Positions 1 through 64,000 of a stretch of DNA of 64,000 nucleotides are shown here, one piece after another. The notes under the pieces are model-generated. The model saw nothing but the letters and a program-made list of their open reading frames with translations. It ran no database searches and was not told where the DNA came from. Source of the stretch: Paracoccaceae bacterium. Its GTDB lineage: Bacteria; Pseudomonadota; Alphaproteobacteria; Rhodobacterales; Rhodobacteraceae. Every line of letters begins with the position of its first letter. Positions within the stretch are counted from its first letter, which is position 1. Location of the stretch: assembly GCA_014872815.1 (NCBI GenBank), contig WKFK01000012.1:1-64000 (forward strand), given 5' to 3'. The translations under genes and the position numbers were made by a program.

Positions 1-1
1 C

Positions 2-160
2 CAATGGGCGCCGGGCCTGCCAAAAACCCGCTCCGGCAAAATCATGCGCCGCATCCTGCGCAAAATCGCCGAGAACGACTACGGCAGCCTCGGGGATACG
101 TCGACATTGGCGGAACCCGCCGTTGTGGACGACCTGATTGAGAACCGCATGAACCGCTAG
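2..160 (+). CDS. acs: acetyl-CoA synthetase, C-terminal fragment (5' end outside window)
   Basis: Only the last 52 codons and the TAG stop are present. The peptide begins with a [18 protein letters not shown] stretch, which is the conserved A10 motif of acyl-CoA synthetases; its lysine (KTRSGK) is the catalytic and acetylation-regulated residue in Acs. The family activates acetate to acetyl-CoA through acetyl-AMP in the cytoplasm. The tail after the motif (about 35 residues ending in NRMNR) fits the C-terminus of AMP-forming acetyl-CoA synthetase better than shorter acyl-CoA ligases. A strong terminator follows 50 bases later. Propionyl-CoA synthetase is the main alternative, because the N-terminal domains are not visible. 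Confidence 0.85.
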
Positions 161-210
161 GTTTCCCCCGATCGCGGGCGTCGATCCATCGCCCGCGTTC
201 ACTCCCTGTC

Positions 211-238
211 GGGCCAGCTTCGCGCTGGCCCTTTTTTT
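211..238 (+). terminator. rho-independent terminator of acs
   Basis: An 8-bp stem GGGCCAGC/GCTGGCCC with a TTCGC loop is followed by seven T on the plus strand. The T-run overlaps the stop codon of the convergent MFS gene, so the two genes are packed end to end. Confidence 0.9.
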
Positions 239-1391
239 ATTCCGCCGCAGGCACCGCCACCCGCCCAGCGCGCCGCAGCGCATAAAGCGCACCGATCAGG
301 GCAGGCACAATACAGGCCGCGGACACCAGCGCCGTCATCGCAAAACCTTGCGCCTCAAACACCAGCCGGAAGGCGGCGGTGCCGACAAACATCGCCACAT
401 AGGTCGTTGCGCTGTAGAGGCCCAGAATGGCTCCGCGTTGATCGGGGGACAGCGCCGTCAGCTGACCCACCATAATATTGAGCCCCACATGATTGACCGC
501 GCCCCACATTAAACAGCCCACAAAGATGCCTGCCCCCTGCCCCGCTACCAAGGACATCAGCAGATAGACCAGCACCAGCGCGCCAAAGACCACCGGTGCA
601 GCCCGAGTTGCACCATAGCGGTCAATCAGCCGATCCAGAGGCGCAACCGCGCCAAATCCAATACCGTAGGTCAGTGCGGCCAGCCCAGCCACACCTGTGG
701 AGTAGCCCAAAACCGTGGTCATTTGCGCACCCAAAAAGCCATAAAGACCGTAAAACGCGCTCATGAAGGCCACCACGGCCAGCAGGATCGGCAACAACCC
801 CGGCACGCGGAAGGCCTTGAACGGCGACACTGCCGCCACCGCTTCGCGTTCCGCCACCTGCATGCGTGCCACCAACAGGATCAACCCGGCACTCAGCGCC
901 GCCATCCCCCCAAACACCGCCCGCCAGTGCAACACATCTGCCAGCACCGCAGAGAAGGACACCCCCGCCACAAGGCTTAAAGTCCAGCCGGTGAGCACCT
1001 TGCCCAGCGTGGCGCTCTCCTCGCCTTTGGGAGCCACATCCGCCGCCAGCCCATAGGTGGCCGGCAACGCCAGCCCAGCGCCAAAACCTGCCAGCCCCTG
1101 CGCTGCGATCAACACTGACAGGCTGGGCGCCGCCGCGCTCCCCACCAACGCTACAATCAACGCCATCAGCGCCAGGATCAACGCGCGCTTCAGGCCAATC
1201 TGATCCGCCCGCGGCGCGAGAAACAGCGCGCTCAGCGCCGTTGCCCCACCATAGACGGCAGAGGCCATCATCACATCAGACGCGACTGTCTCGTCAAAAC
1301 CCGCCGCCACATCCGCCGCAATCGGACTGAGCACCAAAGAATTGGAACCCACCACCCCGATTGCACACATCAAAACCCAAACTGGCTTCAT
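237..1391 (-). CDS. MFS transporter (DHA1-like drug/amino acid efflux type)
   Basis: This 384-residue hydrophobic protein has the pattern of about twelve membrane helices. Between helices 2 and 3 (residues 61-71) it carries RADQIGLKRAL, a version of MFS motif A (DRxGRR type). The length is typical for 12-TM major facilitator proteins of the inner membrane, which are proton-coupled importers or exporters. The start is supported by GGAGG five bases before the ATG. It is divergent from an Lrp/AsnC regulator gene 93 bp away, so local control by that regulator is likely. The substrate cannot be read from the sequence; an amino acid or related metabolite is inferred only from the Lrp neighbour. Confidence 0.85.
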   Translation of the reverse strand: MKPVWVLMCAIGVVGSNSLVLSPIAADVAAGFDETVASDVMMASAVYGGATALSALFLAPRADQIGLKRALILALMALIVALVGSAAAPSLSVLIAAQGLAGFGAGLALPATYGLAADVAPKGEESATLGKVLTGWTLSLVAGVSFSAVLADVLHWRAVFGGMAALSAGLILLVARMQVAEREAVAAVSPFKAFRVPGLLPILLAVVAFMSAFYGLYGFLGAQMTTVLGYSTGVAGLAALTYGIGFGAVAPLDRLIDRYGATRAAPVVFGALVLVYLLMSLVAGQGAGIFVGCLMWGAVNHVGLNIMVGQLTALSPDQRGAILGLYSATTYVAMFVGTAAFRLVFEAQGFAMTALVSAACIVPALIGALYALRRAGRVAVPAAE

Positions 1392-1484
1392 CTCTGCCTC
1401 CGCATTCTGGAGATTACATAGCCAAACACACGGAAGCTGTGTATGTCATAATGCAATCGATGAAAAATTCCGAATGAGGTTCAG

Positions 1485-1961
1485 ATGTCACTCAAGGACA
1501 AACAGGGTTTGGACGCCATTGACCGAAAACTATTAGGGCTTCTGAGCGCAGACGCCGAGCAAAGCTACGCCACCTTGGGAGATAAAGTTGGCCTGTCTCC
1601 GCCCGCCGTGCACGAGCGGGTCAAACGCTACAAAGCCACAGGCCGCATTTCCGGCGTGGCCGCGCTGCTCAACCCGGACATGACCGGCAAGCCCTTTCTG
1701 GCCTTCCTGCACGTGAACACCTCCGGCTGGGGCAAAACCGATGCCATCCTTGGCCTTGGAGACCTGCCGGAAGTAGAGGAAATCCATTCCGTAACTGGCG
1801 ACACCTGCATGTTGCTCAAAGTGCGGATGCAGGATTCCAAAGCCATGGAAGCGCTGCTCAAACGCATCTACGACATGCCCGAGGTGGTCAGCACCAAAAC
1901 CTACGTCGCGCTCTCAACGTCACTGGAGCGTCCGGTGCAGGCGGGCATCACCGACTTCTGA
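1485..1961 (+). CDS. Lrp/AsnC family transcriptional regulator
   Basis: The 158-residue protein has the Lrp layout: an N-terminal winged helix-turn-helix (about residues 9-60, with LDAIDRKLLGLL and the VGLSPPAVHERVKRY recognition helix) and a C-terminal AsnC ligand-sensing domain (about 70-150, with LPEVEEIHSVTGDTCMLLKV). Lrp-type proteins form dimers or octamers that bind amino acids and act on nearby promoters. It faces the MFS gene across a 93-bp gap, a common arrangement for a regulator and the exporter it controls. A GAGG Shine-Dalgarno precedes the ATG. Its effector is unknown. Confidence 0.93.
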   Translation: MSLKDKQGLDAIDRKLLGLLSADAEQSYATLGDKVGLSPPAVHERVKRYKATGRISGVAALLNPDMTGKPFLAFLHVNTSGWGKTDAILGLGDLPEVEEIHSVTGDTCMLLKVRMQDSKAMEALLKRIYDMPEVVSTKTYVALSTSLERPVQAGITDF

Positions 1962-2030
1962 CCACCACCCACATTGTGTCGGCACAATCTTTCTGTTGCC
2001 TTGGTTAACCCGCCGCCCTAGCGTGCGCCA

Positions 2031-2954
2031 ATGAACGATCATTCAGCCCACCAAGACCGCCCCCTGCTCGGCATCTTTTTGATGCTGGGATTCTGTGTGC
2101 TTGCCCCACTGGGCGACGCCATTGCCAAACTTCTGTCCGGCGCGGTGCCTCTGGGACAGCTGGTCTTCATCCGCTTTGCGGTACAGGCGCTGATCCTCAT
2201 TCCTATTGTGAGTGTCACCCGCCGCCCATGGCGCATGACACCGCGCGTGTTCAAACTGGTGGTCTGGCGCACCCTCCTGCATGTGGCGGGCATCGCCTTT
2301 ATGTTCACCGCCCTGCGCTACCTGCCGCTGGCGGATGCGGTCGCCATTGCCTTTGTCATGCCCTTTATCATGTTGGTGCTAGGCAAATATGTACTGGATG
2401 AAGAGGTCGGCATGCGCCGCCTGATGGCCTGCGTGGTCGGCTTTGCCGGCACGCTGATGGTGATTCAACCAAGTTTTGCAGAGGTCGGCGCTCCTGCGCT
2501 CCTCCCCCTTGGCGTTGCGGTGATCTTTGCCCTCTTTATGCTGGTCACCCGCCAGATCGCCAAAGACACCGATCCCATCGGCGTCCAGGCCGTCAGCGGC
2601 GTGATCGGCTCTGCTTTCATTGCCATTGCGCTCTTTGTTGGCCAATCCCTAAGCTGGCCCGCCCTGTCGCTTGCCAGTCCTGATAACAGCTATTGGGGGC
2701 TGCTGGTCGCAATTGGGATCATCGGCACCGCCGCACATCTGCTGATGACCTGGAGCCTGCGCTACGCGCCCTCCTCCACCCTCGCATCAATGCAATACCT
2801 GGAAATCCCCATCGCCGCGCTGATCGGCTGGCTGGTGTTTGGCGACTGGCCCAACGGTCTTGCCGCGCTCGGCATCTGCGTGACAATGGCCGCCGGTCTT
2901 TATGTGGTGTTCAGGGAACGGGCCAGCCTTCAGGCGTCGCAAGCAGCGTCTTAA
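2031..2954 (+). CDS. DMT superfamily transporter (EamA domains)
   Basis: The 307-residue inner membrane protein has about ten helices arranged as two EamA repeats, with the repeat boundary near residue 150. Typical signatures are the LGDAIAKLLSGAVPLGQLVFIR start and SSTLASMQYLEIPIAALIGWLVF in the second half. EamA proteins of the drug/metabolite family usually export metabolites or amino acids. The gene starts with ATG but with a weak ribosome site. Its last 44 bp overlap the end of the opposite-strand thiamine pyrophosphokinase gene, so transcription of the two converges. The substrate is unknown. Confidence 0.88.
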   Translation: MNDHSAHQDRPLLGIFLMLGFCVLAPLGDAIAKLLSGAVPLGQLVFIRFAVQALILIPIVSVTRRPWRMTPRVFKLVVWRTLLHVAGIAFMFTALRYLPLADAVAIAFVMPFIMLVLGKYVLDEEVGMRRLMACVVGFAGTLMVIQPSFAEVGAPALLPLGVAVIFALFMLVTRQIAKDTDPIGVQAVSGVIGSAFIAIALFVGQSLSWPALSLASPDNSYWGLLVAIGIIGTAAHLLMTWSLRYAPSSTLASMQYLEIPIAALIGWLVFGDWPNGLAALGICVTMAAGLYVVFRERASLQASQAAS

Positions 2955-3591
2955 CCAACTCAGGCAATAGCGCTTTGGGCAGGATCAACAGCATGCCCGG
3001 CCCATCCATTTCCAAGGTCACCGGTCCGGTGGCGGCATTGGACGTGCCAATCATACCGTCCGGCGCAAAACCCAATCCGTCGATGGGCCACTTGAGCCCC
3101 TCAGAGCGTCCCGTGACCGCCCGCATCGGAAACAGCGACACCCGCGTCCCCGCTGGCACATCCAGCGTCAGCTTCGGCGGCGCGACGCAGAGCACATCGG
3201 TCTCCCCAATCAGCACACAGCGCCGGTTTGGATAGCGCACCAGCGCATTGTGCACCGCCAGCTCATGATCCATCCGCGCGCCGGTAAAGCCCACGGCCAG
3301 CACCAAAGGCGCCTCAATGTGGCGCAGCGCCTTGTCAAAATCGGTGCTGTCCTGCTCGGTGATCTCATGCAGCCGCTCCCAGGGAATGCCCGCTGCTTGC
3401 ACCATATCCAGACTGTCCATATCCCCAATCACCGCCTCCGGCATGTGATCGGCGGCCAAACAATGCGCTGCACCGCCATCCGCCGCCACCAATGTCGGGG
3501 CCAGTGCCAATGAATCGTCTATATCGGAATCGCCCAACGATCCTGCACCAATCAGCGTGATTGGTTCCAAACTGCGAACAATAGCCGTCAT
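2911..3591 (-). CDS. thiN: thiamine pyrophosphokinase
   Basis: The enzyme transfers pyrophosphate from ATP to thiamine, giving thiamine diphosphate. The 226-residue product shows ADGGA (37-41), GDMDS (56-60) and EQDSTDFDKAL (79-89), which are conserved catalytic-site motifs of the family, followed by the C-terminal thiamine-binding beta domain. The ATG at 3591 was chosen because AGGGTGA lies just before it and the protein length then matches the family; a longer frame reaches 3759 but its extra residues look non-coding. The 3' end overlaps the neighbouring exporter gene by 44 bp. No TPP riboswitch was seen upstream. Confidence 0.9.
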   Translation of the reverse strand: MTAIVRSLEPITLIGAGSLGDSDIDDSLALAPTLVAADGGAAHCLAADHMPEAVIGDMDSLDMVQAAGIPWERLHEITEQDSTDFDKALRHIEAPLVLAVGFTGARMDHELAVHNALVRYPNRRCVLIGETDVLCVAPPKLTLDVPAGTRVSLFPMRAVTGRSEGLKWPIDGLGFAPDGMIGTSNAATGPVTLEMDGPGMLLILPKALLPELVKTLLATPEGWPVP

Positions 3592-3733
3592 TTCACCCTG
3601 CTCCGCCCCTCTCAAAAGCGCTTCGCCACAATTTGGCCCAGAAATGATACGCTGTCTTCCACAGAATCGGTCACGTTTCGACTTTCCTTTGGTGGTAGTT
3701 TGATTGGTGAGTAGTGCAAAGGACCCGCAGAAG

Positions 3734-6235
3734 ATGGTTACCAATAACAAAGTGCTCACGGTGTCTTACGGGACATTCTCCTGCACCCTGGAAGGGTTTG
3801 AGGAGTCGTTCGATACAATGAAGGCAATCGCTGAGTATTTCAGGGATCTCGCGGCGGACGACCGATACTTCGGTGCAGAGCCCCCGACCCCGGATGCTGA
3901 GATGCTTGCCCGCATCGCTGAAAAAGAAATCGCCCGCCGCGTCAGCGCGCGTTTGGATCATGGCGCCATTGTTCTGAGCGCCGGAGACCCCAAGCCCGAA
4001 ACAGAGACGCAGCCCGTGGCCGAAGCCGCGCCAGCGGCACAGCCAAAAGCTGAGGCGCAAGTAGAAGCACAACCCGCACCGCAACCCGCCCCTGTGGCGG
4101 CTGCAACTGTGGCCGCGCCAGTGGTTGAAAAGCCTGTCCAAGAGCAGGCCGCCGCTCCGGTTGTGGAAGACACACCAGTGGAAGCCATCGCTGAGGAAGA
4201 GGCTGATGCCGCTGAAGACGCTCCGATCGCAGAGGACGTGATCGAAGACGCCCCAGAGTCTGCCGAGGCCCCCGCTGTCGAGGAACGGGGTGCGGAGGAC
4301 GTGGTTGTCGAAGAGGCACCCGTAGAAGTCGACGAAGAGCCAGTTGAGGCCACACAAGCAGAAGAGCCTGTGGCAGAGGAAGCGATTGTTGAAACCGTCG
4401 AAGAAGCCGCAGCTGAGGAGACTGTTTCTGCAGACGACAACATCGCCGACAGCGTGATGGCCGCCATCGCCGAGGACAGCCTGCCGGAAGTCGAAGAGTC
4501 ACCGGTTGCTGACATCGTCGAAGAGATTGCCGAAGACGCTGTGGCAGAAGAAGCGCCTGTTGAGGCGGCCAATAACGCTGCCGAAGACGCGCCAGAGGTA
4601 GATCTGGCCGGCATCTCCGCCGCCGTGTCCGCTGTAGACGCCCTCTCTGACGATCAACTGCAAACCGATGCAGAGCTCGAAGACGACGCATCCGACCTTC
4701 TGGTTCTGGATGCCCCTGTCGAAGACAGCGAAGACCCGTTTGCCGATGAACTGGCTGAAGAGCCGTCCGAGAACACACCAGAAGCCGCCGAATGGGAAGA
4801 CGCTGACGACGAGCCTGAGTTTGAGGAAAACTCCATCGCCGCCAAGCTTGAGCGCATCCGCGCCGTGGTGGCCCGCGTCGAATCCGAGCCCGAAGCCGAA
4901 GCGGTGGACGCCGAGGACGATCAGCCAGAGCTGACCACCGTCGCCGCCACCGACGCTGCCAACATCTTTGACGAAGACCTCGCCCCAATGGACCTCACCC
5001 CGGTGAACCTGGACGAAGAGGACGACAACGAAGCCGCCGCCGAGCTGAGCAAAGCGCTAGACGACGTTGCTGAGGACGTCGAAGAGGCAGAGCTGGTGGA
5101 AGCCAAAGATGAAGCGGCAGAAGGCGTGACCGAAGAAGCGGATACGCCCGCTGCCCGCCCCCTGCGCGCCCGCGTTGTGCGCATGAAAAAGGCGGACTTC
5201 GAAAATGCCGTGGCCTCTGGAAGTCTGGAAGCGGTGGTGGACGGCGACGCAGAGGCGGCAGAAGACGCCCCGCAAACGCCCGAAGCGCCCAAGCCAACCA
5301 GCCTGACCCCAGAGGACGAAGCTGACCTGCTCGCCGAACTGGCTCAAGTCGAAGCAGAGCTGAAGCAGTCCGACGCAGCCCAGGCCGCGCCGAAGGCGGA
5401 AGCACCGCGCGAAGCCGAGCCAGAGATCGCAGAGGAAGCCCCTGTCGCGGAGGAGCCAGAAACCCGTGTAGCGGAAGAGCCCGCGGCACCGTCTGAGCCG
5501 CGCCAGCCGCAGCCCGAGCCGGACCTCACTCGCCTGATGGCCAAAGCCAGCAGCGAAATGGAAGAGCCTCAGGGCAAAGGCCGTCGCAGCGCAATCGCGC
5601 ATCTGCGCGCTGCCGTTGCCGCCACCCGCGCCGAAAAACGCGCAGGCAACGCCACCAAAGGCAAAGACGACACCGTGGCGTACCGCGACGATCTCGCCTC
5701 TGTGGTACGTGCCGTGCCAGGTGGCAAAACCGATGGTGCAAAACCTGCCAAGCCAAGCGCAGCCCCGCTGAAACTGGTGGCCGCGCAACGTGTCGACAGC
5801 CCGGAACAACCCGCTCAACAGGCGTCTGAAGGCGCACAAAAAGCCCCCCGCCGCGTCCCTGTTCGTCCGCGCCGGGTGTCTTCTGACCAACTGGACCGCG
5901 AAGAAGCCGCGAAGTCCGCTGCCCCGGTCAGCGCCAACAGCACCACGTTGAGCGGGTTTATCGACTACGCCAAAAGCGTCGGCGCGACTCAGCTGCCGGA
6001 AAGCACCGAAGCGGCCGCGGCCTATCTCACCTTTGTGGAAGGTCTGGAGCGCTTCTCTCGCCCAATGCTGATGCGTATGGCGCGCGAAGTGAACATTCCC
6101 CAGTTCACCCGCGAAGAAGGCCTGCGCAGCTTTGGCCAACTGTTGCGGGAGAAAAAGATCGACAAAGTGGCCGGTGGCCGGTTCACCGCCAACGCCTCGA
6201 TCAACTTCAAGCCGCGCGACACCAAAGCCGGGTAA
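3734..6235 (+). CDS. large acidic low-complexity protein with conserved ends (unknown function)
   Basis: The 833-residue product has three parts. Residues about 1-75 are ordinary sequence (VLTVSYGTFSCTLEGFEESF, then RDLAADDRYFGAEPPTPDAE). A central region of roughly 650 residues is dominated by Glu, Ala, Asp, Pro and Val and is predicted to be disordered and strongly acidic. The last 85 or so residues are ordinary again (LSGFIDYAKSVGATQLPEST, MLMRMAREVNIPQFTREEGL). No signal peptide or membrane segment is seen, so a cytoplasmic location is likely. ATG 3734 is preferred over in-frame TTG 3704 and GTG 3707 because the conserved-looking text begins there. A terminator follows. Such proteins in related bacteria are sometimes labelled chemotaxis or lipoprotein, but nothing here supports that. 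Confidence 0.8.
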   Translation: MVTNNKVLTVSYGTFSCTLEGFEESFDTMKAIAEYFRDLAADDRYFGAEPPTPDAEMLARIAEKEIARRVSARLDHGAIVLSAGDPKPETETQPVAEAAPAAQPKAEAQVEAQPAPQPAPVAAATVAAPVVEKPVQEQAAAPVVEDTPVEAIAEEEADAAEDAPIAEDVIEDAPESAEAPAVEERGAEDVVVEEAPVEVDEEPVEATQAEEPVAEEAIVETVEEAAAEETVSADDNIADSVMAAIAEDSLPEVEESPVADIVEEIAEDAVAEEAPVEAANNAAEDAPEVDLAGISAAVSAVDALSDDQLQTDAELEDDASDLLVLDAPVEDSEDPFADELAEEPSENTPEAAEWEDADDEPEFEENSIAAKLERIRAVVARVESEPEAEAVDAEDDQPELTTVAATDAANIFDEDLAPMDLTPVNLDEEDDNEAAAELSKALDDVAEDVEEAELVEAKDEAAEGVTEEADTPAARPLRARVVRMKKADFENAVASGSLEAVVDGDAEAAEDAPQTPEAPKPTSLTPEDEADLLAELAQVEAELKQSDAAQAAPKAEAPREAEPEIAEEAPVAEEPETRVAEEPAAPSEPRQPQPEPDLTRLMAKASSEMEEPQGKGRRSAIAHLRAAVAATRAEKRAGNATKGKDDTVAYRDDLASVVRAVPGGKTDGAKPAKPSAAPLKLVAAQRVDSPEQPAQQASEGAQKAPRRVPVRPRRVSSDQLDREEAAKSAAPVSANSTTLSGFIDYAKSVGATQLPESTEAAAAYLTFVEGLERFSRPMLMRMAREVNIPQFTREEGLRSFGQLLREKKIDKVAGGRFTANASINFKPRDTKAG

Positions 6236-6256
6236 GGCCCGCCAAATCTGCAAAAC

Positions 6257-6284
6257 AAAAGCCCGATCATCCGATCGGGCTTTT
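6257..6284 (+). terminator. bidirectional terminator
   Basis: GCCCGATC/GATCGGGC stem with a four-base loop, flanked by AAAA on the left and TTTT on the right. It can serve both the acidic-protein gene (plus) and the DCC-family gene (minus), which converge here. Confidence 0.88.
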
Positions 6285-6286
6285 CA

Positions 6287-6751
6287 TTATTGCAGCAACC
6301 TCTTGCGCAGCTGCTCATCCGGCAAGGCGCACATGTCGCCCCTGCCAAACATCGCATAGCGATTGCGTGCAATCCGGCGGTAAATCCAATCCTGCAAACC
6401 CCGCGGCAAAATCCGCAGCACCCGCAGCACATGCCCCACACCGCCAACCGTCTGCCCAACGCGTATCATCGCATCGAGCGAGCCATAGGCCCGTCCATTC
6501 ATAATCAACAGCCAGCTTTCCGGATCATCAGGCTTAAGCCCGTAATGCGCCAGAAGTGCTGTGCCCAACGCGGTCTGACCGGGACAAATCCGAAACTGCG
6601 CCTTGCTATCAAACCGCGCAATCATCCGCGCACCGAAGCTGCACAGAGCGCATTCCCCATCCATCACCGTGATCGGCCCGCTGTCGTCAAACGCAGGAAC
6701 CTTGGGATCATCTCGATATGAATACGCGTCGCGCGGAGTTAAATCAGCCAT
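6287..6751 (-). CDS. DCC family (DUF393) thiol-disulfide oxidoreductase-like protein
   Basis: The 154-residue protein carries the family signature DGECALCS at residues 31-38, with Cys34 and Cys37 in a CxxC arrangement. Further conserved features are the AQFRICPGQTALGTALLAHY block and the C-terminal WIYRRIARNRYAMFG segment. The family is named for its DxxCxxC start; a redox role is assumed from the CxxC motif but the substrate is not established. The start has a GAGAGTGAAG ribosome site. It lies downstream of purA and a DUF2842 gene on the same strand, with 115 bp between. Confidence 0.88.
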   Translation of the reverse strand: MADLTPRDAYSYRDDPKVPAFDDSGPITVMDGECALCSFGARMIARFDSKAQFRICPGQTALGTALLAHYGLKPDDPESWLLIMNGRAYGSLDAMIRVGQTVGGVGHVLRVLRILPRGLQDWIYRRIARNRYAMFGRGDMCALPDEQLRKRLLQ

Positions 6752-6866
6752 ACTTCACTCTCACCACCACACCAGGGCCCGGCAAGCCCGCACATCCGCA
6801 CACACCCAAAAACGCAAAACGGCGACACCAAAGTGCCGCCGCCCGCAAAATTCATGCAAAGCCGCA

Positions 6867-7109
6867 TTAAGGATCGTCATCAAACCGCCGTGGCGTGGCA
6901 TTGGGGTCTTCCTGCCCAATGCCTTTGAACACCGACTTGAACGGCAAAATCCACACAATCCCCAGCCCGACATACAGCAACAGTGTCACCAACACCGACT
7001 CCGGCGCAATGGTGGTTGCCAGAACAGAGGCCACCAGAATGTAGATCGGCAAGCCCACCACCAAAACCAAAAGCGCCACGCGGCGACGGCCTTTGTAACT
7101 CAATGCCAT
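6867..7109 (-). CDS. DUF2842 small membrane protein
   Basis: An 80-residue protein with two hydrophobic segments (about residues 11-33 and 38-57), a basic N-terminus (YKGRRR) and an acidic tail. The WILPFKSVFKGIGQEDP end matches the alphaproteobacterial DUF2842 family, whose function is unknown. A strong AAGGAGA ribosome site sits eight bases before the ATG. It lies 28 bp behind purA and probably shares its transcript. Confidence 0.85.
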   Translation of the reverse strand: MALSYKGRRRVALLVLVVGLPIYILVASVLATTIAPESVLVTLLLYVGLGIVWILPFKSVFKGIGQEDPNATPRRFDDDP

Positions 7110-7137
7110 GTCAGTCTCCTTTCAGAGGCTTACGCGA

Positions 7138-8451
7138 TCAATCGGCAAATGGATCTGTGACCAGAATGGTGTCTTCGCGCTCCGGGCTGGTCGACAACAG
7201 CGCCACAGGGCACTCAATCAGCTCTTCCACGCGCTTCACGTATTTCACCGCATTGGCCGGCAGATCGTTCCAGCTGCGCGCACCTTCGGTGGTCTCGCTC
7301 CAACCATCGATTTCTTCGTAAATCGGCTTGCACCGCGCCTGCTGATCTGCCGCCGTTGGCAAGTAGTCCAGCGTTTCGCCGTCCAGCTCATAGCCCACGC
7401 AAATCTTCAGTTTCTCAAAGCCATCCAGCACGTCCAGCTTGGTCAGGCAGATGCCTTTGATGCCCGAGGTCGCACAGGTCTGACGCACCAGCGCGGCATC
7501 AAACCAGCCACAGCGACGCTGACGGCCAGTGGTGGTGCCAAACTCGTGCCCACGCGTGCCCAGACGCTCGCCATCCGCATCCGGCGTGCCATCGGCATTG
7601 AGCAGCTCGGTTGGGAATGGGCCTTCGCCCACACGAGTGGTGTAGGCTTTCACAATGCCCAGCACATAATCAATCGAGCCTGGACCAATGCCCACACCGG
7701 TGGCGGCCTGACCGGCAATCACGTTGGAGGAGGTCACAAACGGATAGGTGCCAAAATCAATATCCAGCAGCGCGCCCTGCGCGCCTTCAAACAGGATACG
7801 CTTGCCCGCTTTGCGCTTCTCGTTCAGCACCTTCCAAACCGGTGCCGCATAGGGCAGGATTTCTTTGGCAATCTCTTTCAGCTGCACAATCAACGCGTCG
7901 CGGTCAATCGGCTCCACGCCCAGACCTTTGCGCAGCGGATCGTGGTGCTGCAATGCGCGGTCCACACGGGCTTCCAAAGTGGCCTCATCCGCCAGATCGG
8001 CCACGCGGATCGCACGGCGGCCCACTTTGTCCTCATAAGCCGGACCAATGCCGCGACCGGTGGTGCCAATCTTGGTGCCCTTGGAGGCGGCTTCTTCGCG
8101 CGCACGGTCCAGCTCACCGTGGAATGGCATGATCAGCGGCGTGTTCTCCGCAATCATCAGCGTCTCAGGCGTAATCTCCACGCCCTGCTCGCGCACAGTC
8201 GCAATCTCTTTCACAAGGTGCCACGGGTCCAGCACAACGCCGTTGCCGATCACGGACAGTTTGCCACCGCGCACAACGCCGGACGGCAGCGCGTGCAGCT
8301 TGTAAACCTTGCTGTCGATCACCAGCGTGTGGCCAGCGTTATGCCCACCTTGGAATCGCGCGATGACATCGGCCCGCTCGCTGAGCCAGTCAACGATCTT
8401 GCCTTTACCTTCATCGCCCCACTGAGCGCCTACAACAACAACATTGGCCAT
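7138..8451 (-). CDS. purA: adenylosuccinate synthase
   Basis: PurA joins IMP and aspartate using GTP, the first committed step to AMP. The 437-residue protein has the GTP-binding WGDEGKGK at residues 11-18 with the catalytic aspartate, the [10 protein letters not shown] block with the catalytic histidine, and the [15 protein letters not shown] region, all canonical. Length is normal for bacteria. It heads a minus-strand cluster with the DUF2842 gene. The 147-bp region upstream, shared with the divergent small membrane gene, shows no recognisable purine riboswitch or PurR-type palindrome. Confidence 0.98.
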
Positions 8452-8598
8452 ATCCGGTCCTTTGCAGAGAGTTCAAACCCGCGCCCTTGTAGCCATGTTG
8501 TCGGACTGGGGAAACCGCAAATCGCTTCCGGCGCCGGACAGATTGCCGCTTTTTGCGCGAGGATCACCCAAAAGGACAAGAATTCTGAGGGGACAGAT

Positions 8599-8892
8599 AT
8601 GGGGCCCTTGTTGTAGTGGCTGGTGGCATTCCTGCTTCTGATCGGCGATGTCATCCACCTCCGGGCGACCTTGCGTTCCATCGGAGGTTTCGGCATGACC
8701 GTGGTTCTGGCGGTTTTGGCCGCCGTCGCACGGGTCTTGCACGACTACAACATGCTGAGCCTCGACAATGACGCTGACAATACCTGGATGGCCATCCTCG
8801 CTTTATCCATTGTGCTGGGCATCGGCCTTGGCTGGTCCATAGTGCGCCGCATGGTGACCGGACAAGTGGATGTGGATGATGTGGAGGCGTGA
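8599..8892 (+). pseudogene. small membrane protein gene with an in-frame TAG at codon 6
   Basis: A ribosome site (GAGGGGACAG) sits correctly before ATG 8599, but the frame reads MGPLL, then TAG (8614-8616), then WLVAFLLLIGDVIHLRATLR in the same frame to the TGA at 8892. With a tryptophan codon (TGG) at the TAG it would be a 97-residue protein with helices near residues 7-17, 30-45 and 60-80. The part after the stop could only be made by re-initiation at CTG 8620, GTG 8623 (89 residues, no ribosome site) or ATG 8695. The sequence therefore suggests a recent nonsense mutation, read-through, or a base-call error. Function unknown; divergent from purA. Confidence 0.6.
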
Positions 8893-8900
8893 CCCGCCAA

Positions 8901-8944
8901 GAAACCGAGATTCAGCTTGGTTTCCTTCCGCAAAACCTGCGGAA
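8901..8944 (+). other. two adjacent hairpins after the small membrane gene
   Basis: GAAACC (8901-8906) can pair with GGTTTC (8919-8924), and directly after it TTCCGCA (8926-8932) pairs with TGCGGAA (8938-8944). There is no T-run, so this is not a standard terminator; it may be a weak transcript end or a processing site. Confidence 0.4.
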
Positions 8945-9023
8945 AACCATACTCCCATAATTTATTTGGACTTAAGACATACACGCCAAAGATGTGTCAA
9001 CTCCAATAATCAGAACGACTCAC

Positions 9024-9923
9024 ATGGCACACCCTTACTCAAAACCTTACGTTTCAATCATTGCACTTTTTGCCCTGTCAGCCTGCAGCGGCGGCGGAAC
9101 CTCTAACACCGGCCCCGAAGCCTTCACCAGCGTCGCAGACCTGCCAGAGAATGGCACCGTCACCTTCTCAGGCAAATCGGTCACCGCTGATTTCATTGCA
9201 AGTTTGGACACAGGTGAGGTCGCGCTCACCTCAGTCAACAGCGATGCGGACGGCGCCCTAAGCATCGACCTGAACAACCGCCTGATCACCGCCGCCCACA
9301 TCAGCGGAAACGGCGCCGATACGTCGTTTGACACCGCCAATGGCGACTCAGTCGTAGCCAACAGCGGTTTGATCGGCATAACGTCTGCTGCTGGTGACAG
9401 TATCGCCGTCTTCATTGACCCAACAACGTCCACCTTGGATCACTCCACGTTTGGCTTCTGGATGGACGGCTACCCTAGGGGCGGCCATGCCTCAAATGCC
9501 AACGTGACAGGCACTCTTGGTGTGGGCAGCTATGGCGTCACCACCGCAGCAAGCAACATGCCCACCAGCGGCAGCGCGACTTACGTCGGCAGCAGTATCG
9601 GATTTGCCAAAAGTTCCGATGGGGACCCCTATGTCACCGCGTCTGACATTACGATGACCACGTCCGATTTTTCCACCATGACAATCAACAGCAGCAATAC
9701 CTACGGCACCAGCCTGATCACAGGTGACCGCGCCATGCCGGAACTCAACTTTTCAGGTACCGGCTCCATAAATGGCTCTGGTTTTGACGCCTCTGTGACC
9801 GCAACTGCCGCAAGCGGCGCTGTCAACGGTCAGTTCTATGGCCCAGGTGCTCGCGAGATCGGCGGCACCTTCGAACTGTCTGGTCCTAACACTGACTACA
9901 TCGGTGCCTTTGGCGCGAAATGA
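9024..9923 (+). CDS. TbpB-like outer membrane lipoprotein (transferrin-binding-protein-like beta-barrel domain)
   Basis: The 299-residue product starts with a lipoprotein signal (YVSIIALFALSAC) whose lipobox LSAC places the lipidated cysteine at about residue 23. A Gly/Ser/Thr/Asn-rich beta-strand protein follows, ending in GQFYGPGAREIGGTFELSG and YIGAFGAK; that closing pattern is typical of the C-terminal eight-stranded barrel of the TbpB/factor-H-binding-protein fold. These lipoproteins are often surface exposed and bind proteins or hemophores. ATG 9024 was chosen over GTG 8994 because it gives a proper signal peptide. No TonB receptor or Slam gene is adjacent, so the ligand is open. It ends 5 bp from the convergent nitrile hydratase activator gene. 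Confidence 0.75.
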   Translation: MAHPYSKPYVSIIALFALSACSGGGTSNTGPEAFTSVADLPENGTVTFSGKSVTADFIASLDTGEVALTSVNSDADGALSIDLNNRLITAAHISGNGADTSFDTANGDSVVANSGLIGITSAAGDSIAVFIDPTTSTLDHSTFGFWMDGYPRGGHASNANVTGTLGVGSYGVTTAASNMPTSGSATYVGSSIGFAKSSDGDPYVTASDITMTTSDFSTMTINSSNTYGTSLITGDRAMPELNFSGTGSINGSGFDASVTATAASGAVNGQFYGPGAREIGGTFELSGPNTDYIGAFGAK

Positions 9924-9928
9924 CGCTA

Positions 9929-10273
9929 TCAGCGTTCGCCAAACTCAGTTTCCTGAAGTGAAACAGGCTGACCATGCGGCGTGGAGAGATACGCTTCTGT
10001 CCACGCCGTTTTTAAGTGTTGAAGCGCCCCAACCTCGGCCATTCCCGTCTCCGCCAGGAAACCTTCCAACGTCTCCAGCCAAGCGTTGAAATAATCCTCC
10101 CCCCCGTCCAGCTCCTTGGCAAGCCCATGTGCCTTCAACGTCGCGCCAAACCGCTCCGCCCAGGCCGACCACTCAAAGTGCCCTGCCTCATTAAGCGCCA
10201 CAGTGATTGCAAAGACCTGCGCATGCCACGGCTCAGAGAACGCCGGCTCCGGCTTGTCCCCGCACCGGATCAC
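9929..10273 (-). CDS. nitrile hydratase accessory (activator) protein
   Basis: The 114-residue soluble protein contains FSEPWHAQVFAITVALNEAG and FEWSAWAERFGATLK, matching the small nitrile hydratase activator family related to the beta-subunit N-terminus. Members help insert cobalt into the alpha subunit, by a subunit-swapping chaperone mechanism in studied cases. GTG 10273 is preferred: its GTGA overlaps the TGA stop of the beta gene and GGAG lies about ten bases upstream. A longer start at 10300 is possible. It is the last gene of a three-gene minus-strand operon and is probably translationally coupled. Confidence 0.82.
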   Translation of the reverse strand: MIRCGDKPEPAFSEPWHAQVFAITVALNEAGHFEWSAWAERFGATLKAHGLAKELDGGEDYFNAWLETLEGFLAETGMAEVGALQHLKTAWTEAYLSTPHGQPVSLQETEFGER

Positions 10274-10947
10274 GCCACCGGCTCCAGATAGCTTTCCCAC
10301 AGGTCCAAAACGACCTCATCGCGCGGGTCCGCCTCGGTGCCCCACAACTCCTGCGCTGTGAACCGCACCGCATAGAGTGGCTCGGCCGCCTCGCCTTTGA
10401 AGTGCGCATTGCTGTCTGGAAACACATGCGCGCCATGACGCAACACAATCTCCCCCACAGCCCCCGCCGCATAGGAAGGCAGGCGCGTGTGCCCGCCCGG
10501 CACCGCCACATTGCGCGCAGGCTTTCGGGTTCTCACCTGCGCCCCAACCTCAAACCGGGGCGCGGCCCCGTCCCGCGTATACGGACTGCCATTCATCAAC
10601 ACCGCCTCAACCGTCTCCGGCTTGGCCGCCCGCGCGGCCACCGGCGACAGGCCCGCCGCCTGACCGCTGGCCAGCTCCTCGGCGGTCAAAACACCGCGAT
10701 CCACCATCAGATCCGCAAGCCCGCCCATCCATTTCTCATAATAGCTGAACGCCATGTAATCCTGTGGATTCAACAGCTCCCGCGCATGGCGCGACGCATC
10801 AATGTTCCACTGCCCCAGAAAGCCACAAGCCACATTGAGCGCCAAGGCCCGTTTGTGCCAGTCCTTGGCGTCCCCAAAGTCATACCCATCCTGCGGGTCC
10901 ACTGGCCCCGTGCCCAGACGCCCCCCCATGTCGTGAATGCGGCTCAT
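10270..10947 (-). CDS. nthB: nitrile hydratase beta subunit
   Basis: The 225-residue protein begins [16 protein letters not shown] and has the C-terminal SH3-like barrel ([20 protein letters not shown], then [12 protein letters not shown]) typical of the nitrile hydratase beta subunit. It pairs with the alpha subunit to hydrate nitriles to amides in the cytoplasm. Its ATG overlaps the alpha stop as ATGA and its own TGA overlaps the activator start, so the three genes are tightly coupled. The length is at the usual value for this subunit. Confidence 0.93.
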
Positions 10948-11573
10948 GCGCCCGGCTCCTGTGTTGCAGGGGACAGCGCCAAAGCCGTGCCAATCATACT
11001 GTCACGTGTGACCAGCGCCGCGAGAGCCTCCTCGCTGAGCCCTTCCGTGCCCGCCGGCCGCTGCGGCACCACCAGATAGCGCACCTCCGCCGTGCTGTCC
11101 CAGACCCGCACCTTTTGGCCCTCCGGCACTGTCACACCAAACTCTGCCAAAACGGCCCGCGGCTCACGCACCGCGCGCGCCCGATAGGCGTCCGACTTAT
11201 ACCAGCCCGGCGGAATGCCCAGCAGCGGCCACGGATAACAACTGCACAGCGTGCACACGACCATGTTGTGGACATCCTCGGTGTTCTCCACAAACACCAT
11301 GTGTTCCCCCTGCCGCCCATACAGACCCATCTCTTGCAACGTCGGCATCGGGTTCTCGATCATCTGCTTGTGAAAATCCGGATCACTCCACATCTTCGCC
11401 ACCACCTGCGCGCCATTCTGCGGCCCGATTTTGTTTTGGTAGAGGTCGATGATGGCATCCAAGGCAGCCGGATCAACCAGGCCTTTGTCCGTCAACAGAG
11501 TTTCCAACGCCTTGACCCGAAGCGCGGGGTCCGATGGCAGGTGTGAATGCGGGTGGTCATGATCATGAGGCAT
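10944..11573 (-). CDS. nthA: nitrile hydratase alpha subunit, cobalt type
   Basis: The 209-residue metal-binding subunit carries [10 protein letters not shown] at residues 106-115. Its Cys107, Cys110, Ser111 and Cys112 form the claw that binds the active-site metal; Thr at position 108 and Tyr after the last Cys are the signature of the cobalt form (iron enzymes have Ser and Thr there). The N-terminus is rich in His and Asp (HDHDHPHSH), which could bind metal. A downstream small activator gene agrees with cobalt loading. No amidase, cobalt transporter or aldoxime dehydratase gene lies within the window next to it, so the physiological nitrile is unknown. Confidence 0.95.
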
Positions 11574-11726
11574 GGGCGAACTCTGTCAGAAGCCCGCACG
11601 CAGGTCCATCATCAAAACCCGCCAAAGTGTCTTGGCCGATCAAACTGAGAAATCCACCTTGCCCCTCGCGGCAAACTTGCCTACATACGCCGCTAGAAAA
11701 TCCGAACGCTCGCTTTACAGGTCCCA

Positions 11727-12092
11727 ATGGAAAACGTTGTCCTCATCATTCACCTTCTTCTGGCTCTGGCGCTGATTGGCGTCGTATTGATGCAACGTTC
11801 CGAAGGCGGCGGCCTCGGCATGGGCGGCGGCGGCGGTGGCGCCGTATCCGGCCGCGCAGCAGCCACCGCGTTGACCCGCGTGACCTGGATCCTCGCTGGC
11901 GCGTTCATCTGTACCTCGATCGCACTGACCGTGATCGCAGCCAACAACTCTGCGTCTAGCTCGGTGTTTGACCGTCTGGGCACCTCCGCGCCTGCCGCGG
12001 AAGAAGCCGCACCAACCCTGCCAGGCGCAGGTGACTCGCTGCTGCCGCCGTCTGAAGGCGACAACGCGCCATTGGTGCCACGCGCCGACTAA
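11727..12092 (+). CDS. secG: preprotein translocase subunit SecG
   Basis: The 121-residue protein has the SecG layout: a first membrane helix (ENVVLIIHLLLALALIGVVL), the QRSEGGGLGMGGGGGG glycine loop, and a second helix about residues 52-72 after ALTRVTWILAGAF. SecG assists SecYE in moving proteins across the inner membrane. The tail after residue 75 is Ala/Pro rich and variable, as usual in this group. It sits upstream of pyrG, a common alphaproteobacterial order, with 263 bp between. The start codon ATG 11727 begins exactly at the first helix. Confidence 0.93.
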   Translation: MENVVLIIHLLLALALIGVVLMQRSEGGGLGMGGGGGGAVSGRAAATALTRVTWILAGAFICTSIALTVIAANNSASSSVFDRLGTSAPAAEEAAPTLPGAGDSLLPPSEGDNAPLVPRAD

Positions 12093-12186
12093 AGGTCGCG
12101 CACTCTGAACAAAGTTTGGCGGTTCCTCGGGGCCGCCTGATTTTTTGCCCCCATCGGGCACCCACCACAGCTTGAGGCCTATCAGC

Positions 12187-12223
12187 CAACCGCAACAGCA
12201 TCTTGCGGTCCGGTTGCCTTTTT
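12187..12223 (+). terminator. possible terminator between secG and pyrG
   Basis: CCGCAA (12190-12195) can pair with TTGCGG (12203-12208), or CAACCG with CGGTTG in a competing fold; five T follow. The two mutually exclusive pairings leave open either a plain terminator or a switch ahead of pyrG. The rest of the 263-bp gap shows nothing clear. Confidence 0.4.
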
Positions 12224-12355
12224 GCTGCGAATCCTATATGACTTAAGTCCCGTGATGCTGGGTCAATTTTGCAGGCGAATCTGCACTGACTTGGGCGCTG
12301 CTACATCGACAATCGTCCGGCCTGAGGGTCGACAATCACGGGGGATGCCACGCAC

Positions 12356-13999
12356 ATGGCGCGCTACATTTTCATTACAGGTGGGGTTGTTTCTTCGCTG
12401 GGCAAAGGTCTGGCGTCTGCGGCGCTTGGGGCGCTGCTGCAAGCACGGGGATATACCGTGCGCCTGCGCAAACTGGACCCATATCTGAATGTGGATCCCG
12501 GCACCATGTCGCCGTTTGAGCACGGTGAGGTGTTTGTCACCGACGATGGCGCAGAAACCGATCTGGACCTCGGCCACTACGAACGCTTCACCGGCGTGCC
12601 TGCCCGTATGACCGATTCCGTCTCTTCCGGCCGCGTCTACTCCAACGTTCTGGAGAAAGAGCGCCGCGGCGACTACCTCGGCAAAACCATTCAGGTGGTC
12701 CCCCACGTCACAAACGAGATCAAAGACTTCCTGCATGTGGGCGACGACGAAGTCGACTTCATGCTGTGTGAAATCGGCGGCACCGTCGGCGACATCGAAG
12801 GTCTGCCCTTCTTCGAAGCCATTCGTCAGTTCAGCCACGACAAACCCCGCGGCGAATGCATTTTCATGCACCTGACCCTGCTGCCCTATCTGGCCGCTTC
12901 CGGTGAACTCAAGACCAAGCCAACCCAGCACTCCGTGAAAGAGCTGCAATCCATTGGTATTGCGCCCGACGTTCTGGTCTGCCGCTCCGAGCAGCCAATC
13001 CCAGACAAAGAGCGCCAGAAGATCGCTCTGTTCTGTAACGTGCGCAAAGAGCACGTTGTGGCAGCCTATGATCTGAAATCGATCTACGAAGCCCCTCTGG
13101 CCTATCACCGCGAAGGTCTTGACCAGGCTGTGCTGGACGCCTTTGGCATCGCGCCAGCCCCACGTCCTGACCTGACCGTCTGGGAAGATGTGAACGATCG
13201 CATCCACAACACCGATGGCAAAATCAACGTCGCCATCGTGGGCAAATACACCCAGTTGGAAGACGCCTATAAGTCGATCAAAGAGGCACTGACCCACGGC
13301 GGCATGGCCAACCGTGTGAAAGTCAACGTCAACTGGGTCGACGCAGAACTGTTTGACAAAGACGACGCTGCGCCATTTTTGGAAGGCTATGACGCCATTC
13401 TGGTGCCCGGCGGCTTTGGCGAACGCGGCACAGAAGGCAAGATCAAAGCGGCGCAATACGCCCGCGAGCACAAAATCCCCTACCTCGGCATCTGTCTGGG
13501 CATGCAAATGGCCGTCATCGAAGCCGCCCGCAACAAGGCAGGCATCACCGACGCAGGCTCTGAGGAATTTGACCACGAAGCAGGCAAAACCCGCTTTGAG
13601 CCGGTTGTCTACCACCTCAAGGAATGGGTGCAGGGCAACGCCAAGGTCACCCGTAAGGCCACCGACGCCAAAGGCGGCACCATGCGTCTGGGCGCCTATG
13701 ATGCCGCGCTGACCGAAGGCTCCAAAGTGGCCGAGGTTTATGGCTCTGCGTCTATCGAGGAACGCCACCGTCACCGCTATGAGGTCGACATCAAATACCG
13801 CGAGCAACTCGAAGCCTGCGGCCTGCGCTTCTCCGGTATGAGCCCAGACGGTCGCCTGCCAGAGATCGTGGAATGGGAAGACCACCCTTGGTTCATCGGC
13901 GTGCAGTTCCACCCAGAACTCAAATCCAAACCGTTTGATCCACATCCGCTGTTCCGCGACTTCGTGCGTGCGGCCAAAGACAACAGCCGCTTGGTCTGA
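12356..13999 (+). CDS. pyrG: CTP synthase
   Basis: PyrG converts UTP to CTP using ATP and glutamine. The 547-residue protein has the N-terminal amidoligase domain with [14 protein letters not shown] and the CTP/UTP-sensing region [16 protein letters not shown]. The C-terminal glutaminase domain has [12 protein letters not shown] and GICLGMQ with nucleophile Cys380, closing with [18 protein letters not shown]. Length is standard. A terminator follows 20 bp after the stop. The antisense strand is also open for most of the gene, which is a composition effect. Confidence 0.98.
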
Positions 14000-14017
14000 T
14001 CCAACGTCACACATTGC

Positions 14018-14052
14018 AAAAGGCGCGGCTCTCCGGAACCGCGCCTTTTTTG
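14018..14052 (+). terminator. rho-independent terminator of pyrG
   Basis: AAAGGCGCGG pairs with CCGCGCCTTT across a ten-base loop and six T end the element. Confidence 0.9.
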
Positions 14053-14269
14053 TGACCAGCTCTCACCCAATCTCTCCTGACACGTCACAAGGCCCTCAAT
14101 ATCCTGGGGTGAAGGAACGCCCGCGTCCCTGAGGGGCAACGCCCCTACCCTTGCCCAGTGTCAAATATGACGCACTTTCTTGGTTTCTCCCCCCTAACCA
14201 ACCTTGACCAAACGCCCCCTTCGCACCGAAACTCCGCCTCAATTGCTCTACCTATTGAGGACACTTCAC

Positions 14270-14542
14270 ATGACCTTTCCCGCCAAAGTTATCATTGCCG
14301 CCAGCCTGTCTTTCATCGCGCTTCCCGCAGTCGCTGCCGACGACGCCTCCGGAAAGCTTCTCAAATTGATCCGCGACAACGGCTGTCAGATGACCACTGT
14401 GGAAGCTGGGGAGATGCTGCCCAAACATGGCTTCACCCCAGATCAGACCCGCGACATCATCCGCGACTGGGACAAAAAAGGCTGGCTTGATGGACACGGC
14501 TTTGCCGGCATCAAACTCTCTGACGCGGGGTGCAAAGGCTAA
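14270..14542 (+). CDS. small secreted protein of unknown function
   Basis: The 90-residue product has a clear signal peptide (about residues 1-21, cleaved after AVA) and a mature part of about 69 residues with two cysteines (NGC near the start, AGC near the end) that could form a disulfide. I do not recognise a domain. ATG 14270 was chosen because TGAGGAC precedes it and the signal peptide starts there; a longer frame from 14204 adds unlikely residues. It stands alone between pyrG and the P-loop ATPase gene, with its own 250-bp upstream region. Confidence 0.75.
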   Translation: MTFPAKVIIAASLSFIALPAVAADDASGKLLKLIRDNGCQMTTVEAGEMLPKHGFTPDQTRDIIRDWDKKGWLDGHGFAGIKLSDAGCKG

Positions 14543-14589
14543 ACCCATACGGTGCATGTTGCCTTGCGCAACGCCCGGTCGGTTAAGCG

Positions 14590-14603
14590 TGACGTGAACG
14601 TCA
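14590..14603. promoter_or_regulatory. palindrome TGACGT-GA-ACGTCA
   Basis: A perfect 6-2-6 inverted repeat 147 bp upstream of the P-loop ATPase gene. It has the look of a repressor or activator site, but no matching regulator is visible nearby. Confidence 0.35.
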
Positions 14604-14620
14604 AATTTGGCACCGGCGTC

Positions 14621-14653
14621 ATACCGACGCGATACCGACGCAATACCGACACG
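14621..14653. repeat. three tandem 11-bp repeats
   Basis: ATACCGACGCG, ATACCGACGCA and ATACCGACACG follow each other without gaps. They lie about 100 bp before the P-loop ATPase start, so they may be iterons for a DNA-binding protein or simply slippage repeats. Confidence 0.7.
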
Positions 14654-14749
14654 GATTTTGAGGGTTAACGCCCCCCGCTCCGATAGCATTTGACCCTTTT
14701 GCCGCCGCCCGTTACCAAACTGCGCAACACCGGCAAAAGGGCATGAGCC

Positions 14750-15619
14750 ATGATCTACAAATCTGCGCAAGACTGGCGCGACGCAGAGCAGAAAAAAGTC
14801 CTGCTCTTTGGCATGTCTGGCTTGGGAAAAACGCACATTTCCAACACGTTGCGCGCCAATGGGGATTGGTTTCACTACTCCATCGACTACCGCATCGGCA
14901 CCCGCTACATGGGCGAACACATCACCGACAACGCCAAACGCGAAGCCATGAAGGTCCCGTTCCTGCGCGACCTCCTGATGACCGATAGCATCTACATCGG
15001 CTCCAACATCACCTTCAACAACCTCGCCCCCCTCTCCACCTACCTCGGCAAGCCCGGCAACCCCGAAAAAGGCGGCCTGCCATTTGCCGAATATATGCAG
15101 CGCCAACGCCAGCACCGCACCGCCGAAATGGCGGCCTTGATGGACACGGAGCCTTTCATTTCCCGCGCTCATGATCTCTATGGCTATGACCATTTTGTCT
15201 GCGACACCGGCGGATCAATTTGCGAGGTTGTCGACGCAGACGATCCCAAAGATCCAATCCTGACGTCCCTGTCGCAAAACACGCTGATGGTCTGGATCAA
15301 AGGCTCTGACGCCCACACCGAAGAACTGGTGCGCCGTTTCGATAAAGCTCCTAAGCCAATGTATTACCAGCCGGAATTCCTGCTGAACTGCTGGCACGCC
15401 TATCTCGATGAGACCGGTCAAGACGAGAGTGCCGTGGACCCGGATACCTTTGTGCGCTGGACCTACGCTCGCGCGCTTGCCCACCGGCAGCCACGCTATG
15501 AGGCCATGTCCCGTTGGGGAGTCACAGTGACCGCTGAAGCTGTTTCGCAGGTCGCAACAGCGGCGGATTTCGTCGACGTGATCGCCACAGCCCTTGAGCA
15601 TCCCGCGATCCCCGCCTAA
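14750..15619 (+). CDS. P-loop ATPase/kinase-like protein of unknown function
   Basis: The 289-residue soluble protein carries a Walker A motif GMSGLGKT at residues 21-28 directly after a beta-strand (KKVLLF), and a DHFVCDTGGSICEVVD segment that may act as the Walker B and sensor region. The set-up resembles small nucleotide-dependent kinases that recognise a substrate in a Cys/His-poor lid, but I cannot place it in a named enzyme family. It is 48 bp upstream of metA on the same strand, so co-transcription with methionine synthesis is likely. The ATG has an AAAGGGC site nearby. Confidence 0.8.
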   Translation: MIYKSAQDWRDAEQKKVLLFGMSGLGKTHISNTLRANGDWFHYSIDYRIGTRYMGEHITDNAKREAMKVPFLRDLLMTDSIYIGSNITFNNLAPLSTYLGKPGNPEKGGLPFAEYMQRQRQHRTAEMAALMDTEPFISRAHDLYGYDHFVCDTGGSICEVVDADDPKDPILTSLSQNTLMVWIKGSDAHTEELVRRFDKAPKPMYYQPEFLLNCWHAYLDETGQDESAVDPDTFVRWTYARALAHRQPRYEAMSRWGVTVTAEAVSQVATAADFVDVIATALEHPAIPA

Positions 15620-15667
15620 CTATGGCCCTCACGCCTTTTTACCCCACTGACAGACAAAGAGACTGAC

Positions 15668-16612
15668 ATGCCCATCAAGATCCCCGCCGACCTCCCCGCC
15701 TTTGACGTGCTCAAGCACGAAGGCGTTATGGTCATGGCCGAGGATCAGGCCTCCCGTCAGGACATCCGTCCGATGCGTATCGGGCTTCTTAACCTGATGC
15801 CGAAGAAAATTCAGACAGAAAATCAGTTCGCCCGTCTGATCGGAGCCACCCCATTGCAGCTGGAATTGTCGCTCATCCGTATGTCTGAGCACAAAACCCG
15901 CAATACGGCGGCGGAACACATGGCGGAGTTCTACCGGCCTTTTCAGGAGGTTAAGGCGTCAGGTGAAAAGTTCGATGGTCTCATCATCACCGGCGCGCCG
16001 ATTGAGCATCTGCCGTTTGAAGAGGTCACCTATTGGGACGAACTCTGCGAGGTCTTTGATTGGACCCGCACCCACGTGCACTCCACCTTTGGCGTCTGCT
16101 GGGGTGGCATGGCCATGATCAACTATTTCCATGGTGTGCAAAAACACATTCTGGATCACAAGGCTTTTGGCTGCTTCCGCCACCAAAATCTGGCCCATTC
16201 CTCGCCGTTCCTGCGCGGTTTTTCGGATGATTGTGTCATCCCGGTAAGCCGCTGGACCGAAATCCGCCAAGACGAGGTGGACGCCCGCCCAGAGCTGCGC
16301 ACCCTGTTGCACTCTGAGGACGTTGGCCCCTGTCTGATCGAAGCGCCAAAAACCCGAGATCTGTTTATTTTCAACCACTTCGAATACGACAGTGACACGT
16401 TGAAACAGGAGTATGATCGGGACGTGTCCGAGGGCACACCGATCAATGTACCCTCCAACTACTACCCGGATGATGATCCCTCCAACCCGCCACAGAACCG
16501 CTGGCGCAGTCATGCGCATTTGCTCTACGGCAACTGGATTTCTGAGATCTATCAAACCACGCCGTTTGACATGTCCCGCATTGGCCACGAAATCACCGAC
16601 CTACGCGCCTGA
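15668..16612 (+). CDS. metA: homoserine O-acyltransferase (MetA; acetyl-CoA specificity predicted)
   Basis: MetA activates the hydroxyl of homoserine in the first step of methionine synthesis. The 314-residue protein has the nucleophile Cys144 in [10 protein letters not shown] and the FNHFEYD region with the catalytic histidine. In the [13 protein letters not shown] segment (residues 108-120) Glu113 stands where succinyl-specific enzymes have Gly and acetyl-specific ones have Glu (known from MetA structure-function work), so O-acetylhomoserine is the likely product. It follows the P-loop ATPase gene by 48 bp. No SAM riboswitch is visible in that short gap. Confidence 0.95.
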
Positions 16613-16683
16613 CCCCGGCGCGCAGCCATCGCGATTGCACTGAGGTGCAGGACGCCCCATATTGGGGAAAACGGAGAGCTTTC

Positions 16684-17553
16684 ATGGACTTGCCCTTTGA
16701 CGGCGCGATCAGCGCCTACTTTGAAAACGACGCCCCCGCCGAGGTGCGTGCGGCCATTCAAAACGCGGGCAAGAACGACATCCTGTCTGACAGCTATCCA
16801 CACAAGGACCGTTTGGGGCGCAAAACGTACGAAGCCGACCTCGAAGCACTGCAAATCGAACTGGTGAAAATGCAGCATTGGGCCAAAGAAAGCGGTGCTC
16901 GAATTGCCTGTATTTTTGAAGGCCGCGATGCGGCTGGCAAGGGTGGCACCATCAAACGCTTCCGCGAGAACCTGAACCCACGCGGTGCCCGCATTGTCGC
17001 CCTGTCCAAACCCACGGACGCTGAGCGCAGCCAATGGTACTTCCAGCGCTACTTTGACCACCTGCCTTCTGGGGGCGAGTTGGTGCTCTATGACCGCAGC
17101 TGGTACAATCGCGGCGTGGTCGAAAAGGTCTTCGACTTCTGCGAACACGACGAGCGGGAACGCTTCTTTCACCAAGCGCCCAACCTTGAAGAAACCCTCG
17201 TAAATGACGGAATTTACCTGTTTAAATTCTGGCTCAATGTTGGGCGCGCAGAGCAGCTGCGCCGGTTTCTGAGCCGCGAAACCGATCCTCTGAAACAATG
17301 GAAACTAAGCTGGATCGACGTCGAAGGCCTCAAACGCTGGGATGCTTACACCGCGGCCATTGGGGAAACTCTGCAACGCACGCACACAGAGGCCGCCCCT
17401 TGGACCGTGGTCCGCTCTGACGACAAACGCCGCGCCCGCCTTGCGGCCATTCGCACCGTGCTGCACGCCCTGCCCTATGACCGCAAAGATGCGGAGGCTA
17501 TTGGCACAATCGACACCAAAATCTGCGGCGGACCGGACATCTGGAATGCCTAA
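16684..17553 (+). CDS. ppk2: polyphosphate kinase 2
   Basis: PPK2 enzymes move phosphate between polyphosphate and nucleoside diphosphates. The 289-residue single-domain protein has Walker [12 protein letters not shown] (79-89), the lid segment [17 protein letters not shown] and Walker [10 protein letters not shown] (135-143), which fit class I PPK2. The ATG at 16684 has CGGAGAG upstream and is preferred over GTG 16645. Its last 8 bp overlap the start of a TetR regulator gene, which suggests coupled translation and possibly a shared regulatory role. Confidence 0.93.
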
Positions 17554-18163
17554 ACGCGGCTACCATCACGGCAATCTGCGCCAGGCTCTCGTTGAGGCCG
17601 CCCTGAGCCTGATTGAGGCCAAGGGCCCGACCGGCTTTACCCTGTCTGAGGCCGCCAAAACCGCAGGCGTGACCCCAGCTGCGGTCTATCGCCATTTTGA
17701 AGGCCGCGAAGACCTCATCGCCGAAGCCGCCCGCCAAGGCTATGAAATCTTTGCCGATTTGATGCAGTTCGCTTTTGACAAAGGCCAGCCCTCCGCGCTC
17801 GCTTCCTTTGAGGCCACAGGACGCGCCTACCTCGCCTTTGCCCGCAAATACCCCGGCCACTACATCGCGATGTTTGAAAGCGGCATTTCCGTGAACCGCA
17901 CACCGGAACTGGCCGCCGTCGCCACCCGCGCGCGCGGTGTCATGGAACACGCCGCCGCCGAGCTCTCAAAACACATCCCGCCGGAAAAACGCCCCCCTGC
18001 CAGCATGTTCTCCGCCCACATCTGGGCCATGAGCCACGGCGTGGTCGAGCTGTACGCGAGGAACTCCCCCGGCACCCAAAGCCCCTTTGCGCCAGAAGAC
18101 CTGCTCGAAAGCGGCATCGGTGTCTACTTGCGTGGATTGGGGTTAATCGAAGGCGATCTCTGA
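17546..18163 (+). CDS. TetR/AcrR family transcriptional regulator
   Basis: The 205-residue protein has an N-terminal helix-turn-helix ([20 protein letters not shown], then [29 protein letters not shown], about residues 5-54) and a C-terminal helical effector domain. The start ATG lies inside the last codons of ppk2 (8-bp overlap); longer frames to 17342 are just the ppk2 shadow. TetR proteins are ligand-released repressors; the target could be the ppk2 operon itself, but no palindrome is clear. Its last codons carry the left copy of a 13-bp direct repeat. Confidence 0.92.
18149..18161 (+). repeat. 13-bp direct repeat, left copy (GAAGGCGATCTCT)
   Basis: Lies at the end of the TetR gene. The identical sequence recurs at 18566-18578, exactly 417 bp later, at the end of the next gene. 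Confidence 0.8.
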
Positions 18164-18175
18164 GTGCTAGGGCAA

Positions 18176-18580
18176 ATGCCTAAATTTCTCTTCGACCAAT
18201 TAAAATCTTGGGTCGGTGAACACAGGGCCGAACAGTGGTTTTTGCTTTGGTACAGATTTGGTCTGCTCGCGGCATGTGCAGTGGTTTTTACAATCGCAAG
18301 TATTGCACTCGTCGCCTTTTATAAGCCAGAAAAGCGGTACGCCACTGGCCACCATTGGAGCCCGGTTCTCTTCCTCTATTCCCACAGCACAGAGAGTTCT
18401 GCCCTTCGTATCTACGCGACGGTGCGCCTCCAAGATGGCGAGGTAACTACGGTTATGACTAGGCGGATGCCGAAGGCTGCTGGAACTCTGGATCAAATAT
18501 GCCTGCGAAAACTGGAAACCAAATCCGGAAAATCGAGGTATCGCTGGGTGAGTGAGCAGCATTGTGAAGGCGATCTCTAG
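18176..18580 (+). CDS. orphan single-span membrane protein of unknown function
   Basis: The protein (134 residues from ATG 18176; 138 from GTG 18164) has one membrane helix at about residues 30-52 (FGLLAACAVVFTIASIALVAF) preceded by a cytoplasmic amphipathic stretch, and a soluble part with two cysteines (ICLRK and EQHCEGD). I recognise no family. Codon use and base composition look more AT-rich than in neighbours (for example AAATTTCTC and TTAAAATCT runs). It lies almost exactly between two 13-bp direct repeats, which points to insertion of a foreign unit behind the TetR gene. Confidence 0.6.
   Translation: MPKFLFDQLKSWVGEHRAEQWFLLWYRFGLLAACAVVFTIASIALVAFYKPEKRYATGHHWSPVLFLYSHSTESSALRIYATVRLQDGEVTTVMTRRMPKAAGTLDQICLRKLETKSGKSRYRWVSEQHCEGDL
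18566..18578 (+). repeat. 13-bp direct repeat, right copy (GAAGGCGATCTCT)
   Basis: Identical to the left copy in the TetR gene. If the 417 bp between them were lost, the TetR frame would still end right after GDL with a TAG stop. Confidence 0.8.
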
Positions 18581-18585
18581 ACGTC

Positions 18586-19077
18586 TCACTGATACGCCAG
18601 CGCCACCCAAATATGCACCGCCACCAAAGGCACCAACGCGGCGGACAAGCCGATGTGCACCACCAACCAGATCAAGTAAATCACGTTGCTGCGATACCGC
18701 AGCACCTCGCGATTGAGCACTCCGGTTAGGGCAATCAGAAACACCACCGCGCTCAGCGTGCTCATCCAGACATGCCCAAAGCGCACGGCATGCAAGGCAA
18801 ACAACAGCGTCGCCGCCGCCCCCACCCAGCGATGACGCACGAGCACCTTGCGGGCATTTCTGTTGTCCTTCGTGACCCTTAAAAAAAACAGAACCCATTG
18901 ATAGCCAAGGAGCCCTAGGAGCAGCGTGCCAGTCACCACCTGCTGTGCAAACCCAGTCAAAGGCTGCGCCAACACCGATTTGATCTCTGACGACAAAAGC
19001 ACCCCAGCGAAGACAACCGCAAACAAGATGAGCGGCACATAGGGCGTACGCTGCCAGGTCGCCTTCAGAAACCGCAT
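18586..19077 (-). CDS. small di-heme cytochrome b-like membrane protein
   Basis: The 163-residue protein has about five hydrophobic segments (near 12-30, 46-67, 85-100, 105-121, 133-160). His82 and His96 on one helix and His141 and His155 on another are each 14 residues apart; paired histidines spaced 13-14 on two helices are how ferric reductase/NOX and similar cytochromes b hold two stacked hemes. I infer an electron-transfer membrane subunit. Its start overlaps the upstream cytochrome gene by 13 bp, and the three genes form one operon. No flavin or quinone module is visible here. It could instead be a heme-free integral protein with chance histidines. Confidence 0.6.
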   Translation of the reverse strand: MRFLKATWQRTPYVPLILFAVVFAGVLLSSEIKSVLAQPLTGFAQQVVTGTLLLGLLGYQWVLFFLRVTKDNRNARKVLVRHRWVGAAATLLFALHAVRFGHVWMSTLSAVVFLIALTGVLNREVLRYRSNVIYLIWLVVHIGLSAALVPLVAVHIWVALAYQ

Positions 19078-19952
19078 GGCACTTGTCCTCCATCTGCTTG
19101 CGCCGCCAAAGCATCCTGCGTCGGTTGCCCATCTGGATGCCGCCGATCTCGCGTTAAGGCTTCCAGCACCGCAGGCGATGCCTGTGTTTTGACCTCATTT
19201 AGAAACACGCCCACCTCTGGCAGGACACGCACGCCTTCACGCGGCCACTCCGCGCCAATCTGCACCGGCACCTCAAAGCCAGCGGCCTTGCTCAAATAGC
19301 TGTCGTAGGTATGCGCCACTGAGGCGTACATCGCGTCCACCACGTCCAGAAACTCGTCCGCAGTCACTTCGGAAGCGGGATAGGTCCAGGTCGTCGCGCC
19401 CATCACATCATTCAGTTTCCAGTCCTTTTTGGGGCTGTCTGGATGCGCGTTATGACAGCTCACACAGGGGGCCACACCTGCAACATCAGGATACATCGCC
19501 ACAAACCCACTTTGCGGGTCTTCGGAATACACCGCCTCCCGCGTGGTCTTGATCTGGTCAAACACCGACAATTGCGCCGCTCCGAATAGATTGGACTTGT
19601 TGATGGGCGCGTCGGACCCCAGGTACAATCCCAACCTTGGGGGCAAAGTCTCCAGATGCGCCGCAGTTGCGCGCAAGAACAGCGCAGGCAATGGTCCCTG
19701 CTCCACACCGGGCTCTTGCCACTCCTCGCCAAACGTCAACCCGGCAGCCTTGCCACCGCCCACAATACGCTTGGTGTAAACCGTTCGGGCCTCCTCGTTG
19801 ATGGCATTGACCCCGTCAAACACGGCATTCACTGGATGACGACACCCAGCCATCTCGACGTCTCCATCCGGCAAAGGCTCGGGCGCTGTGGCAAACAAAT
19901 AGACGCCAAGGCAAACAAACACACCAACCAAGAAAATGCGCGGCAAGGTCAT
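19065..19952 (-). CDS. monoheme c-type cytochrome with DUF3365 (Tll0287-like) domain
   Basis: The 295-residue protein begins with an uncleaved or cleaved signal segment (residues 4-20), so it is periplasmic or anchored. The DUF3365-like body has the helical part LYLGSDAPINKSNLFGAAQL and FDQIKTTREAVYSEDPQSGF, then the single heme site CVSCH at residues 163-167 followed by NAHPDSPKKDWKLNDVMGA, which is the hallmark of this sensor/electron-transfer fold. The ATG overlaps the pentaheme gene stop by 4 bp and the 3' end overlaps the next gene by 13 bp. About 70 residues after the domain are not assignable. Confidence 0.75.
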   Translation of the reverse strand: MTLPRIFLVGVFVCLGVYLFATAPEPLPDGDVEMAGCRHPVNAVFDGVNAINEEARTVYTKRIVGGGKAAGLTFGEEWQEPGVEQGPLPALFLRATAAHLETLPPRLGLYLGSDAPINKSNLFGAAQLSVFDQIKTTREAVYSEDPQSGFVAMYPDVAGVAPCVSCHNAHPDSPKKDWKLNDVMGATTWTYPASEVTADEFLDVVDAMYASVAHTYDSYLSKAAGFEVPVQIGAEWPREGVRVLPEVGVFLNEVKTQASPAVLEALTRDRRHPDGQPTQDALAAQADGGQVPCGF

Positions 19953-20623
19953 GGCTCTTTCCCTTCATAGAGTTTTGGACTGCCATAAGGATCTGCGCCG
20001 CCTTCAAAATAGGCCCAGATCGCAGGTTCTGACAGCGCCTCCGCCAATTTGGATGGCGGCTTGAACGCATGATTGCCATGGAAGTCGTGGCACCCCAGAC
20101 AGCTGCTCCAGTTGTCTTGCGCCACCAACGTGACATGCGGCACATCCACTGGGTCGTTTTTCACCACCAGATCCTCGTGGCATGCCTGACACAGCGTGGA
20201 CTGCGCCGTCACAATCTCTGGCCGATGTTCAGAGTGGCAGCCCAAACAGCTGCGCGCCTCCACCTGCCTCACAGCTTCGGCAAACCGTGGCTCGCGAAAC
20301 CGATAGATCGGGTGGCGCTCATTAGGCCGGGCATGACAGGCCAGGCATTGATCCGATTGCACCGCGGCATAGCCAAAATCTACCGGCGTTTCCCGCAAGC
20401 CGATTACATAGCGCACCTGCGCCTGAACTTGTTGCCGGACAGTCCCCCGTGTTTCCTTGTGACACTGCGCGCAGGCAACACCGTCGTGCGCAGCAATAAG
20501 GGGTCCGTGAGCCAAAGATGTTTGAATATTTGCCTGGGTGAGCGCAAACCCCGCCCAAACGGCCGTGGGCAATACCGCCAGCAGTGCCCAAATTCGAACC
20601 ACACGGGCAGATGGCAACGCCAT
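19949..20623 (-). CDS. membrane-anchored pentaheme cytochrome c
   Basis: The 224-residue protein has an N-terminal membrane anchor (about 8-28) and five CxxCH heme sites: CAQCH (51-55), CLACH (93-97), CLGCH (126-130), CQACH (145-149) and CLGCH (175-179). Extra histidines (H46, H104, H133, H163, H182, H185) could be sixth ligands. It resembles short NapC/NrfH- and cytochrome c3-type carriers but does not match their exact spacing, so no enzyme name is given. GGAGG lies five bases before ATG 20623. It is the first gene of a three-gene heme operon. Confidence 0.82.
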   Translation of the reverse strand: MALPSARVVRIWALLAVLPTAVWAGFALTQANIQTSLAHGPLIAAHDGVACAQCHKETRGTVRQQVQAQVRYVIGLRETPVDFGYAAVQSDQCLACHARPNERHPIYRFREPRFAEAVRQVEARSCLGCHSEHRPEIVTAQSTLCQACHEDLVVKNDPVDVPHVTLVAQDNWSSCLGCHDFHGNHAFKPPSKLAEALSEPAIWAYFEGGADPYGSPKLYEGKEP

Positions 20624-20747
20624 GCGACCCTCCAACACAAGAACCAAACTAGACTCAAAAGTGTTGCGGTATATGGTTAATCAATCGTTAATTGAAGCTG
20701 CCCGCCACTTCATCAGAGACCTTTGTCGCTCAGACATCTGCAACGAC

Positions 20748-21365
20748 CTAGTTCTCACCCGCCGCAGCCTTGGCTTTGGCGAGTTCCTTTTCAACACGTT
20801 CAATAAACCTCTTATTAGGAGACGCTTCTTTGAATGTGTTGAAAATCTTCTCTGCTGCCTCAAGGTCTTGAGCCAGATGTTCCCCACGGATCAGCTCAAG
20901 CGCAGCCTCCAAACCCGCGTCGCCATACCCCACTTGCCCAGCCAGTTCAAAAAGCATCAGCCCGGTTGGGACATCCGTGTCGACCCCATAGCCGTCAATC
21001 AATCGGCGGCCATACACTGTCATCGCCAAAGGATACCCAAGCCGCGCCGCCTTTTCATACAGACCCGTCAAATAGCGGATATCAAGCGTGGAAAATCGGC
21101 ATTCATTTCTACCGGACTGATAGGCCAACGATGTCAAAGCGGGGGCCACATTATCAAGCGCCGCTTCCAGCAACTCGACATAGGCGTCTTTATCGCCAGC
21201 ACAGGCTTCACGACCGATGTTCTTATAGATGGCACGCTCCCGTCCATAAAAGTTCATGGGAGAGACCTGAACCTCAAGCCAGCTCAAATCTGGCGTGGGC
21301 TCAACCGCACGCGCGGCCATCGGTGCCAGCATTATTAGGCCAGACGCCAACAGGTTTTTCATCAT
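20748..21365 (-). CDS. secreted Sel1/TPR-like repeat protein
   Basis: The 205-residue product has a signal peptide (KNLLASGLIMLAPMAARA) and a helical body with Sel1-like features: YLTGLYEKAARLGYPLAMTVYG and LIDGYGVDTDVPTGLMLFELAGQVGYGDAG. Such repeats act as protein-binding scaffolds in the periplasm. ATG 21365 (or 21362) is preferred over 21470 because of the GGCGGGA site and the signal peptide. Two cysteines (EAC, NEC) could form a disulfide. No partner gene is evident; it sits alone between the heme operon and rpsI. Confidence 0.72.
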   Translation of the reverse strand: MMKNLLASGLIMLAPMAARAVEPTPDLSWLEVQVSPMNFYGRERAIYKNIGREACAGDKDAYVELLEAALDNVAPALTSLAYQSGRNECRFSTLDIRYLTGLYEKAARLGYPLAMTVYGRRLIDGYGVDTDVPTGLMLFELAGQVGYGDAGLEAALELIRGEHLAQDLEAAEKIFNTFKEASPNKRFIERVEKELAKAKAAAGEN

Positions 21366-21470
21366 TGATCCCGCCTTTCCGATATTGGGTGTCGCAACTT
21401 TGCATGTCTTATCCGACCCACGCAACATTCCCGACAGAGGCTCAATCGGCAGAGAACAGCACGCAAACAA

Positions 21471-21497
21471 AAAGGCCGCTCCAAAAGAGCGGCCTTT
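21471..21497 (-). terminator. terminator of the rplM-rpsI operon
   Basis: A perfect 11-bp stem AAAGGCCGCTC/GAGCGGCCTTT with a five-base loop; on the minus strand it is followed by a T-rich run. Confidence 0.92.
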
Positions 21498-21520
21498 CCG
21501 AAAAACTTGGTATCCAGCGA

Positions 21521-22006
21521 TTAACGCTTGGAGAACTGGAACGAACGACGCGCTTTGCGCTTACCGTATTTCTTACGTTCCACAACGCGGCTGTCGCGGG
21601 TCAGGAAGCCAGCGGCTTTCAGAGCGCCACGCAGGGAGGGTTCATAAAGCTGCAGCGCTTTAGAAATACCGTGCTTCACCGCACCGGCCTGACCGGTCAG
21701 ACCACCACCTTTAACGGTGGCGTATACGTCGAATTCACCTTCAACGCCGGCAACCTGGAAAGGCTGACGCAGGATCAGCTGCAGAACTGGACGTGCAAAG
21801 TACTTGTCCTGGTCCTTGCCGTTCACGATGACCTTGCCGGAACCCGGCTTGATCCATACGCGGGCAACAGCGTCTTTACGTTTACCGGTCGCATAGGCGC
21901 GGCCCAGTTCGTCGCGTACTGGCTCACGAGGAGCTGCTTCGACTACAACAGCTTCTTCACCGGCAACGGCGTTCAGCTCTTCAAGCGAGTTGATTTGATC
22001 AGCCAT
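21521..22006 (-). CDS. rpsI: 30S ribosomal protein S9
   Basis: The 161-residue protein has the S9 core from about residue 38 ([20 protein letters not shown]) and the basic tail [17 protein letters not shown] that reaches the P-site tRNA. A 35-residue acidic N-terminal extension ([20 protein letters not shown]) precedes the core; similar extensions are usual in this bacterial group. It lies 3 bp behind rplM, the standard L13-S9 operon. Confidence 0.98.
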
Positions 22007-22009
22007 GGA

Positions 22010-22471
22010 TTAGCTCCGGGTGTTCTTGCTGTTCATGGACTTCACGTCCAGCACTTCTGGGGCCTGTGCTTCATGCGGGTGCTCGGCACCGGCGTAAACG
22101 CGCAGGTTGGTCATCTGCTTGCGGGACAAGCGGTTGCCTGGCAGCATGCGCTGAACGGCTTTGGTCACCACGCGCTCTGGGTGCTCCCCTTCCAGGATTT
22201 GCTCCGCAGTGCGGGACTTGATGCCGCCTGGGTGGCCAGTGTGCCAGTAGTAAGTTTTGTCAGCGCGCTTCTTACCAGTCAGCTGGATTTTGTCCGCGTT
22301 GATCACGATGACGTTGTCACCCATGTCCATGTTCGGGGTGAAGGACGCCTTGTGCTTGCCGCGCAGGCGCATGGCGACGATCGAAGCCAAACGGCCCAGC
22401 ACCACGCCTTCGGCGTCGATGATGATCCATTTCTTCTCGATGTCTGCCGGAGTAGCAGAGAAGGTTTTCAT
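22010..22471 (-). CDS. rplM: 50S ribosomal protein L13
   Basis: The 153-residue protein shows the L13 landmarks [37 protein letters not shown] and [16 protein letters not shown]13 is an early assembly protein of the large subunit. It leads the rplM-rpsI operon, with a sigma-70-type promoter and a leader hairpin upstream. In enterobacteria the L13/S9 operon is autoregulated; whether this leader is used in that way is open. Confidence 0.98.
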
Positions 22472-22510
22472 GTTAGGTCTTCCATGATTGGTTGACAGAC
22501 GAGTCGGTTG

Positions 22511-22534
22511 CCCGACGCATCAAAATGCGATGGG
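22511..22534 (-). promoter_or_regulatory. leader hairpin upstream of rplM
   Basis: CCC-GA-CGCAT / ATGCG-AT-GGG folds with a CAAA loop inside the predicted 5' leader of the rplM-rpsI mRNA, 40 bp before the start codon. Candidate ribosomal-protein feedback element. Confidence 0.4.
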
Positions 22535-22537
22535 CGG

Positions 22538-22565
22538 GTTATAAAGCACCCCCTTGCCACGTCAA
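22538..22565 (-). promoter_or_regulatory. sigma-70-type promoter of rplM-rpsI
   Basis: On the minus strand TTGACG (22565-22560) and TATAAC (22543-22538) are separated by 16 bp, a near-consensus housekeeping promoter. Transcription would begin near 22531, giving a leader of about 60 nt. Confidence 0.75.
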
Positions 22566-22630
22566 GCGCACAAAACTCAAATAAACAACACAAAAACAAT
22601 AACTTACAATTTAGGTATTATTTTACCCCA

Positions 22631-24025
22631 TCAAATTGGTGCATGTTGCAGTGGTTTTGACAGCATTTCCGACATGGTTTCCAACGCCGCCTGCAAATCC
22701 GCTTCCGACACCTCAGGCGCAAGAGCAATGCGCACTGCATTGGGCGCTCTTTCATCCGCCAAGACATATTCATCTGCGGACTTGATCTGAATGCCCTCTG
22801 CGTCACACGCCCGCACGAATGTGGACCCGCGCCAACCTTGTGGCAGCTTCAGCCAGATAAACGGCACAAAGGGACGCCAGCGGATATCCCAACTGCCCAG
22901 CACGTTGACCGCCAACTGCACCCGCTTGTTGATGAACTTCTCGACCCTCTGCCGAATTTCCTCCGCCTGACCGCTCTGTATCAGATCAGCACAGATATCG
23001 AGCATGGGCTGCGGCAAGCCATAGAACATGGACTGCGCCACGTGCCGCGCCGTTTGCGCGCTCCCCTCTGGCGCCACCAGATACCCAAACCGCAATGCGG
23101 CGGAGACTGATTTGGTCAGCGACCCAATGTACCAGGCGCGATCCGGGCAGAGTGCCCGATAAGATGGCGTATCCGCCGGCCCTAACGCATGGCAGTCATC
23201 CTCAATGATCTGAAGATTGTACCGACGCGCAATCGCAGCAATCTCCTGCCGCCGTTCCAGCGGCACTTTGATCGCTGTCGGACTGTGCGCCTGCACCGAG
23301 GTCACCAGCACCTGTCCACCATGACGTCGCAACGCCTCTTCTAATTTCTCCGGCCGCATCCCATGTGCGTCCATCTCCACGCCAATCACCTCTGCGCGCA
23401 GCAAACGCCCGGCATGCCGCACACCAGGGAACGTCACAGACTCGGTCAAAATCACTGGATGAGCCCCGTGCAAACAGCATTGCAACGCCGTGACAGACGC
23501 ATTCTGAGCGCCAACGGCCAGCACAACATCCTCAGCGGTGAACCGTCCAGCCACATCCGGGCCAACCCAATTGACCACAGCTTGGCGTGCATGCAGATCT
23601 GTTGCAGATGTTGGACAAGACAAATATGACATCTCGCTCTGTGCCGCGACGCGCGTCATGGCTTTTCGAATAATCTGATCCTGCCCCACATCCGGCACCC
23701 GCACCGCCCGCATGTCCAAATCTTCCGCTTGTGACAGAGAGAGCAACGGCTCCGGTGGCAAAACCGTCTCTGGACGCCCATCCGCCACAAAGGTTCCGCG
23801 CCCGACTGTTGTCTCCAGCAACCCCTCTTCCACCGCCAATTTGTAAGCCCGTGCCACCGTGCCCGGCGTAATACCAAGCTGCCACGCCAATTCACGCACA
23901 GGTGGAAGCTTCTCCCCAACAGGCAGATGGCCACTTCGTACGGCACCGCGAAGAGATTGTATCAATACAATATACTTAGGATCGGCACAGCCTTCGAATT
24001 CTGGGGGCCATATTGTATCAATCAC
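22631..24025 (-). CDS. MocR-type (GntR/aminotransferase) transcriptional regulator
   Basis: The 464-residue protein joins a GntR winged helix domain (about 17-80: LPVGEKLPPVRELAWQLGIT, TVARAYKLAVEEGLL) to a fold-type I aminotransferase domain. Lys305 in YIGSLTKSVSAALRFGY is the PLP-binding lysine and IIEDDCH holds the PLP-ring aspartate. MocR proteins sense PLP or amino compounds. The start is GTG 24025 with GAGGA seven bases upstream. Copies of ATTGTATCAATACAAT lie over its start codon, inside its first codons and before the divergent DUF1127 gene, so it very likely controls itself and that gene. Confidence 0.93.
   Translation of the reverse strand: MIDTIWPPEFEGCADPKYIVLIQSLRGAVRSGHLPVGEKLPPVRELAWQLGITPGTVARAYKLAVEEGLLETTVGRGTFVADGRPETVLPPEPLLSLSQAEDLDMRAVRVPDVGQDQIIRKAMTRVAAQSEMSYLSCPTSATDLHARQAVVNWVGPDVAGRFTAEDVVLAVGAQNASVTALQCCLHGAHPVILTESVTFPGVRHAGRLLRAEVIGVEMDAHGMRPEKLEEALRRHGGQVLVTSVQAHSPTAIKVPLERRQEIAAIARRYNLQIIEDDCHALGPADTPSYRALCPDRAWYIGSLTKSVSAALRFGYLVAPEGSAQTARHVAQSMFYGLPQPMLDICADLIQSGQAEEIRQRVEKFINKRVQLAVNVLGSWDIRWRPFVPFIWLKLPQGWRGSTFVRACDAEGIQIKSADEYVLADERAPNAVRIALAPEVSEADLQAALETMSEMLSKPLQHAPI
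23956..23971. promoter_or_regulatory. MocR operator candidate, copy inside the coding region
   Basis: ATTGTATCAATACAAT, a perfect 7-2-7 palindrome, encoding Ile-Val-Leu-Ile-Gln at residues 19-23 of the MocR protein. Identical to the intergenic copy at 24086. Confidence 0.65.
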
Positions 24026-24028
24026 AAT
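24012..24028. promoter_or_regulatory. MocR operator candidate, copy over the start codon
   Basis: ATTGTATCAATCACAAT keeps both outer half-sites (ATTGT/ACAAT) with one extra base in the centre and covers the GTG start of the MocR gene. Confidence 0.55.
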
Positions 24029-24085
24029 GTTTTCCTCGCAATTGTGTCACAGCATAGGTACACCACCCTTGTAACAAACTTAAGG

Positions 24086-24101
24086 ATTGTATCAATACAA
24101 T
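24086..24101. promoter_or_regulatory. MocR operator candidate, copy before the DUF1127 gene
   Basis: ATTGTATCAATACAAT, 13 bp before the ATG of the DUF1127 gene and followed at once by its ribosome site; binding here would block initiation or elongation of that gene. Confidence 0.7.
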
Positions 24102-24114
24102 ATTGGAGACGACC

Positions 24115-24345
24115 ATGACAATGACCACAACAAACCTGCAAATTCTGACAAACCACAATGCGAATGCACAACTTCCAGTTGCTGCTCGCGCGGCGCTGTC
24201 GTTTGCGGCAGTGGTCACGGAATGGGACAAGCGCACACGCACACGCCGTGCGCTCGCCCGGCTGAGCAAAACGCAGCTGGAAGATGTTGGATTGAGCTTG
24301 CATGACGCCCGCACCGAGGCGCGCAAAAAGATGTGGCAGATCTGA
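24115..24345 (+). CDS. DUF1127 small basic protein
   Basis: The 76-residue protein ends in the DUF1127 pattern (RRALARLSKTQLEDVGLSLHDARTEARKKMW), an arginine-rich amphipathic helix. Small DUF1127 proteins in alphaproteobacteria take part in stress, phosphate or RNA-related control, with the mechanism mostly open. The ATG at 24115 has GGAG six bases before it; a TTG at 24103 is a less likely start. It is divergent from the MocR gene and lies directly behind one of its operator copies. A strong terminator follows, so it is a single-gene unit. Confidence 0.85.
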   Translation: MTMTTTNLQILTNHNANAQLPVAARAALSFAAVVTEWDKRTRTRRALARLSKTQLEDVGLSLHDARTEARKKMWQI

Positions 24346-24369
24346 TCCCCGTCAGACGCCTCTTCCACT

Positions 24370-24396
24370 GGGTCGGGCTTGTCCCGACCCTTTTTT
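24370..24396 (+). terminator. terminator of the DUF1127 gene
   Basis: GGGTCGGG/CCCGACCC stem with a five-base loop and six T. Confidence 0.92.
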
Positions 24397-24415
24397 GCGG
24401 CGGAGCGCCGTGACC

Positions 24416-25057
24416 CTAGTAGCGCCGCTGCAGATCCCATATCAGTCCCGAACTCAACACCGCTGGCGCAGGCGCCGATTTTATTCCGGCGGCGCGCAGT
24501 GCTTGCGACACCCAGCTATTGCAGGTCCGAAATAGATGATACTGCCCGCGCCCTTCATAAAATGCGCTCATGCCATACAGGCCGGGACCAAGCTGCTCTG
24601 AGGACACGACACTGGCCTCCAGAAACGTCAACAGTTCGCTCAACGCCGCGTCCGTGACGGGGATTTCGACACCCTGTGAATGTGTAAATCGCGCCCAAGG
24701 GGAGCCGGTCCCAGTCGCCACATGCATGACAGTTTCCGAAGGCCACAAAAGTGCCTTGACGCCAATGACGAAGGTCACATCCTCAAAAGTTGGCACCTCA
24801 AAATAAAAATCTCGGTCGCCCCAACCAAATTCAAACCAATCTGCATCAGGAAATTGGGTCAACCAACCGTCAGCATGGTTTGCACCATATGCTTCCAAGG
24901 CGCTCCGCGGCAGAATGAGACCGGCATGATACCCGTGATCAAAAACCCAGATCGGCGTGCCAGAGTCCCGATTGTATCCGTCCGACGCACCAAATGGAAC
25001 AAACCGGCTTACGACACCTAAGAGCAACGCTATCGCAATCCAGCGCGTCCAGTTCAT
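24416..25057 (-). CDS. DUF2459 (TIGR02117 family) protein
   Basis: The 213-residue protein starts with a membrane anchor or signal segment (WTRWIAIALLLGVVSRFVPF), followed by the family landmarks VFDHGYHAGLILPRSALEAYG, DADWFEFGWGDRDFYFEVPT and RTCNSWVSQALRAAG. The Asp/Glu-His-Cys pattern resembles papain-like NlpC/P60-type folds, but the catalytic role is not established. Its ATG overlaps the thioesterase gene stop (ATGA), so the two are co-translated. Confidence 0.85.
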   Translation of the reverse strand: MNWTRWIAIALLLGVVSRFVPFGASDGYNRDSGTPIWVFDHGYHAGLILPRSALEAYGANHADGWLTQFPDADWFEFGWGDRDFYFEVPTFEDVTFVIGVKALLWPSETVMHVATGTGSPWARFTHSQGVEIPVTDAALSELLTFLEASVVSSEQLGPGLYGMSAFYEGRGQYHLFRTCNSWVSQALRAAGIKSAPAPAVLSSGLIWDLQRRY

Positions 25058-25473
25058 CTAGGAGGGATCGCGTAGGTCATATTGGCCCGCGCAACCGGCA
25101 TCTCTGAGCCTTCCGAGTAAATCAGAACGTTTGACACAGACAACGTCCGCCCCAACTTCAAAAGCTGCGTTTTGGCAATAAGGTCCTTGCCCGCTTCCGG
25201 CTTGCGCATGAAATCCAACGAGCAATTGGTGGTCACGGTCAGCGCCTCTTTGCCAATGATGGCCATGGTCGCCACATAGGCCGACACATCCGCCAGCGCA
25301 AACATCGACGGCCCCGACACCGTACCACCGGGGCGCAGATGACGCTCCTGCACCATCATCCGCATCACAGTGTTCACCCCGTCGATGTGCTCGACCACAA
25401 AATCATCTTTGACCTGCGGGAACACCTGCTCGAGCCACGCGCCCATTTCTTCTGCTGTCATCACGGCTTGCAT
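25054..25473 (-). CDS. PaaI family thioesterase
   Basis: The 139-residue protein is a single hotdog domain. It shows RHLRPGGTVSGPSMFALADVSAYVATMA, where the helix carries the catalytic Asp region, and the strand pattern TTNCSLDFMRKPEAGKDL. The family hydrolyses acyl-CoA, often aromatic or fatty acyl-CoA. GGAGGA sits close before the ATG. It is divergent from an enoyl-CoA hydratase gene 56 bp away, which supports a role in acyl-CoA metabolism. Confidence 0.88.
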   Translation of the reverse strand: MQAVMTAEEMGAWLEQVFPQVKDDFVVEHIDGVNTVMRMMVQERHLRPGGTVSGPSMFALADVSAYVATMAIIGKEALTVTTNCSLDFMRKPEAGKDLIAKTQLLKLGRTLSVSNVLIYSEGSEMPVARANMTYAIPPR

Positions 25474-25529
25474 GCTTTTCCTCCGTCTCTCCCCGCGCTA
25501 CCCTTGCGCCAACTCGGGAGGAGAGCAAG

Positions 25530-26315
25530 ATGACACTTTTGGAACGTCGCGACACAAATGCAGTGGCACATCTCACCATGAACGCACCAGAGCGGCTAAA
25601 CGCCCTCTCCGACGAGATGCTGGCGGCTCTGCAAACCGAATTTGATGCCCTCAAGGACGACAGCTCCATCCGGGCCATCACGCTGTCAGGCAGCGGCAAG
25701 GCCTTCTGCGCCGGACACGATCTCAAACAAATGACCGCCGGACGGCAATCAGAGGATGGTGGGCGCGCCTATTTTGCTGATCTGTTCAACCGATGCGCCA
25801 CCATGATGCAGACCATCCAACAGCTACCGCAACCGGTCATCGCCCAAGTGCACGGGATTGCCACCGCAGCAGGATGCCAGTTGGTCGCCACCTGCGACCT
25901 GGCCGTGGCTGCCGAAGGCACCCGTTTTGGCGTGAACGGCGTCAACATCGGGCTGTTTTGCTCCACTCCCATGGTGGCCCTGACCCGCAACATCCCCCGC
26001 AAACAAGCGTTTGAGATGCTGACCACCGGAGACTTCATCGACGCAGCCCGTGCCGAAACACTTGGCCTTATCAACCGCGTGGTACCGCAACACGACCTGG
26101 AAGCAGAAACCACACAACTCGCGGAAACCATTGCGCAAAAGCTCTCTGCCGCCGTGAAAATTGGCAAACAGACGTTTTATGAACAGCTGCACATGCCAAC
26201 CGATCAAGCCTACGCCCACGCTGGCAACGTTATGGTCGAGAATATGCTCTATGCCCAAACCGAAGCCGGCATCGAAGCCTTCCTGAACAAACAAACACCC
26301 AAGTGGGACCAGTAA
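25530..26315 (+). CDS. enoyl-CoA hydratase/isomerase family protein
   Basis: The 261-residue crotonase-fold protein has the oxyanion-hole segments SGSGKAFCAGHDLKQM and HGIATAAGCQLVATCDLAVA, the second with the GCQL turn of the family, and the C-terminal trimerisation helices. Members add water to, or isomerise, enoyl-CoA. One of the usual catalytic glutamates (the GxxE in the second half) is replaced by GVNGVNIGLFCSTPMVALTR, a pattern seen in hydratases of unassigned substrate. The ribosome site GGAGGAGAG is very strong. A weak terminator follows. Confidence 0.9.
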   Translation: MTLLERRDTNAVAHLTMNAPERLNALSDEMLAALQTEFDALKDDSSIRAITLSGSGKAFCAGHDLKQMTAGRQSEDGGRAYFADLFNRCATMMQTIQQLPQPVIAQVHGIATAAGCQLVATCDLAVAAEGTRFGVNGVNIGLFCSTPMVALTRNIPRKQAFEMLTTGDFIDAARAETLGLINRVVPQHDLEAETTQLAETIAQKLSAAVKIGKQTFYEQLHMPTDQAYAHAGNVMVENMLYAQTEAGIEAFLNKQTPKWDQ

Positions 26316-26345
26316 CCGGTTTCCAATCCTCAAACGGTGTTTTTC
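26315..26345 (+). terminator. weak terminator of the enoyl-CoA hydratase gene
   Basis: ACC-GTTT (with one bulged G) pairs with AAACGGT across a nine-base loop; G and five T follow. Confidence 0.5.
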
Positions 26346-26400
26346 CAACAAAGCTGTGTCGAATCCTAATCAACTTCGCCACAACACTCCCAACCGAACC

Positions 26401-26524
26401 CCACAATTTTGTGGCTCAAGTTCGCTAAGCGGTCCCGCCATTTGCAGGACCGCGGGTTGCGTGTCGCCTCTCAGGTCGCTTTGTACTGCTTACCTCTGAC
26501 CTGAGAGGCGCACGCCACTTTTTT
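26401..26524 (+). ncRNA. candidate structured RNA (three hairpins ending in a long terminator-like stem)
   Basis: Three hairpins follow each other: CCACAATTTTGTGG (26401-26414); GCGGTCC/GGACCGC (26429-26453); and an 18-bp stem formed by 26459-26477 with 26498-26515 (one bulged T, 20-nt loop) that is followed by CAC and six T. The region contains no reading frame that looks coding and sits between a weak terminator and trmFO. It could be an independent small RNA, a long attenuator for trmFO, or just a strong terminator. No promoter was recognised. Confidence 0.4.
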
Positions 26525-26570
26525 GGCTTTGCTCTTCCCAAATGCCGATCCCTGCCCTATGTCCGCCCCC

Positions 26571-27926
26571 ATGACAGAGACATTGCATATCGTGGGCGGC
26601 GGCATGGCCGGCTCTGAGGCCGCATGGCAGGCCGCAAACATGGGCGTGAACGTGGTGATCCACGAGATGCGACCCAAGGTCGAAACCTTTGCGCACCGCA
26701 CCGGACATCTGGCGGAAATGGTCTGCTCCAACAGCTTCCGCTCAGATGATGACGAACAAAATGCGGTGGGCCTGCTGCATTGGGAAATGCGCGCGGCCAA
26801 CGGCCTGATCATGGCCATGGCCGACAAACACCGCCTGCCCGCAGGCGGCGCTTTGGCGGTGGATCGCGATCCTTTTGCGGAATCCGTGACCGCAGCCTTG
26901 ATGAACCACCCCAATGTCTCCGTGGAATACGGCGAGATTTCCGAGCTGCCCAGCGACGGCCACTGGATCATCGCCACCGGCCCGCTGACCTCCACCGCCC
27001 TTGGCGCGGCGATTCAGGAAGAAACCGGCGCGGATCGCCTAGCCTTCTTCGATGCCATCGCACCAATTGTCTATGCCGACAGCATCGACATGGACGTCGC
27101 CTGGCTGCAATCGCGCTATGACAAAGGCGACACCGAAGAAGAGCGCAAAGCCTACCTCAACTGCCCGATGACCAAGGACCAGTATGAGGCCTTCATCGAC
27201 GCGCTGCTGGCGGCGGACAAAACTGAATTCCACGAGGGCGAAACCGCTGGGTATTTTGACGGCTGCCTGCCAATCGAAGTGATGGCCGATCGTGGCCGCG
27301 AGACCCTGCGCTTTGGTCCGATGAAACCCGTGGGTCTTACCAACATTCACAAGCCAGATGACAAGCCCTACGCCGTGGTACAGCTGCGCCGCGACAACGC
27401 TCTGGGCACGCTTTACAACATCGTCGGCTTCCAGACGAAAATGAAATACGGCGCGCAGACCGAGGTCTTCAAAATGATCCCGGGTCTAGAAAACGCCAGC
27501 TTCGCACGCCTCGGCGGCATCCACCGCAATACCTTCATCAACTCGCCAACACTGTTGGACGATCAGATGCGCCTGAAATCGCGGCCCAACATCCGTTTTG
27601 CAGGACAGGTCACCGGGGTTGAAGGCTATGTGGAAAGCGCCGCCATGGGCTTGCTGGCCGGGCGTCTGGCTGCCGCCGAAATCCTCGGCAAACCTCAGGA
27701 GACCGCTCCGCAAAACACCGCTATGGGTGCATTGGTGCACCACATCACCGGCGGAGCGGAGGCCAAGACCTTCCAGCCAATGAACGTCAACTTCGGCCTC
27801 TTCCAGCCAGTAGACGGCCTCAAAGGCGGCCGCCGTGGCCGCAAGGACCGCTACAAAGCCTACACGGATCGCGCCAAAGTTGAGTGGCAGGCCTGGGTTG
27901 ACGCACAAGCATCGGTGGACGCCTGA
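26571..27926 (+). CDS. trmFO: methylenetetrahydrofolate-tRNA-(uracil-5-)-methyltransferase
   Basis: TrmFO uses methylenetetrahydrofolate and FAD to methylate U54 in the tRNA T-loop. The 451-residue protein has the FAD site [16 protein letters not shown] at the N-terminus, the [16 protein letters not shown] block, and [20 protein letters not shown]. The start ATG 26571 aligns with the usual family start; ATG 26559 would add four residues. No clear ribosome site is present. It is followed 45 bp later by gluQ, another tRNA modification gene. Confidence 0.95.
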
Positions 27927-27971
27927 CCCCCAAAAGCCTAGGCTGGCGAAAAACATAACCGGTTGAATACA

Positions 27972-28880
27972 ATGACATTCACCACCAGATTTGCGCCATC
28001 GCCCACCGGCCCTTTACATTTAGGCCACGCCTATTCGGCTGTGCACGCCCATGATATGGCGCGGGCACAAGGCGGCACCTTTCTTTTGCGCATTGAAGAC
28101 ATCGATCAAAGCCGCGCGCGCCCCCATTGGGAAGAGCAGATCTACGAGGATCTCGCCTGGCTGGGTCTCACCTGGGACGGCCCAGTGATGCGGCAATCCG
28201 ACCGCATGCCTCACTACGAAGCCGTGATTGACAAGCTGTGGGACAAAGACCTGCTCTACCCCTGCCACTGCAATCGCCGAGACATCCAAGACGCCCTTGC
28301 TGCGCCCCAAGAAGGCGCGCCCATTATAGGTCCTGATGGTGTGGTGTACCCGGGCACGTGCCGCAACAAACCGCGCCTGCCCAACCACATGACAGCGGTG
28401 CCCACTGACTGCGCCCTGCGGCTCGACATGGCCATTGCCTGCGGCACCGACATCTTCGAGCGCCTAATCGACGCCCCAGAGGGCGGCCACGACATCGCTT
28501 ATTTTGAAGAATACGGCAACGGAACAGACACACCCAAAGGCACCATTTCCTTCACACCGGAAGAAATACAGCGCACCATTGGCGATGTGGTGCTTGCTCG
28601 CAAAGGCATGGGGACCTCCTACCATCTTTCGGTGGTGCTGGACGATGCCGCACAAGGGATAACCGATGTTGTGCGTGGCGAAGACTTGTTTGAGGCCACA
28701 CGCATTCACGTTGTGCTGCAAAAATTGCTCGGCCTGCGCACGCCGCGCTACTTTCACCACAGTTTGATCCGCGATGCGGCCGGCAAACGTCTCGCCAAAC
28801 GCGATGACGCGCGCGCCATTTCAAAATACCGCGAAGAAGGCGCAAGCCCAGCAGACATCCGCGCCATGGTGGGCCTCTAG
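27972..28880 (+). CDS. gluQ: tRNA glutamyl-Q(34) synthetase
   Basis: GluQRS charges queuosine in tRNA-Asp with glutamate. The 302-residue protein is a GluRS catalytic core without an anticodon domain. It carries FAPSPTGPLHLGH (HIGH motif), the zinc site CHCNRRDIQ with YPGTCR, and LAKRDDAR in place of KMSKR. ATG 27972 is preferred to TTG 27963. The 3' end overlaps the hisI stop by 4 bp in opposite orientation. Confidence 0.92.
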   Translation: MTFTTRFAPSPTGPLHLGHAYSAVHAHDMARAQGGTFLLRIEDIDQSRARPHWEEQIYEDLAWLGLTWDGPVMRQSDRMPHYEAVIDKLWDKDLLYPCHCNRRDIQDALAAPQEGAPIIGPDGVVYPGTCRNKPRLPNHMTAVPTDCALRLDMAIACGTDIFERLIDAPEGGHDIAYFEEYGNGTDTPKGTISFTPEEIQRTIGDVVLARKGMGTSYHLSVVLDDAAQGITDVVRGEDLFEATRIHVVLQKLLGLRTPRYFHHSLIRDAAGKRLAKRDDARAISKYREEGASPADIRAMVGL

Positions 28881-29239
28881 TCGTCCATCGGCTTCATCAA
28901 TTCCACGGTCTCGCCATCCCGCACCGCCGTGTAAAAACACGTGCGACGGTTGGTGTGACAGGCCGCGCCGGTCTGCTCCACAAGCACCAAAATGCAGTCC
29001 TGATCGCAGTCATAGCGGAAATCGACCAACTTCTGCAGGTGGCCCGAGGTTTCGCCTTTGATCCAAAACGACTGCCGCGAACGGCTCCAATAGGTGACTT
29101 TCTGGGTCTCCAACGTCTTTGCCACGGCGTCGGCGTTCATCCACGCCATCATCAGCACTTCACCGCTTTCGCTGTCCTGCGCAATCGCCGGGATCAAGCC
29201 CGCTTCATTGTATTTCAGCGCCTTAGGATCAAATCCCAT
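28877..29239 (-). CDS. hisI: phosphoribosyl-AMP cyclohydrolase
   Basis: HisI opens the adenine ring of PR-AMP in histidine synthesis. The 120-residue single-domain enzyme has MAWMNADAVAKTLETQKVTYWSRSRQSFW, the metal-binding DCDQDCI and the C-terminal zinc cysteine region TGAACHTNRRTCFY. HisE is not fused. The start has GAGGGAC upstream. Its stop overlaps the convergent gluQ gene by 4 bp. Confidence 0.96.
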   Translation of the reverse strand: MGFDPKALKYNEAGLIPAIAQDSESGEVLMMAWMNADAVAKTLETQKVTYWSRSRQSFWIKGETSGHLQKLVDFRYDCDQDCILVLVEQTGAACHTNRRTCFYTAVRDGETVELMKPMDD

Positions 29240-29307
29240 ACCATCGTCCCTCTTTGCATCCGCGTTTTTCCTCTCTATCTAGGAAAGGCGCAAAAAAGGA
29301 AACCGTG

Positions 29308-29760
29308 ATGTCCGGCGAAACCGACCTGATCAAGCTCTACTCTGGCCAGATCCTGCAACTCGCAGCGGCCATCCCGCACACCGACCGGTTGGAGGCCCCC
29401 GACGCCACCGTGAAAAAGCGCTCCCCCCTCTGCGGCAGCACGGTGACTGTGGACCTCAAACTCGAAGACGGCCGCATTGCAAGCTTTGGTCAGGACGTGA
29501 AAGCCTGCGCCCTCGGCCAGGCCGCCGCCTCAGTGATTGGTGCCAATGTCCTAGGCCAAGACCGTGACGGCATCGAAGCCGCGCGTGACGCACTCAAAGC
29601 TATGTTGAAAGAAGACGGTCCAACGCCACCTGCGCCGTTTGACGGGCTTGAAGTATTGCGCCCGGCACGGGATTACAAAAATCGTCACGCGTCCATCATG
29701 CTGGCCCTGGATGCCACAGCCGAGGCCTTTGACGCTGCTGAACAAGCCAACTGCGCCTAA
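29308..29760 (+). CDS. iron-sulfur cluster assembly scaffold protein (IscU/NifU-like)
   Basis: The 150-residue protein has the scaffold fold with Cys42 in SPLCGSTVTV and Cys67 in VKACALGQAAAS. The third cysteine that IscU uses (near residue 105) is absent: the matching segment reads ARDYKNRHAS. So the protein may be a variant scaffold or a metal-binding relative rather than a standard IscU. It is a single gene with its own terminator; no isc or suf genes are nearby. ATG 29308 has AAGGA nine bases upstream. Confidence 0.85.
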   Translation: MSGETDLIKLYSGQILQLAAAIPHTDRLEAPDATVKKRSPLCGSTVTVDLKLEDGRIASFGQDVKACALGQAAASVIGANVLGQDRDGIEAARDALKAMLKEDGPTPPAPFDGLEVLRPARDYKNRHASIMLALDATAEAFDAAEQANCA

Positions 29761-29793
29761 ACTCCTTCAAGCCGCAACGACTCAAAGGTCTGT

Positions 29794-29820
29794 AAGCCGC
29801 GCCATTCCAGCGCGGCTTTT
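29794..29820 (+). terminator. terminator of the Fe-S scaffold gene
   Basis: A nine-bp stem AAGCCGCGC/GCGCGGCTT with a seven-base loop, then TT and a T-rich stretch. Confidence 0.8.
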
Positions 29821-30079
29821 CGTTTGCTCCAGCTCAGAACAAAAAAAGCCGCCGCACTTCGCAATGGAAGGCGACGGCAAGCGCAAGCGGTTTTCGCGTG
29901 GGACCCGGGCCATCCGACTTAGGGGGAGGCAGACCCCCAAGAGGACTATGAACAGGCAGTATCAGTCAGGACGCATCAAATGGGGACAGATGCGCGGACA
30001 GACCGGCACGAATTCGCAGGCAGAATTAGAACAGACTCACCTCGTCACACTGGTACAAACACAAAAGTCACATCAAAGT
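29821..30079. other. gene-free stretch between the Fe-S scaffold gene and the 40-residue peptide gene
   Basis: I see no convincing gene here. It holds GGGGG/CCCCC complementary runs around 29922-29940 and an AGAGGAC-ATG start at 29948, whose plus-strand frame runs across the peptide gene on the other strand and looks non-coding (Gln/His/Arg/Ser-rich). A regulatory or antisense RNA to the peptide is possible but not shown. Confidence 0.35.
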
Positions 30080-30202
30080 TCACACAAAACCGGGGACATG
30101 CAGCGCAAGCACCAGCATGATCACCAAAGCCACCCCGCCTACAGCATCCTGCAAAAGCGTGTCGCCAGAGTTGCGCACAACGGATTTGATTTGCTGCATC
30201 AT
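30080..30202 (-). CDS. 40-residue hydrophobic peptide behind a LexA-type box
   Basis: The peptide has a polar N-terminal half (MMQQIKSVVRNSGDTLLQ) and one membrane helix at about residues 21-37 (VGGVALVIMLVLALHV). AAGGAG precedes the ATG pair at the ideal distance, which is the main evidence that the gene is real. Upstream lies GTTCTCAAAAAGTTC, a GTTC-N7-GTTC match to the alphaproteobacterial LexA site, so DNA damage control is inferred. It lies 117 bp downstream of recG on the same strand but has its own upstream region. Small SOS-induced membrane peptides (such as TisB in E. coli) lower the membrane potential; here that is only an analogy. Confidence 0.65.
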   Translation of the reverse strand: MMQQIKSVVRNSGDTLLQDAVGGVALVIMLVLALHVPGFV

Positions 30203-30265
30203 GGTGGGTCTCCTTCCCTTCAGTCTTGTTGCCACTTTGTTCTCATATTGCGCGAGTCGAGTAAA

Positions 30266-30280
30266 GAACTTTTTGAGAAC
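30266..30280 (-). promoter_or_regulatory. LexA-type SOS box, GTTC-N7-GTTC
   Basis: On the minus strand GTTC-TCAAAAA-GTTC, the form known for alphaproteobacterial LexA. A third GTTCTCAAA copy lies 10 bp further upstream (complement of 30281-30290). The site is 64 bp before the peptide start codon. Confidence 0.6.
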
Positions 30281-30319
30281 ATTTGAGAACGTTAAGGGAA
30301 TTTTAGGATTAGACGCCGC

Positions 30320-34701
<4,382 letters not shown>

Positions 34702-34757
34702 CTACCCTCCCAAGCAATAGGGCTGACAACCGTCAACGTCCAGAGGTCGCAAGCGCC

Positions 34758-35474
34758 TTAAGCGCGCATCGCCACCTGATCGTCAGAGCCAGCAACCGGC
34801 TCTGGATCGCGCAGTACGTAACCACGTCCCCAAACGGTCTCGATGTAGTTTTCACCACCGGTGGCCTCAGAAAGCTTCTTACGCAGCTTACAGATAAACA
34901 CGTCGATGATTTTCAGTTCCGGCTCGTCCATACCGCCATAGAGGTGGTTCAGGAACATCTCTTTGGTCAGCGTGGTGCCCTTGCGCAGGGACAGCAGCTC
35001 CAGCATCTGGTACTCTTTGCCGGTCAGATGCACAGGCTTGCCTTCAACCTCAACCGTCTTCGCGTCCAGGTTTACGTTAATCTGGCCGGTCTTAATAACC
35101 GACTGGGAGTGACCTTTGGAGCGACGGATAATGGCGTGAATACGCGCCACCAGTTCTTCACGGTGGAACGGTTTGGTCAGGTAATCGTCCGCACCGTAGC
35201 CAAAGCCTTTCAGCTTGCTTTCAGTGTCATCCGCACCCGACAGGATCAGAATTGGGGTGTCGATACGCGAGGTGCGCAGCTGACGCAGAACCTCGTGGCC
35301 GGTCATATCCGGCAGGCCAAGGTCCAGCAAAATAAGGTCGTAATCGTAAAGCTTCGCCAAATCGATGCCCTCTTCCCCCAGATCGGTGGCATAGACATTC
35401 AGGTTGGCATGGGTCAGCATCATTTCGATGCTTTTGGATGTTGTAGGATCGTCTTCGACCAGCAGCACTCTCAT
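34758..35474 (-). CDS. ctrA: cell-cycle response regulator CtrA
   Basis: CtrA is the OmpR-type master regulator of cell-cycle, motility and gene transfer functions in alphaproteobacteria. The 238-residue protein has a receiver domain with phosphorylated Asp51 ([10 protein letters not shown]) and a winged DNA-binding domain ([30 protein letters not shown]). The start has AAGGAAG upstream. The upstream region holds TTAA repeats typical of CtrA half-sites, suggesting autoregulation, and the inhibitor gene sciP lies just upstream on the same strand. Confidence 0.98.
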
Positions 35475-35508
35475 TGGTTCGGCTTCCTTACATTGGAGGG
35501 TTACTGTC

Positions 35509-35562
35509 GTTAACCTTAACGATTAAAGGTTAACGACTAGTTACCGATTTAGGAAGGTTAAC
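35509..35562. promoter_or_regulatory. cluster of TTAA half-sites upstream of ctrA
   Basis: GTTAACCTT and AAGGTTAAC form an inverted repeat around AACGATTA (35509-35534), with further TTAA copies inside and AGGTTAAC at 35555-35562. CtrA recognises TTAA-N7-TTAA; no pair here has exactly seven spacer bases, so the assignment rests on the density of half-sites. Confidence 0.5.
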
Positions 35563-35576
35563 AGAGATTGCTAGAT

Positions 35577-35849
35577 TTAGCGATATTTTTGAACGGCTGT
35601 CGCTTTGAGCGCCTCGGTTCCGTGGGTCGACACCGCAGTCACCCATTCATTGAACTCATCTTCACTTAGGCTATATATTTCAAGGGCTTCCCGCTTGGTT
35701 ATGAGGCCATAAGCCACGCCGCGCACCACGGCTGCTTTGCGGGATGCCACCCATCGCTTGGTCTTGGCTGGGGGCAAGTCGGCACGCGTCATCACCTGTC
35801 CATCGGACAGTGTCACACATCTTGGGCCTTCCACTTTTTTCAGAAACAT
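35577..35849 (-). CDS. sciP: CtrA inhibitor SciP (DUF1153)
   Basis: The 90-residue protein has the DUF1153 helix-turn-helix fold (LPPAKTKRWVASRKAAVVRG, LITKREALEIYSLSEDEFNEW). In Caulobacter SciP binds CtrA and blocks transcription from CtrA promoters at the swarmer stage. It lies 102 bp upstream of ctrA on the same strand and divergent from mnmA. The pairing with ctrA is typical of this group. The region before its start contains a GACTTAAC half-site, in line with its own CtrA control. Confidence 0.92.
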   Translation of the reverse strand: MFLKKVEGPRCVTLSDGQVMTRADLPPAKTKRWVASRKAAVVRGVAYGLITKREALEIYSLSEDEFNEWVTAVSTHGTEALKATAVQKYR

Positions 35850-35973
35850 TTCGCTCGTCCTTTTGAATGGGAAAATATTCGCCTAAGGGACTTAACGAGG
35901 CCCTAAAGCCGCCCTTGAGAGTATCTAAGATTTTCCTATATTCTCGTGGACTTCTGACCCGGAGAGACTCACC

Positions 35974-37119
35974 ATGCCGCTTGATGGCGACACGCCCCTT
36001 AATTCGCTAGGCTTTGCCAAGCCACCGTCCGAAACCCGTGTGGTCGTCGCCATGTCAGGCGGCGTCGACAGTTCCGTGGTCGCCGCCCAACTGGCGGATG
36101 AAGGCTACGACGTGGTCGGCGTGACCCTGCAGCTGTACGATCACGGTGCCGCGCTCGCCAAGAAGGGTGCCTGCTGTGCGGGTATCGACATCCATGATGC
36201 TCGCCGCGTGGCCGAGGAAAAAGGCTTCCCGCATTACGTTTTGGACTACGAAAACATCTTCCAGGATGCAGTGATCGATGAGTTTGCCGACAGCTACCTG
36301 GGGGGGGCCACACCTGTGCCCTGCATCCGCTGCAACGAACGCGTGAAGTTCAAAGACTTGCTGGAAACCGCGAAAGACTTGGACGCTGACTGCATGGCCA
36401 CCGGCCACTACATCCAGCGCAAAATGGGTGACAACGGCGCAGAGCTGCACTCCGCAGCCGATGCCCGTCGCGATCAAAGCTACTTCCTGTTCTCCACCAC
36501 GCCGGAGCAGCTCGACTATCTGCGCTTCCCGCTGGGCCACCTGCCCAACAAAGACGCCACCCGTGCCTTGGCCGCGGAGTACGGCCTGGCCGTGGCGGAT
36601 AAACCTGACAGTCAGGACATCTGCTTTGTGCCCAACGGTGACTATGCCAGCGTGATCGAGAAACTGCGCCCCGGCGCAGCGGAACCCGGCGACATTGTCG
36701 ATCCGGACGGCAACGTGCTTGGCCAACACAACGGCGTCATCCACTACACCATTGGCCAGCGCCGTGGTCTTGGCATCGGCGGGCTCAGCACGCCGCTTTA
36801 CGTGGTGAAGCTCGACGTAGACAAAAAGCAGGTCATCGTTGGCCCCAAAGAGATGTTGTCGACCCGCATCGTTCCGGTGCGCGAGATCAACTGGTTGGGC
36901 GACGAGCCGTTTGAAAGCCGCGAAGAATGGCACATGGCAGTGAAAGTGCGCTCCACGCGTCCGCCACGCGAAGCCATTATTCGTCCCACCGGACCAGACA
37001 CGGCTGAAGTTGAGCTTCTGACACCAGAGGAAGGCGTCTCCCCTGGCCAGGCCTGCGTGTTTTATGACAACGAAAGCTCCCGCATCTATGGCGGTGGCTG
37101 GATCTGGCGCGGTTACTAA
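35974..37119 (+). CDS. mnmA: tRNA-specific 2-thiouridylase MnmA
   Basis: MnmA adds the 2-thio group to U34 of Lys, Glu and Gln tRNAs. The 381-residue protein has the PP-loop [20 protein letters not shown], the CxxC motif [11 protein letters not shown] and catalytic region [12 protein letters not shown], with a C-terminal beta domain. A CGGAGAG site precedes the start. It is divergent from sciP over a 124-bp gap. Confidence 0.97.
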
Positions 37120-37131
37120 ACCGCGCCAACA

Positions 37132-37710
37132 TTAGGTGATGTCTGTGCCGGTGTTGATCACCACATAAAGCCCGATCGCGATCATCACGTAAGGCGCCAG
37201 CCAATCCAGCCGCTCAATCCGAGACACTTTTGCTGGCGCCATTGCAGCCAAGGCCGCGCCCCCAAAGGCCAACCCAACCGCAGAAGTCCCTGCCCCAATC
37301 AGGATCGGCAGCGTGTAGTTTGGCCCGGAGTCTGCCAGCAACGGTGTGAACACCGCAAAGCTGTCAAACGACACACTTAGAAATAGCGCGACAATCGCCA
37401 GCACATGTGACTTGGACACCTGCTCTGCAGTCGAGCTCTCTTTGCCCAAGAACCGCGCGGCCAACGCGTAAACGCCTAACCCGATTGGAATAAATCCAAG
37501 GTAGCCCACCTGATGCGGCAAACCGGTTTCCAGCCCTGCTGACACAAACACCGCCGCCGAGAGCATGATCCCCTGCGCGATCAGATAGCCACTCAGCGTG
37601 CGCAGTTGCCCCACGGTCAAGATCAGCCCTACCATGATGGCAAGGTTGTCAAGATTGGTGGCCACATGCGCAGTCATTGCCGACAGCGCAATGCCAAGCT
37701 CATCAATCAT
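37132..37710 (-). CDS. CadD-family cadmium/cation resistance transporter-like protein
   Basis: The 192-residue inner membrane protein has about five or six helices and the HVATNLDNLAIMVGLILTVGQ and SVSFDSFAVFTPLL segments that mark the CadD/LysE-related cadmium resistance family (acidic Asn-Asp residues in helices 1 and 4). The family exports divalent cations or small solutes. The ATG overlaps the lpxB stop by 4 bp, so it is the last gene of the envelope operon, which is an unusual context for a metal exporter. The substrate is an inference. Confidence 0.7.
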   Translation of the reverse strand: MIDELGIALSAMTAHVATNLDNLAIMVGLILTVGQLRTLSGYLIAQGIMLSAAVFVSAGLETGLPHQVGYLGFIPIGLGVYALAARFLGKESSTAEQVSKSHVLAIVALFLSVSFDSFAVFTPLLADSGPNYTLPILIGAGTSAVGLAFGGAALAAMAPAKVSRIERLDWLAPYVMIAIGLYVVINTGTDIT

Positions 37711-38864
37711 GTTTGAAGCCCATCCAGCACAGCCCGCGCCGCACGCAGCCCCGGGAACTCTTGCCCCCGCCCCAAACGATCCATGGTCAACGCCATAGCA
37801 GCCCGTTGTTCGGAGGCATCTTCCAAAACCCGCAAAATAGCTGGCGCAATCTCTTCGGCCTGAAACGCCGGCCCCAAAAACTCCGGCACAGTCCGGCTTT
37901 CCGCCACGAGATTTGCAAGCGTCACTGTGTCAATCAACGCCATGCGGCTCATGATTTGCCAGCTGATCCAATTCATGTCGTAGCCAATGACCATCGGCGT
38001 ATCACTCGCTGCAAGCTCAAGCGACACTGTGCCAGACGCCGCCAAGGCCACATCCGCTGCCTTAAACGCCGCCCGTTTTTCCGCCTGCGCTGTGTCCGCA
38101 TCCATCTCGTTGGGGTCCAACACAATCGGAGCCACTTTCCAACCCGCTACCAACTCTTTCACAAGATCCGCCACCGGCGCAGCCGCCGGTACAACCACCT
38201 TCAGGTCAGGTTTCTGCCGTACCAAGCGCGCAACCACTTCCCCGAAAGTCGGCGTCAATCGTCCAACCTCGCCGCGCCGCGATCCCGGCAAAGCCAACAG
38301 CAAAGGCGCATCACCAATGCCATGTTTCTCGCGGAACGCTGCAACCTCGGTCTCAGTTGCCACAGGCTCAGTCACCACCGGATGCCCAACAAAATCACAC
38401 CGCAGGCCAACGGCCTCCATGTAAGGCGGCTCAAACGGCAGCAGCGCCAGCACCTGATCCACATGTTTAGCCATTTTCTCGGCCCGCTTGGGCCTCCAGG
38501 CCCAGACCGATGGCGCCACATAATGCACACAACGCAAGTCACTCTTGGCTTTCACTTCCCGCGCCACGCGCAGACAGAAATCCGGGCTATCGATGGTCAC
38601 AATGACATCCGGCTGCCAGTCCAGCGCCGCATCCGCCGTCTGATGCATACGTTTCACCAGATGACGGTATTTGGGCAGCACCTCGGCAATGCCCATCACA
38701 CTCAATTCATCCATCGGAAACAGGCTCTCAAGCCCCTGCGCAGCCATCAGCGGCCCGCCAACGCCTGCGAACGCCACATCTGGCACCAATTGGCGCAGCC
38801 CTTCCATGAGCGCCCCGCCAAGTCGGTCGCCCGACAACTCGCCTGCGACCAGAAACACTTTCAT
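37707..38864 (-). CDS. lpxB: lipid-A-disaccharide synthase
   Basis: LpxB joins UDP-2,3-diacylglucosamine and lipid X to the lipid A disaccharide. The 385-residue GT-B protein has VFLVAGELSGDRLGGALM, VHYVAPSVWAWRPKRAEKM and LLALPGSRRGEVGRL, the known catalytic and UDP-binding segments. The start and the lpxI stop share one base (TGATG). It is near the end of the minus-strand envelope operon. Confidence 0.97.
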   Translation of the reverse strand: MKVFLVAGELSGDRLGGALMEGLRQLVPDVAFAGVGGPLMAAQGLESLFPMDELSVMGIAEVLPKYRHLVKRMHQTADAALDWQPDVIVTIDSPDFCLRVAREVKAKSDLRCVHYVAPSVWAWRPKRAEKMAKHVDQVLALLPFEPPYMEAVGLRCDFVGHPVVTEPVATETEVAAFREKHGIGDAPLLLALPGSRRGEVGRLTPTFGEVVARLVRQKPDLKVVVPAAAPVADLVKELVAGWKVAPIVLDPNEMDADTAQAEKRAAFKAADVALAASGTVSLELAASDTPMVIGYDMNWISWQIMSRMALIDTVTLANLVAESRTVPEFLGPAFQAEEIAPAILRVLEDASEQRAAMALTMDRLGRGQEFPGLRAARAVLDGLQT

Positions 38865-39664
38865 CAGATCACCCGCGACAACAGGAACAGCCCCGTGTCC
38901 TCCAGAGCGGCCAAAGTCTTTGGCCGATCCAGAACAACAACACGTCCAGCGGAAACCACGATGCCTTCCACGCCCGCTTTGGCCGCGGCCCGCACAGTGT
39001 CCGGCCCAATCGCTGGCATATCGACCCGCAAGTCCTGACCCCGCTTAGGTGCCTTCAGGAAAACACCTTTGCCGCGCCGCAAATGGTCAGGTGTCTCCGC
39101 CACAAACCGCAGCATTGCGTCGGTGCCTTGCAGCGTCTCAACGCCCAACGCGAGACCTGCGGCCACAACGGCCCCCTGCCCCACGTCCAGCGGCGACAGC
39201 GCCAACAGAATATCCGCCGCGCGGCTGGCATCCTGCAAAGCTTGCTCAGACGGCTCAGGACCAGCCAGCAGACCTTCCTCCGCCGTCAGCCCATCAAGCA
39301 ACTCATGCGCGCCCACGACCTCAAAGCCCTGCTCTTCAAAAACAGCAATGATCAACCGCAGGATCGCGTCATCGCCACCTTGCAACGCAGGCAACAGACG
39401 TGGCGCAATCGCCAACATCCCGGCGTCAAACTCCGCCGGGTTCAGCGCCGGACGGCCCAAACCGCCCGCCATCACAAGCCGGGTCACGCCGCCAGCCTTC
39501 AAAGCCTCAAATAACCCACCCATTTTCTCAAAGCGATGGGCGTGAACCTCGCCCGGCATGTCATGCGCCACGCCCTCAAACACGACACACATCGCATCCG
39601 GATGCGCCGCTGCCAACGCCACTGGCAGGCTACCGCCGCCGCACAAAATCGCCAGTCGGCTCAT
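38864..39664 (-). CDS. lpxI: UDP-2,3-diacylglucosamine diphosphatase LpxI
   Basis: LpxI hydrolyses UDP-2,3-diacylglucosamine to lipid X; alphaproteobacteria use it in place of LpxH. The 266-residue protein (DUF1009) has the N-terminal LAILCGGGSLPVALAAAH and the C-terminal LKAPKRGQDLRVDMPAIGPD catalytic region with conserved acidic residues. It lies between lpxA and lpxB, which supports the role. GAGG precedes the start. Confidence 0.95.
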   Translation of the reverse strand: MSRLAILCGGGSLPVALAAAHPDAMCVVFEGVAHDMPGEVHAHRFEKMGGLFEALKAGGVTRLVMAGGLGRPALNPAEFDAGMLAIAPRLLPALQGGDDAILRLIIAVFEEQGFEVVGAHELLDGLTAEEGLLAGPEPSEQALQDASRAADILLALSPLDVGQGAVVAAGLALGVETLQGTDAMLRFVAETPDHLRRGKGVFLKAPKRGQDLRVDMPAIGPDTVRAAAKAGVEGIVVSAGRVVVLDRPKTLAALEDTGLFLLSRVI

Positions 39665-39668
39665 GGGA

Positions 39669-40466
39669 TTACCTCGGTGTCAGGAAAGAACGGTCCGTGT
39701 CGCCCATGATAAAGGCCACGATCTCTTGCACGTAATCGCTGTCAGTTTCCTCGCCCAAGCGTTTCGCTCGCGCCTGAAACGCGCCTTCGCCTTGCGCCAG
39801 CATCTGAAACGCGGCCCGCAAAGCTGTGATGTCCGAACGCGCCACGCCGCGACGCTTCAGACCAACAAGGTTCAACCCGTCCAACTCCCCACGCGGCCCC
39901 TGTACCAAACCGTAGGGGATCACGTCATTGGTCACCATGCTGACCGCGCCAATGATGGCGCCGCGGCCAATACGCACCCATTGGTGAATGCCACATAGCC
40001 CGCCAATGATCACATCATCCTCAATGACACAGTGTCCTGCAACGGCTGCGGAGTTCACAACAATCACGTTGTTACCGATCTGCGCATCATGCGCGATGTG
40101 ACAGCCTGCCATGAACAACCCGTCGTCCCCCACACGGGTCACACCGCCACCGCCCTCGGTGCCGCTGTTCATTGTGACGTGCTCGCGAATGCGGTTGCGC
40201 GCGCCGATGATAAGCTTGGTCTTTTCTCCACCAAACTTCAGATCCTGCGGGACCTCACCAATCACGGCAAAGCTGAACACCACAGTGTCCGCGCCGATCT
40301 CTGTGTCGCCGGTCACCACCACATGAGACTTCAGTTCCACCCCCTTGTGCAGAACGACCTGTGGCCCCACCACACAAAACGGACCTACGACGCAGCCATC
40401 CGCGACAACCGCACCGTCTTCAATCACCGCGGAGGCGTGCACCTCTGCCTGTGCAGAAACTGCCAT
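39669..40466 (-). CDS. lpxA: UDP-N-acetylglucosamine O-acyltransferase LpxA
   Basis: LpxA adds the first fatty acid to UDP-GlcNAc in lipid A synthesis. The 265-residue protein is a left-handed beta-helix with hexapeptide repeats (AVVADGCVVGPFCVVGPQVV) and the catalytic histidine region NSGTEGGGGVTRVGDDGLFMAGCHIAHD, then a helical C-terminus. An AAGGAG site precedes the ATG. The gap to fabZ is 5 bp. Confidence 0.97.
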   Translation of the reverse strand: MAVSAQAEVHASAVIEDGAVVADGCVVGPFCVVGPQVVLHKGVELKSHVVVTGDTEIGADTVVFSFAVIGEVPQDLKFGGEKTKLIIGARNRIREHVTMNSGTEGGGGVTRVGDDGLFMAGCHIAHDAQIGNNVIVVNSAAVAGHCVIEDDVIIGGLCGIHQWVRIGRGAIIGAVSMVTNDVIPYGLVQGPRGELDGLNLVGLKRRGVARSDITALRAAFQMLAQGEGAFQARAKRLGEETDSDYVQEIVAFIMGDTDRSFLTPR

Positions 40467-40471
40467 CAGCC

Positions 40472-40936
40472 TTACTCCTTAGGCAGGTCCATCATTGCGG
40501 TGAATTCAACTTCACAAGCCACCTCACCGTCAACCGTAGCGGTGCCTGCAAATTTCCAGACCTTGCCACCCGGCTTACCCCGCGTGGTCTCAACCTTCAT
40601 CTCAAGCACGTCGCCTGGGACAACCATGCGACGGAACTTACATTTGTCGATGCCCATGAAGTAGACCAGCAGGTCTTTGTCCGCCAAGTCCAGCGCCACG
40701 CCCACCATGATAGCGGAGGTCTGCGCCATGGCTTCAACAATGGTTACGCCCGGCATGATCGGCTTTTTAGGGAAGTGTCCCTGAAAATGCGGCTCATTCA
40801 TTGTGACCATTTTGATGCCTTTGGCCGATTGATAGCCATCAATATCAACCACTTTGTCGACCAGCAGGAACGGATAACGATGCGGAATGAGCCGTTGAAT
40901 CAGCTCGATATCGGCGCTTTTGAGATCTTCGGACAT
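40472..40936 (-). CDS. fabZ: 3-hydroxyacyl-ACP dehydratase FabZ
   Basis: FabZ dehydrates 3-hydroxyacyl-ACP in fatty acid elongation. The 154-residue hotdog protein shows [19 protein letters not shown] with the catalytic histidine and [22 protein letters not shown] with the catalytic glutamate. The site GAGGAG lies before the ATG. Placement next to lpxA balances phospholipid and lipid A use of hydroxyacyl-ACP. Confidence 0.97.
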
Positions 40937-41059
40937 AGTTTGCTCCTCATGCGGCCTAAGACTTTGATCTTAGCCCTAACAACCTGCGCCCCAAGGAGCA
41001 AGCACCCGACCACAGTCAATGGCTTGCTATGTCACGCAAAATGCTCTGGTGATCACGCG

Positions 41060-41626
41060 TCACTCGTCTTCTGGAACCGCATCTGAAACGGCTCCGTCCC
41101 CCAACGCTTTGTTTAAACGCTCAATGGCAATCGCAGTGACATCCACCGCAGGATCTCCCAACAGCACTTCGCGCCGCTCCAGGATCACACTGGCCCCAGC
41201 ATCCTGCATCAGCTTGGTCAAAATTGGGCTAGCAACACGAATAAACGCTTCTTGCTCTTGAAGACGGCGCTGCTCGAGGTTGGCCGCTTTGGCATCCTGC
41301 TCACTACGTATTTGCACGACGCGGGCGTCAAATGCTTCCGCCACCGCACGAAACGCGTCCGGCTCCATTTCACTGCGTTTTTCAGTAAGCACCCGTTCTT
41401 CTTCCGTCAGCTCAGCTTGGATGCGACGGTTTTCTGCCAGCAGAACCGATTCCTCGGCGGCCAATTCCTGCGCCACCTGGCGCCCAAACGTCGACTGGCT
41501 AAACAATGCTTCGCTGTCTACGGTCAAAATCGGCGATTGCGGAAGCTGAATGTCTTGTGCCCAAGCAAACGGGGCGCTCCAAAGCGCCCCAGCCAAAAGG
41601 ACTAAGCGAAGTACACGCCGGCCCAT
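41060..41626 (-). CDS. ompH: OmpH/Skp family periplasmic chaperone
   Basis: The 188-residue protein has a signal peptide (residues 1-23, RRVLRLVLLAGALWSAPFAW), a beta core (ILTVDSEALFSQSTFG) and long alpha arms (RRIQAELTEEERVLTEKRSE) typical of the Skp jellyfish trimer that carries unfolded outer membrane proteins to the Bam complex. The tail after residue 165 is variable. It follows bamA by 6 bp, as in many Gram-negative genomes. Confidence 0.88.
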   Translation of the reverse strand: MGRRVLRLVLLAGALWSAPFAWAQDIQLPQSPILTVDSEALFSQSTFGRQVAQELAAEESVLLAENRRIQAELTEEERVLTEKRSEMEPDAFRAVAEAFDARVVQIRSEQDAKAANLEQRRLQEQEAFIRVASPILTKLMQDAGASVILERREVLLGDPAVDVTAIAIERLNKALGDGAVSDAVPEDE

Positions 41627-41632
41627 ATCAGA

Positions 41633-43993
41633 TCAGAACTGCGCACTGATGGTAAAGTCGAAACTCTGGTCTCGGTCGAACTCTTCTTTTTGCAGCGCTT
41701 TGGTAAAGTTGAACCGCAAAGGACCGATAGGCGTGGTCCAAAAGATCGAGGCACCGACAACGTGGCGCAACCTGAAATCTTCATACAGAACCTCACCGAC
41801 ACCGCTGGTGTTGTCCAACCCCCAAAGAGAACCGACGTCGTAGAAAAGACCACCGGTGATACCGAGTTCTTCAGGCAAGCCCAGCGGGAACTCCGCTTCA
41901 AACCGCGCCGAGGCATAATATTTGCCGCCCAATGCGTCGTCAAAAGATCCGTCAGCGGCCCGTTCTCTTGGACCGATACCATAGGGCTCAAAGCCACGAA
42001 TGTTGCGGTTAGACACGATGTAACGATCGTCAATCCGGCTGTCTCCGTCCGGCGAATACAGCGCACCACCTTGTAGGGTCGCCCGCAACGTCACTTCTTC
42101 ATGCCACACCTTGGCTTCCGCAACGGCGCGTGCGGTGGTGGACACAAAAGTATAGTCACCGCCAAGACCGCCAAAGTCCTGCCCAAACTCAAACAGATAC
42201 CCCCGCGTCGGATCAAGACCCCGACGGCGCGTATCATACCGGTACGTATACCCAACCGAGCTTTTCCAGATTTCGCCGCGCGACGCTTCCTGCTCAATAA
42301 TCGTATTTGGATCGATGGCTTCAGCGGCTGCTACCTCCATACCGGAGCGTTCCAACGTATAACGCAAGCGCATGCTAGAATACTCACCGAGTTCAAAGCC
42401 GAGATATGGGGCAAATTGTCCAACAGTGTTTGTGAAACGCGCCTCACCAGGCTCGAACTCTTTATAAAACAAGCCAAATCCCGCAGTCAGATTGCGGCCC
42501 AAGAACGCGGGCTCCGCGAACGACAGGCTATAGTCTTTGATGTCTGATGATGTCGAGAAAGACAAACCAAAGTTTTGTCCACGCCCCAAGAAGTTGCTTT
42601 CGCTAAACCGCACAACAATCCCGATACCATCGTTTGTCGAATAAGTACCGCCAAGCGCCAGAGAGCCGGTGGGCTGCTCTTCCACATCCACATCCACGAT
42701 CACCTGACCCGGCGTGCTGCCTTCGCGCGCGTTAACATCTGCAACCGCAAAGAAGCCCAAGGCACGAATACGTTCTGCACTCTCACGGATTTCGCGAGGG
42801 TTGAAAGGGTCGCCCTCCACGATACGGAACTGGTTACGGATAACCTTATCCAACGTCGTGGTGTTGCCCTCGATATCAATGCGCTCAACAAAGATTTTCG
42901 GCCCTTTGGAGATGACAAACTCGACATCCAGCGTCAGATCCCGGTCATTCCGTGTGATACGTGGGTCAACACGCAGAAAGTCTTGTCCCTGCTTCAGACC
43001 AAAACGCTCCATGCGTGCAATCGAATTTTCAACAAGCGTAGGAGAATAGACGACGCCATTTTTCAAGCGCAACGTGTCCAGGTACTCTTGGGCATCCAAC
43101 CCATCAATCTCGCTCGTCGCGGTGATGTTGCCAAACTTGAACTGCTGCCCTTCCTCAACATTGAAGGTGACAAAATACCCATCGCGCTCCCGCGACAATT
43201 CCGCGTTGACGCTCAGCGTCCGGAAATCTACGTAACCACGCGACAAATAGAAGTCGCGCAACACTTGCTTGTCGAACTCGATACGATCATTCACAAACGT
43301 ATCTTGCTTGAAAAACGCGCGCAAAAGCCCCGCCTGTTTCGTGCCAAGTACCCGGCGCAAACGGTTGTCGCTGTAGTTCCGGTTGCCAACAAAGCCTATC
43401 CGCTCGATCTCGACCACACCGCCTTCAAACACTTCAAACACAAGGTCCGCACGGTTGTCGCTACGACGGATCACACGGGTGTTGACCCGCGCCGCCAGTC
43501 GTCCGGCTTCGGCATAAGCCTGAGTGATACGAGCAGCGTCGCGCTCGGCAACCGCAGGGTTCAGAACCCGTCGGGACTCCGATTCCACCAACTGTTGCAA
43601 GGCTTCGTCTTTCAGACGTTTGTTACCCTCAAAACTAATCCGGTTGATCGTCGGATACTCTGTGACCTTGATAATCAGGGTGCTACCGCTTGGTACCAAT
43701 TCCACAGTTTCAAACAAGCCGCTCGCAAGCACACGCTGATAGGCTGCATTGACCTGACCGGCGGTCACCGCTGTGCCGCGTGGAATCGCAGCATAGTTTG
43801 CCACGGCAGCGGCTTCGATACGCTGGTTGCCTTCCACCCGGACGGTGTTGAAATTGTACGTTTGCGCGTGCCCAAATGTGGGCAACGCCAGCAAAAACGC
43901 AAAAATCACAAAGAAAAACGCTAATATAAGGCGTCCACTCTGCGCCTCTCCCCCGTCTTTGGCAATCGCCAAAGCCTTCGATTGTTTGGTCAT
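41633..43993 (-). CDS. bamA: outer membrane protein assembly factor BamA
   Basis: BamA inserts beta-barrel proteins into the outer membrane. The 786-residue precursor has a signal segment (RLILAFFFVIFAFLLALPTF), five POTRA-type repeats to about residue 440 (VRVEGNQRIEAAAV, IEGNTTTLDKVIRNQF) and the 16-stranded barrel with GGTYSTNDGIGIVVRFSESN and the closing DQSFDFTISAQF ending in Phe. ATG 43993 with GGAG upstream is preferred to TTG 43999. It follows rseP after a short peptide gene. Confidence 0.97.
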   Translation of the reverse strand: MTKQSKALAIAKDGGEAQSGRLILAFFFVIFAFLLALPTFGHAQTYNFNTVRVEGNQRIEAAAVANYAAIPRGTAVTAGQVNAAYQRVLASGLFETVELVPSGSTLIIKVTEYPTINRISFEGNKRLKDEALQQLVESESRRVLNPAVAERDAARITQAYAEAGRLAARVNTRVIRRSDNRADLVFEVFEGGVVEIERIGFVGNRNYSDNRLRRVLGTKQAGLLRAFFKQDTFVNDRIEFDKQVLRDFYLSRGYVDFRTLSVNAELSRERDGYFVTFNVEEGQQFKFGNITATSEIDGLDAQEYLDTLRLKNGVVYSPTLVENSIARMERFGLKQGQDFLRVDPRITRNDRDLTLDVEFVISKGPKIFVERIDIEGNTTTLDKVIRNQFRIVEGDPFNPREIRESAERIRALGFFAVADVNAREGSTPGQVIVDVDVEEQPTGSLALGGTYSTNDGIGIVVRFSESNFLGRGQNFGLSFSTSSDIKDYSLSFAEPAFLGRNLTAGFGLFYKEFEPGEARFTNTVGQFAPYLGFELGEYSSMRLRYTLERSGMEVAAAEAIDPNTIIEQEASRGEIWKSSVGYTYRYDTRRRGLDPTRGYLFEFGQDFGGLGGDYTFVSTTARAVAEAKVWHEEVTLRATLQGGALYSPDGDSRIDDRYIVSNRNIRGFEPYGIGPRERAADGSFDDALGGKYYASARFEAEFPLGLPEELGITGGLFYDVGSLWGLDNTSGVGEVLYEDFRLRHVVGASIFWTTPIGPLRFNFTKALQKEEFDRDQSFDFTISAQF

Positions 43994-44171
43994 TCCCAAA
44001 CTCCGCAGTACATCCCAGTTGGATTGTGACTATCGGGTCTGGGGGCTGATGTCAAAACCGCAATAGGCTTCAAACAAAGAGAATCGCCTTGCGTGGCATC
44101 AGCATCCCTAGCGGATTAGCCTGTCAACACCACACAATGTGGTGGGCCGACCGCCGCCAGTCAGAATTACC

Positions 44172-44318
44172 TTAGTAGAGCCCGCCATTCAGGATCACTG
44201 TCCCAATGTAAGAACCGAGCGACAACCCACCGATGATCGCCACGGGAAACAACAAACGCTCCCAGTTGATATCAATCAACAGACCAAGTGCGCGGTATCC
44301 GCTTTCGATTGTGTGCAT
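44172..44318 (-). CDS. 48-residue membrane peptide between rseP and bamA
   Basis: The minus-strand frame gives a 48-residue peptide: a polar start (MHTIESGYRALGLLIDIN) followed by one membrane helix (LLFPVAIIGGLSLGSYIGTVIL). It is too short to be found by size alone; I accept it because of the coding-like frame, membrane-protein character and position inside the operon, but the ribosome site (GGAACC) is weak. No family is recognised. Confidence 0.5.
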   Translation of the reverse strand: MHTIESGYRALGLLIDINWERLLFPVAIIGGLSLGSYIGTVILNGGLY

Positions 44319-44412
44319 GGTTCCAAACCCAATTCTTACCTACCTGCTAACCTTAGCCAGAGAATTGGGCGAAAATTGGGCGCGGGACAAATCCCACACC
44401 CAATTTATAAGT

Positions 44413-45765
44413 TTACGGACAGAACAAATCGTTGGTGAGGCCAAACACCATCATGCTCAGCACCAGCACCAGCCCCGCCGTCATCAGAATACGCAGCACA
44501 CCGTCCGCCGGCGGCTTCCCGGTCACTGCCTCATAAGCGTAAAACACCAGGTGTCCGCCATCCAGCATCGGGATCGGGAACAGGTTCAACAGTCCAATCG
44601 CAGTGGACAGCACCGCAATGAACCAAATGAAGCTCTGTGCGCCTTGGCTCGCCATCGCGCTGGACGTCTGTGCAATACCCACTGGTCCGGACAGATTACA
44701 GCTGCTGATCGCGCCGGTGATCATATGATAAAGTCCGCTCACGGATCCTTCCATGATACGACCGGTTTGGCGAACGCCGGCCATAAACGCTGCGCCAAAG
44801 GGAAGTTGCTCAGTTGCAGGTTCAAACGCAAACCCACCACTGATGCCAATCCGCCAATGGGTTACAAAACCACCGTCCGGCTGCGGTTCATCCACGCGAC
44901 GAGGTGTCAGATCATACTGATCGACAACGCCCGACCGATACACCGACAGCGCCAAGGTCCGGCCGTCGCCCCCCTCCACGGCCTCTTTAAGCTGTGAAAA
45001 CGCAACGATTGGTTCGCCATCAATTGCCGTGAAAACATCGCCCACCTCAAGCCCAGCGTTATAGGCCGCGGACCGCGGCGCCAATGATTGCACCATAGGC
45101 GGATATAGAAACGGACCGGACACGTCCAAAGTCTCACCATCGCGCTCCACCGTATAGGTCAGCACCGGCTCTTTCGGCATCGCGTCTGCAAAGACGTCAA
45201 AGGCTTCTGGATCATCAAAGGAAGGTATCTCCGCCCCGGCGATCGCCTTCACCACATCGCCCTGCTGCAACTCATAGGGCGCATCTGGCAAATCCCAGGT
45301 TTCACCCACGATCAGCTTGCTACCAATCTGACCGTTGAACATCATCACACCGGTGAAAATGATGATCGACAGGATGAAGTTGAACACCGGCCCCGCCAGC
45401 ACCGTCGCCGCCCGCGCCCACAGTGGCGCGCCATGCATGGTGTGGCGCCGCTCTTCTTCGGTCATTTCGGCCATGGCTTCGCCGTCCTTGCCGCTTGCGG
45501 CATTGGCGTCGCCTTTGAATTTCACATATCCGCCCAGTGGAATGGCCGCGATCTGCCATTTGGTGCCGCGTTTGTCATAACGCGAATAGATCACCGGCCC
45601 AAAACCAAGGCTGAACACATCCGCGCCAATCCCGCTCCAGCGGCCCACGATGTAGTGCCCATATTCATGGATCGCGACAATGATCGACAGAGCCACAACA
45701 AACCACAGCACGGTCAACCCGCCGCCGCCAATTCCCGAAATCAGCGATGAAATATCCAAATGCAC
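44413..45765 (-). CDS. rseP: RIP metalloprotease RseP
   Basis: RseP is the inner membrane site-2 protease that cuts regulatory membrane proteins. The 450-residue protein has HEYGH in a membrane helix at residues 33-37 (IVAIHEYGHYIVGRW), a PDZ region (SAAYNAGLEVGDVFTAIDGEPI) and the second metal motif NLFPIPMLDGGHL. GTG 45765 with AGAGGAC upstream is chosen because the family begins there; longer frames to 45852 overlap dxr. Envelope operon member. Confidence 0.95.
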   Translation of the reverse strand: MHLDISSLISGIGGGGLTVLWFVVALSIIVAIHEYGHYIVGRWSGIGADVFSLGFGPVIYSRYDKRGTKWQIAAIPLGGYVKFKGDANAASGKDGEAMAEMTEEERRHTMHGAPLWARAATVLAGPVFNFILSIIIFTGVMMFNGQIGSKLIVGETWDLPDAPYELQQGDVVKAIAGAEIPSFDDPEAFDVFADAMPKEPVLTYTVERDGETLDVSGPFLYPPMVQSLAPRSAAYNAGLEVGDVFTAIDGEPIVAFSQLKEAVEGGDGRTLALSVYRSGVVDQYDLTPRRVDEPQPDGGFVTHWRIGISGGFAFEPATEQLPFGAAFMAGVRQTGRIMEGSVSGLYHMITGAISSCNLSGPVGIAQTSSAMASQGAQSFIWFIAVLSTAIGLLNLFPIPMLDGGHLVFYAYEAVTGKPPADGVLRILMTAGLVLVLSMMVFGLTNDLFCP

Positions 45766-45781
45766 GTCCTCTAGTTGGGCG

Positions 45782-46951
45782 TTATGCCAATTTTTGCATG
45801 ACCTTATCAGCCGTCTTGCGAGCCAGATGGTCGGTTTCCATGACCGTATCAAGGGTCATTTCGGCATTCTTGCGGCAATGTGATGGAGAAAGCTGTTCTA
45901 AAACCTCTTCGACAACCTCAGCCATCTGCAGAAAGCCAATGCGGTGATCTAGGAACCCGTCAAGCGCACGCTCCTTGGCGGCGTTGAAAATCGCCCCCGC
46001 GTGCCCGCCAAGCTCCAAGACCTCGTGCGCCAGACGCAACGCAGGATAACGTTGCAAATCCGGCGCGCGGAAATGCAGTGCGCCAATCTTGGCAAGATCC
46101 AAACGTTCCACCGGCAACGTCTTGCGCTCCGGCCAGTGCAGCGCAAATCCAATCGCATGCCGCATGTCCGGCGGGCCTACATGCGCCATCAACGCGCCGT
46201 CGTTGAAGCCCACCAAGGCATGCACCAAAGATTCCGGATGCACCAGCACTTCGATCTGCTCATGCGCACAGCCAAAAAACTCTTTGGTCTCAATGACCTC
46301 AAGCGCTTTATTGAACATCGACGCGCTGTCCACGGTGATCCGTTGCCCCATATTCCAATTGGGATGGCTGCTCGCCTGCTCTGGCGTGGCCCGCGCCATA
46401 TCTTCCAGAGACCAATCGCGGAACGCGCCCCCGCTGGCGGTGATGATGATCCGCTCCACCGCGGCCATATCCTCGCCAATCAGGCCCTGGAACACCGCCG
46501 AATGCTCACTGTCCACAGGCAGAATGCGCGCGCCGTAGTGTTCTGCGGTGCCCATGATCAACTGCCCTGCCGTGACCAAGGATTCCTTGTTCGCCAGCGC
46601 CAATGTCGCGCCTTGCTGCAGCGCAACCAACCCAGGTGCCAACCCAGCGGCGCCAACAATCGCACTCATCACCCAGTCCGCTGGCCGTGCTGCGGCCTCG
46701 CGGATCGCCATCGCACCGGCAGCGGCCTCAACACCACTGCCCTCCAACGCCGCGCGCAGCTCGTCAAGGCGCGACTCATCCGCTGTGACCGCAATATCGG
46801 CGTTCAATGCTCGCGCATCCGCAGCGAGCTGCGCAATGTTTTGCCCCCCGCTCAGCGCCACAACGTCATAGCTCTCAGGATCGCGTCGGATCAGGTCGAT
46901 GGTGTTTTGTCCAATCGACCCGGTCGCACCAAAAATGGAGATTTTTCTCAT
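45782..46951 (-). CDS. dxr: 1-deoxy-D-xylulose-5-phosphate reductoisomerase
   Basis: Dxr makes methylerythritol phosphate, the committed step of the MEP isoprenoid pathway. The 389-residue protein has ISIFGATGSIGQNTI (NADPH), VDSEHSAVFQ and TASGGAFRDW (metal and substrate sites) and WNMGQRITVDSASMFNKALE. Its ATG overlaps the cdsA stop by 4 bp. Confidence 0.97.
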   Translation of the reverse strand: MRKISIFGATGSIGQNTIDLIRRDPESYDVVALSGGQNIAQLAADARALNADIAVTADESRLDELRAALEGSGVEAAAGAMAIREAAARPADWVMSAIVGAAGLAPGLVALQQGATLALANKESLVTAGQLIMGTAEHYGARILPVDSEHSAVFQGLIGEDMAAVERIIITASGGAFRDWSLEDMARATPEQASSHPNWNMGQRITVDSASMFNKALEVIETKEFFGCAHEQIEVLVHPESLVHALVGFNDGALMAHVGPPDMRHAIGFALHWPERKTLPVERLDLAKIGALHFRAPDLQRYPALRLAHEVLELGGHAGAIFNAAKERALDGFLDHRIGFLQMAEVVEEVLEQLSPSHCRKNAEMTLDTVMETDHLARKTADKVMQKLA

Positions 46952-47721
46952 GTCGCAGGCAGCCCCAGTACCGCGCCAAGCACCAGCACCAACAGCGCCG
47001 CACCCAACATCGCATCAAACCGGTCCAGCAAACCGCCGTGGCCAGGGATAAGGTTGGAACTGTCCTTGATACCAGTATGGCGCTTGATCGCGCTTTCCGC
47101 AGCATCGCCCATCTGCGACGCAAACGCCGTCAGCACGGACAATATGATCAGCGGCGTACCGCCAAAAGCCATGCCCACCAATCCGGCAGCCACCCAGCCT
47201 GCCATGGTGCCAGACCATGTCTTTTTCGGGCTCACCTTGGGCCAGAATTTCGGCCCGCCTATCAAGCGGCCTGCAAAATACCCTGCCACATCGGTCGCCA
47301 CAACAACTGCCACCAGCCATAGCACCCAATAGGCCCCGCGCACATCCCGCAGCACAATCAGCCCGTAGCAGGCCAACATTAACCCCGCCGCGTAAGCAAC
47401 GTAAATCGCTCGATCTTTCTTAAGCTGTCCCGCGCCCGCCAGCGGCACCGCAAGCAGCATTGGCAAGATCGCTTGCCCGGGCACAAAGTCGGTCAGCGCC
47501 AGCACCACAGCGGCCAAAGCGCCCATGGACAGAGACACTTTTTGATCACCACCAGACAGCATGCGGGTCAACTCCCAGACCATGCCGCCACAGATGATCA
47601 CGACAAACTCGTGGAACAGAAATCCACCTTGCCAGATCGCCAATCCCCCCACGCCAAGCAGCACCACTGCTGACAGGGTTCGGGGCAGCAAATCGCCCCA
47701 TTTACCTGCTGTGCCGCTCAT
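46948..47721 (-). CDS. cdsA: phosphatidate cytidylyltransferase
   Basis: CdsA makes CDP-diacylglycerol. The 257-residue protein has seven or eight helices and the family signature DVAGYFAGRLIGGPKFWPKVSPKKTWSGTMAG near residues 137-168, with further TPLIILSVLTAFASQMGDAAESAIKR. Overlaps by 4 bp with both uppS and dxr, so it is translated as part of the envelope operon. Confidence 0.95.
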   Translation of the reverse strand: MSGTAGKWGDLLPRTLSAVVLLGVGGLAIWQGGFLFHEFVVIICGGMVWELTRMLSGGDQKVSLSMGALAAVVLALTDFVPGQAILPMLLAVPLAGAGQLKKDRAIYVAYAAGLMLACYGLIVLRDVRGAYWVLWLVAVVVATDVAGYFAGRLIGGPKFWPKVSPKKTWSGTMAGWVAAGLVGMAFGGTPLIILSVLTAFASQMGDAAESAIKRHTGIKDSSNLIPGHGGLLDRFDAMLGAALLVLVLGAVLGLPAT

Positions 47722-48440
47722 ACTGTCACCGCGCCAAACCGACGGTCGCGTGTTGCATAGGCATCCACCAGTTTGCGGAATTCTTCTTTGGAGAAATCCG
47801 GCCAGAGTGTGTCGATAAACTCATATTCGGCATAGGCCGATTGCCACAGCAGGAAGTTGGAAATCCGCGCCTCGCCGCTGGTGCGAATGACCAGGTCCGG
47901 GTCCGGCAACACATGGGTGTCCAGATACTTCGGCAGTGTCTCCTCGCCCACATCCTCGGGCTTAAGCTTGCCGTCTGCCACATCCTGCGCCAACCGCTGC
48001 GTGGCACGTGCCACTTCATCACGCCCACCGTAGTTCAGCGCGATGGTCAGGTTCACCTCGTCGTTTTCAGCTGTGAGCTCTTCCAGCTCGTCCATCAAGG
48101 CGCGCAGCTTTTCGTCCAAACGCGGACGATCACCGATAAAACGCACCCGCACCCCTTCCGCCTTCAGCCCACGGGCTTCCTTGCGGATGTACTGGCGAAA
48201 CAGGCTCATCAAGCCCGCGACTTCCGCCTGCGTGCGCTTCCAGTTCTCGGTCGAAAACCCAAAAATCGTCAAATACTCCACGCCCAAAGGCTTACACGCG
48301 CGCACAATCTCTTTGACGCGCTTTGCCCCAGCGTGGTGCCCAAATAACCGCGGGCGACCGCGTGCCTGCGCCCAGCGGCCGTTGCCATCCATAATAATGG
48401 CCACATGCCGCGGGCCGGTCGCGGGAATCTCGTCACCCAT
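47718..48440 (-). CDS. uppS: undecaprenyl diphosphate synthase
   Basis: UppS makes the C55 lipid carrier for peptidoglycan and O-antigen. The 240-residue protein shows HVAIIMDGNGRWAQARGRPR with the catalytic aspartate, TIFGFSTENWKR, and the C-terminal DLVIRTSGEARISNFLLWQSAYAEY. The 4-bp overlap with cdsA indicates coupled translation. Confidence 0.97.
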   Translation of the reverse strand: MGDEIPATGPRHVAIIMDGNGRWAQARGRPRLFGHHAGAKRVKEIVRACKPLGVEYLTIFGFSTENWKRTQAEVAGLMSLFRQYIRKEARGLKAEGVRVRFIGDRPRLDEKLRALMDELEELTAENDEVNLTIALNYGGRDEVARATQRLAQDVADGKLKPEDVGEETLPKYLDTHVLPDPDLVIRTSGEARISNFLLWQSAYAEYEFIDTLWPDFSKEEFRKLVDAYATRDRRFGAVTV

Positions 48441-48445
48441 ATTGA

Positions 48446-49009
48446 TCAGACCTGCATGATCTCGGATTGCTTGTTCTCAAGCGCCGCGTCGATCTGCTTG
48501 ATGTAACTGTCGGTCATTTCCTGAACTTCAGCTTCCCAAAGCTTCTGGTCGTCCTCAGACATGCCGTCGCCTTTGGCCTTCTTGATGGTGTCCATCCCAT
48601 CACGACGCACATTGCGTACAGCCACACGAGCATGCTCGGCATATTGTGCCGCCACACGGGCCAGCTCGGTCCGGCGTTCTTCGTTCAGCTCAGGAATAGG
48701 CAGCATCACAATGGTGCCGTTGGTCTGCGGGTTGATACCCAGACCGGAATTCATGATCGCTTTCTCAACCGCGCTCACCAGCGACTTGTCCCATACATTG
48801 ATGGTCACCATGCGCGGCTCAGGCACGTTCACGGTGCCAACCTGGTTGATCGGTGTCTTGGAGCCATAGGCTTCCACCATAACCGGCTCCAGCATCGTGG
48901 CCGAGGCGCGGCCTGTACGCAGCGAAGCAAATTCAGTTTTCAAAGCACCCATCGCGCCATCCATGCGGCGGGTCAGATCGTCGGTATCAAGTTCGAACTC
49001 TTCGGACAT
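48446..49009 (-). CDS. frr: ribosome recycling factor
   Basis: RRF splits the post-termination ribosome with EF-G. The 187-residue protein has the typical helical arms around [18 protein letters not shown] and the [18 protein letters not shown] domain II. ATG 49009 is preferred to the longer frame at 49075, which adds 22 unlikely residues. It lies 5 bp upstream of uppS in transcription order. Confidence 0.97.
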
Positions 49010-49107
49010 GAGATTGCTCTCTTCTTCTGTCTGTTTTCTTTTGTCTTTTTCGCATGTTGCGCGCCAATCAGGCACCGCCTCAAGCGGTTGCGATCACCAT
49101 AACGGGA

Positions 49108-49842
49108 TCAGACAACCTTTGTATAGGTGCCCTTACCGGCCAGAATGCCTTTGAACCCACCCGGCTCGTCCAAAGGGAACACAATCAGCGGCAGGTTGTT
49201 GTCCCGCGCCAGCGCAATCGCGCTCGCATCCATCACCCGCAGTCGCTTGGCCAGCACCTCATCATAGGTGATCTCGTCATAGCGCACCGCATCGTCATGC
49301 TCCGCCGGGTCTTTGTCATAGATGCCGTCCACGCCGTTCTTGCCCATGAAGATCGCCTCACAGGCCATCTCATTGGCGCGCAGGGTCGCGGCCGTGTCAG
49401 TAGTGAAATACGGGTTGCCGGTTCCAGCAGCAAAGATACACACGCGCTTTTTCTCAAGGTGGCGCACCGCGCGACGGCGAATATACGGCTCAGCCACCTC
49501 GTCCATGCGGATCGCGCTGATCACACGGGTGAACACGCCTAGCCCTTCCAACGCGCTCTGCATTGCCAGTGCGTTCATCACGGTCGCCAACATCCCCATG
49601 TAATCAGCCGTAGTACGCTCCATCCCCTGCGCCGCACCGGACAACCCGCGAAACACGTTCCCGCCGCCGATCACCATGCAGATCTCAACGCCCATGTCGT
49701 GGACGGATTTCACTTCCTTCGCGATACGCTCAATTGTGGGCGGATGCAGGCCAAAGCCCTGATCTCCCATCAACGCCTCCCCGGAAATCTTCAACATCAC
49801 ACGGTTAAAGGTTGCGTCGGCGGGGACGGTGTCGTCGCTCAT
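49108..49842 (-). CDS. pyrH: uridylate kinase
   Basis: PyrH phosphorylates UMP and is feedback inhibited by UTP. The 244-residue protein has [31 protein letters not shown] and [18 protein letters not shown], canonical for bacterial UMP kinase. ATG 49842 has GGAG upstream; ATG 49854 would add four residues. It is the first gene of the pyrH-frr-uppS operon here. Confidence 0.97.
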
Positions 49843-49961
49843 GTTGCACTCCATCTGCGCATCGTTTTAGGATTGCGGGCAAAATGTCGGAAAACGCGCG
49901 CAGGTTCAATGCGAGAGTTGGGGATAACCGACAAAAGTAAGCGCAAAGTCAGGTCTCTCTC

Positions 49962-50843
49962 ATGTCTCAGCTGCCGCCCATCGCCCCGGATCAACCGGTT
50001 CTGATCGCAGGCCCCACCGCCAGCGGCAAGAGCGCCCTCGCTTTGCAGATCGCACGGGAACACGGCGGCGTCATCATAAACGCCGATGCGATTCAGGTGT
50101 TTGACAACTGGCGCGTTCTCACCGCCCGCCCCCCAGAGGAAGACGAGGCCATCGCGCCGCACCTCCTTTACGGCCACGTCCCCTATGATGCGGACTACTC
50201 CGTTGGCCATTGGCTGCGCGACGTCGCACCGCTTTTGACCAGCGGCCCCCGCCCCATTGTTGTGGGCGGCACCGGGCTCTACTTCACCGCCCTGACGCAG
50301 GGATTAGCCGAGATCCCAGCCACCCCTCCGGCGCTGCGCGAAGAGGCAAATGCCCGCGTGGCCAAGGAAGGCTTTGAGGTCTTGCTCGCCGAACTGGACA
50401 CAAAAACCGCAGCCCGCATTGACCGCCAAAACCCCATGCGCGTCCAGCGCGCTTGGGAAGTGCTCACCGCGACCGGAACACCCTTGGCGGATTGGCAAGA
50501 CAACACACCCCCACCGCTCCTGCCGCTGTCAGACACCCTGCCAATTGTGTTTGATGTGCCCAAAGACTGGCTCAATGCGCGCATCGCCCGCCGTTTTAAC
50601 CTGATGCTGGAACAAGGCGCGCTGGAGGAAGCCGAGGCGAACCTTGCCACCTACGACCCGACACATCTGTCTGCAAAAGCCATTGGGGCGCCAGAGTTGA
50701 TTGCGCATCTGCGCGGCGAGATCGATCTTGAAACCGCCCGCGAACAGGCAACAATCGCCACACGCCAGTTTGCCAAACGCCAGCGCACGTGGTTCCGCTC
50801 CAAAATGAAAACCTGGCACCATTACACGCCCGCAAGCCTCTAA
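49962..50843 (+). CDS. miaA: tRNA dimethylallyltransferase
   Basis: MiaA adds the isopentenyl group to A37 of tRNAs that read U-starting codons. The 293-residue protein has [12 protein letters not shown] (17-28), [14 protein letters not shown] (the DSxQ region with Ala at the usual Ser), [16 protein letters not shown] and [16 protein letters not shown]. It is divergent from pyrH over 119 bp. The family is somewhat short here, as in other alphaproteobacteria. Confidence 0.92.
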
Positions 50844-50963
50844 ACCACGCAGATTTTCGCCAGTTTGCGACAAAAGACCCAGAGTCCGCACTTGCCCGAA
50901 TCGCACATGCTGCGCTTAATCAGCCACAAGATGGCCGATAAAAATTTACATATCCCGTCATTT

Positions 50964-51848
50964 ATGACCAAACCCGGCATGAGCGGCATGGCCGGACCCG
51001 CGCGCAAGCCGGTTGCCGCTGTGGACCCGAAACCCAAGCTGCGGCCCATCGTGCCCGATCAGCCTTTACCGCAAATTCGTGTCGAAACCCTTGCCGGACT
51101 GACCAAAGGCGCGCCATGGCTGCTGGAACAACTCCACGTCCGAAGCCACCACATCCTGCTCTGGACCACCCGAGGTCAGGGGCGTGTTCTGTTGCACGGT
51201 CTGCGGCGCGGGTTTGGCGCACACAACGCGGTCTTTGTCCCAGCAGGCAAGCTTCTTGCCTTTGAGCTGGGCCTTCAGGTGCAAGGTCTCGCCATGTTGA
51301 TCCCGGACGATGGCCGCGTCACGCTACCGGATCGCGCCCAACACTTGCGGTTGCAGGACGGCACGGAACAGGCTGAATTCACAGCCATTTTAGATGCCTT
51401 GCGTCGGGAGCTGCACGATCAACGTCCTTTCATGGCCGAAGCGCTCAATGCCCACGCCCGCCTACTCTCCGTCGCCTTGCGCCGCGACCTTCAAGAAGCT
51501 GGGCCGCCGCCACCCACACGCGCATCCGAGCGGATTGTCCGCCGATTCTGCGACATTCTTGCTGCCGAATACACCAACGGCCACCCGATGGCTTGGTACG
51601 CGGACCAGCTCGACATCACACCGACACATCTGACTCGCGTCTGCCGTCAGGCCGCTGGCCTTACCGCCGCGGAAATGCTCTCGCAAATGACTCAGCACCG
51701 CGCCCGCAGCCTGCTCTTGGACAGCGACCTGCCGATCAATCGTGTGGCTGATTCTCTAGGATTTGGCAGCGCCGCCTATTTCACGCGCTTCTGCCAACAG
51801 CACTTCGGCGCCGCCCCAAGTCAGGTCCGCAAACAAGCCCGCGTCTAA
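50964..51848 (+). CDS. AraC family transcriptional regulator
   Basis: The protein has an N-terminal cupin-like arm (HHILLWTTRGQGRVLLHGLR, FVPAGKLLAFELG) and a C-terminal pair of helix-turn-helices (QLDITPTHLTRVCRQAAG, INRVADSLGFGSAAYFTRFCQQHF). This set-up fits AraC regulators that sense small ligands. The start is uncertain: ATG 50964 gives 294 residues; ATG 50907, ATG 50931 and TTG 50865 are in the same frame. Ligand and targets are unknown; the gene stands alone between miaA and the transglycosylase gene. Confidence 0.88.
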   Translation: MTKPGMSGMAGPARKPVAAVDPKPKLRPIVPDQPLPQIRVETLAGLTKGAPWLLEQLHVRSHHILLWTTRGQGRVLLHGLRRGFGAHNAVFVPAGKLLAFELGLQVQGLAMLIPDDGRVTLPDRAQHLRLQDGTEQAEFTAILDALRRELHDQRPFMAEALNAHARLLSVALRRDLQEAGPPPPTRASERIVRRFCDILAAEYTNGHPMAWYADQLDITPTHLTRVCRQAAGLTAAEMLSQMTQHRARSLLLDSDLPINRVADSLGFGSAAYFTRFCQQHFGAAPSQVRKQARV

Positions 51849-51870
51849 AAGCTTAAGAAATTCGAGGAGG

Positions 51871-52455
51871 TTAACCGCCCCAGATCACCCGCACATAGTT
51901 GCGAGTCTCGGCATAGGGTGGCACGCCGCCATATTTCTCCACCGCGCCCGGCCCGGCGTTATAGGCCGCTAGGGCCAACCGCCAGCTGCCAAACTTCTGA
52001 TATTGCTGCTTCAAATACCGTGCCCCACCTTCAAGGTTTTGTTGCGGATCAAGCGGATCCACCCGCAGCAACCGCGCGGTCTGCGGCATCAACTGCGCCA
52101 ACCCCAGGGCCCCTTTGTGGGACTTTGCCGTGGCATTCCAATTGCTTTCCTGCTGCACCAGCTTCAAGAACAGATCCACCGGCACGCCATGCAACAACGC
52201 TGCCTCCTGCGCCATGGCCAAGTACGGCCCCCGGTATTTGCCCTGATAGCTGCCATTACCCCATTTGGACGGCGTATAAATCGGCTTGGGTTTAAGGCGG
52301 ACAGAGTTGCGATACTGTTCCGACGCGCGCCCATCGAGCACTTTTGTCTGGTTCTTAAACAACCGCGCACTGGATTTGGTAGACAGGCTCTGCGCCGCCA
52401 CCGGCCCAGAAACCAAGGCCAATCCAATCACCAGTCCCAAAATCCTGCGCGCCAT
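51871..52455 (-). CDS. lytic transglycosylase (SLT domain)
   Basis: The 194-residue precursor has a signal peptide ([19 protein letters not shown]) and an SLT domain with catalytic Glu103 in [20 protein letters not shown], then [10 protein letters not shown] and [20 protein letters not shown]. It cleaves peptidoglycan between MurNAc and GlcNAc. ATG 52455 is preferred to GTG 52470. It is divergent from ssb over 206 bp, in which I see no clear operator. Confidence 0.93.
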
Positions 52456-52661
52456 GTGCGCCTGCTCCACCCTGCTTTTGCGGTTTTCTTAACCAAATTG
52501 AAGGGAATTTTCCAGAGCCGAGAGATACACTTGGCAAAATCCCGCGCGCACAGCGGCTTTCTCATCGCATCTTATCCACAAGAAACCGCTTCCCATTCTG
52601 CCCCTGCAGTGGTGTATGGTGCCCCAAATCGAGAAAAAGAATCCGTGGGAGACATAGGCGC

Positions 52662-53189
52662 ATGGCCGGATCGGTGAACAAAGTAATCCTTATTGGCAAC
52701 CTGGGTCGCGACCCTGAGGTGCGCTCCTTCCAGAATGGCGGCAAGGTCTGCAACCTGCGCATCGCCACATCTGAAACCTGGAAAGATCGCAACACCGGCG
52801 AACGTCGCGAGAAAACCGAGTGGCACTCGGTCGCCATTTTTCAGGAAGGTCTCGTGCGCATCGCCGAGCAGTACCTGCGCAAAGGCTCCAAGGTTTACAT
52901 CGAAGGCAAATTGCAAACCCGCAAATGGCAGGACCAATCCGGCCAAGACCGTTACTCCACCGAAGTGGTCCTGCAAGGCTTTGACGGTGTTCTGACCATG
53001 CTCGACGGCCGTTCTGGCGGTGGTGACGGCGGCGGCTTTGGTGGTGGCGGCGGTGGCTACGACCAAGGCGGTGGCGGCTACGGCGGTGGCTATGATCAAG
53101 GCGGCGGCGGCAACTTCGGTGGCGGCGGTGGCGGCAACCAGGGCGGCCCAGCCCCAAGCCGCGACATGGACGACGAAATCCCGTTCTAA
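52662..53189 (+). CDS. ssb: single-stranded DNA-binding protein
   Basis: SSB coats ssDNA in replication, recombination and repair. The 175-residue protein has the OB fold ([40 protein letters not shown]), a glycine-rich linker at about 118-160 ([12 protein letters not shown]) and the acidic tip DMDDEIPF that binds partner proteins such as RecG. No GTTC-N7-GTTC box was seen upstream. A terminator follows. Confidence 0.97.
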
Positions 53190-53209
53190 ATCGCACTCAA
53201 GAACTACAA

Positions 53210-53240
53210 AAAAGAGGTCGCCACTTTGGCGGCCTCTTTT
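53210..53240 (+). terminator. terminator of ssb
   Basis: A 13-bp stem (AAAAGAGG, a T-G pair, then CGCC) closes over an ACTTT loop, with four T in the right arm. Confidence 0.85.
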
Positions 53241-53305
53241 GCTTTACAGCCGTCAAAGAATTGCGCACTGTCTACAAAATGAATGATTGTTCAGCGAGGC
53301 CCGCC

Positions 53306-54550
53306 ATGACCGACCCATCTCAGTTTGACCAGCAACTCACAGATCGCTTGGTCACCTATTGCGCCATCGACAGTCAATCAGACGAGCATTCCACCAGCAT
53401 CCCATCTACCGACATCCAGCTCGACGTCTCCCGCCATCTGGTCGCAGAACTGGAGCGCATTGGTGCGTCAGATGTGGAGCTGACCTCCTACGGCGTGGTA
53501 CTCGCCACCGTCCCCGCCACAGTGGACACGGCCCCCACCATCGGCTTTTGCGCCCACGTCGACACCGCACCACAGTTCAACGCCACCGGTGTGAAACCCC
53601 GCGTGATTGCCAATTGGGACGGCAGCGACATCACCTATCCGGACAACCCTGATCTGGTTCTGAACCCATCGACCTCCGCCTATCTCGAAGGCAAAGAAGG
53701 TGAAGACATCATCACCGCCTCTGGCCTCACACTTCTGGGGGCCGACGACAAAGCCGGTGTTGCCATCATCATGACCATGGCCGAGCATCTGCTGACCACG
53801 CCGGGCCTGAAACATGGCAAAATCCGCCTCGCCTTTACCCCGGATGAGGAGATCGGCAAAGGCGTGCACGCCGACCTGCCCGCGGATTTCGGCGTCGACT
53901 TCGCCTATACGCTGGATGGCGCCAAACGCGGCACCATGGAGTATGAAACGTTCTCTGCCGACGGCGCGGTTGTCAGCATCACCGGCACCTCCGCACACCC
54001 CGGGTATGCCAAAGACAAACTTACCAACGCCCTGCATGTGGCGGCACAAATTGTCGCTGATCTGGATGAGCCCGGCACCACTCCGGAAACCACCTCCGGA
54101 CGCGAAGGTTTCACCCATATCTACGCGCAGGACGGCGGCAGCTCCGAAACCACCCTGCGTTTCATCCTGCGCGCCTTTGAGATGGATGATCTGGAAGCCC
54201 AGGCAGAGCGCCTTAAAAAGGTCTGCGCCAAAGCGGAAGGCGACTTCCCCGGCTCCAAAGTGACCTGTGAGATCAGCAAGCAATACCGCAACATGCGCTA
54301 CTGGCTGGAAAACGACATGACGCCGGTGGACCTCGCGCGTGAGGCCATTCGCACCGAAGGGTTTGAGCCGGACTCCGCACCCATTCGCGGCGGCACCGAC
54401 GGCTCCCGCCTCACCGAACTCGGTGTACCCTGCCCGAACCTCTACACCGGCATGATGGAAATCCATGGCCCGCTGGAATGGATCTCTGTTCAGGACATGG
54501 CCAGCGCCACACGCATGATCACCAATCTGGTGCAAATCGCTGCGAAGTAA
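53306..54550 (+). CDS. pepT: peptidase T (aminotripeptidase)
   Basis: PepT removes the N-terminal residue of tripeptides. The 414-residue M20-type enzyme has GFCAHVDTAP (zinc His and catalytic Asp), LLGADDKAGVA (bridging Asp), FTPDEEIGKG (catalytic and zinc Glu) and RGGTDGSRLTELG. ATG 53306 with GAGG upstream is chosen over TTG 53261. A bidirectional terminator separates it from aroB. Confidence 0.95.
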   Translation: MTDPSQFDQQLTDRLVTYCAIDSQSDEHSTSIPSTDIQLDVSRHLVAELERIGASDVELTSYGVVLATVPATVDTAPTIGFCAHVDTAPQFNATGVKPRVIANWDGSDITYPDNPDLVLNPSTSAYLEGKEGEDIITASGLTLLGADDKAGVAIIMTMAEHLLTTPGLKHGKIRLAFTPDEEIGKGVHADLPADFGVDFAYTLDGAKRGTMEYETFSADGAVVSITGTSAHPGYAKDKLTNALHVAAQIVADLDEPGTTPETTSGREGFTHIYAQDGGSSETTLRFILRAFEMDDLEAQAERLKKVCAKAEGDFPGSKVTCEISKQYRNMRYWLENDMTPVDLAREAIRTEGFEPDSAPIRGGTDGSRLTELGVPCPNLYTGMMEIHGPLEWISVQDMASATRMITNLVQIAAK

Positions 54551-54554
54551 CGCA

Positions 54555-54581
54555 AAAAGCCGACCCAGCGGGTCGGCTTTT
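54555..54581. terminator. bidirectional terminator between pepT and aroB
   Basis: A 12-bp stem AAAAGCCGACCC/GGGTCGGCTTTT with an AGC loop, with A-runs on the left and T-runs on the right; it suits both converging genes. Confidence 0.9.
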
Positions 54582-54601
54582 CTTTTCGACAGTCGGAAAT
54601 C

Positions 54602-55714
54602 TTACCGCCGTGCCAGCTCTTCTTGCAGCAGCTGGCGCACCACATCACGCGGCACATCTGCGGTCACAAAGGCCTCGCCAATCCCGCGCGCCAAAATGAA
54701 GCGTAACTGACCATCCACAACCTTCTTGTCCTGCCCCATCAGGTCCAGCAGCCCATCAGCATCTGGCAGCTCGCCCTCAATGTCCTTGAGATCCACCTTC
54801 ATGCCCATAGCGCGCAAATGTTCCCGCACCCGGCTTGGCGCCTCCTGCGCACAGAGCCCCAACCGCATCGACAATTCAAACGCCAGCGCGCAACCCACGG
54901 CCACACCTTCACCATGCAACAACCGGTCGCCATATCCCGTGGCTGCTTCCAGCGCGTGACAGAACGTGTGCCCCAAATTGAGCAAGGCGCGATCCCCCTG
55001 CTCTGTCTCATCGCGCATAACAATATCGGCCTTCATCTCACAGGACCGCTTCACCGCCGCAATCCGCGCCGCCTCATCGCCTGCGGCCAAGGCAGGTCCC
55101 TGCGCCTCCAACCACTCAAAGAAATTGGCATCGCCGAGCATGCCGTATTTCACGACCTCACCATACCCCGCCAGGAAATCTCGCGGCGTCAGCGTGCCCA
55201 ACACTTCAATATCCGCCAGCACCAAGCGTGGCTGATGAAACGCCCCAACGAGGTTTTTCCCCAACGGGCTGTTGATGCCGGTCTTGCCGCCCACCGAGCT
55301 GTCCACCTGCGCCAACAGGCTGGTCGGGATTTGCACAAAGCCCACGCCTCGGCGCAAAATGGCCGCTGCAAACCCGGTCAGGTCACCAATCACGCCACCG
55401 CCAAGCGCCACCACCAAGTCCTTGCGCTCCACGCGTTGCGACAGCAGCCACTCAACAGTTTGCTCCAAATAGGCCCAGCTTTTGGTGCTCTCGCCCGCAG
55501 GCAGCACCAGCGCCTCCATGGCAATGCCATTCACTGCCAGCCCATCGCGTAAGGTCTCCAAATGCAACGCCGCGACGTTTTCATCCGTCACCACACAGAC
55601 CTGCTTGCGCGCCAGCATTGGCCCAATCAACGCACCAGATTGTGCCAACAAGCCCGGCCCGATGTGAATGTCGTATTCCCGACCCTCAAGGCCCACATGC
55701 ACAGTTTCCATCAT
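54602..55714 (-). CDS. aroB: 3-dehydroquinate synthase
   Basis: AroB makes dehydroquinate from DAHP in the shikimate pathway. The 370-residue protein has VALGGGVIGDLTGFAAAILR (NAD site), GKTGINSPLGKNLVGAFHQP and LNLGHTFCHALEAATGYG (zinc His). It starts at ATG 55714 or 55711. Only 3 bp separate it from aroK upstream, so they form an operon. Confidence 0.97.
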   Translation of the reverse strand: MMETVHVGLEGREYDIHIGPGLLAQSGALIGPMLARKQVCVVTDENVAALHLETLRDGLAVNGIAMEALVLPAGESTKSWAYLEQTVEWLLSQRVERKDLVVALGGGVIGDLTGFAAAILRRGVGFVQIPTSLLAQVDSSVGGKTGINSPLGKNLVGAFHQPRLVLADIEVLGTLTPRDFLAGYGEVVKYGMLGDANFFEWLEAQGPALAAGDEAARIAAVKRSCEMKADIVMRDETEQGDRALLNLGHTFCHALEAATGYGDRLLHGEGVAVGCALAFELSMRLGLCAQEAPSRVREHLRAMGMKVDLKDIEGELPDADGLLDLMGQDKKVVDGQLRFILARGIGEAFVTADVPRDVVRQLLQEELARR

Positions 55715-55717
55715 GGC

Positions 55718-56266
55718 TTACGTCTCCGTCAAAACATCTGGGCGCGCGTCCAACAGCGCCTGCGCCACCCGATCTGCCATTTCCTCAATGCTCAACCCGT
55801 CTTCCGCCTTTACTGGCACATCCGCCAGACCATAAAGCGGCACGCGCGCCTCAAAGATATCTTCCAGCGTTTTGCGCGGGTTTTCGGTTCTCAACAGCGG
55901 ACGGGTGTCTTTGTGTTTGACACGATTCCACAGCAGGTCCACATCTGCATCCAGCCAAACAGCCACGCCGCGCTTGGAAATCTCGGCTCGATTGCCCTCC
56001 GCAAGATAGGCCCCACCACCGGTCGACAGAATGCAGCGTTCCTCCTCCAGCAGCCGGGCAATCACCTGACTCTCCTTTAGGCGGAAAAACGCTTCCCCGT
56101 CTCGCTCAAAAATCTCAGCGATACTCATATTGGCCGCCTTCACAATCTCTGCATCAGAGTCGATGAAAGGTACATTAAGTTTGGCCGCCAAAGCCTTGCC
56201 AACGGCGGTTTTTCCCGCCCCCATCATGCCAACAAACACAACGGTTTTCTTCAAATCATAGCTCAT
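55718..56266 (-). CDS. aroK: shikimate kinase
   Basis: AroK phosphorylates shikimate. The 182-residue protein has VFVGMMGAGKTAVGKALAAK (Walker A at 13-20), FIDSDAEI (substrate Asp), LSTGGGAYL (substrate-binding Gly) and the lid KHKDTRPLLRTENP. The start ATG 56266 follows the family; a longer open frame to 56548 belongs to the opposite-strand gene. The aroKB arrangement is standard. Confidence 0.96.
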   Translation of the reverse strand: MSYDLKKTVVFVGMMGAGKTAVGKALAAKLNVPFIDSDAEIVKAANMSIAEIFERDGEAFFRLKESQVIARLLEEERCILSTGGGAYLAEGNRAEISKRGVAVWLDADVDLLWNRVKHKDTRPLLRTENPRKTLEDIFEARVPLYGLADVPVKAEDGLSIEEMADRVAQALLDARPDVLTET

Positions 56267-56385
56267 CAAACGCCCGCAATCGGCTAAGCCTTGCCCAAAA
56301 GTGTGGTTTGCGCATTGAATGACGTGATCTTGTCCAAAAGGCCAGTTATAAGTTGAAAAAAACAGGCAGGATAATTGAGGATAAT

Positions 56386-56535
56386 ATGGGCAGACTCTTT
56401 CGAGCCTTGTTGTTTCTGGTGGTTTTGGCAGCTGTTGCGCTGGTGGCTTACGCCTATCTCGGGCCGATCTTTGGCGCGGATTTCTCCGCCCCACAGGCCG
56501 AGGTACGCATCCCACTGGAACTGACGGGACAATAA
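56386..56535 (+). CDS. 49-residue membrane-anchored peptide
   Basis: A helix near the N-terminus (RALLFLVVLAAVALVAYAY) is followed by a short periplasmic tail (FSAPQAEVRIPLELTGQ). GAGG before ATG 56386 supports a real start. It lies just upstream of a secreted protein gene in the same direction (4 bp gap), so both may act together. No family is recognised. Confidence 0.6.
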   Translation: MGRLFRALLFLVVLAAVALVAYAYLGPIFGADFSAPQAEVRIPLELTGQ

Positions 56536-56539
56536 TCAG

Positions 56540-58057
56540 GTGCACCATCTGTTTCGTTACCCAGTTACCGCACTCCTCCTGAGCACAGCGCCCATTTACG
56601 CGCAGGACGCACCACTGTCGGCAATCGACTGGCTCGACAGCACGCCCACCGTGACACTGGACATCGGGGTGCCCCTCTATGAAGATCCGGTATCTGAAGG
56701 CGTCACGACCCCCGCCATCAACGTCAGCCCCCTGACAGAATCAACGCAAGACGCGGTGGGCCTTTTGCCCTCAAATGTCACTGGCCTTCCCGCCTCACTC
56801 TGGTCCGCCTCTGACGCTGATTTGTTGGCCGATCTGGTGAATGCCCAACGCCCGGAAGTTTTGCCGGCCATGCAGGCATTGCTCTACACGCTGTTGCTCG
56901 CCGAAGCCGACGCCCCACGCGAAACCGGTGTGACCAACGAACTGCTCTTGGCACGCGTCGACAAACTGGTGGAAATGGGCGCGCTGGAACAGGCCGAGGC
57001 GCTTCTGGAACGTGCTGGCCCAAACACGCCACCGCTGTTCAAACGTTGGTTCGACGTGACCCTGCTGTTGGGCCAAGAGGCCCGCGCCTGTGATGCGCTC
57101 ATGGCCGCGCCACATCTGGCAACAGACTACGCCTCCCGCATTTTCTGCACTGCCCGCGCTGGCGACTGGCGAGCCGCAGCGCTGACCCTCGATACCGCCA
57201 AAGCCCTTGGTCTGATTTCAGAGGAAATGGACGCACTCTTACTGCGTTTCCTTGATCCCGAACTGTTTGAAGGCGAGCCACTTCTGGTGGCCGCCAATGG
57301 CCCTGATCCGCTAAAATTCCGCCTGTATGAGGCCATAGGCGAAGGCCAAACCGCCGCCAGCCTGCCACGTCCTTACGCGCATGCCGACCTGCGCGACACT
57401 GCCGGTTGGAAAGCCCAGCTTGAGGCCGCCGAACGCCTCGCGCGCACCTCTGCTTTGCACGAAAACGCCCTACTGGGCATCTACACAGAAGGCTCCCCTT
57501 CTGCGTCCGGCATGATCTGGGACCGCGTCGCTGCGCTTCAGGCCTTTGACCGCGCCATGACCTCACAGGACGCGCGCGACGTATCCGACACCTTGCCGCA
57601 AGCTTGGGCCGCCATGCAGCAGGTGCACCTCGAAGTGCCTTTCGCCCGCCTCTACGGTCCGCAACTTCTGCAGCTGCCCCTGCAAGGCGTCACCGCCCGT
57701 CTGGCGCGCGACATTGCGCTCTTATCCTCCGATTATGAGCGCGCCGCCCGCTCCGGCCCGCGTGACTTCCTCGCCGGACTGGCGCTTGGCACCCCTCCAC
57801 GCACGCCCACTGATCCGGTACACCGTGCCATTTCAGACGCGTTCCACGACGCAGGTGTGCCGCAGGAAATTTCCACCATGCTCGCCCGCGGACAATTGGG
57901 GGAAAGCCTGCTCACCGCCATGGAACTGATGGACGACGGTGCCGCCGGCAATCTCGGGGCACTGACGGAGGCCCTCGCCACCTTCCGCGCCGTGGGTCTG
58001 GAAGACACCGCCCGCCGTGCCGCCCTTCAAGTGGCACTTCTGGACACCCGAGGCTGA
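56540..58057 (+). CDS. secreted helical protein of unknown function
   Basis: The 505-residue precursor has a signal peptide (about 1-21, ending PIYAQDAP), a short beta part (WLDSTPTVTLDIGVPLYEDP) and a long alpha-helical body rich in Ala and Leu, repeat-like (LEQAEALLERAGPNTPPLF, AARSGPRDFLAGLALG). A TPR-like solenoid is plausible but no motif is clear. It starts with GTG and lies 4 bp behind the 49-residue peptide gene and 3 bp before xerD, so all three probably share a transcript. Confidence 0.7.
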   Translation: MHHLFRYPVTALLLSTAPIYAQDAPLSAIDWLDSTPTVTLDIGVPLYEDPVSEGVTTPAINVSPLTESTQDAVGLLPSNVTGLPASLWSASDADLLADLVNAQRPEVLPAMQALLYTLLLAEADAPRETGVTNELLLARVDKLVEMGALEQAEALLERAGPNTPPLFKRWFDVTLLLGQEARACDALMAAPHLATDYASRIFCTARAGDWRAAALTLDTAKALGLISEEMDALLLRFLDPELFEGEPLLVAANGPDPLKFRLYEAIGEGQTAASLPRPYAHADLRDTAGWKAQLEAAERLARTSALHENALLGIYTEGSPSASGMIWDRVAALQAFDRAMTSQDARDVSDTLPQAWAAMQQVHLEVPFARLYGPQLLQLPLQGVTARLARDIALLSSDYERAARSGPRDFLAGLALGTPPRTPTDPVHRAISDAFHDAGVPQEISTMLARGQLGESLLTAMELMDDGAAGNLGALTEALATFRAVGLEDTARRAALQVALLDTRG

Positions 58058-58060
58058 CCT

Positions 58061-59014
58061 ATGCCCGCGCCCGCCGACACGTTGCAATGGATATCCACTT
58101 TTCTGGAAGCGCAAGCTGCTGAGCTGGGCGCGTCCCCAAATACGCAATCGGCCTACGCCCGCGACCTGCGCGACTTTGTGACCTGGGCCACCAAAAAATC
58201 GCTCGAACCGGCCACGCTTTCTCAATCCGACATCGAAGACTACCTGCTCTTCTGTGACGCCCAGGGCCTCGCCCAATCCACCCGTGCCCGTCGGCTCTCC
58301 GCCATCAAGCAGCTCTACAGGTTCGCCTTCGAAGAAGGTTGGCGCGGTGACAATCCCGCAATCCAGATCAAAGGCCCCGGCCGCGCAAAACGTTTGCCCA
58401 AAACCCTTGAGGTCACGGAGGTCGACGGATTGTTGGCCGCCGCACGCACATTCGGGCGCAGCCCAACCGATCGCCTGCGCAACACCTGCCTGATGGAACT
58501 GCTTTACGCCACAGGCATGCGCGTGACCGAACTGGTCAGCCTGCCGGTCTCTGCCGCCCGTGGCGATCCGCAAATGCTTCTGGTGATGGGCAAAGGTGGC
58601 AAGGAACGCATGGTGCCGCTCTCCCCGCCCGCGCGCGACGCATTGGCCGCGTGGCTGAGCTGTCGGGACGACGCTGAGGCCACGGCGCGCAGCAAAGGCA
58701 AAGCGCCCTCACGTTTCCTCTTTCCGTCCCGCGGCGCCTCCGGCCATCTCACCCGGCACCGCTTCTACATGCTGATCAAAGACCTCGCCGTGGCGGCGGG
58801 CGTCTCACCAGCCAAAGTCACGCCACACACCCTGCGCCATGCCTTTGCAACGCACCTCTTGGCCAATGGTGCGGACCTGCGCGTGATTCAAACACTCTTA
58901 GGCCACGCCGACGTCGCCACGACAGAAATCTACACCCACGTGCTGGATGAACGCCTGCGTGAGTTGGTCACCACCCATCACCCATTGGCCAAAGACCCTA
59001 ACCGCAATTCCTGA
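58061..59014 (+). CDS. xerD: tyrosine recombinase XerD
   Basis: XerD with XerC resolves chromosome dimers at dif. The 317-residue enzyme has the N-terminal SAM-like DNA-binding domain and the full catalytic set: Arg154 in ATGMRVTELVSLP, Lys178/Lys181 in GKGGKER, His256 and Arg259 in TPHTLRHAFATHLL, His282 and nucleophile Tyr291 in LLGHADVATTEIYTHV. XerC is the main alternative name. Its last 37 bp overlap the opposite-strand phosphoesterase gene. Confidence 0.92.
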   Translation: MPAPADTLQWISTFLEAQAAELGASPNTQSAYARDLRDFVTWATKKSLEPATLSQSDIEDYLLFCDAQGLAQSTRARRLSAIKQLYRFAFEEGWRGDNPAIQIKGPGRAKRLPKTLEVTEVDGLLAAARTFGRSPTDRLRNTCLMELLYATGMRVTELVSLPVSAARGDPQMLLVMGKGGKERMVPLSPPARDALAAWLSCRDDAEATARSKGKAPSRFLFPSRGASGHLTRHRFYMLIKDLAVAAGVSPAKVTPHTLRHAFATHLLANGADLRVIQTLLGHADVATTEIYTHVLDERLRELVTTHHPLAKDPNRNS

Positions 59015-59796
59015 GGCAACACATCCTCAGACGGCCAATAGCCACTGAGCAACGCCCGGTCATAGCCCTGCCGCAGCCCAACCGCCTGCATCGCCGCAAA
59101 CGCGGCCTGCACATCATAGGCCAACTCTCTGATCTCAGCCTTCCCGTCCCGCAAGATCACAAATCGCGTTTCCTGCCGCCCATCGTGTTCCGGCATCCCA
59201 ACTGCCCCGGCATTGACCCAGGTCACGTCGCCAACCTGCCGCGCGAATGCCATGCCTGAATGCCCTGCGATCACCACGTCCACCGGCCCCACCAATGCCT
59301 TGAGCGCCGCGATCTCCTCCACAAACACAGCCTCCGGCGACACGGAAAACACAAACCGGGCCACATCTGTGACCCCACCGTGGATCACCGCCACGCGCTT
59401 TCCCGCGTGTTGAAACGTCACCACATCCGGCAGCCCCGCCATCCAGCGCCGCGCCTCATCTCCCACTTCGGCATTCGCATGGGCATACCACCCCGCCGAC
59501 AACAGATCACAGGCCGTGCCCGCCTCAAATCCACAGCCGCAATCCAACGCATTGGCCGCCAGCTGCTGTTCACAATTGCCAGCCACCACGACCACCTGCG
59601 CCGCGCGCACCGCCGCCACCGTCTCCGCCGGTTGCGCACAATAAGCCACCACATCCCCGGTGCAGATCACGTTGCCAGTGGGCACACCGAGCACCTCTGC
59701 CTGCGCCAGAACCGCCTCCGTTGCCGGCAAATTGGAATACGGTCCGCCAAACAGCAGCACCGGCCCTGCCAATTCGCCCCAATCCTGATGTTGCAC
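58978..59796 (-). CDS. metallophosphoesterase family protein
   Basis: The 272-residue calcineurin-like protein shows LLFGGPYSNLPATEA, ICTGDVVAYCAQP, VVVAGNCEQQL and VDVVIAGHSGMAFARQ, matching the GD, GNHE-like and GHxH blocks of the YfcE/MPE fold, although the usual first DxH is not plain in this reading. GTG 59796 is my preferred start; a longer frame reaches 59853. The 3' end overlaps xerD by 37 bp. Substrate unknown (nucleotides and phosphodiesters are common). Confidence 0.8.
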   Translation of the reverse strand: MQHQDWGELAGPVLLFGGPYSNLPATEAVLAQAEVLGVPTGNVICTGDVVAYCAQPAETVAAVRAAQVVVVAGNCEQQLAANALDCGCGFEAGTACDLLSAGWYAHANAEVGDEARRWMAGLPDVVTFQHAGKRVAVIHGGVTDVARFVFSVSPEAVFVEEIAALKALVGPVDVVIAGHSGMAFARQVGDVTWVNAGAVGMPEHDGRQETRFVILRDGKAEIRELAYDVQAAFAAMQAVGLRQGYDRALLSGYWPSEDVLPQELRLGSLANG

Positions 59797-59876
59797 CGCG
59801 CGCCTCCGCCATATCTTTGGCGCAGGTTTACGCCCTCCCGCCCAAACCGCCAATCACATGACCGTCAGCCACGAAA

Positions 59877-59901
59877 AAGGCCGGGCACATGGCCCGGCCT
59901 T
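59877..59901 (-). terminator. terminator of the solute-binding protein gene at 59925
   Basis: A ten-bp stem AAGGCCGGGC/GCCCGGCCTT with a five-base loop, followed on the minus strand by five T. Confidence 0.9.
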
Positions 59902-59924
59902 CCCGACGTCGTCTCAGGCGAGAC

Positions 59925-60626
59925 TTAGTCGTACTTCGCTACGAGGGCTTCTTGGGTGCCGTCAGCGAGGATCGAGTCAATCGCCGCGTCCATGCGTGCA
60001 ATCACGGACTCATCGGTGGTTTTGGAGCACGCCAGGAAAAATTCGTTCCGGGAAATCTCCATGGCAATCTCAAAGCTGCCGTCTTCGATCGCCACGGCCG
60101 CTGCGGATTCCAGCGCCACCATGTAATCCACACGGCCCGCGCCCAGCTTCTTCAGGGTCATTTCTGCATCTGGTGCCAGATCAATGTCGCTTGCGCCCAG
60201 ACGGTCCAGCAACGCCACGGCAAAATCGCCGGTCTGTGTGCCAACCTTCTTGGTCAGCGCCTGCTCCACGGAGGTCACGTCACCGTTCGCGCCCGGCTTC
60301 TGGATCAGATAGATCGCCTCGGAGTACATTGGACCCGCCCAGTTGAAACGGTCCTCACGCTCCGGCGTGCGCGCCGTGGTGAACACACAGGTATTGGCGT
60401 CTTGCTCGGCCAGCGTGATCGCGCGCGACCACTTGGTCACTTCCATCTCGGCGGACACGCCGGAACGGGACAGCGCCTCGTTGATGATGTCCACACCGTG
60501 GCCGGTCAGCTCACCGTTTTCCAGGTAGTTGTAAGGGGCATAGTCTTCCGTAAAAAACTTCACGTCCGCGGCCTGTGCGACAGTTGCTGCGGACAGGGCC
60601 ATTGCGCAGAGTGCTAGAGTTTTCAT
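59925..60626 (-). CDS. amino acid ABC transporter substrate-binding protein (family 3), copy 1
   Basis: The 233-residue precursor has a signal peptide (cleaved near AQA, residue 19) and an SBP family 3 domain: VKFFTEDYAPYNYLENGELT, DIINEALSRSGVSAEM and CVFTTARTPEREDRFNWAG. It shares its overall plan and many motifs with the gene at 60798, so the two arose by duplication. Two conserved cysteines (NTC, LAC) may form a disulfide. No permease or ATPase is adjacent, so it may feed a transporter elsewhere or act with a sensor. Confidence 0.88.
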   Translation of the reverse strand: MKTLALCAMALSAATVAQAADVKFFTEDYAPYNYLENGELTGHGVDIINEALSRSGVSAEMEVTKWSRAITLAEQDANTCVFTTARTPEREDRFNWAGPMYSEAIYLIQKPGANGDVTSVEQALTKKVGTQTGDFAVALLDRLGASDIDLAPDAEMTLKKLGAGRVDYMVALESAAAVAIEDGSFEIAMEISRNEFFLACSKTTDESVIARMDAAIDSILADGTQEALVAKYD

Positions 60627-60743
60627 AGGTGGATTTCCTCGCTTTTAATCTCTGCCCTTGGTTCTGGCGGTCATGTCTAAAGGCAACGTAAACAGGCAAA
60701 TTCGCCTCTCCTCCAATTTTCAAAGCACGGTTTTTGAACGGAA

Positions 60744-60769
60744 AAAGCCGGAGCATCTGCCCCGGCTTT
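60744..60769 (-). terminator. terminator of the solute-binding protein gene at 60798
   Basis: AAAGCCGG pairs with CCGGCTTT over a ten-base loop; on the minus strand a T-run follows. Confidence 0.8.
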
Positions 60770-60797
60770 GCCACATTATTCTCGCGATAGAATTAAA

Positions 60798-61499
60798 TCA
60801 GTAACGCGACACAATCTCCGCCTGTGTCCCGTCCGCCATGAGCGAATCCATTGCAGCGTCAATCTCCGCCACAACGGCCGCTGGCGTGTCATGGGAGCAG
60901 GCGATGTAATACTCGTCGCGGGACACTTCCATGGCAATTTCCAGCCCCGCATCCGCGGCGGTCAGCGCATTGGCGCTCTCTTGCCCCAAGATCACGTAAT
61001 CCAACCGGCCCGCCGCCAGCTTCTTCATGGTCTTCTCCAGATCCGGTGCCGCATCCACTTGCGCCGCGCCCAGTTCTTCCAGCAGATCGACGGTGAAGTC
61101 CCCCACCTGCGTGCCAATCGATTTGGTCAAAGCCTGCTCAAGCGAAGACACCTCTGCATTCGCCCCGGATTTCTGGATCAGATAGGTGCCTTCGACATAC
61201 ATCGGGCCAGCCCACTGAAACTTGGCCTCCCGCTCCGCCGTGCGCGCCGTGGAGAACACACAAGTGCTTGCGTCTTTCTCGGCCAGCGCAATCGCACGCG
61301 TCCATTTGGTGATCTCCACCGAATGCGACAGCGCCGCGCGCTCCGCCACCTCGTTGATCAAGTCAACCCCGTGCCCCTTGGCCTGCCCGTCTTCCATCCA
61401 GGAATACGGCGCATAGTCTTCGGTCAGGAACGACACACTGGCCCCATCGGCCATGGCAACGGTCGGCAGCGCGAGCGCGGCAAATACAAAAGCTTTCAT
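60798..61499 (-). CDS. amino acid ABC transporter substrate-binding protein (family 3), copy 2
   Basis: The 233-residue precursor mirrors the gene at 59925: signal peptide (FVFAALALPTVAMA), then VSFLTEDYAPYSWMEDGQAK, DLINEVAERAALS and CVFSTARTAEREAKFQWAG. It differs in charged loops, so ligand range may differ. The ATG at 61499 has GGAGTGGGA before it. A terminator separates the two copies, so they are separately transcribed. Like its neighbour, it lacks a linked permease. Confidence 0.88.
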   Translation of the reverse strand: MKAFVFAALALPTVAMADGASVSFLTEDYAPYSWMEDGQAKGHGVDLINEVAERAALSHSVEITKWTRAIALAEKDASTCVFSTARTAEREAKFQWAGPMYVEGTYLIQKSGANAEVSSLEQALTKSIGTQVGDFTVDLLEELGAAQVDAAPDLEKTMKKLAAGRLDYVILGQESANALTAADAGLEIAMEVSRDEYYIACSHDTPAAVVAEIDAAMDSLMADGTQAEIVSRY

Positions 61500-61639
61500 T
61501 GGATCCCACTCCATATGTGTTTGAACTGGGCGCCCCCTTAGATCAAACCCTCTAAAGAAGGTTTAAGAGCCCAACGCCCCCTTGATCCGGCCCCCTTGCG
61601 TCCCCATAAACCTAAGTGATTGAGATTTCAGAGGACCCC

Positions 61640-62953
61640 ATGGAGCCCACCACCACTTTTGACACCGCATTCTGGATCACCGCCGGTGTGATCTTTTTCT
61701 TGCTGATGATGTCTGCGTTCTTTTCCGGCTCTGAAACCGCCCTCACAGCGGCCTCGCGCGGCAAGCTGCGTGCGCAGGCCGACAAAGGCAGCCGTGGCGC
61801 ACAACGGGCCCTCAACATCACCGAAGACAGCGAACGCTTGATCGGCTCTGTGCTGCTGGGCAACAACCTCGTGAACATCCTCTCGACCTCTTTGGCCACC
61901 GCGCTTTTTACCCGCGCGTTTGGTGAGGGTGGCGTGGCCATTGCAACCTTGGTTATGACGCTTCTCGTTCTGATCTTTGCCGAAGTGCTGCCCAAGACCT
62001 ACGCCATCACCCGCCCCGAAGACGCCGCCGCCACCGTGGCCAGCCCGATCAGCCTGATCGTGACGCTGTTCTCCCCCATCGTGTCCGCCGTGCGCGTGCT
62101 TGTACGCGGCGTGCTGCGGCTGTTTGGTGTGGAAACCGACCCGGACAGTCAGGTGCTCGCCGTGCGTGAAGAGATCGCGGGCGCCATTCAACTTGGTCAC
62201 TCCGAAGGCATCGTCGAGAAAGAAGACCGCGACCGCATCTTGGGCGCGCTGGACCTTTCTGACCGCGTGGTAGAGGAAATCATGTTGCACCGCTCCGGCA
62301 TCGAGATGATCAATGCCGACGACGCGCCGACTGATATCTTGACGCAATGTTTGGAAAGCAACCACACACGCCTGCCGGTTTTCAAAGACGAACCCGAAAA
62401 CATTATCGGGGTAGTCCACGCCAAAGACCTGTTTCGTGCCATGTATAACAGGGTCAGCGAGGCCGGAAACACACCCGAAAGCCTTGAGCACCTGACCGAT
62501 ATTGTGATCGACGAAGTTGCCAAAGAGCCTTACTTCGTACCGGAGACCACCTCTCTGGATGACCAAATGCGCGAGTTCCTGCGCCGCCATGCCCACTTCG
62601 CGCTGGTGGTGGACGAATATGGCTCCCTGCAAGGTCTGATCACGCTCGAAGACATCCTCGAAGAGATCGTGGGCGAAATCACCGACGAATTTGACGAGGA
62701 CACCGATCATCCGATCCGCAAATCCGAGGACGGCCAGTTCCTGATCGAAGGTGCCATGACCATCCGCGATCTCAACCGCGCCACCGATTGGTCCTTGCCT
62801 GACGATGAGGCCAACACCATCGCGGGTCTCGTGATCCACGAGGCACAGATGATCCCCACCGTGGGACAGGTCTTCTCTTTCCACGGATTCCGCTTCGAAG
62901 TCACCGGACGCGAGGCAAACCGGATCACCAATCTGAAAATCCGCCCGCTCTAA
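61640..62953 (+). CDS. CNNM-CBS-CorC family hemolysin-like transporter
   Basis: The 437-residue protein has an N-terminal CNNM/DUF21 membrane domain (about 8-150; FFLLMMSAFFSGSETALTAA, LLGNNLVNILSTSLATALF), a CBS pair (HRSGIEMINADDAPTDILTQ, LFRAMYN) and a C-terminal CorC_HlyC domain (GLVIHEAQMIPTVGQVFSFH). Members export magnesium or affect cobalt resistance; the hemolysin name is historical. ATG 61640 with GAGGA upstream is chosen over 61616. Confidence 0.9.
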   Translation: MEPTTTFDTAFWITAGVIFFLLMMSAFFSGSETALTAASRGKLRAQADKGSRGAQRALNITEDSERLIGSVLLGNNLVNILSTSLATALFTRAFGEGGVAIATLVMTLLVLIFAEVLPKTYAITRPEDAAATVASPISLIVTLFSPIVSAVRVLVRGVLRLFGVETDPDSQVLAVREEIAGAIQLGHSEGIVEKEDRDRILGALDLSDRVVEEIMLHRSGIEMINADDAPTDILTQCLESNHTRLPVFKDEPENIIGVVHAKDLFRAMYNRVSEAGNTPESLEHLTDIVIDEVAKEPYFVPETTSLDDQMREFLRRHAHFALVVDEYGSLQGLITLEDILEEIVGEITDEFDEDTDHPIRKSEDGQFLIEGAMTIRDLNRATDWSLPDDEANTIAGLVIHEAQMIPTVGQVFSFHGFRFEVTGREANRITNLKIRPL

Positions 62954-63098
62954 GCGGGCAAACCGGCCCCTCTCCGCACGGCGCGTGATGGGCCACATCA
63001 CCAAATTGAATGACAGTTTGGCCGCGCTTGTCGGAAACAGACTTGCCATGTCGCCCGTTGCTGTTCACCTGTGAACCATCTGACGCGCGGGTGACATC

Positions 63099-63983
63099 AT
63101 GCAAAACGTACACGGTATTCTGATCCTTGTTGCGGCCATGCTTGGCTTCACACTTGAGGACATGTTCATCAAGTCGCTCTCCGCGACGGTCCCGGTCGGC
63201 CAAATCCTCATGGCTTTGGGCTTGGGGTCCGGTGCCGTCTTTGCCGTACTGGCCCTCCTGCGGGGCGACAAGCTCTTTGCCCCCGCCGCTTGGTCCCCAC
63301 GCATGTTGTTGCGCTCCGCCTGTGAAGCGGGTGGTGCTGTGCTCTTTGCCACCGCCCTCTCCCGCGTCGACCTCTCCACCGTTGCGGCTGTGTTCCAGAC
63401 CCTGCCGCTGGTCATCACCCTCGGCGCAGCACTCTTCTTGGGGGAGCAAGTCGGCTGGCGACGCCTCACGGCCATCTTGATCGGCTTTAGCGGCGTCCTG
63501 CTGATTATTCGCCCGGGCACCGACGCCTTTGATCCCAACGCCCTACTGGTTCTGGGCGCGGTCCTCGCTGTCGCCCTGCGCGACCTGATCACCCGCACCA
63601 TCGACGCCTCTGTGTCCTCCTTTGTGGTCTCTTTTCAGAGCTTCGCCTCCCTTGTGCTCGCAGGCCCCTTCCTGATGCTTTTCGACGCGGCCGACTACGC
63701 CACACTGACTTCAGGCAACCTCACAATGATCGCCGGTGCCGTGGCCTTCGGGGCTGCAGGCTATTGGGGGGTTGTCACCGCACTGCGCCTCGGCGAAGCC
63801 TCCGTTGTGGCCCCCTTCCGCTATTCTCGCCTGTTGTTCTCCATCCTCGTGGGCATGGTGGCTTTTGGCGAACGTCCTGACCTGCCAACCATACTCGGCG
63901 CCACGCTGATCATTGGCTCAGGCCTCTTCACTTTCATGCGCGAACACCGTCTCGCCAAGACCACAGCGCCCTTACAAGCCTAG
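63099..63983 (+). CDS. DMT superfamily transporter (EamA domains)
   Basis: The 294-residue protein has about ten helices in two EamA repeats (GILILVAAMLGFTLEDMFIK in the first; GEASVVAPFRYSRLLFSILV in the second). It is a probable exporter of a metabolite. A second EamA gene lies at 2031; the two share the family pattern but are not close copies. The stop is 17 bp before the window end, so nothing downstream can be seen. The substrate is unknown. Confidence 0.9.
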   Translation: MQNVHGILILVAAMLGFTLEDMFIKSLSATVPVGQILMALGLGSGAVFAVLALLRGDKLFAPAAWSPRMLLRSACEAGGAVLFATALSRVDLSTVAAVFQTLPLVITLGAALFLGEQVGWRRLTAILIGFSGVLLIIRPGTDAFDPNALLVLGAVLAVALRDLITRTIDASVSSFVVSFQSFASLVLAGPFLMLFDAADYATLTSGNLTMIAGAVAFGAAGYWGVVTALRLGEASVVAPFRYSRLLFSILVGMVAFGERPDLPTILGATLIIGSGLFTFMREHRLAKTTAPLQA

Positions 63984-64000
63984 CCCCGCCCCCCAAAACA

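Follow-up and report, generated by a model that had tools for sequence, protein, structure and literature searches.

Organization of the locus

Adjoining recG, the window (the whole 64,000-nt stretch of DNA that was analysed) carries a unit in which a GTTC-containing promoter region, a gene for a 40-aa peptide, a structured RNA and a terminator follow one another over about 390 nt (about 30230 to 29841, the start point being inferred; Table 1). The neighbours recG and ligA, named as such in an earlier note on this DNA, were both confirmed with their NCBIfam families, and the stop codon of recG lies a few tens of base pairs short of the promoter region. That note had seen the peptide and a GTTC box; the structured RNA lay outside its coordinates and went unmentioned, and the unit is thus larger than noted. 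Judged from their arrangement in the sequence, promoter, peptide gene, RNA and terminator most likely form one transcription unit, with putative co-transcription of peptide and RNA. A scan of positions 29000-31000 for tRNA and tmRNA genes gave none. Most of the first 48 loci described below also have the convergent SufU-like frame of Table 1 close to the unit.

Table 1. Features of the recG-linked unit and its neighbours in the window
Feature	Position	Strand	Basis and remarks
ligA	32407-34686	-	NCBIfam
recG	30320..32410	-	NCBIfam RecG; upstream neighbour; stop codon 29 bp short of the GTTC array
Conserved GTTC array, GTTCTCAAAT GTTCTCAAAAA GTTCTTTAC, in 10- and 11-bp steps	30261..30290	-	48/48 loci, same spacing
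Operator 1, GTTC-N7-GTTC, LexA-type, GTTCTCAAAAAGTTC	30266-30280	-	Matrix rank 1 of 127,960
Likely core promoter: TTTAC (-35-like), spacer, invariant TGAGAACAAA with the -10	30236..30265	-	Spacing identical in 48/48 loci; register inferred
GANTC in the promoter spacer	30254..30258	-	Sequence
Possible operator 2, GTTG-N7-GTTC, opposite direction	30228..30242	+	Matrix rank 2 of 127,960
Shine-Dalgarno AAGGAG	30210-30215	-	Sequence
Single-helix membrane peptide, 40 aa, MMQQIKSVVRNSGDTLLQDAVGGVALVIMLVLALHVPGFV	30080-30202 (stop codon included)	-	Frame, profile, dN/dS, AlphaFold
Multibranched structured RNA with repeated CUGYCY loops	29879..30023	-	R1 match, 129.7 bits; covariation; fold z
Intrinsic terminator: GC-rich hairpin with one bulge, then U7; ends the unit	29841..29878	-	Sequence, fold
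Convergent frame resembling the Fe-S scaffold SufU family	29317-29760	+	51.7 bits, below the cut-off of 92.5

Two sets of loci were compared. The first 48 were the best-scoring tblastn places of searches in the genus and the family (the window's own genus supplied 20), and recG was found within the shared 3-kb locus in 46. The second set was obtained without the peptide, by searching a named genome collection for the exact DNA pattern GTTCTTTAC-N15-TGAGAACAAA drawn from the first 48 loci; at least 117 stretches matched, of which 80 were examined (the pattern loci; one is also among the first 48). By eye, the names of these 80 loci belong to Rhodobacteraceae, Rhodobacterales or unplaced Alphaproteobacteria. 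Upstream of all 80 lies recG, at up to 400 nt in 79 and at 556 nt in one.

A promoter block with one spacing

The 48 first loci all share the layout GTTCnCAAAT-GTTCTcAaAAA-GTTCTTTAC at a single spacing, followed by 15 variable bases, TGAGAACAAA and mostly CAACAAA. In the window the GTTC-N7-GTTC box stands 63 bp upstream of the ATG (64 bp in the earlier note), and the further copy reported there, GTTCTCAAA, begins at 30290; because it begins 10 bp away, the upstream GTTC pair is spaced N6, not N7. Taken alone the box is weak evidence: the window holds one GTTC-N7-GTTC where 1.71 are expected and its own genome holds 72 matches versus 133 for a reversed control, counts that are not beyond chance, and the case therefore rests on comparison. 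The two upstream GTTCs, which were not part of the search pattern, were nevertheless kept: among the 80 pattern loci (of at least 117), 79 have a GTTC at precisely -11 and 68 have one at -21, against a background of 0.4%. Because of this conservation the box stands above chance, and the chance origin that the counts alone would allow is ruled out; the check suggested in the earlier note, whether box and peptide are conserved together, was thereby carried out and came out in favour of the box.

At up to two mismatches the promoter block occurs in 209 of the 295 family genomes, compared with 10 matches of the reversed control in the whole table. A sigma-70 promoter scan found no classical consensus. 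The possible second operator overlaps the likely -10 and start point; its CAAC is kept in 73 of the 80 pattern loci (of at least 117) and was never GAAC in the 48 first loci, or, in the reading direction of the operator, it is kept as GTTG and was not once GTTC.

The peptide is coding and conserved throughout the family

The 40-residue frame and its AAGGAG are present where the earlier note placed them, and its description of a polar start followed by a single membrane helix agrees with the present results. An AlphaFold model consists of a single helix spanning residues 2-39 (pLDDT 84), the hydropathy maximum is about 2.3 over a 19-residue stretch, and K, R, D and E are absent from residues 20-40, for which reason the helix is read as a plain membrane helix and not as a charged amphipathic one. 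Codon statistics, proposed earlier as a check, were computed on 20 genus sequences: variable sites at the three codon positions numbered 21, 13 and 36 of 40, and the median dN/dS was 0.12, taken over those 99 of the 190 pairs whose synonymous divergence was modest. The same 40 residues occur in six species, any two of which differ by 2-12 synonymous changes and by no non-synonymous one. Because of these synonymous-only differences and the low median dN/dS, the frame is, by the statistics of its sequence, truly coding and under purifying selection.

The search of relatives that had likewise been proposed showed that the peptide is kept: tblastn placed it in 25 of 25 genus genomes and, at E up to 0.1, in 215 of 295 family genomes, and a profile of 39 peptide sequences (A1) raised this to 256 of 295 Rhodobacteraceae genomes (255 of 294 genera), with a single copy in most. 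D19, G22, L34, H35 and P37 are invariant across the 39 sequences, and the D and G are still invariant in 52 wider peptide sequences. Downstream of the promoter pattern the profile matched in 79 of the 80 examined loci (of at least 117), in 76 of them at more than 20 bits, while the remaining locus ends 71 nt past the element; the length is 40 aa in 50 of these 79. Three Paracoccus-named loci (L073, L124 and L141) carry a 31-32-aa form that lacks the polar N-terminal part and scores 5-16 bits, so that its assignment rests on position and motif; the RNA region is reduced in all three, and the 3' region of L073 and L141 is much shorter.

No Pfam family matches the peptide, and the one NCBIfam match is far below its cut-off. 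With a second profile (A2), a search of 385 class genomes yielded nothing convincing outside the family. The eight matches found there at E up to 0.01 comprise five family members and three weak, partial matches inside long frames, and a spread beyond Rhodobacteraceae was accordingly rejected. A mobile origin was likewise rejected, as tblastn with the window peptide at E up to 0.01, a search that distant forms may escape, gave no plasmid or phage match.

A structured RNA follows the peptide gene

After the peptide stop codon comes a conserved non-coding stretch ending in the GC-rich terminator; the conserved RNA lies downstream on the peptide strand and is not antisense. By a simple rule a terminator was present in 118 of 126 loci, and the eight others were excluded from the alignment, leader-fold and loop-motif counts; a strict terminator scan did not report the hairpin of the window. 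When 94 RNA regions were aligned by sequence alone, nothing beyond the terminator and a weak helix emerged, and a model from close sequences was therefore needed. This model, R1, has 149 positions and 41 pairs and was built from 12 sequences, that of the window being one of them. It matches 44 of the 48 first loci (the 12 training sequences and 32 of the 36 others) and 47 of the 80 pattern loci (of at least 117), 33 being without a match. A second model, built from these 47 loci, matches 55 of the 80, the 47 included, with similar covariation counts. With strict filters it gave one match each in 113 of 295 family genomes; within the genus, each of the 25 genomes holds exactly one RNA match.

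In the 47 matched pattern loci, 40 of the 41 pairs change on both sides, with 420 such cells versus 127.6 in shuffled alignments, and covariation reaches 0.493 versus 0.160 shuffled and 0.053-0.089 slid, in an alignment fitted to the model. A sequence-only alignment of the 12 close sequences (A3), scored for a structure that derives from the same 12, gave 0.253 versus 0.157 shuffled; two of its five measures were not clearly above the shuffles, as 47 of 500 shuffles reached its number of both-sides-changed pairs and its pair types were no higher than shuffled. Positions 29845-30024 fold with a z of -3.9. The RNA is 3' of the peptide on the same strand, 5-114 nt away, in all 88 genomes for which both places were listed; for 17 of the other 25 RNAs the place of the promoter was compared, and each of the 17 lies 158-194 nt behind it. 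Across 111 RNAs the motif CUG[UC]C[CU] was counted 373 times, versus 44 in mononucleotide shuffles, and in predicted folds it is 76% unpaired versus 42% overall.

Against Rfam 15, positions 29000-31000 gave one hit, a snoRNA (E 0.36) whose 19.9 bits fall short of the gathering score of 35. A search for structured RNAs in 26 genomes reported Rhodobacterales motifs at cco and cysS genes, and the peptide-linked RNA is not among the motifs of that order noted from this source (PMC8632094). With promoter, peptide and RNA considered together, the unit is almost certainly real and conserved across Rhodobacteraceae.

SgrS/SgrT and RNAIII are dual-function RNAs, and RNAIII has C-rich loops. The recG-linked RNA would resemble them in joining a short ORF and a structured, candidate regulatory part on one molecule; it differs in matching no Rfam family and in having an SOS-type promoter. 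The RNA might be the main product of an SOS-type dual-function transcript, its C-rich loops pairing with G-rich ribosome-binding regions while the peptide is a companion with a minor membrane role. The strong covariation, the repeated accessible loop motif, the U-tailed terminator and the single copy tied to the ORF would all suit such an RNA, but the peptide is the wider of the two (256 versus 113 of 295 genomes, the latter a count that short RNA variants escape), and we regard this arrangement as unlikely.

The GTTC array as a probable LexA site

In Alphaproteobacteria the LexA half-site is GTTC, repeated at one-turn spacing. A matrix was built from nine other LexA-type GTTC-N7-GTTC sites of the window's own genome, all in front of damage-repair genes or plausible SOS genes and six of them at repair or SOS genes confirmed here. 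The family-confirmed genes at the training sites are uvrA, uvrD/pcrA, lexA and those for a PA0069-type radical SAM protein, an IMS-domain polymerase, MmcB (mmcB) and an AlkZ-like protein; recA was placed near its site by its Pfam family, and imuA was named by eye only, without a family match. Twenty of the 72 genome matches and recA were examined and the nine sites were chosen after their neighbours had been seen, so that they do not represent a full regulon. The three best of the 127,960 positions of the window all lie in the peptide promoter, with scores of 14.2, 13.9 and 12.8 (the second and third share one GTTC), the leave-one-out range of the nine training sites being 12.9-24.9. By its 15-base core alone, operator 1 ranks 24th of the 72 genome matches, and it has an A before the second GTTC where all nine training sites have T.

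The LexA site claimed in the earlier note thus stands as a LexA-type array that is conserved with the peptide and takes the top matrix ranks, whereas the box alone is within chance and its core is modest. LexA control of the peptide promoter, as predicted from these sequence features, is probable. In Dinoroseobacter shibae, LexA sites are named at lexA, recA, dprA and others, and the peptide is not among the LexA targets noted from that study (PMC6473078).

Instead of LexA, another regulator might read the array, for example one of cell-cycle control with CcrM/GcrA, which would put the unit outside the SOS response. Both operators deviate from the canonical site, and across the 48 loci conservation of the promoter block goes beyond the GTTC units themselves, to more positions than the binding of LexA alone would call for. 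GANTC, furthermore, occurs in 32 of 127 distinct spacers versus 4.7 expected from shuffling, mostly at two positions just after TTTAC; the spacer sequences are related, and the excess is therefore not to be read as a probability. The copy in the window we take to be a CcrM-type methylation site, and the enrichment is a hint, from sequence, of possible cell-cycle control on top of SOS. GTTAA is present in 33 of the 127 distinct spacers. A match to lexA was found in 282 of 295 family genomes, and eight of the 13 genomes without one still carry the peptide, so that a loss of the peptide along with lexA is not borne out; the peptide is missing from five of these 13 versus 34 of the 282 others, a difference of little weight because most of the 13 genomes are fragmented (one of them, G093, is rated 100% complete). 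On the other side stand the one-turn GTTC spacing and the nine-site LexA matrix, which singles out the peptide promoter in the window. The consensus of the regulator DriD, ATACGAC-N7-GTCGTAT (PMC12340889), is moreover absent from the window at up to three mismatches, and DriD was rejected as the reader of the array. A regulator outside the SOS response therefore appears rather unlikely.

Elsewhere in the same genome, LexA-type sites precede the AlkZ-like gene (L053), the gene of the ligase-associated endonuclease pdeM (L058) and the PA0069-type radical SAM gene (L064), which are candidates for further SOS genes. Another high-scoring LexA-type site (L056, C14:150798), the fifth of 72 by its core, adjoins a frame that by eye looks ferredoxin-like and an OB-fold frame whose resemblance to the end of DnaE2 was likewise judged by eye.

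Leader, 3' region and their possible roles

The predicted leader has a median length of 29 nt (118 loci, counted from the predicted start point). For the window transcript, the predicted fold has the start region base-paired to the 3' part, which would suit a structured 3' region whose sole role is to stabilise the peptide mRNA or adjust its use, for example through fold-back onto the ribosome-binding site. Such pairing was predicted in only 18 of 118 loci, however, while the start region pairs locally in 98, and an RNA that hides the ribosome-binding site was rejected on this count; with the conserved loop motif also left unexplained, a purely tuning 3' region seems improbable to us. The RNA could be either a regulatory part of the transcript or a stabilising tail, and the former is favoured because the loop motif is repeated and exposed. 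The chance that the 3' RNA acts as a regulatory RNA derived from the peptide transcript is, in our estimate, only a little short of even.

Comparison with known SOS peptides

Neither small SOS membrane peptides nor dual-function RNAs are new as kinds of molecule. The peptide family, the RNA family and their combination are not described in Pfam, NCBIfam or Rfam, and no description of peptide or RNA was recognised in the open-licence literature, a part of the whole from which subscription papers mostly fall out. The earlier note knew of no described case of this form in the group, which is too wide if the group is Alphaproteobacteria: SidA of Caulobacter crescentus, 29 aa long, is described as an inner-membrane inhibitor of division that is induced in the SOS response and interacts with FtsW (PMC4211646), and constitutive SidA expression is reported to lead to filamentation of lexA mutants in Caulobacter (PMC12700426). 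Compared by description, the recG-linked peptide is like SidA in being alphaproteobacterial and very short, with one membrane helix and expected LexA-type control; in contrast to SidA it is longer (40 aa), family-wide and fixed beside recG, and is followed by a conserved structured RNA. DidA, which belongs with DriD to an SOS-independent damage checkpoint described in Caulobacter (PMC4211646, PMC12340889), is likewise a damage-induced small membrane division inhibitor, damage induction being a proposal for the recG-linked peptide, which differs in having no DriD consensus in its window. YneA of Bacillus subtilis and SosA of Staphylococcus aureus have been described as SOS-induced division inhibitors, YneA reportedly interacting with FtsW; they belong to another phylum and are set beside the peptide by description.

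The earlier note had drawn its analogy from TisB, whose E. coli system, TisB/IstR-1, shares with the recG-linked unit a LexA-type box and a small single-helix peptide. This much of the analogy holds; the rest is less well supported, since the predicted leader is short, the membrane part is uncharged, the conserved RNA shares the strand of the peptide gene, the peptide is conserved in most genomes of Rhodobacteraceae and no plasmid or phage match was found. TisB depolarises the inner membrane (PMC8145889), and a TisB-like SOS toxin that favours persistence in this way is quite improbable here, for although small helix and box would fit, no antisense RNA was seen (in the conserved regions), the membrane part has no charged residue and the invariant Asp and Gly and the wide presence better suit a specific protein partner.

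A proposed damage checkpoint in one transcript

None of 80 family genomes matched SulA (PF03846), with E. coli as a positive. Given that no SulA was found there, that Caulobacter uses SidA and that the peptide is a small membrane helix with invariant residues under a LexA-type array, the peptide is most simply read as an SOS division inhibitor that works in the way of SidA. By analogy with SidA, we tentatively propose, at less than even odds, that it is a membrane-inserted inhibitor of division acting through contact with the divisome; the joint claim of LexA control and a checkpoint-type peptide, which draws on sequence and analogy, likewise falls somewhat below an even chance.

In the mechanism that we consider the best explanation, LexA bound to the GTTC array, and perhaps also to the inverted site over the -10, would repress the promoter until DNA damage occurs. 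The peptide would then insert in the inner membrane with its N-terminus inside and delay cell division through contact with a membrane protein of the divisome, in the manner of Caulobacter SidA. The 3' RNA, which has a U-tail and exposes its CUGYCY loops, would work as a regulatory RNA, either as part of the same transcript or after being cleaved from it. To this complete reading, in which one LexA-controlled RNA is both the mRNA of a checkpoint peptide and a regulatory RNA whose CUGYCY loops bind several mRNAs or a protein, we give a probability of about one in three.

If it is true, a single transcript would let DNA damage stop division at the membrane and at the same time reset gene expression. 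A covarying RNA without an Rfam entry travels here with an SOS-type gene, and since peptide and RNA lie in one unit, a checkpoint and a damage-linked RNA can be tested in one strain. For Rhodobacteraceae, a family that includes the marine roseobacters and the Rhodobacter laboratory models, a damage-induced stop of division is not explained by SulA, and the unit offers a checkpoint candidate that most genomes carry once and that can readily be deleted.
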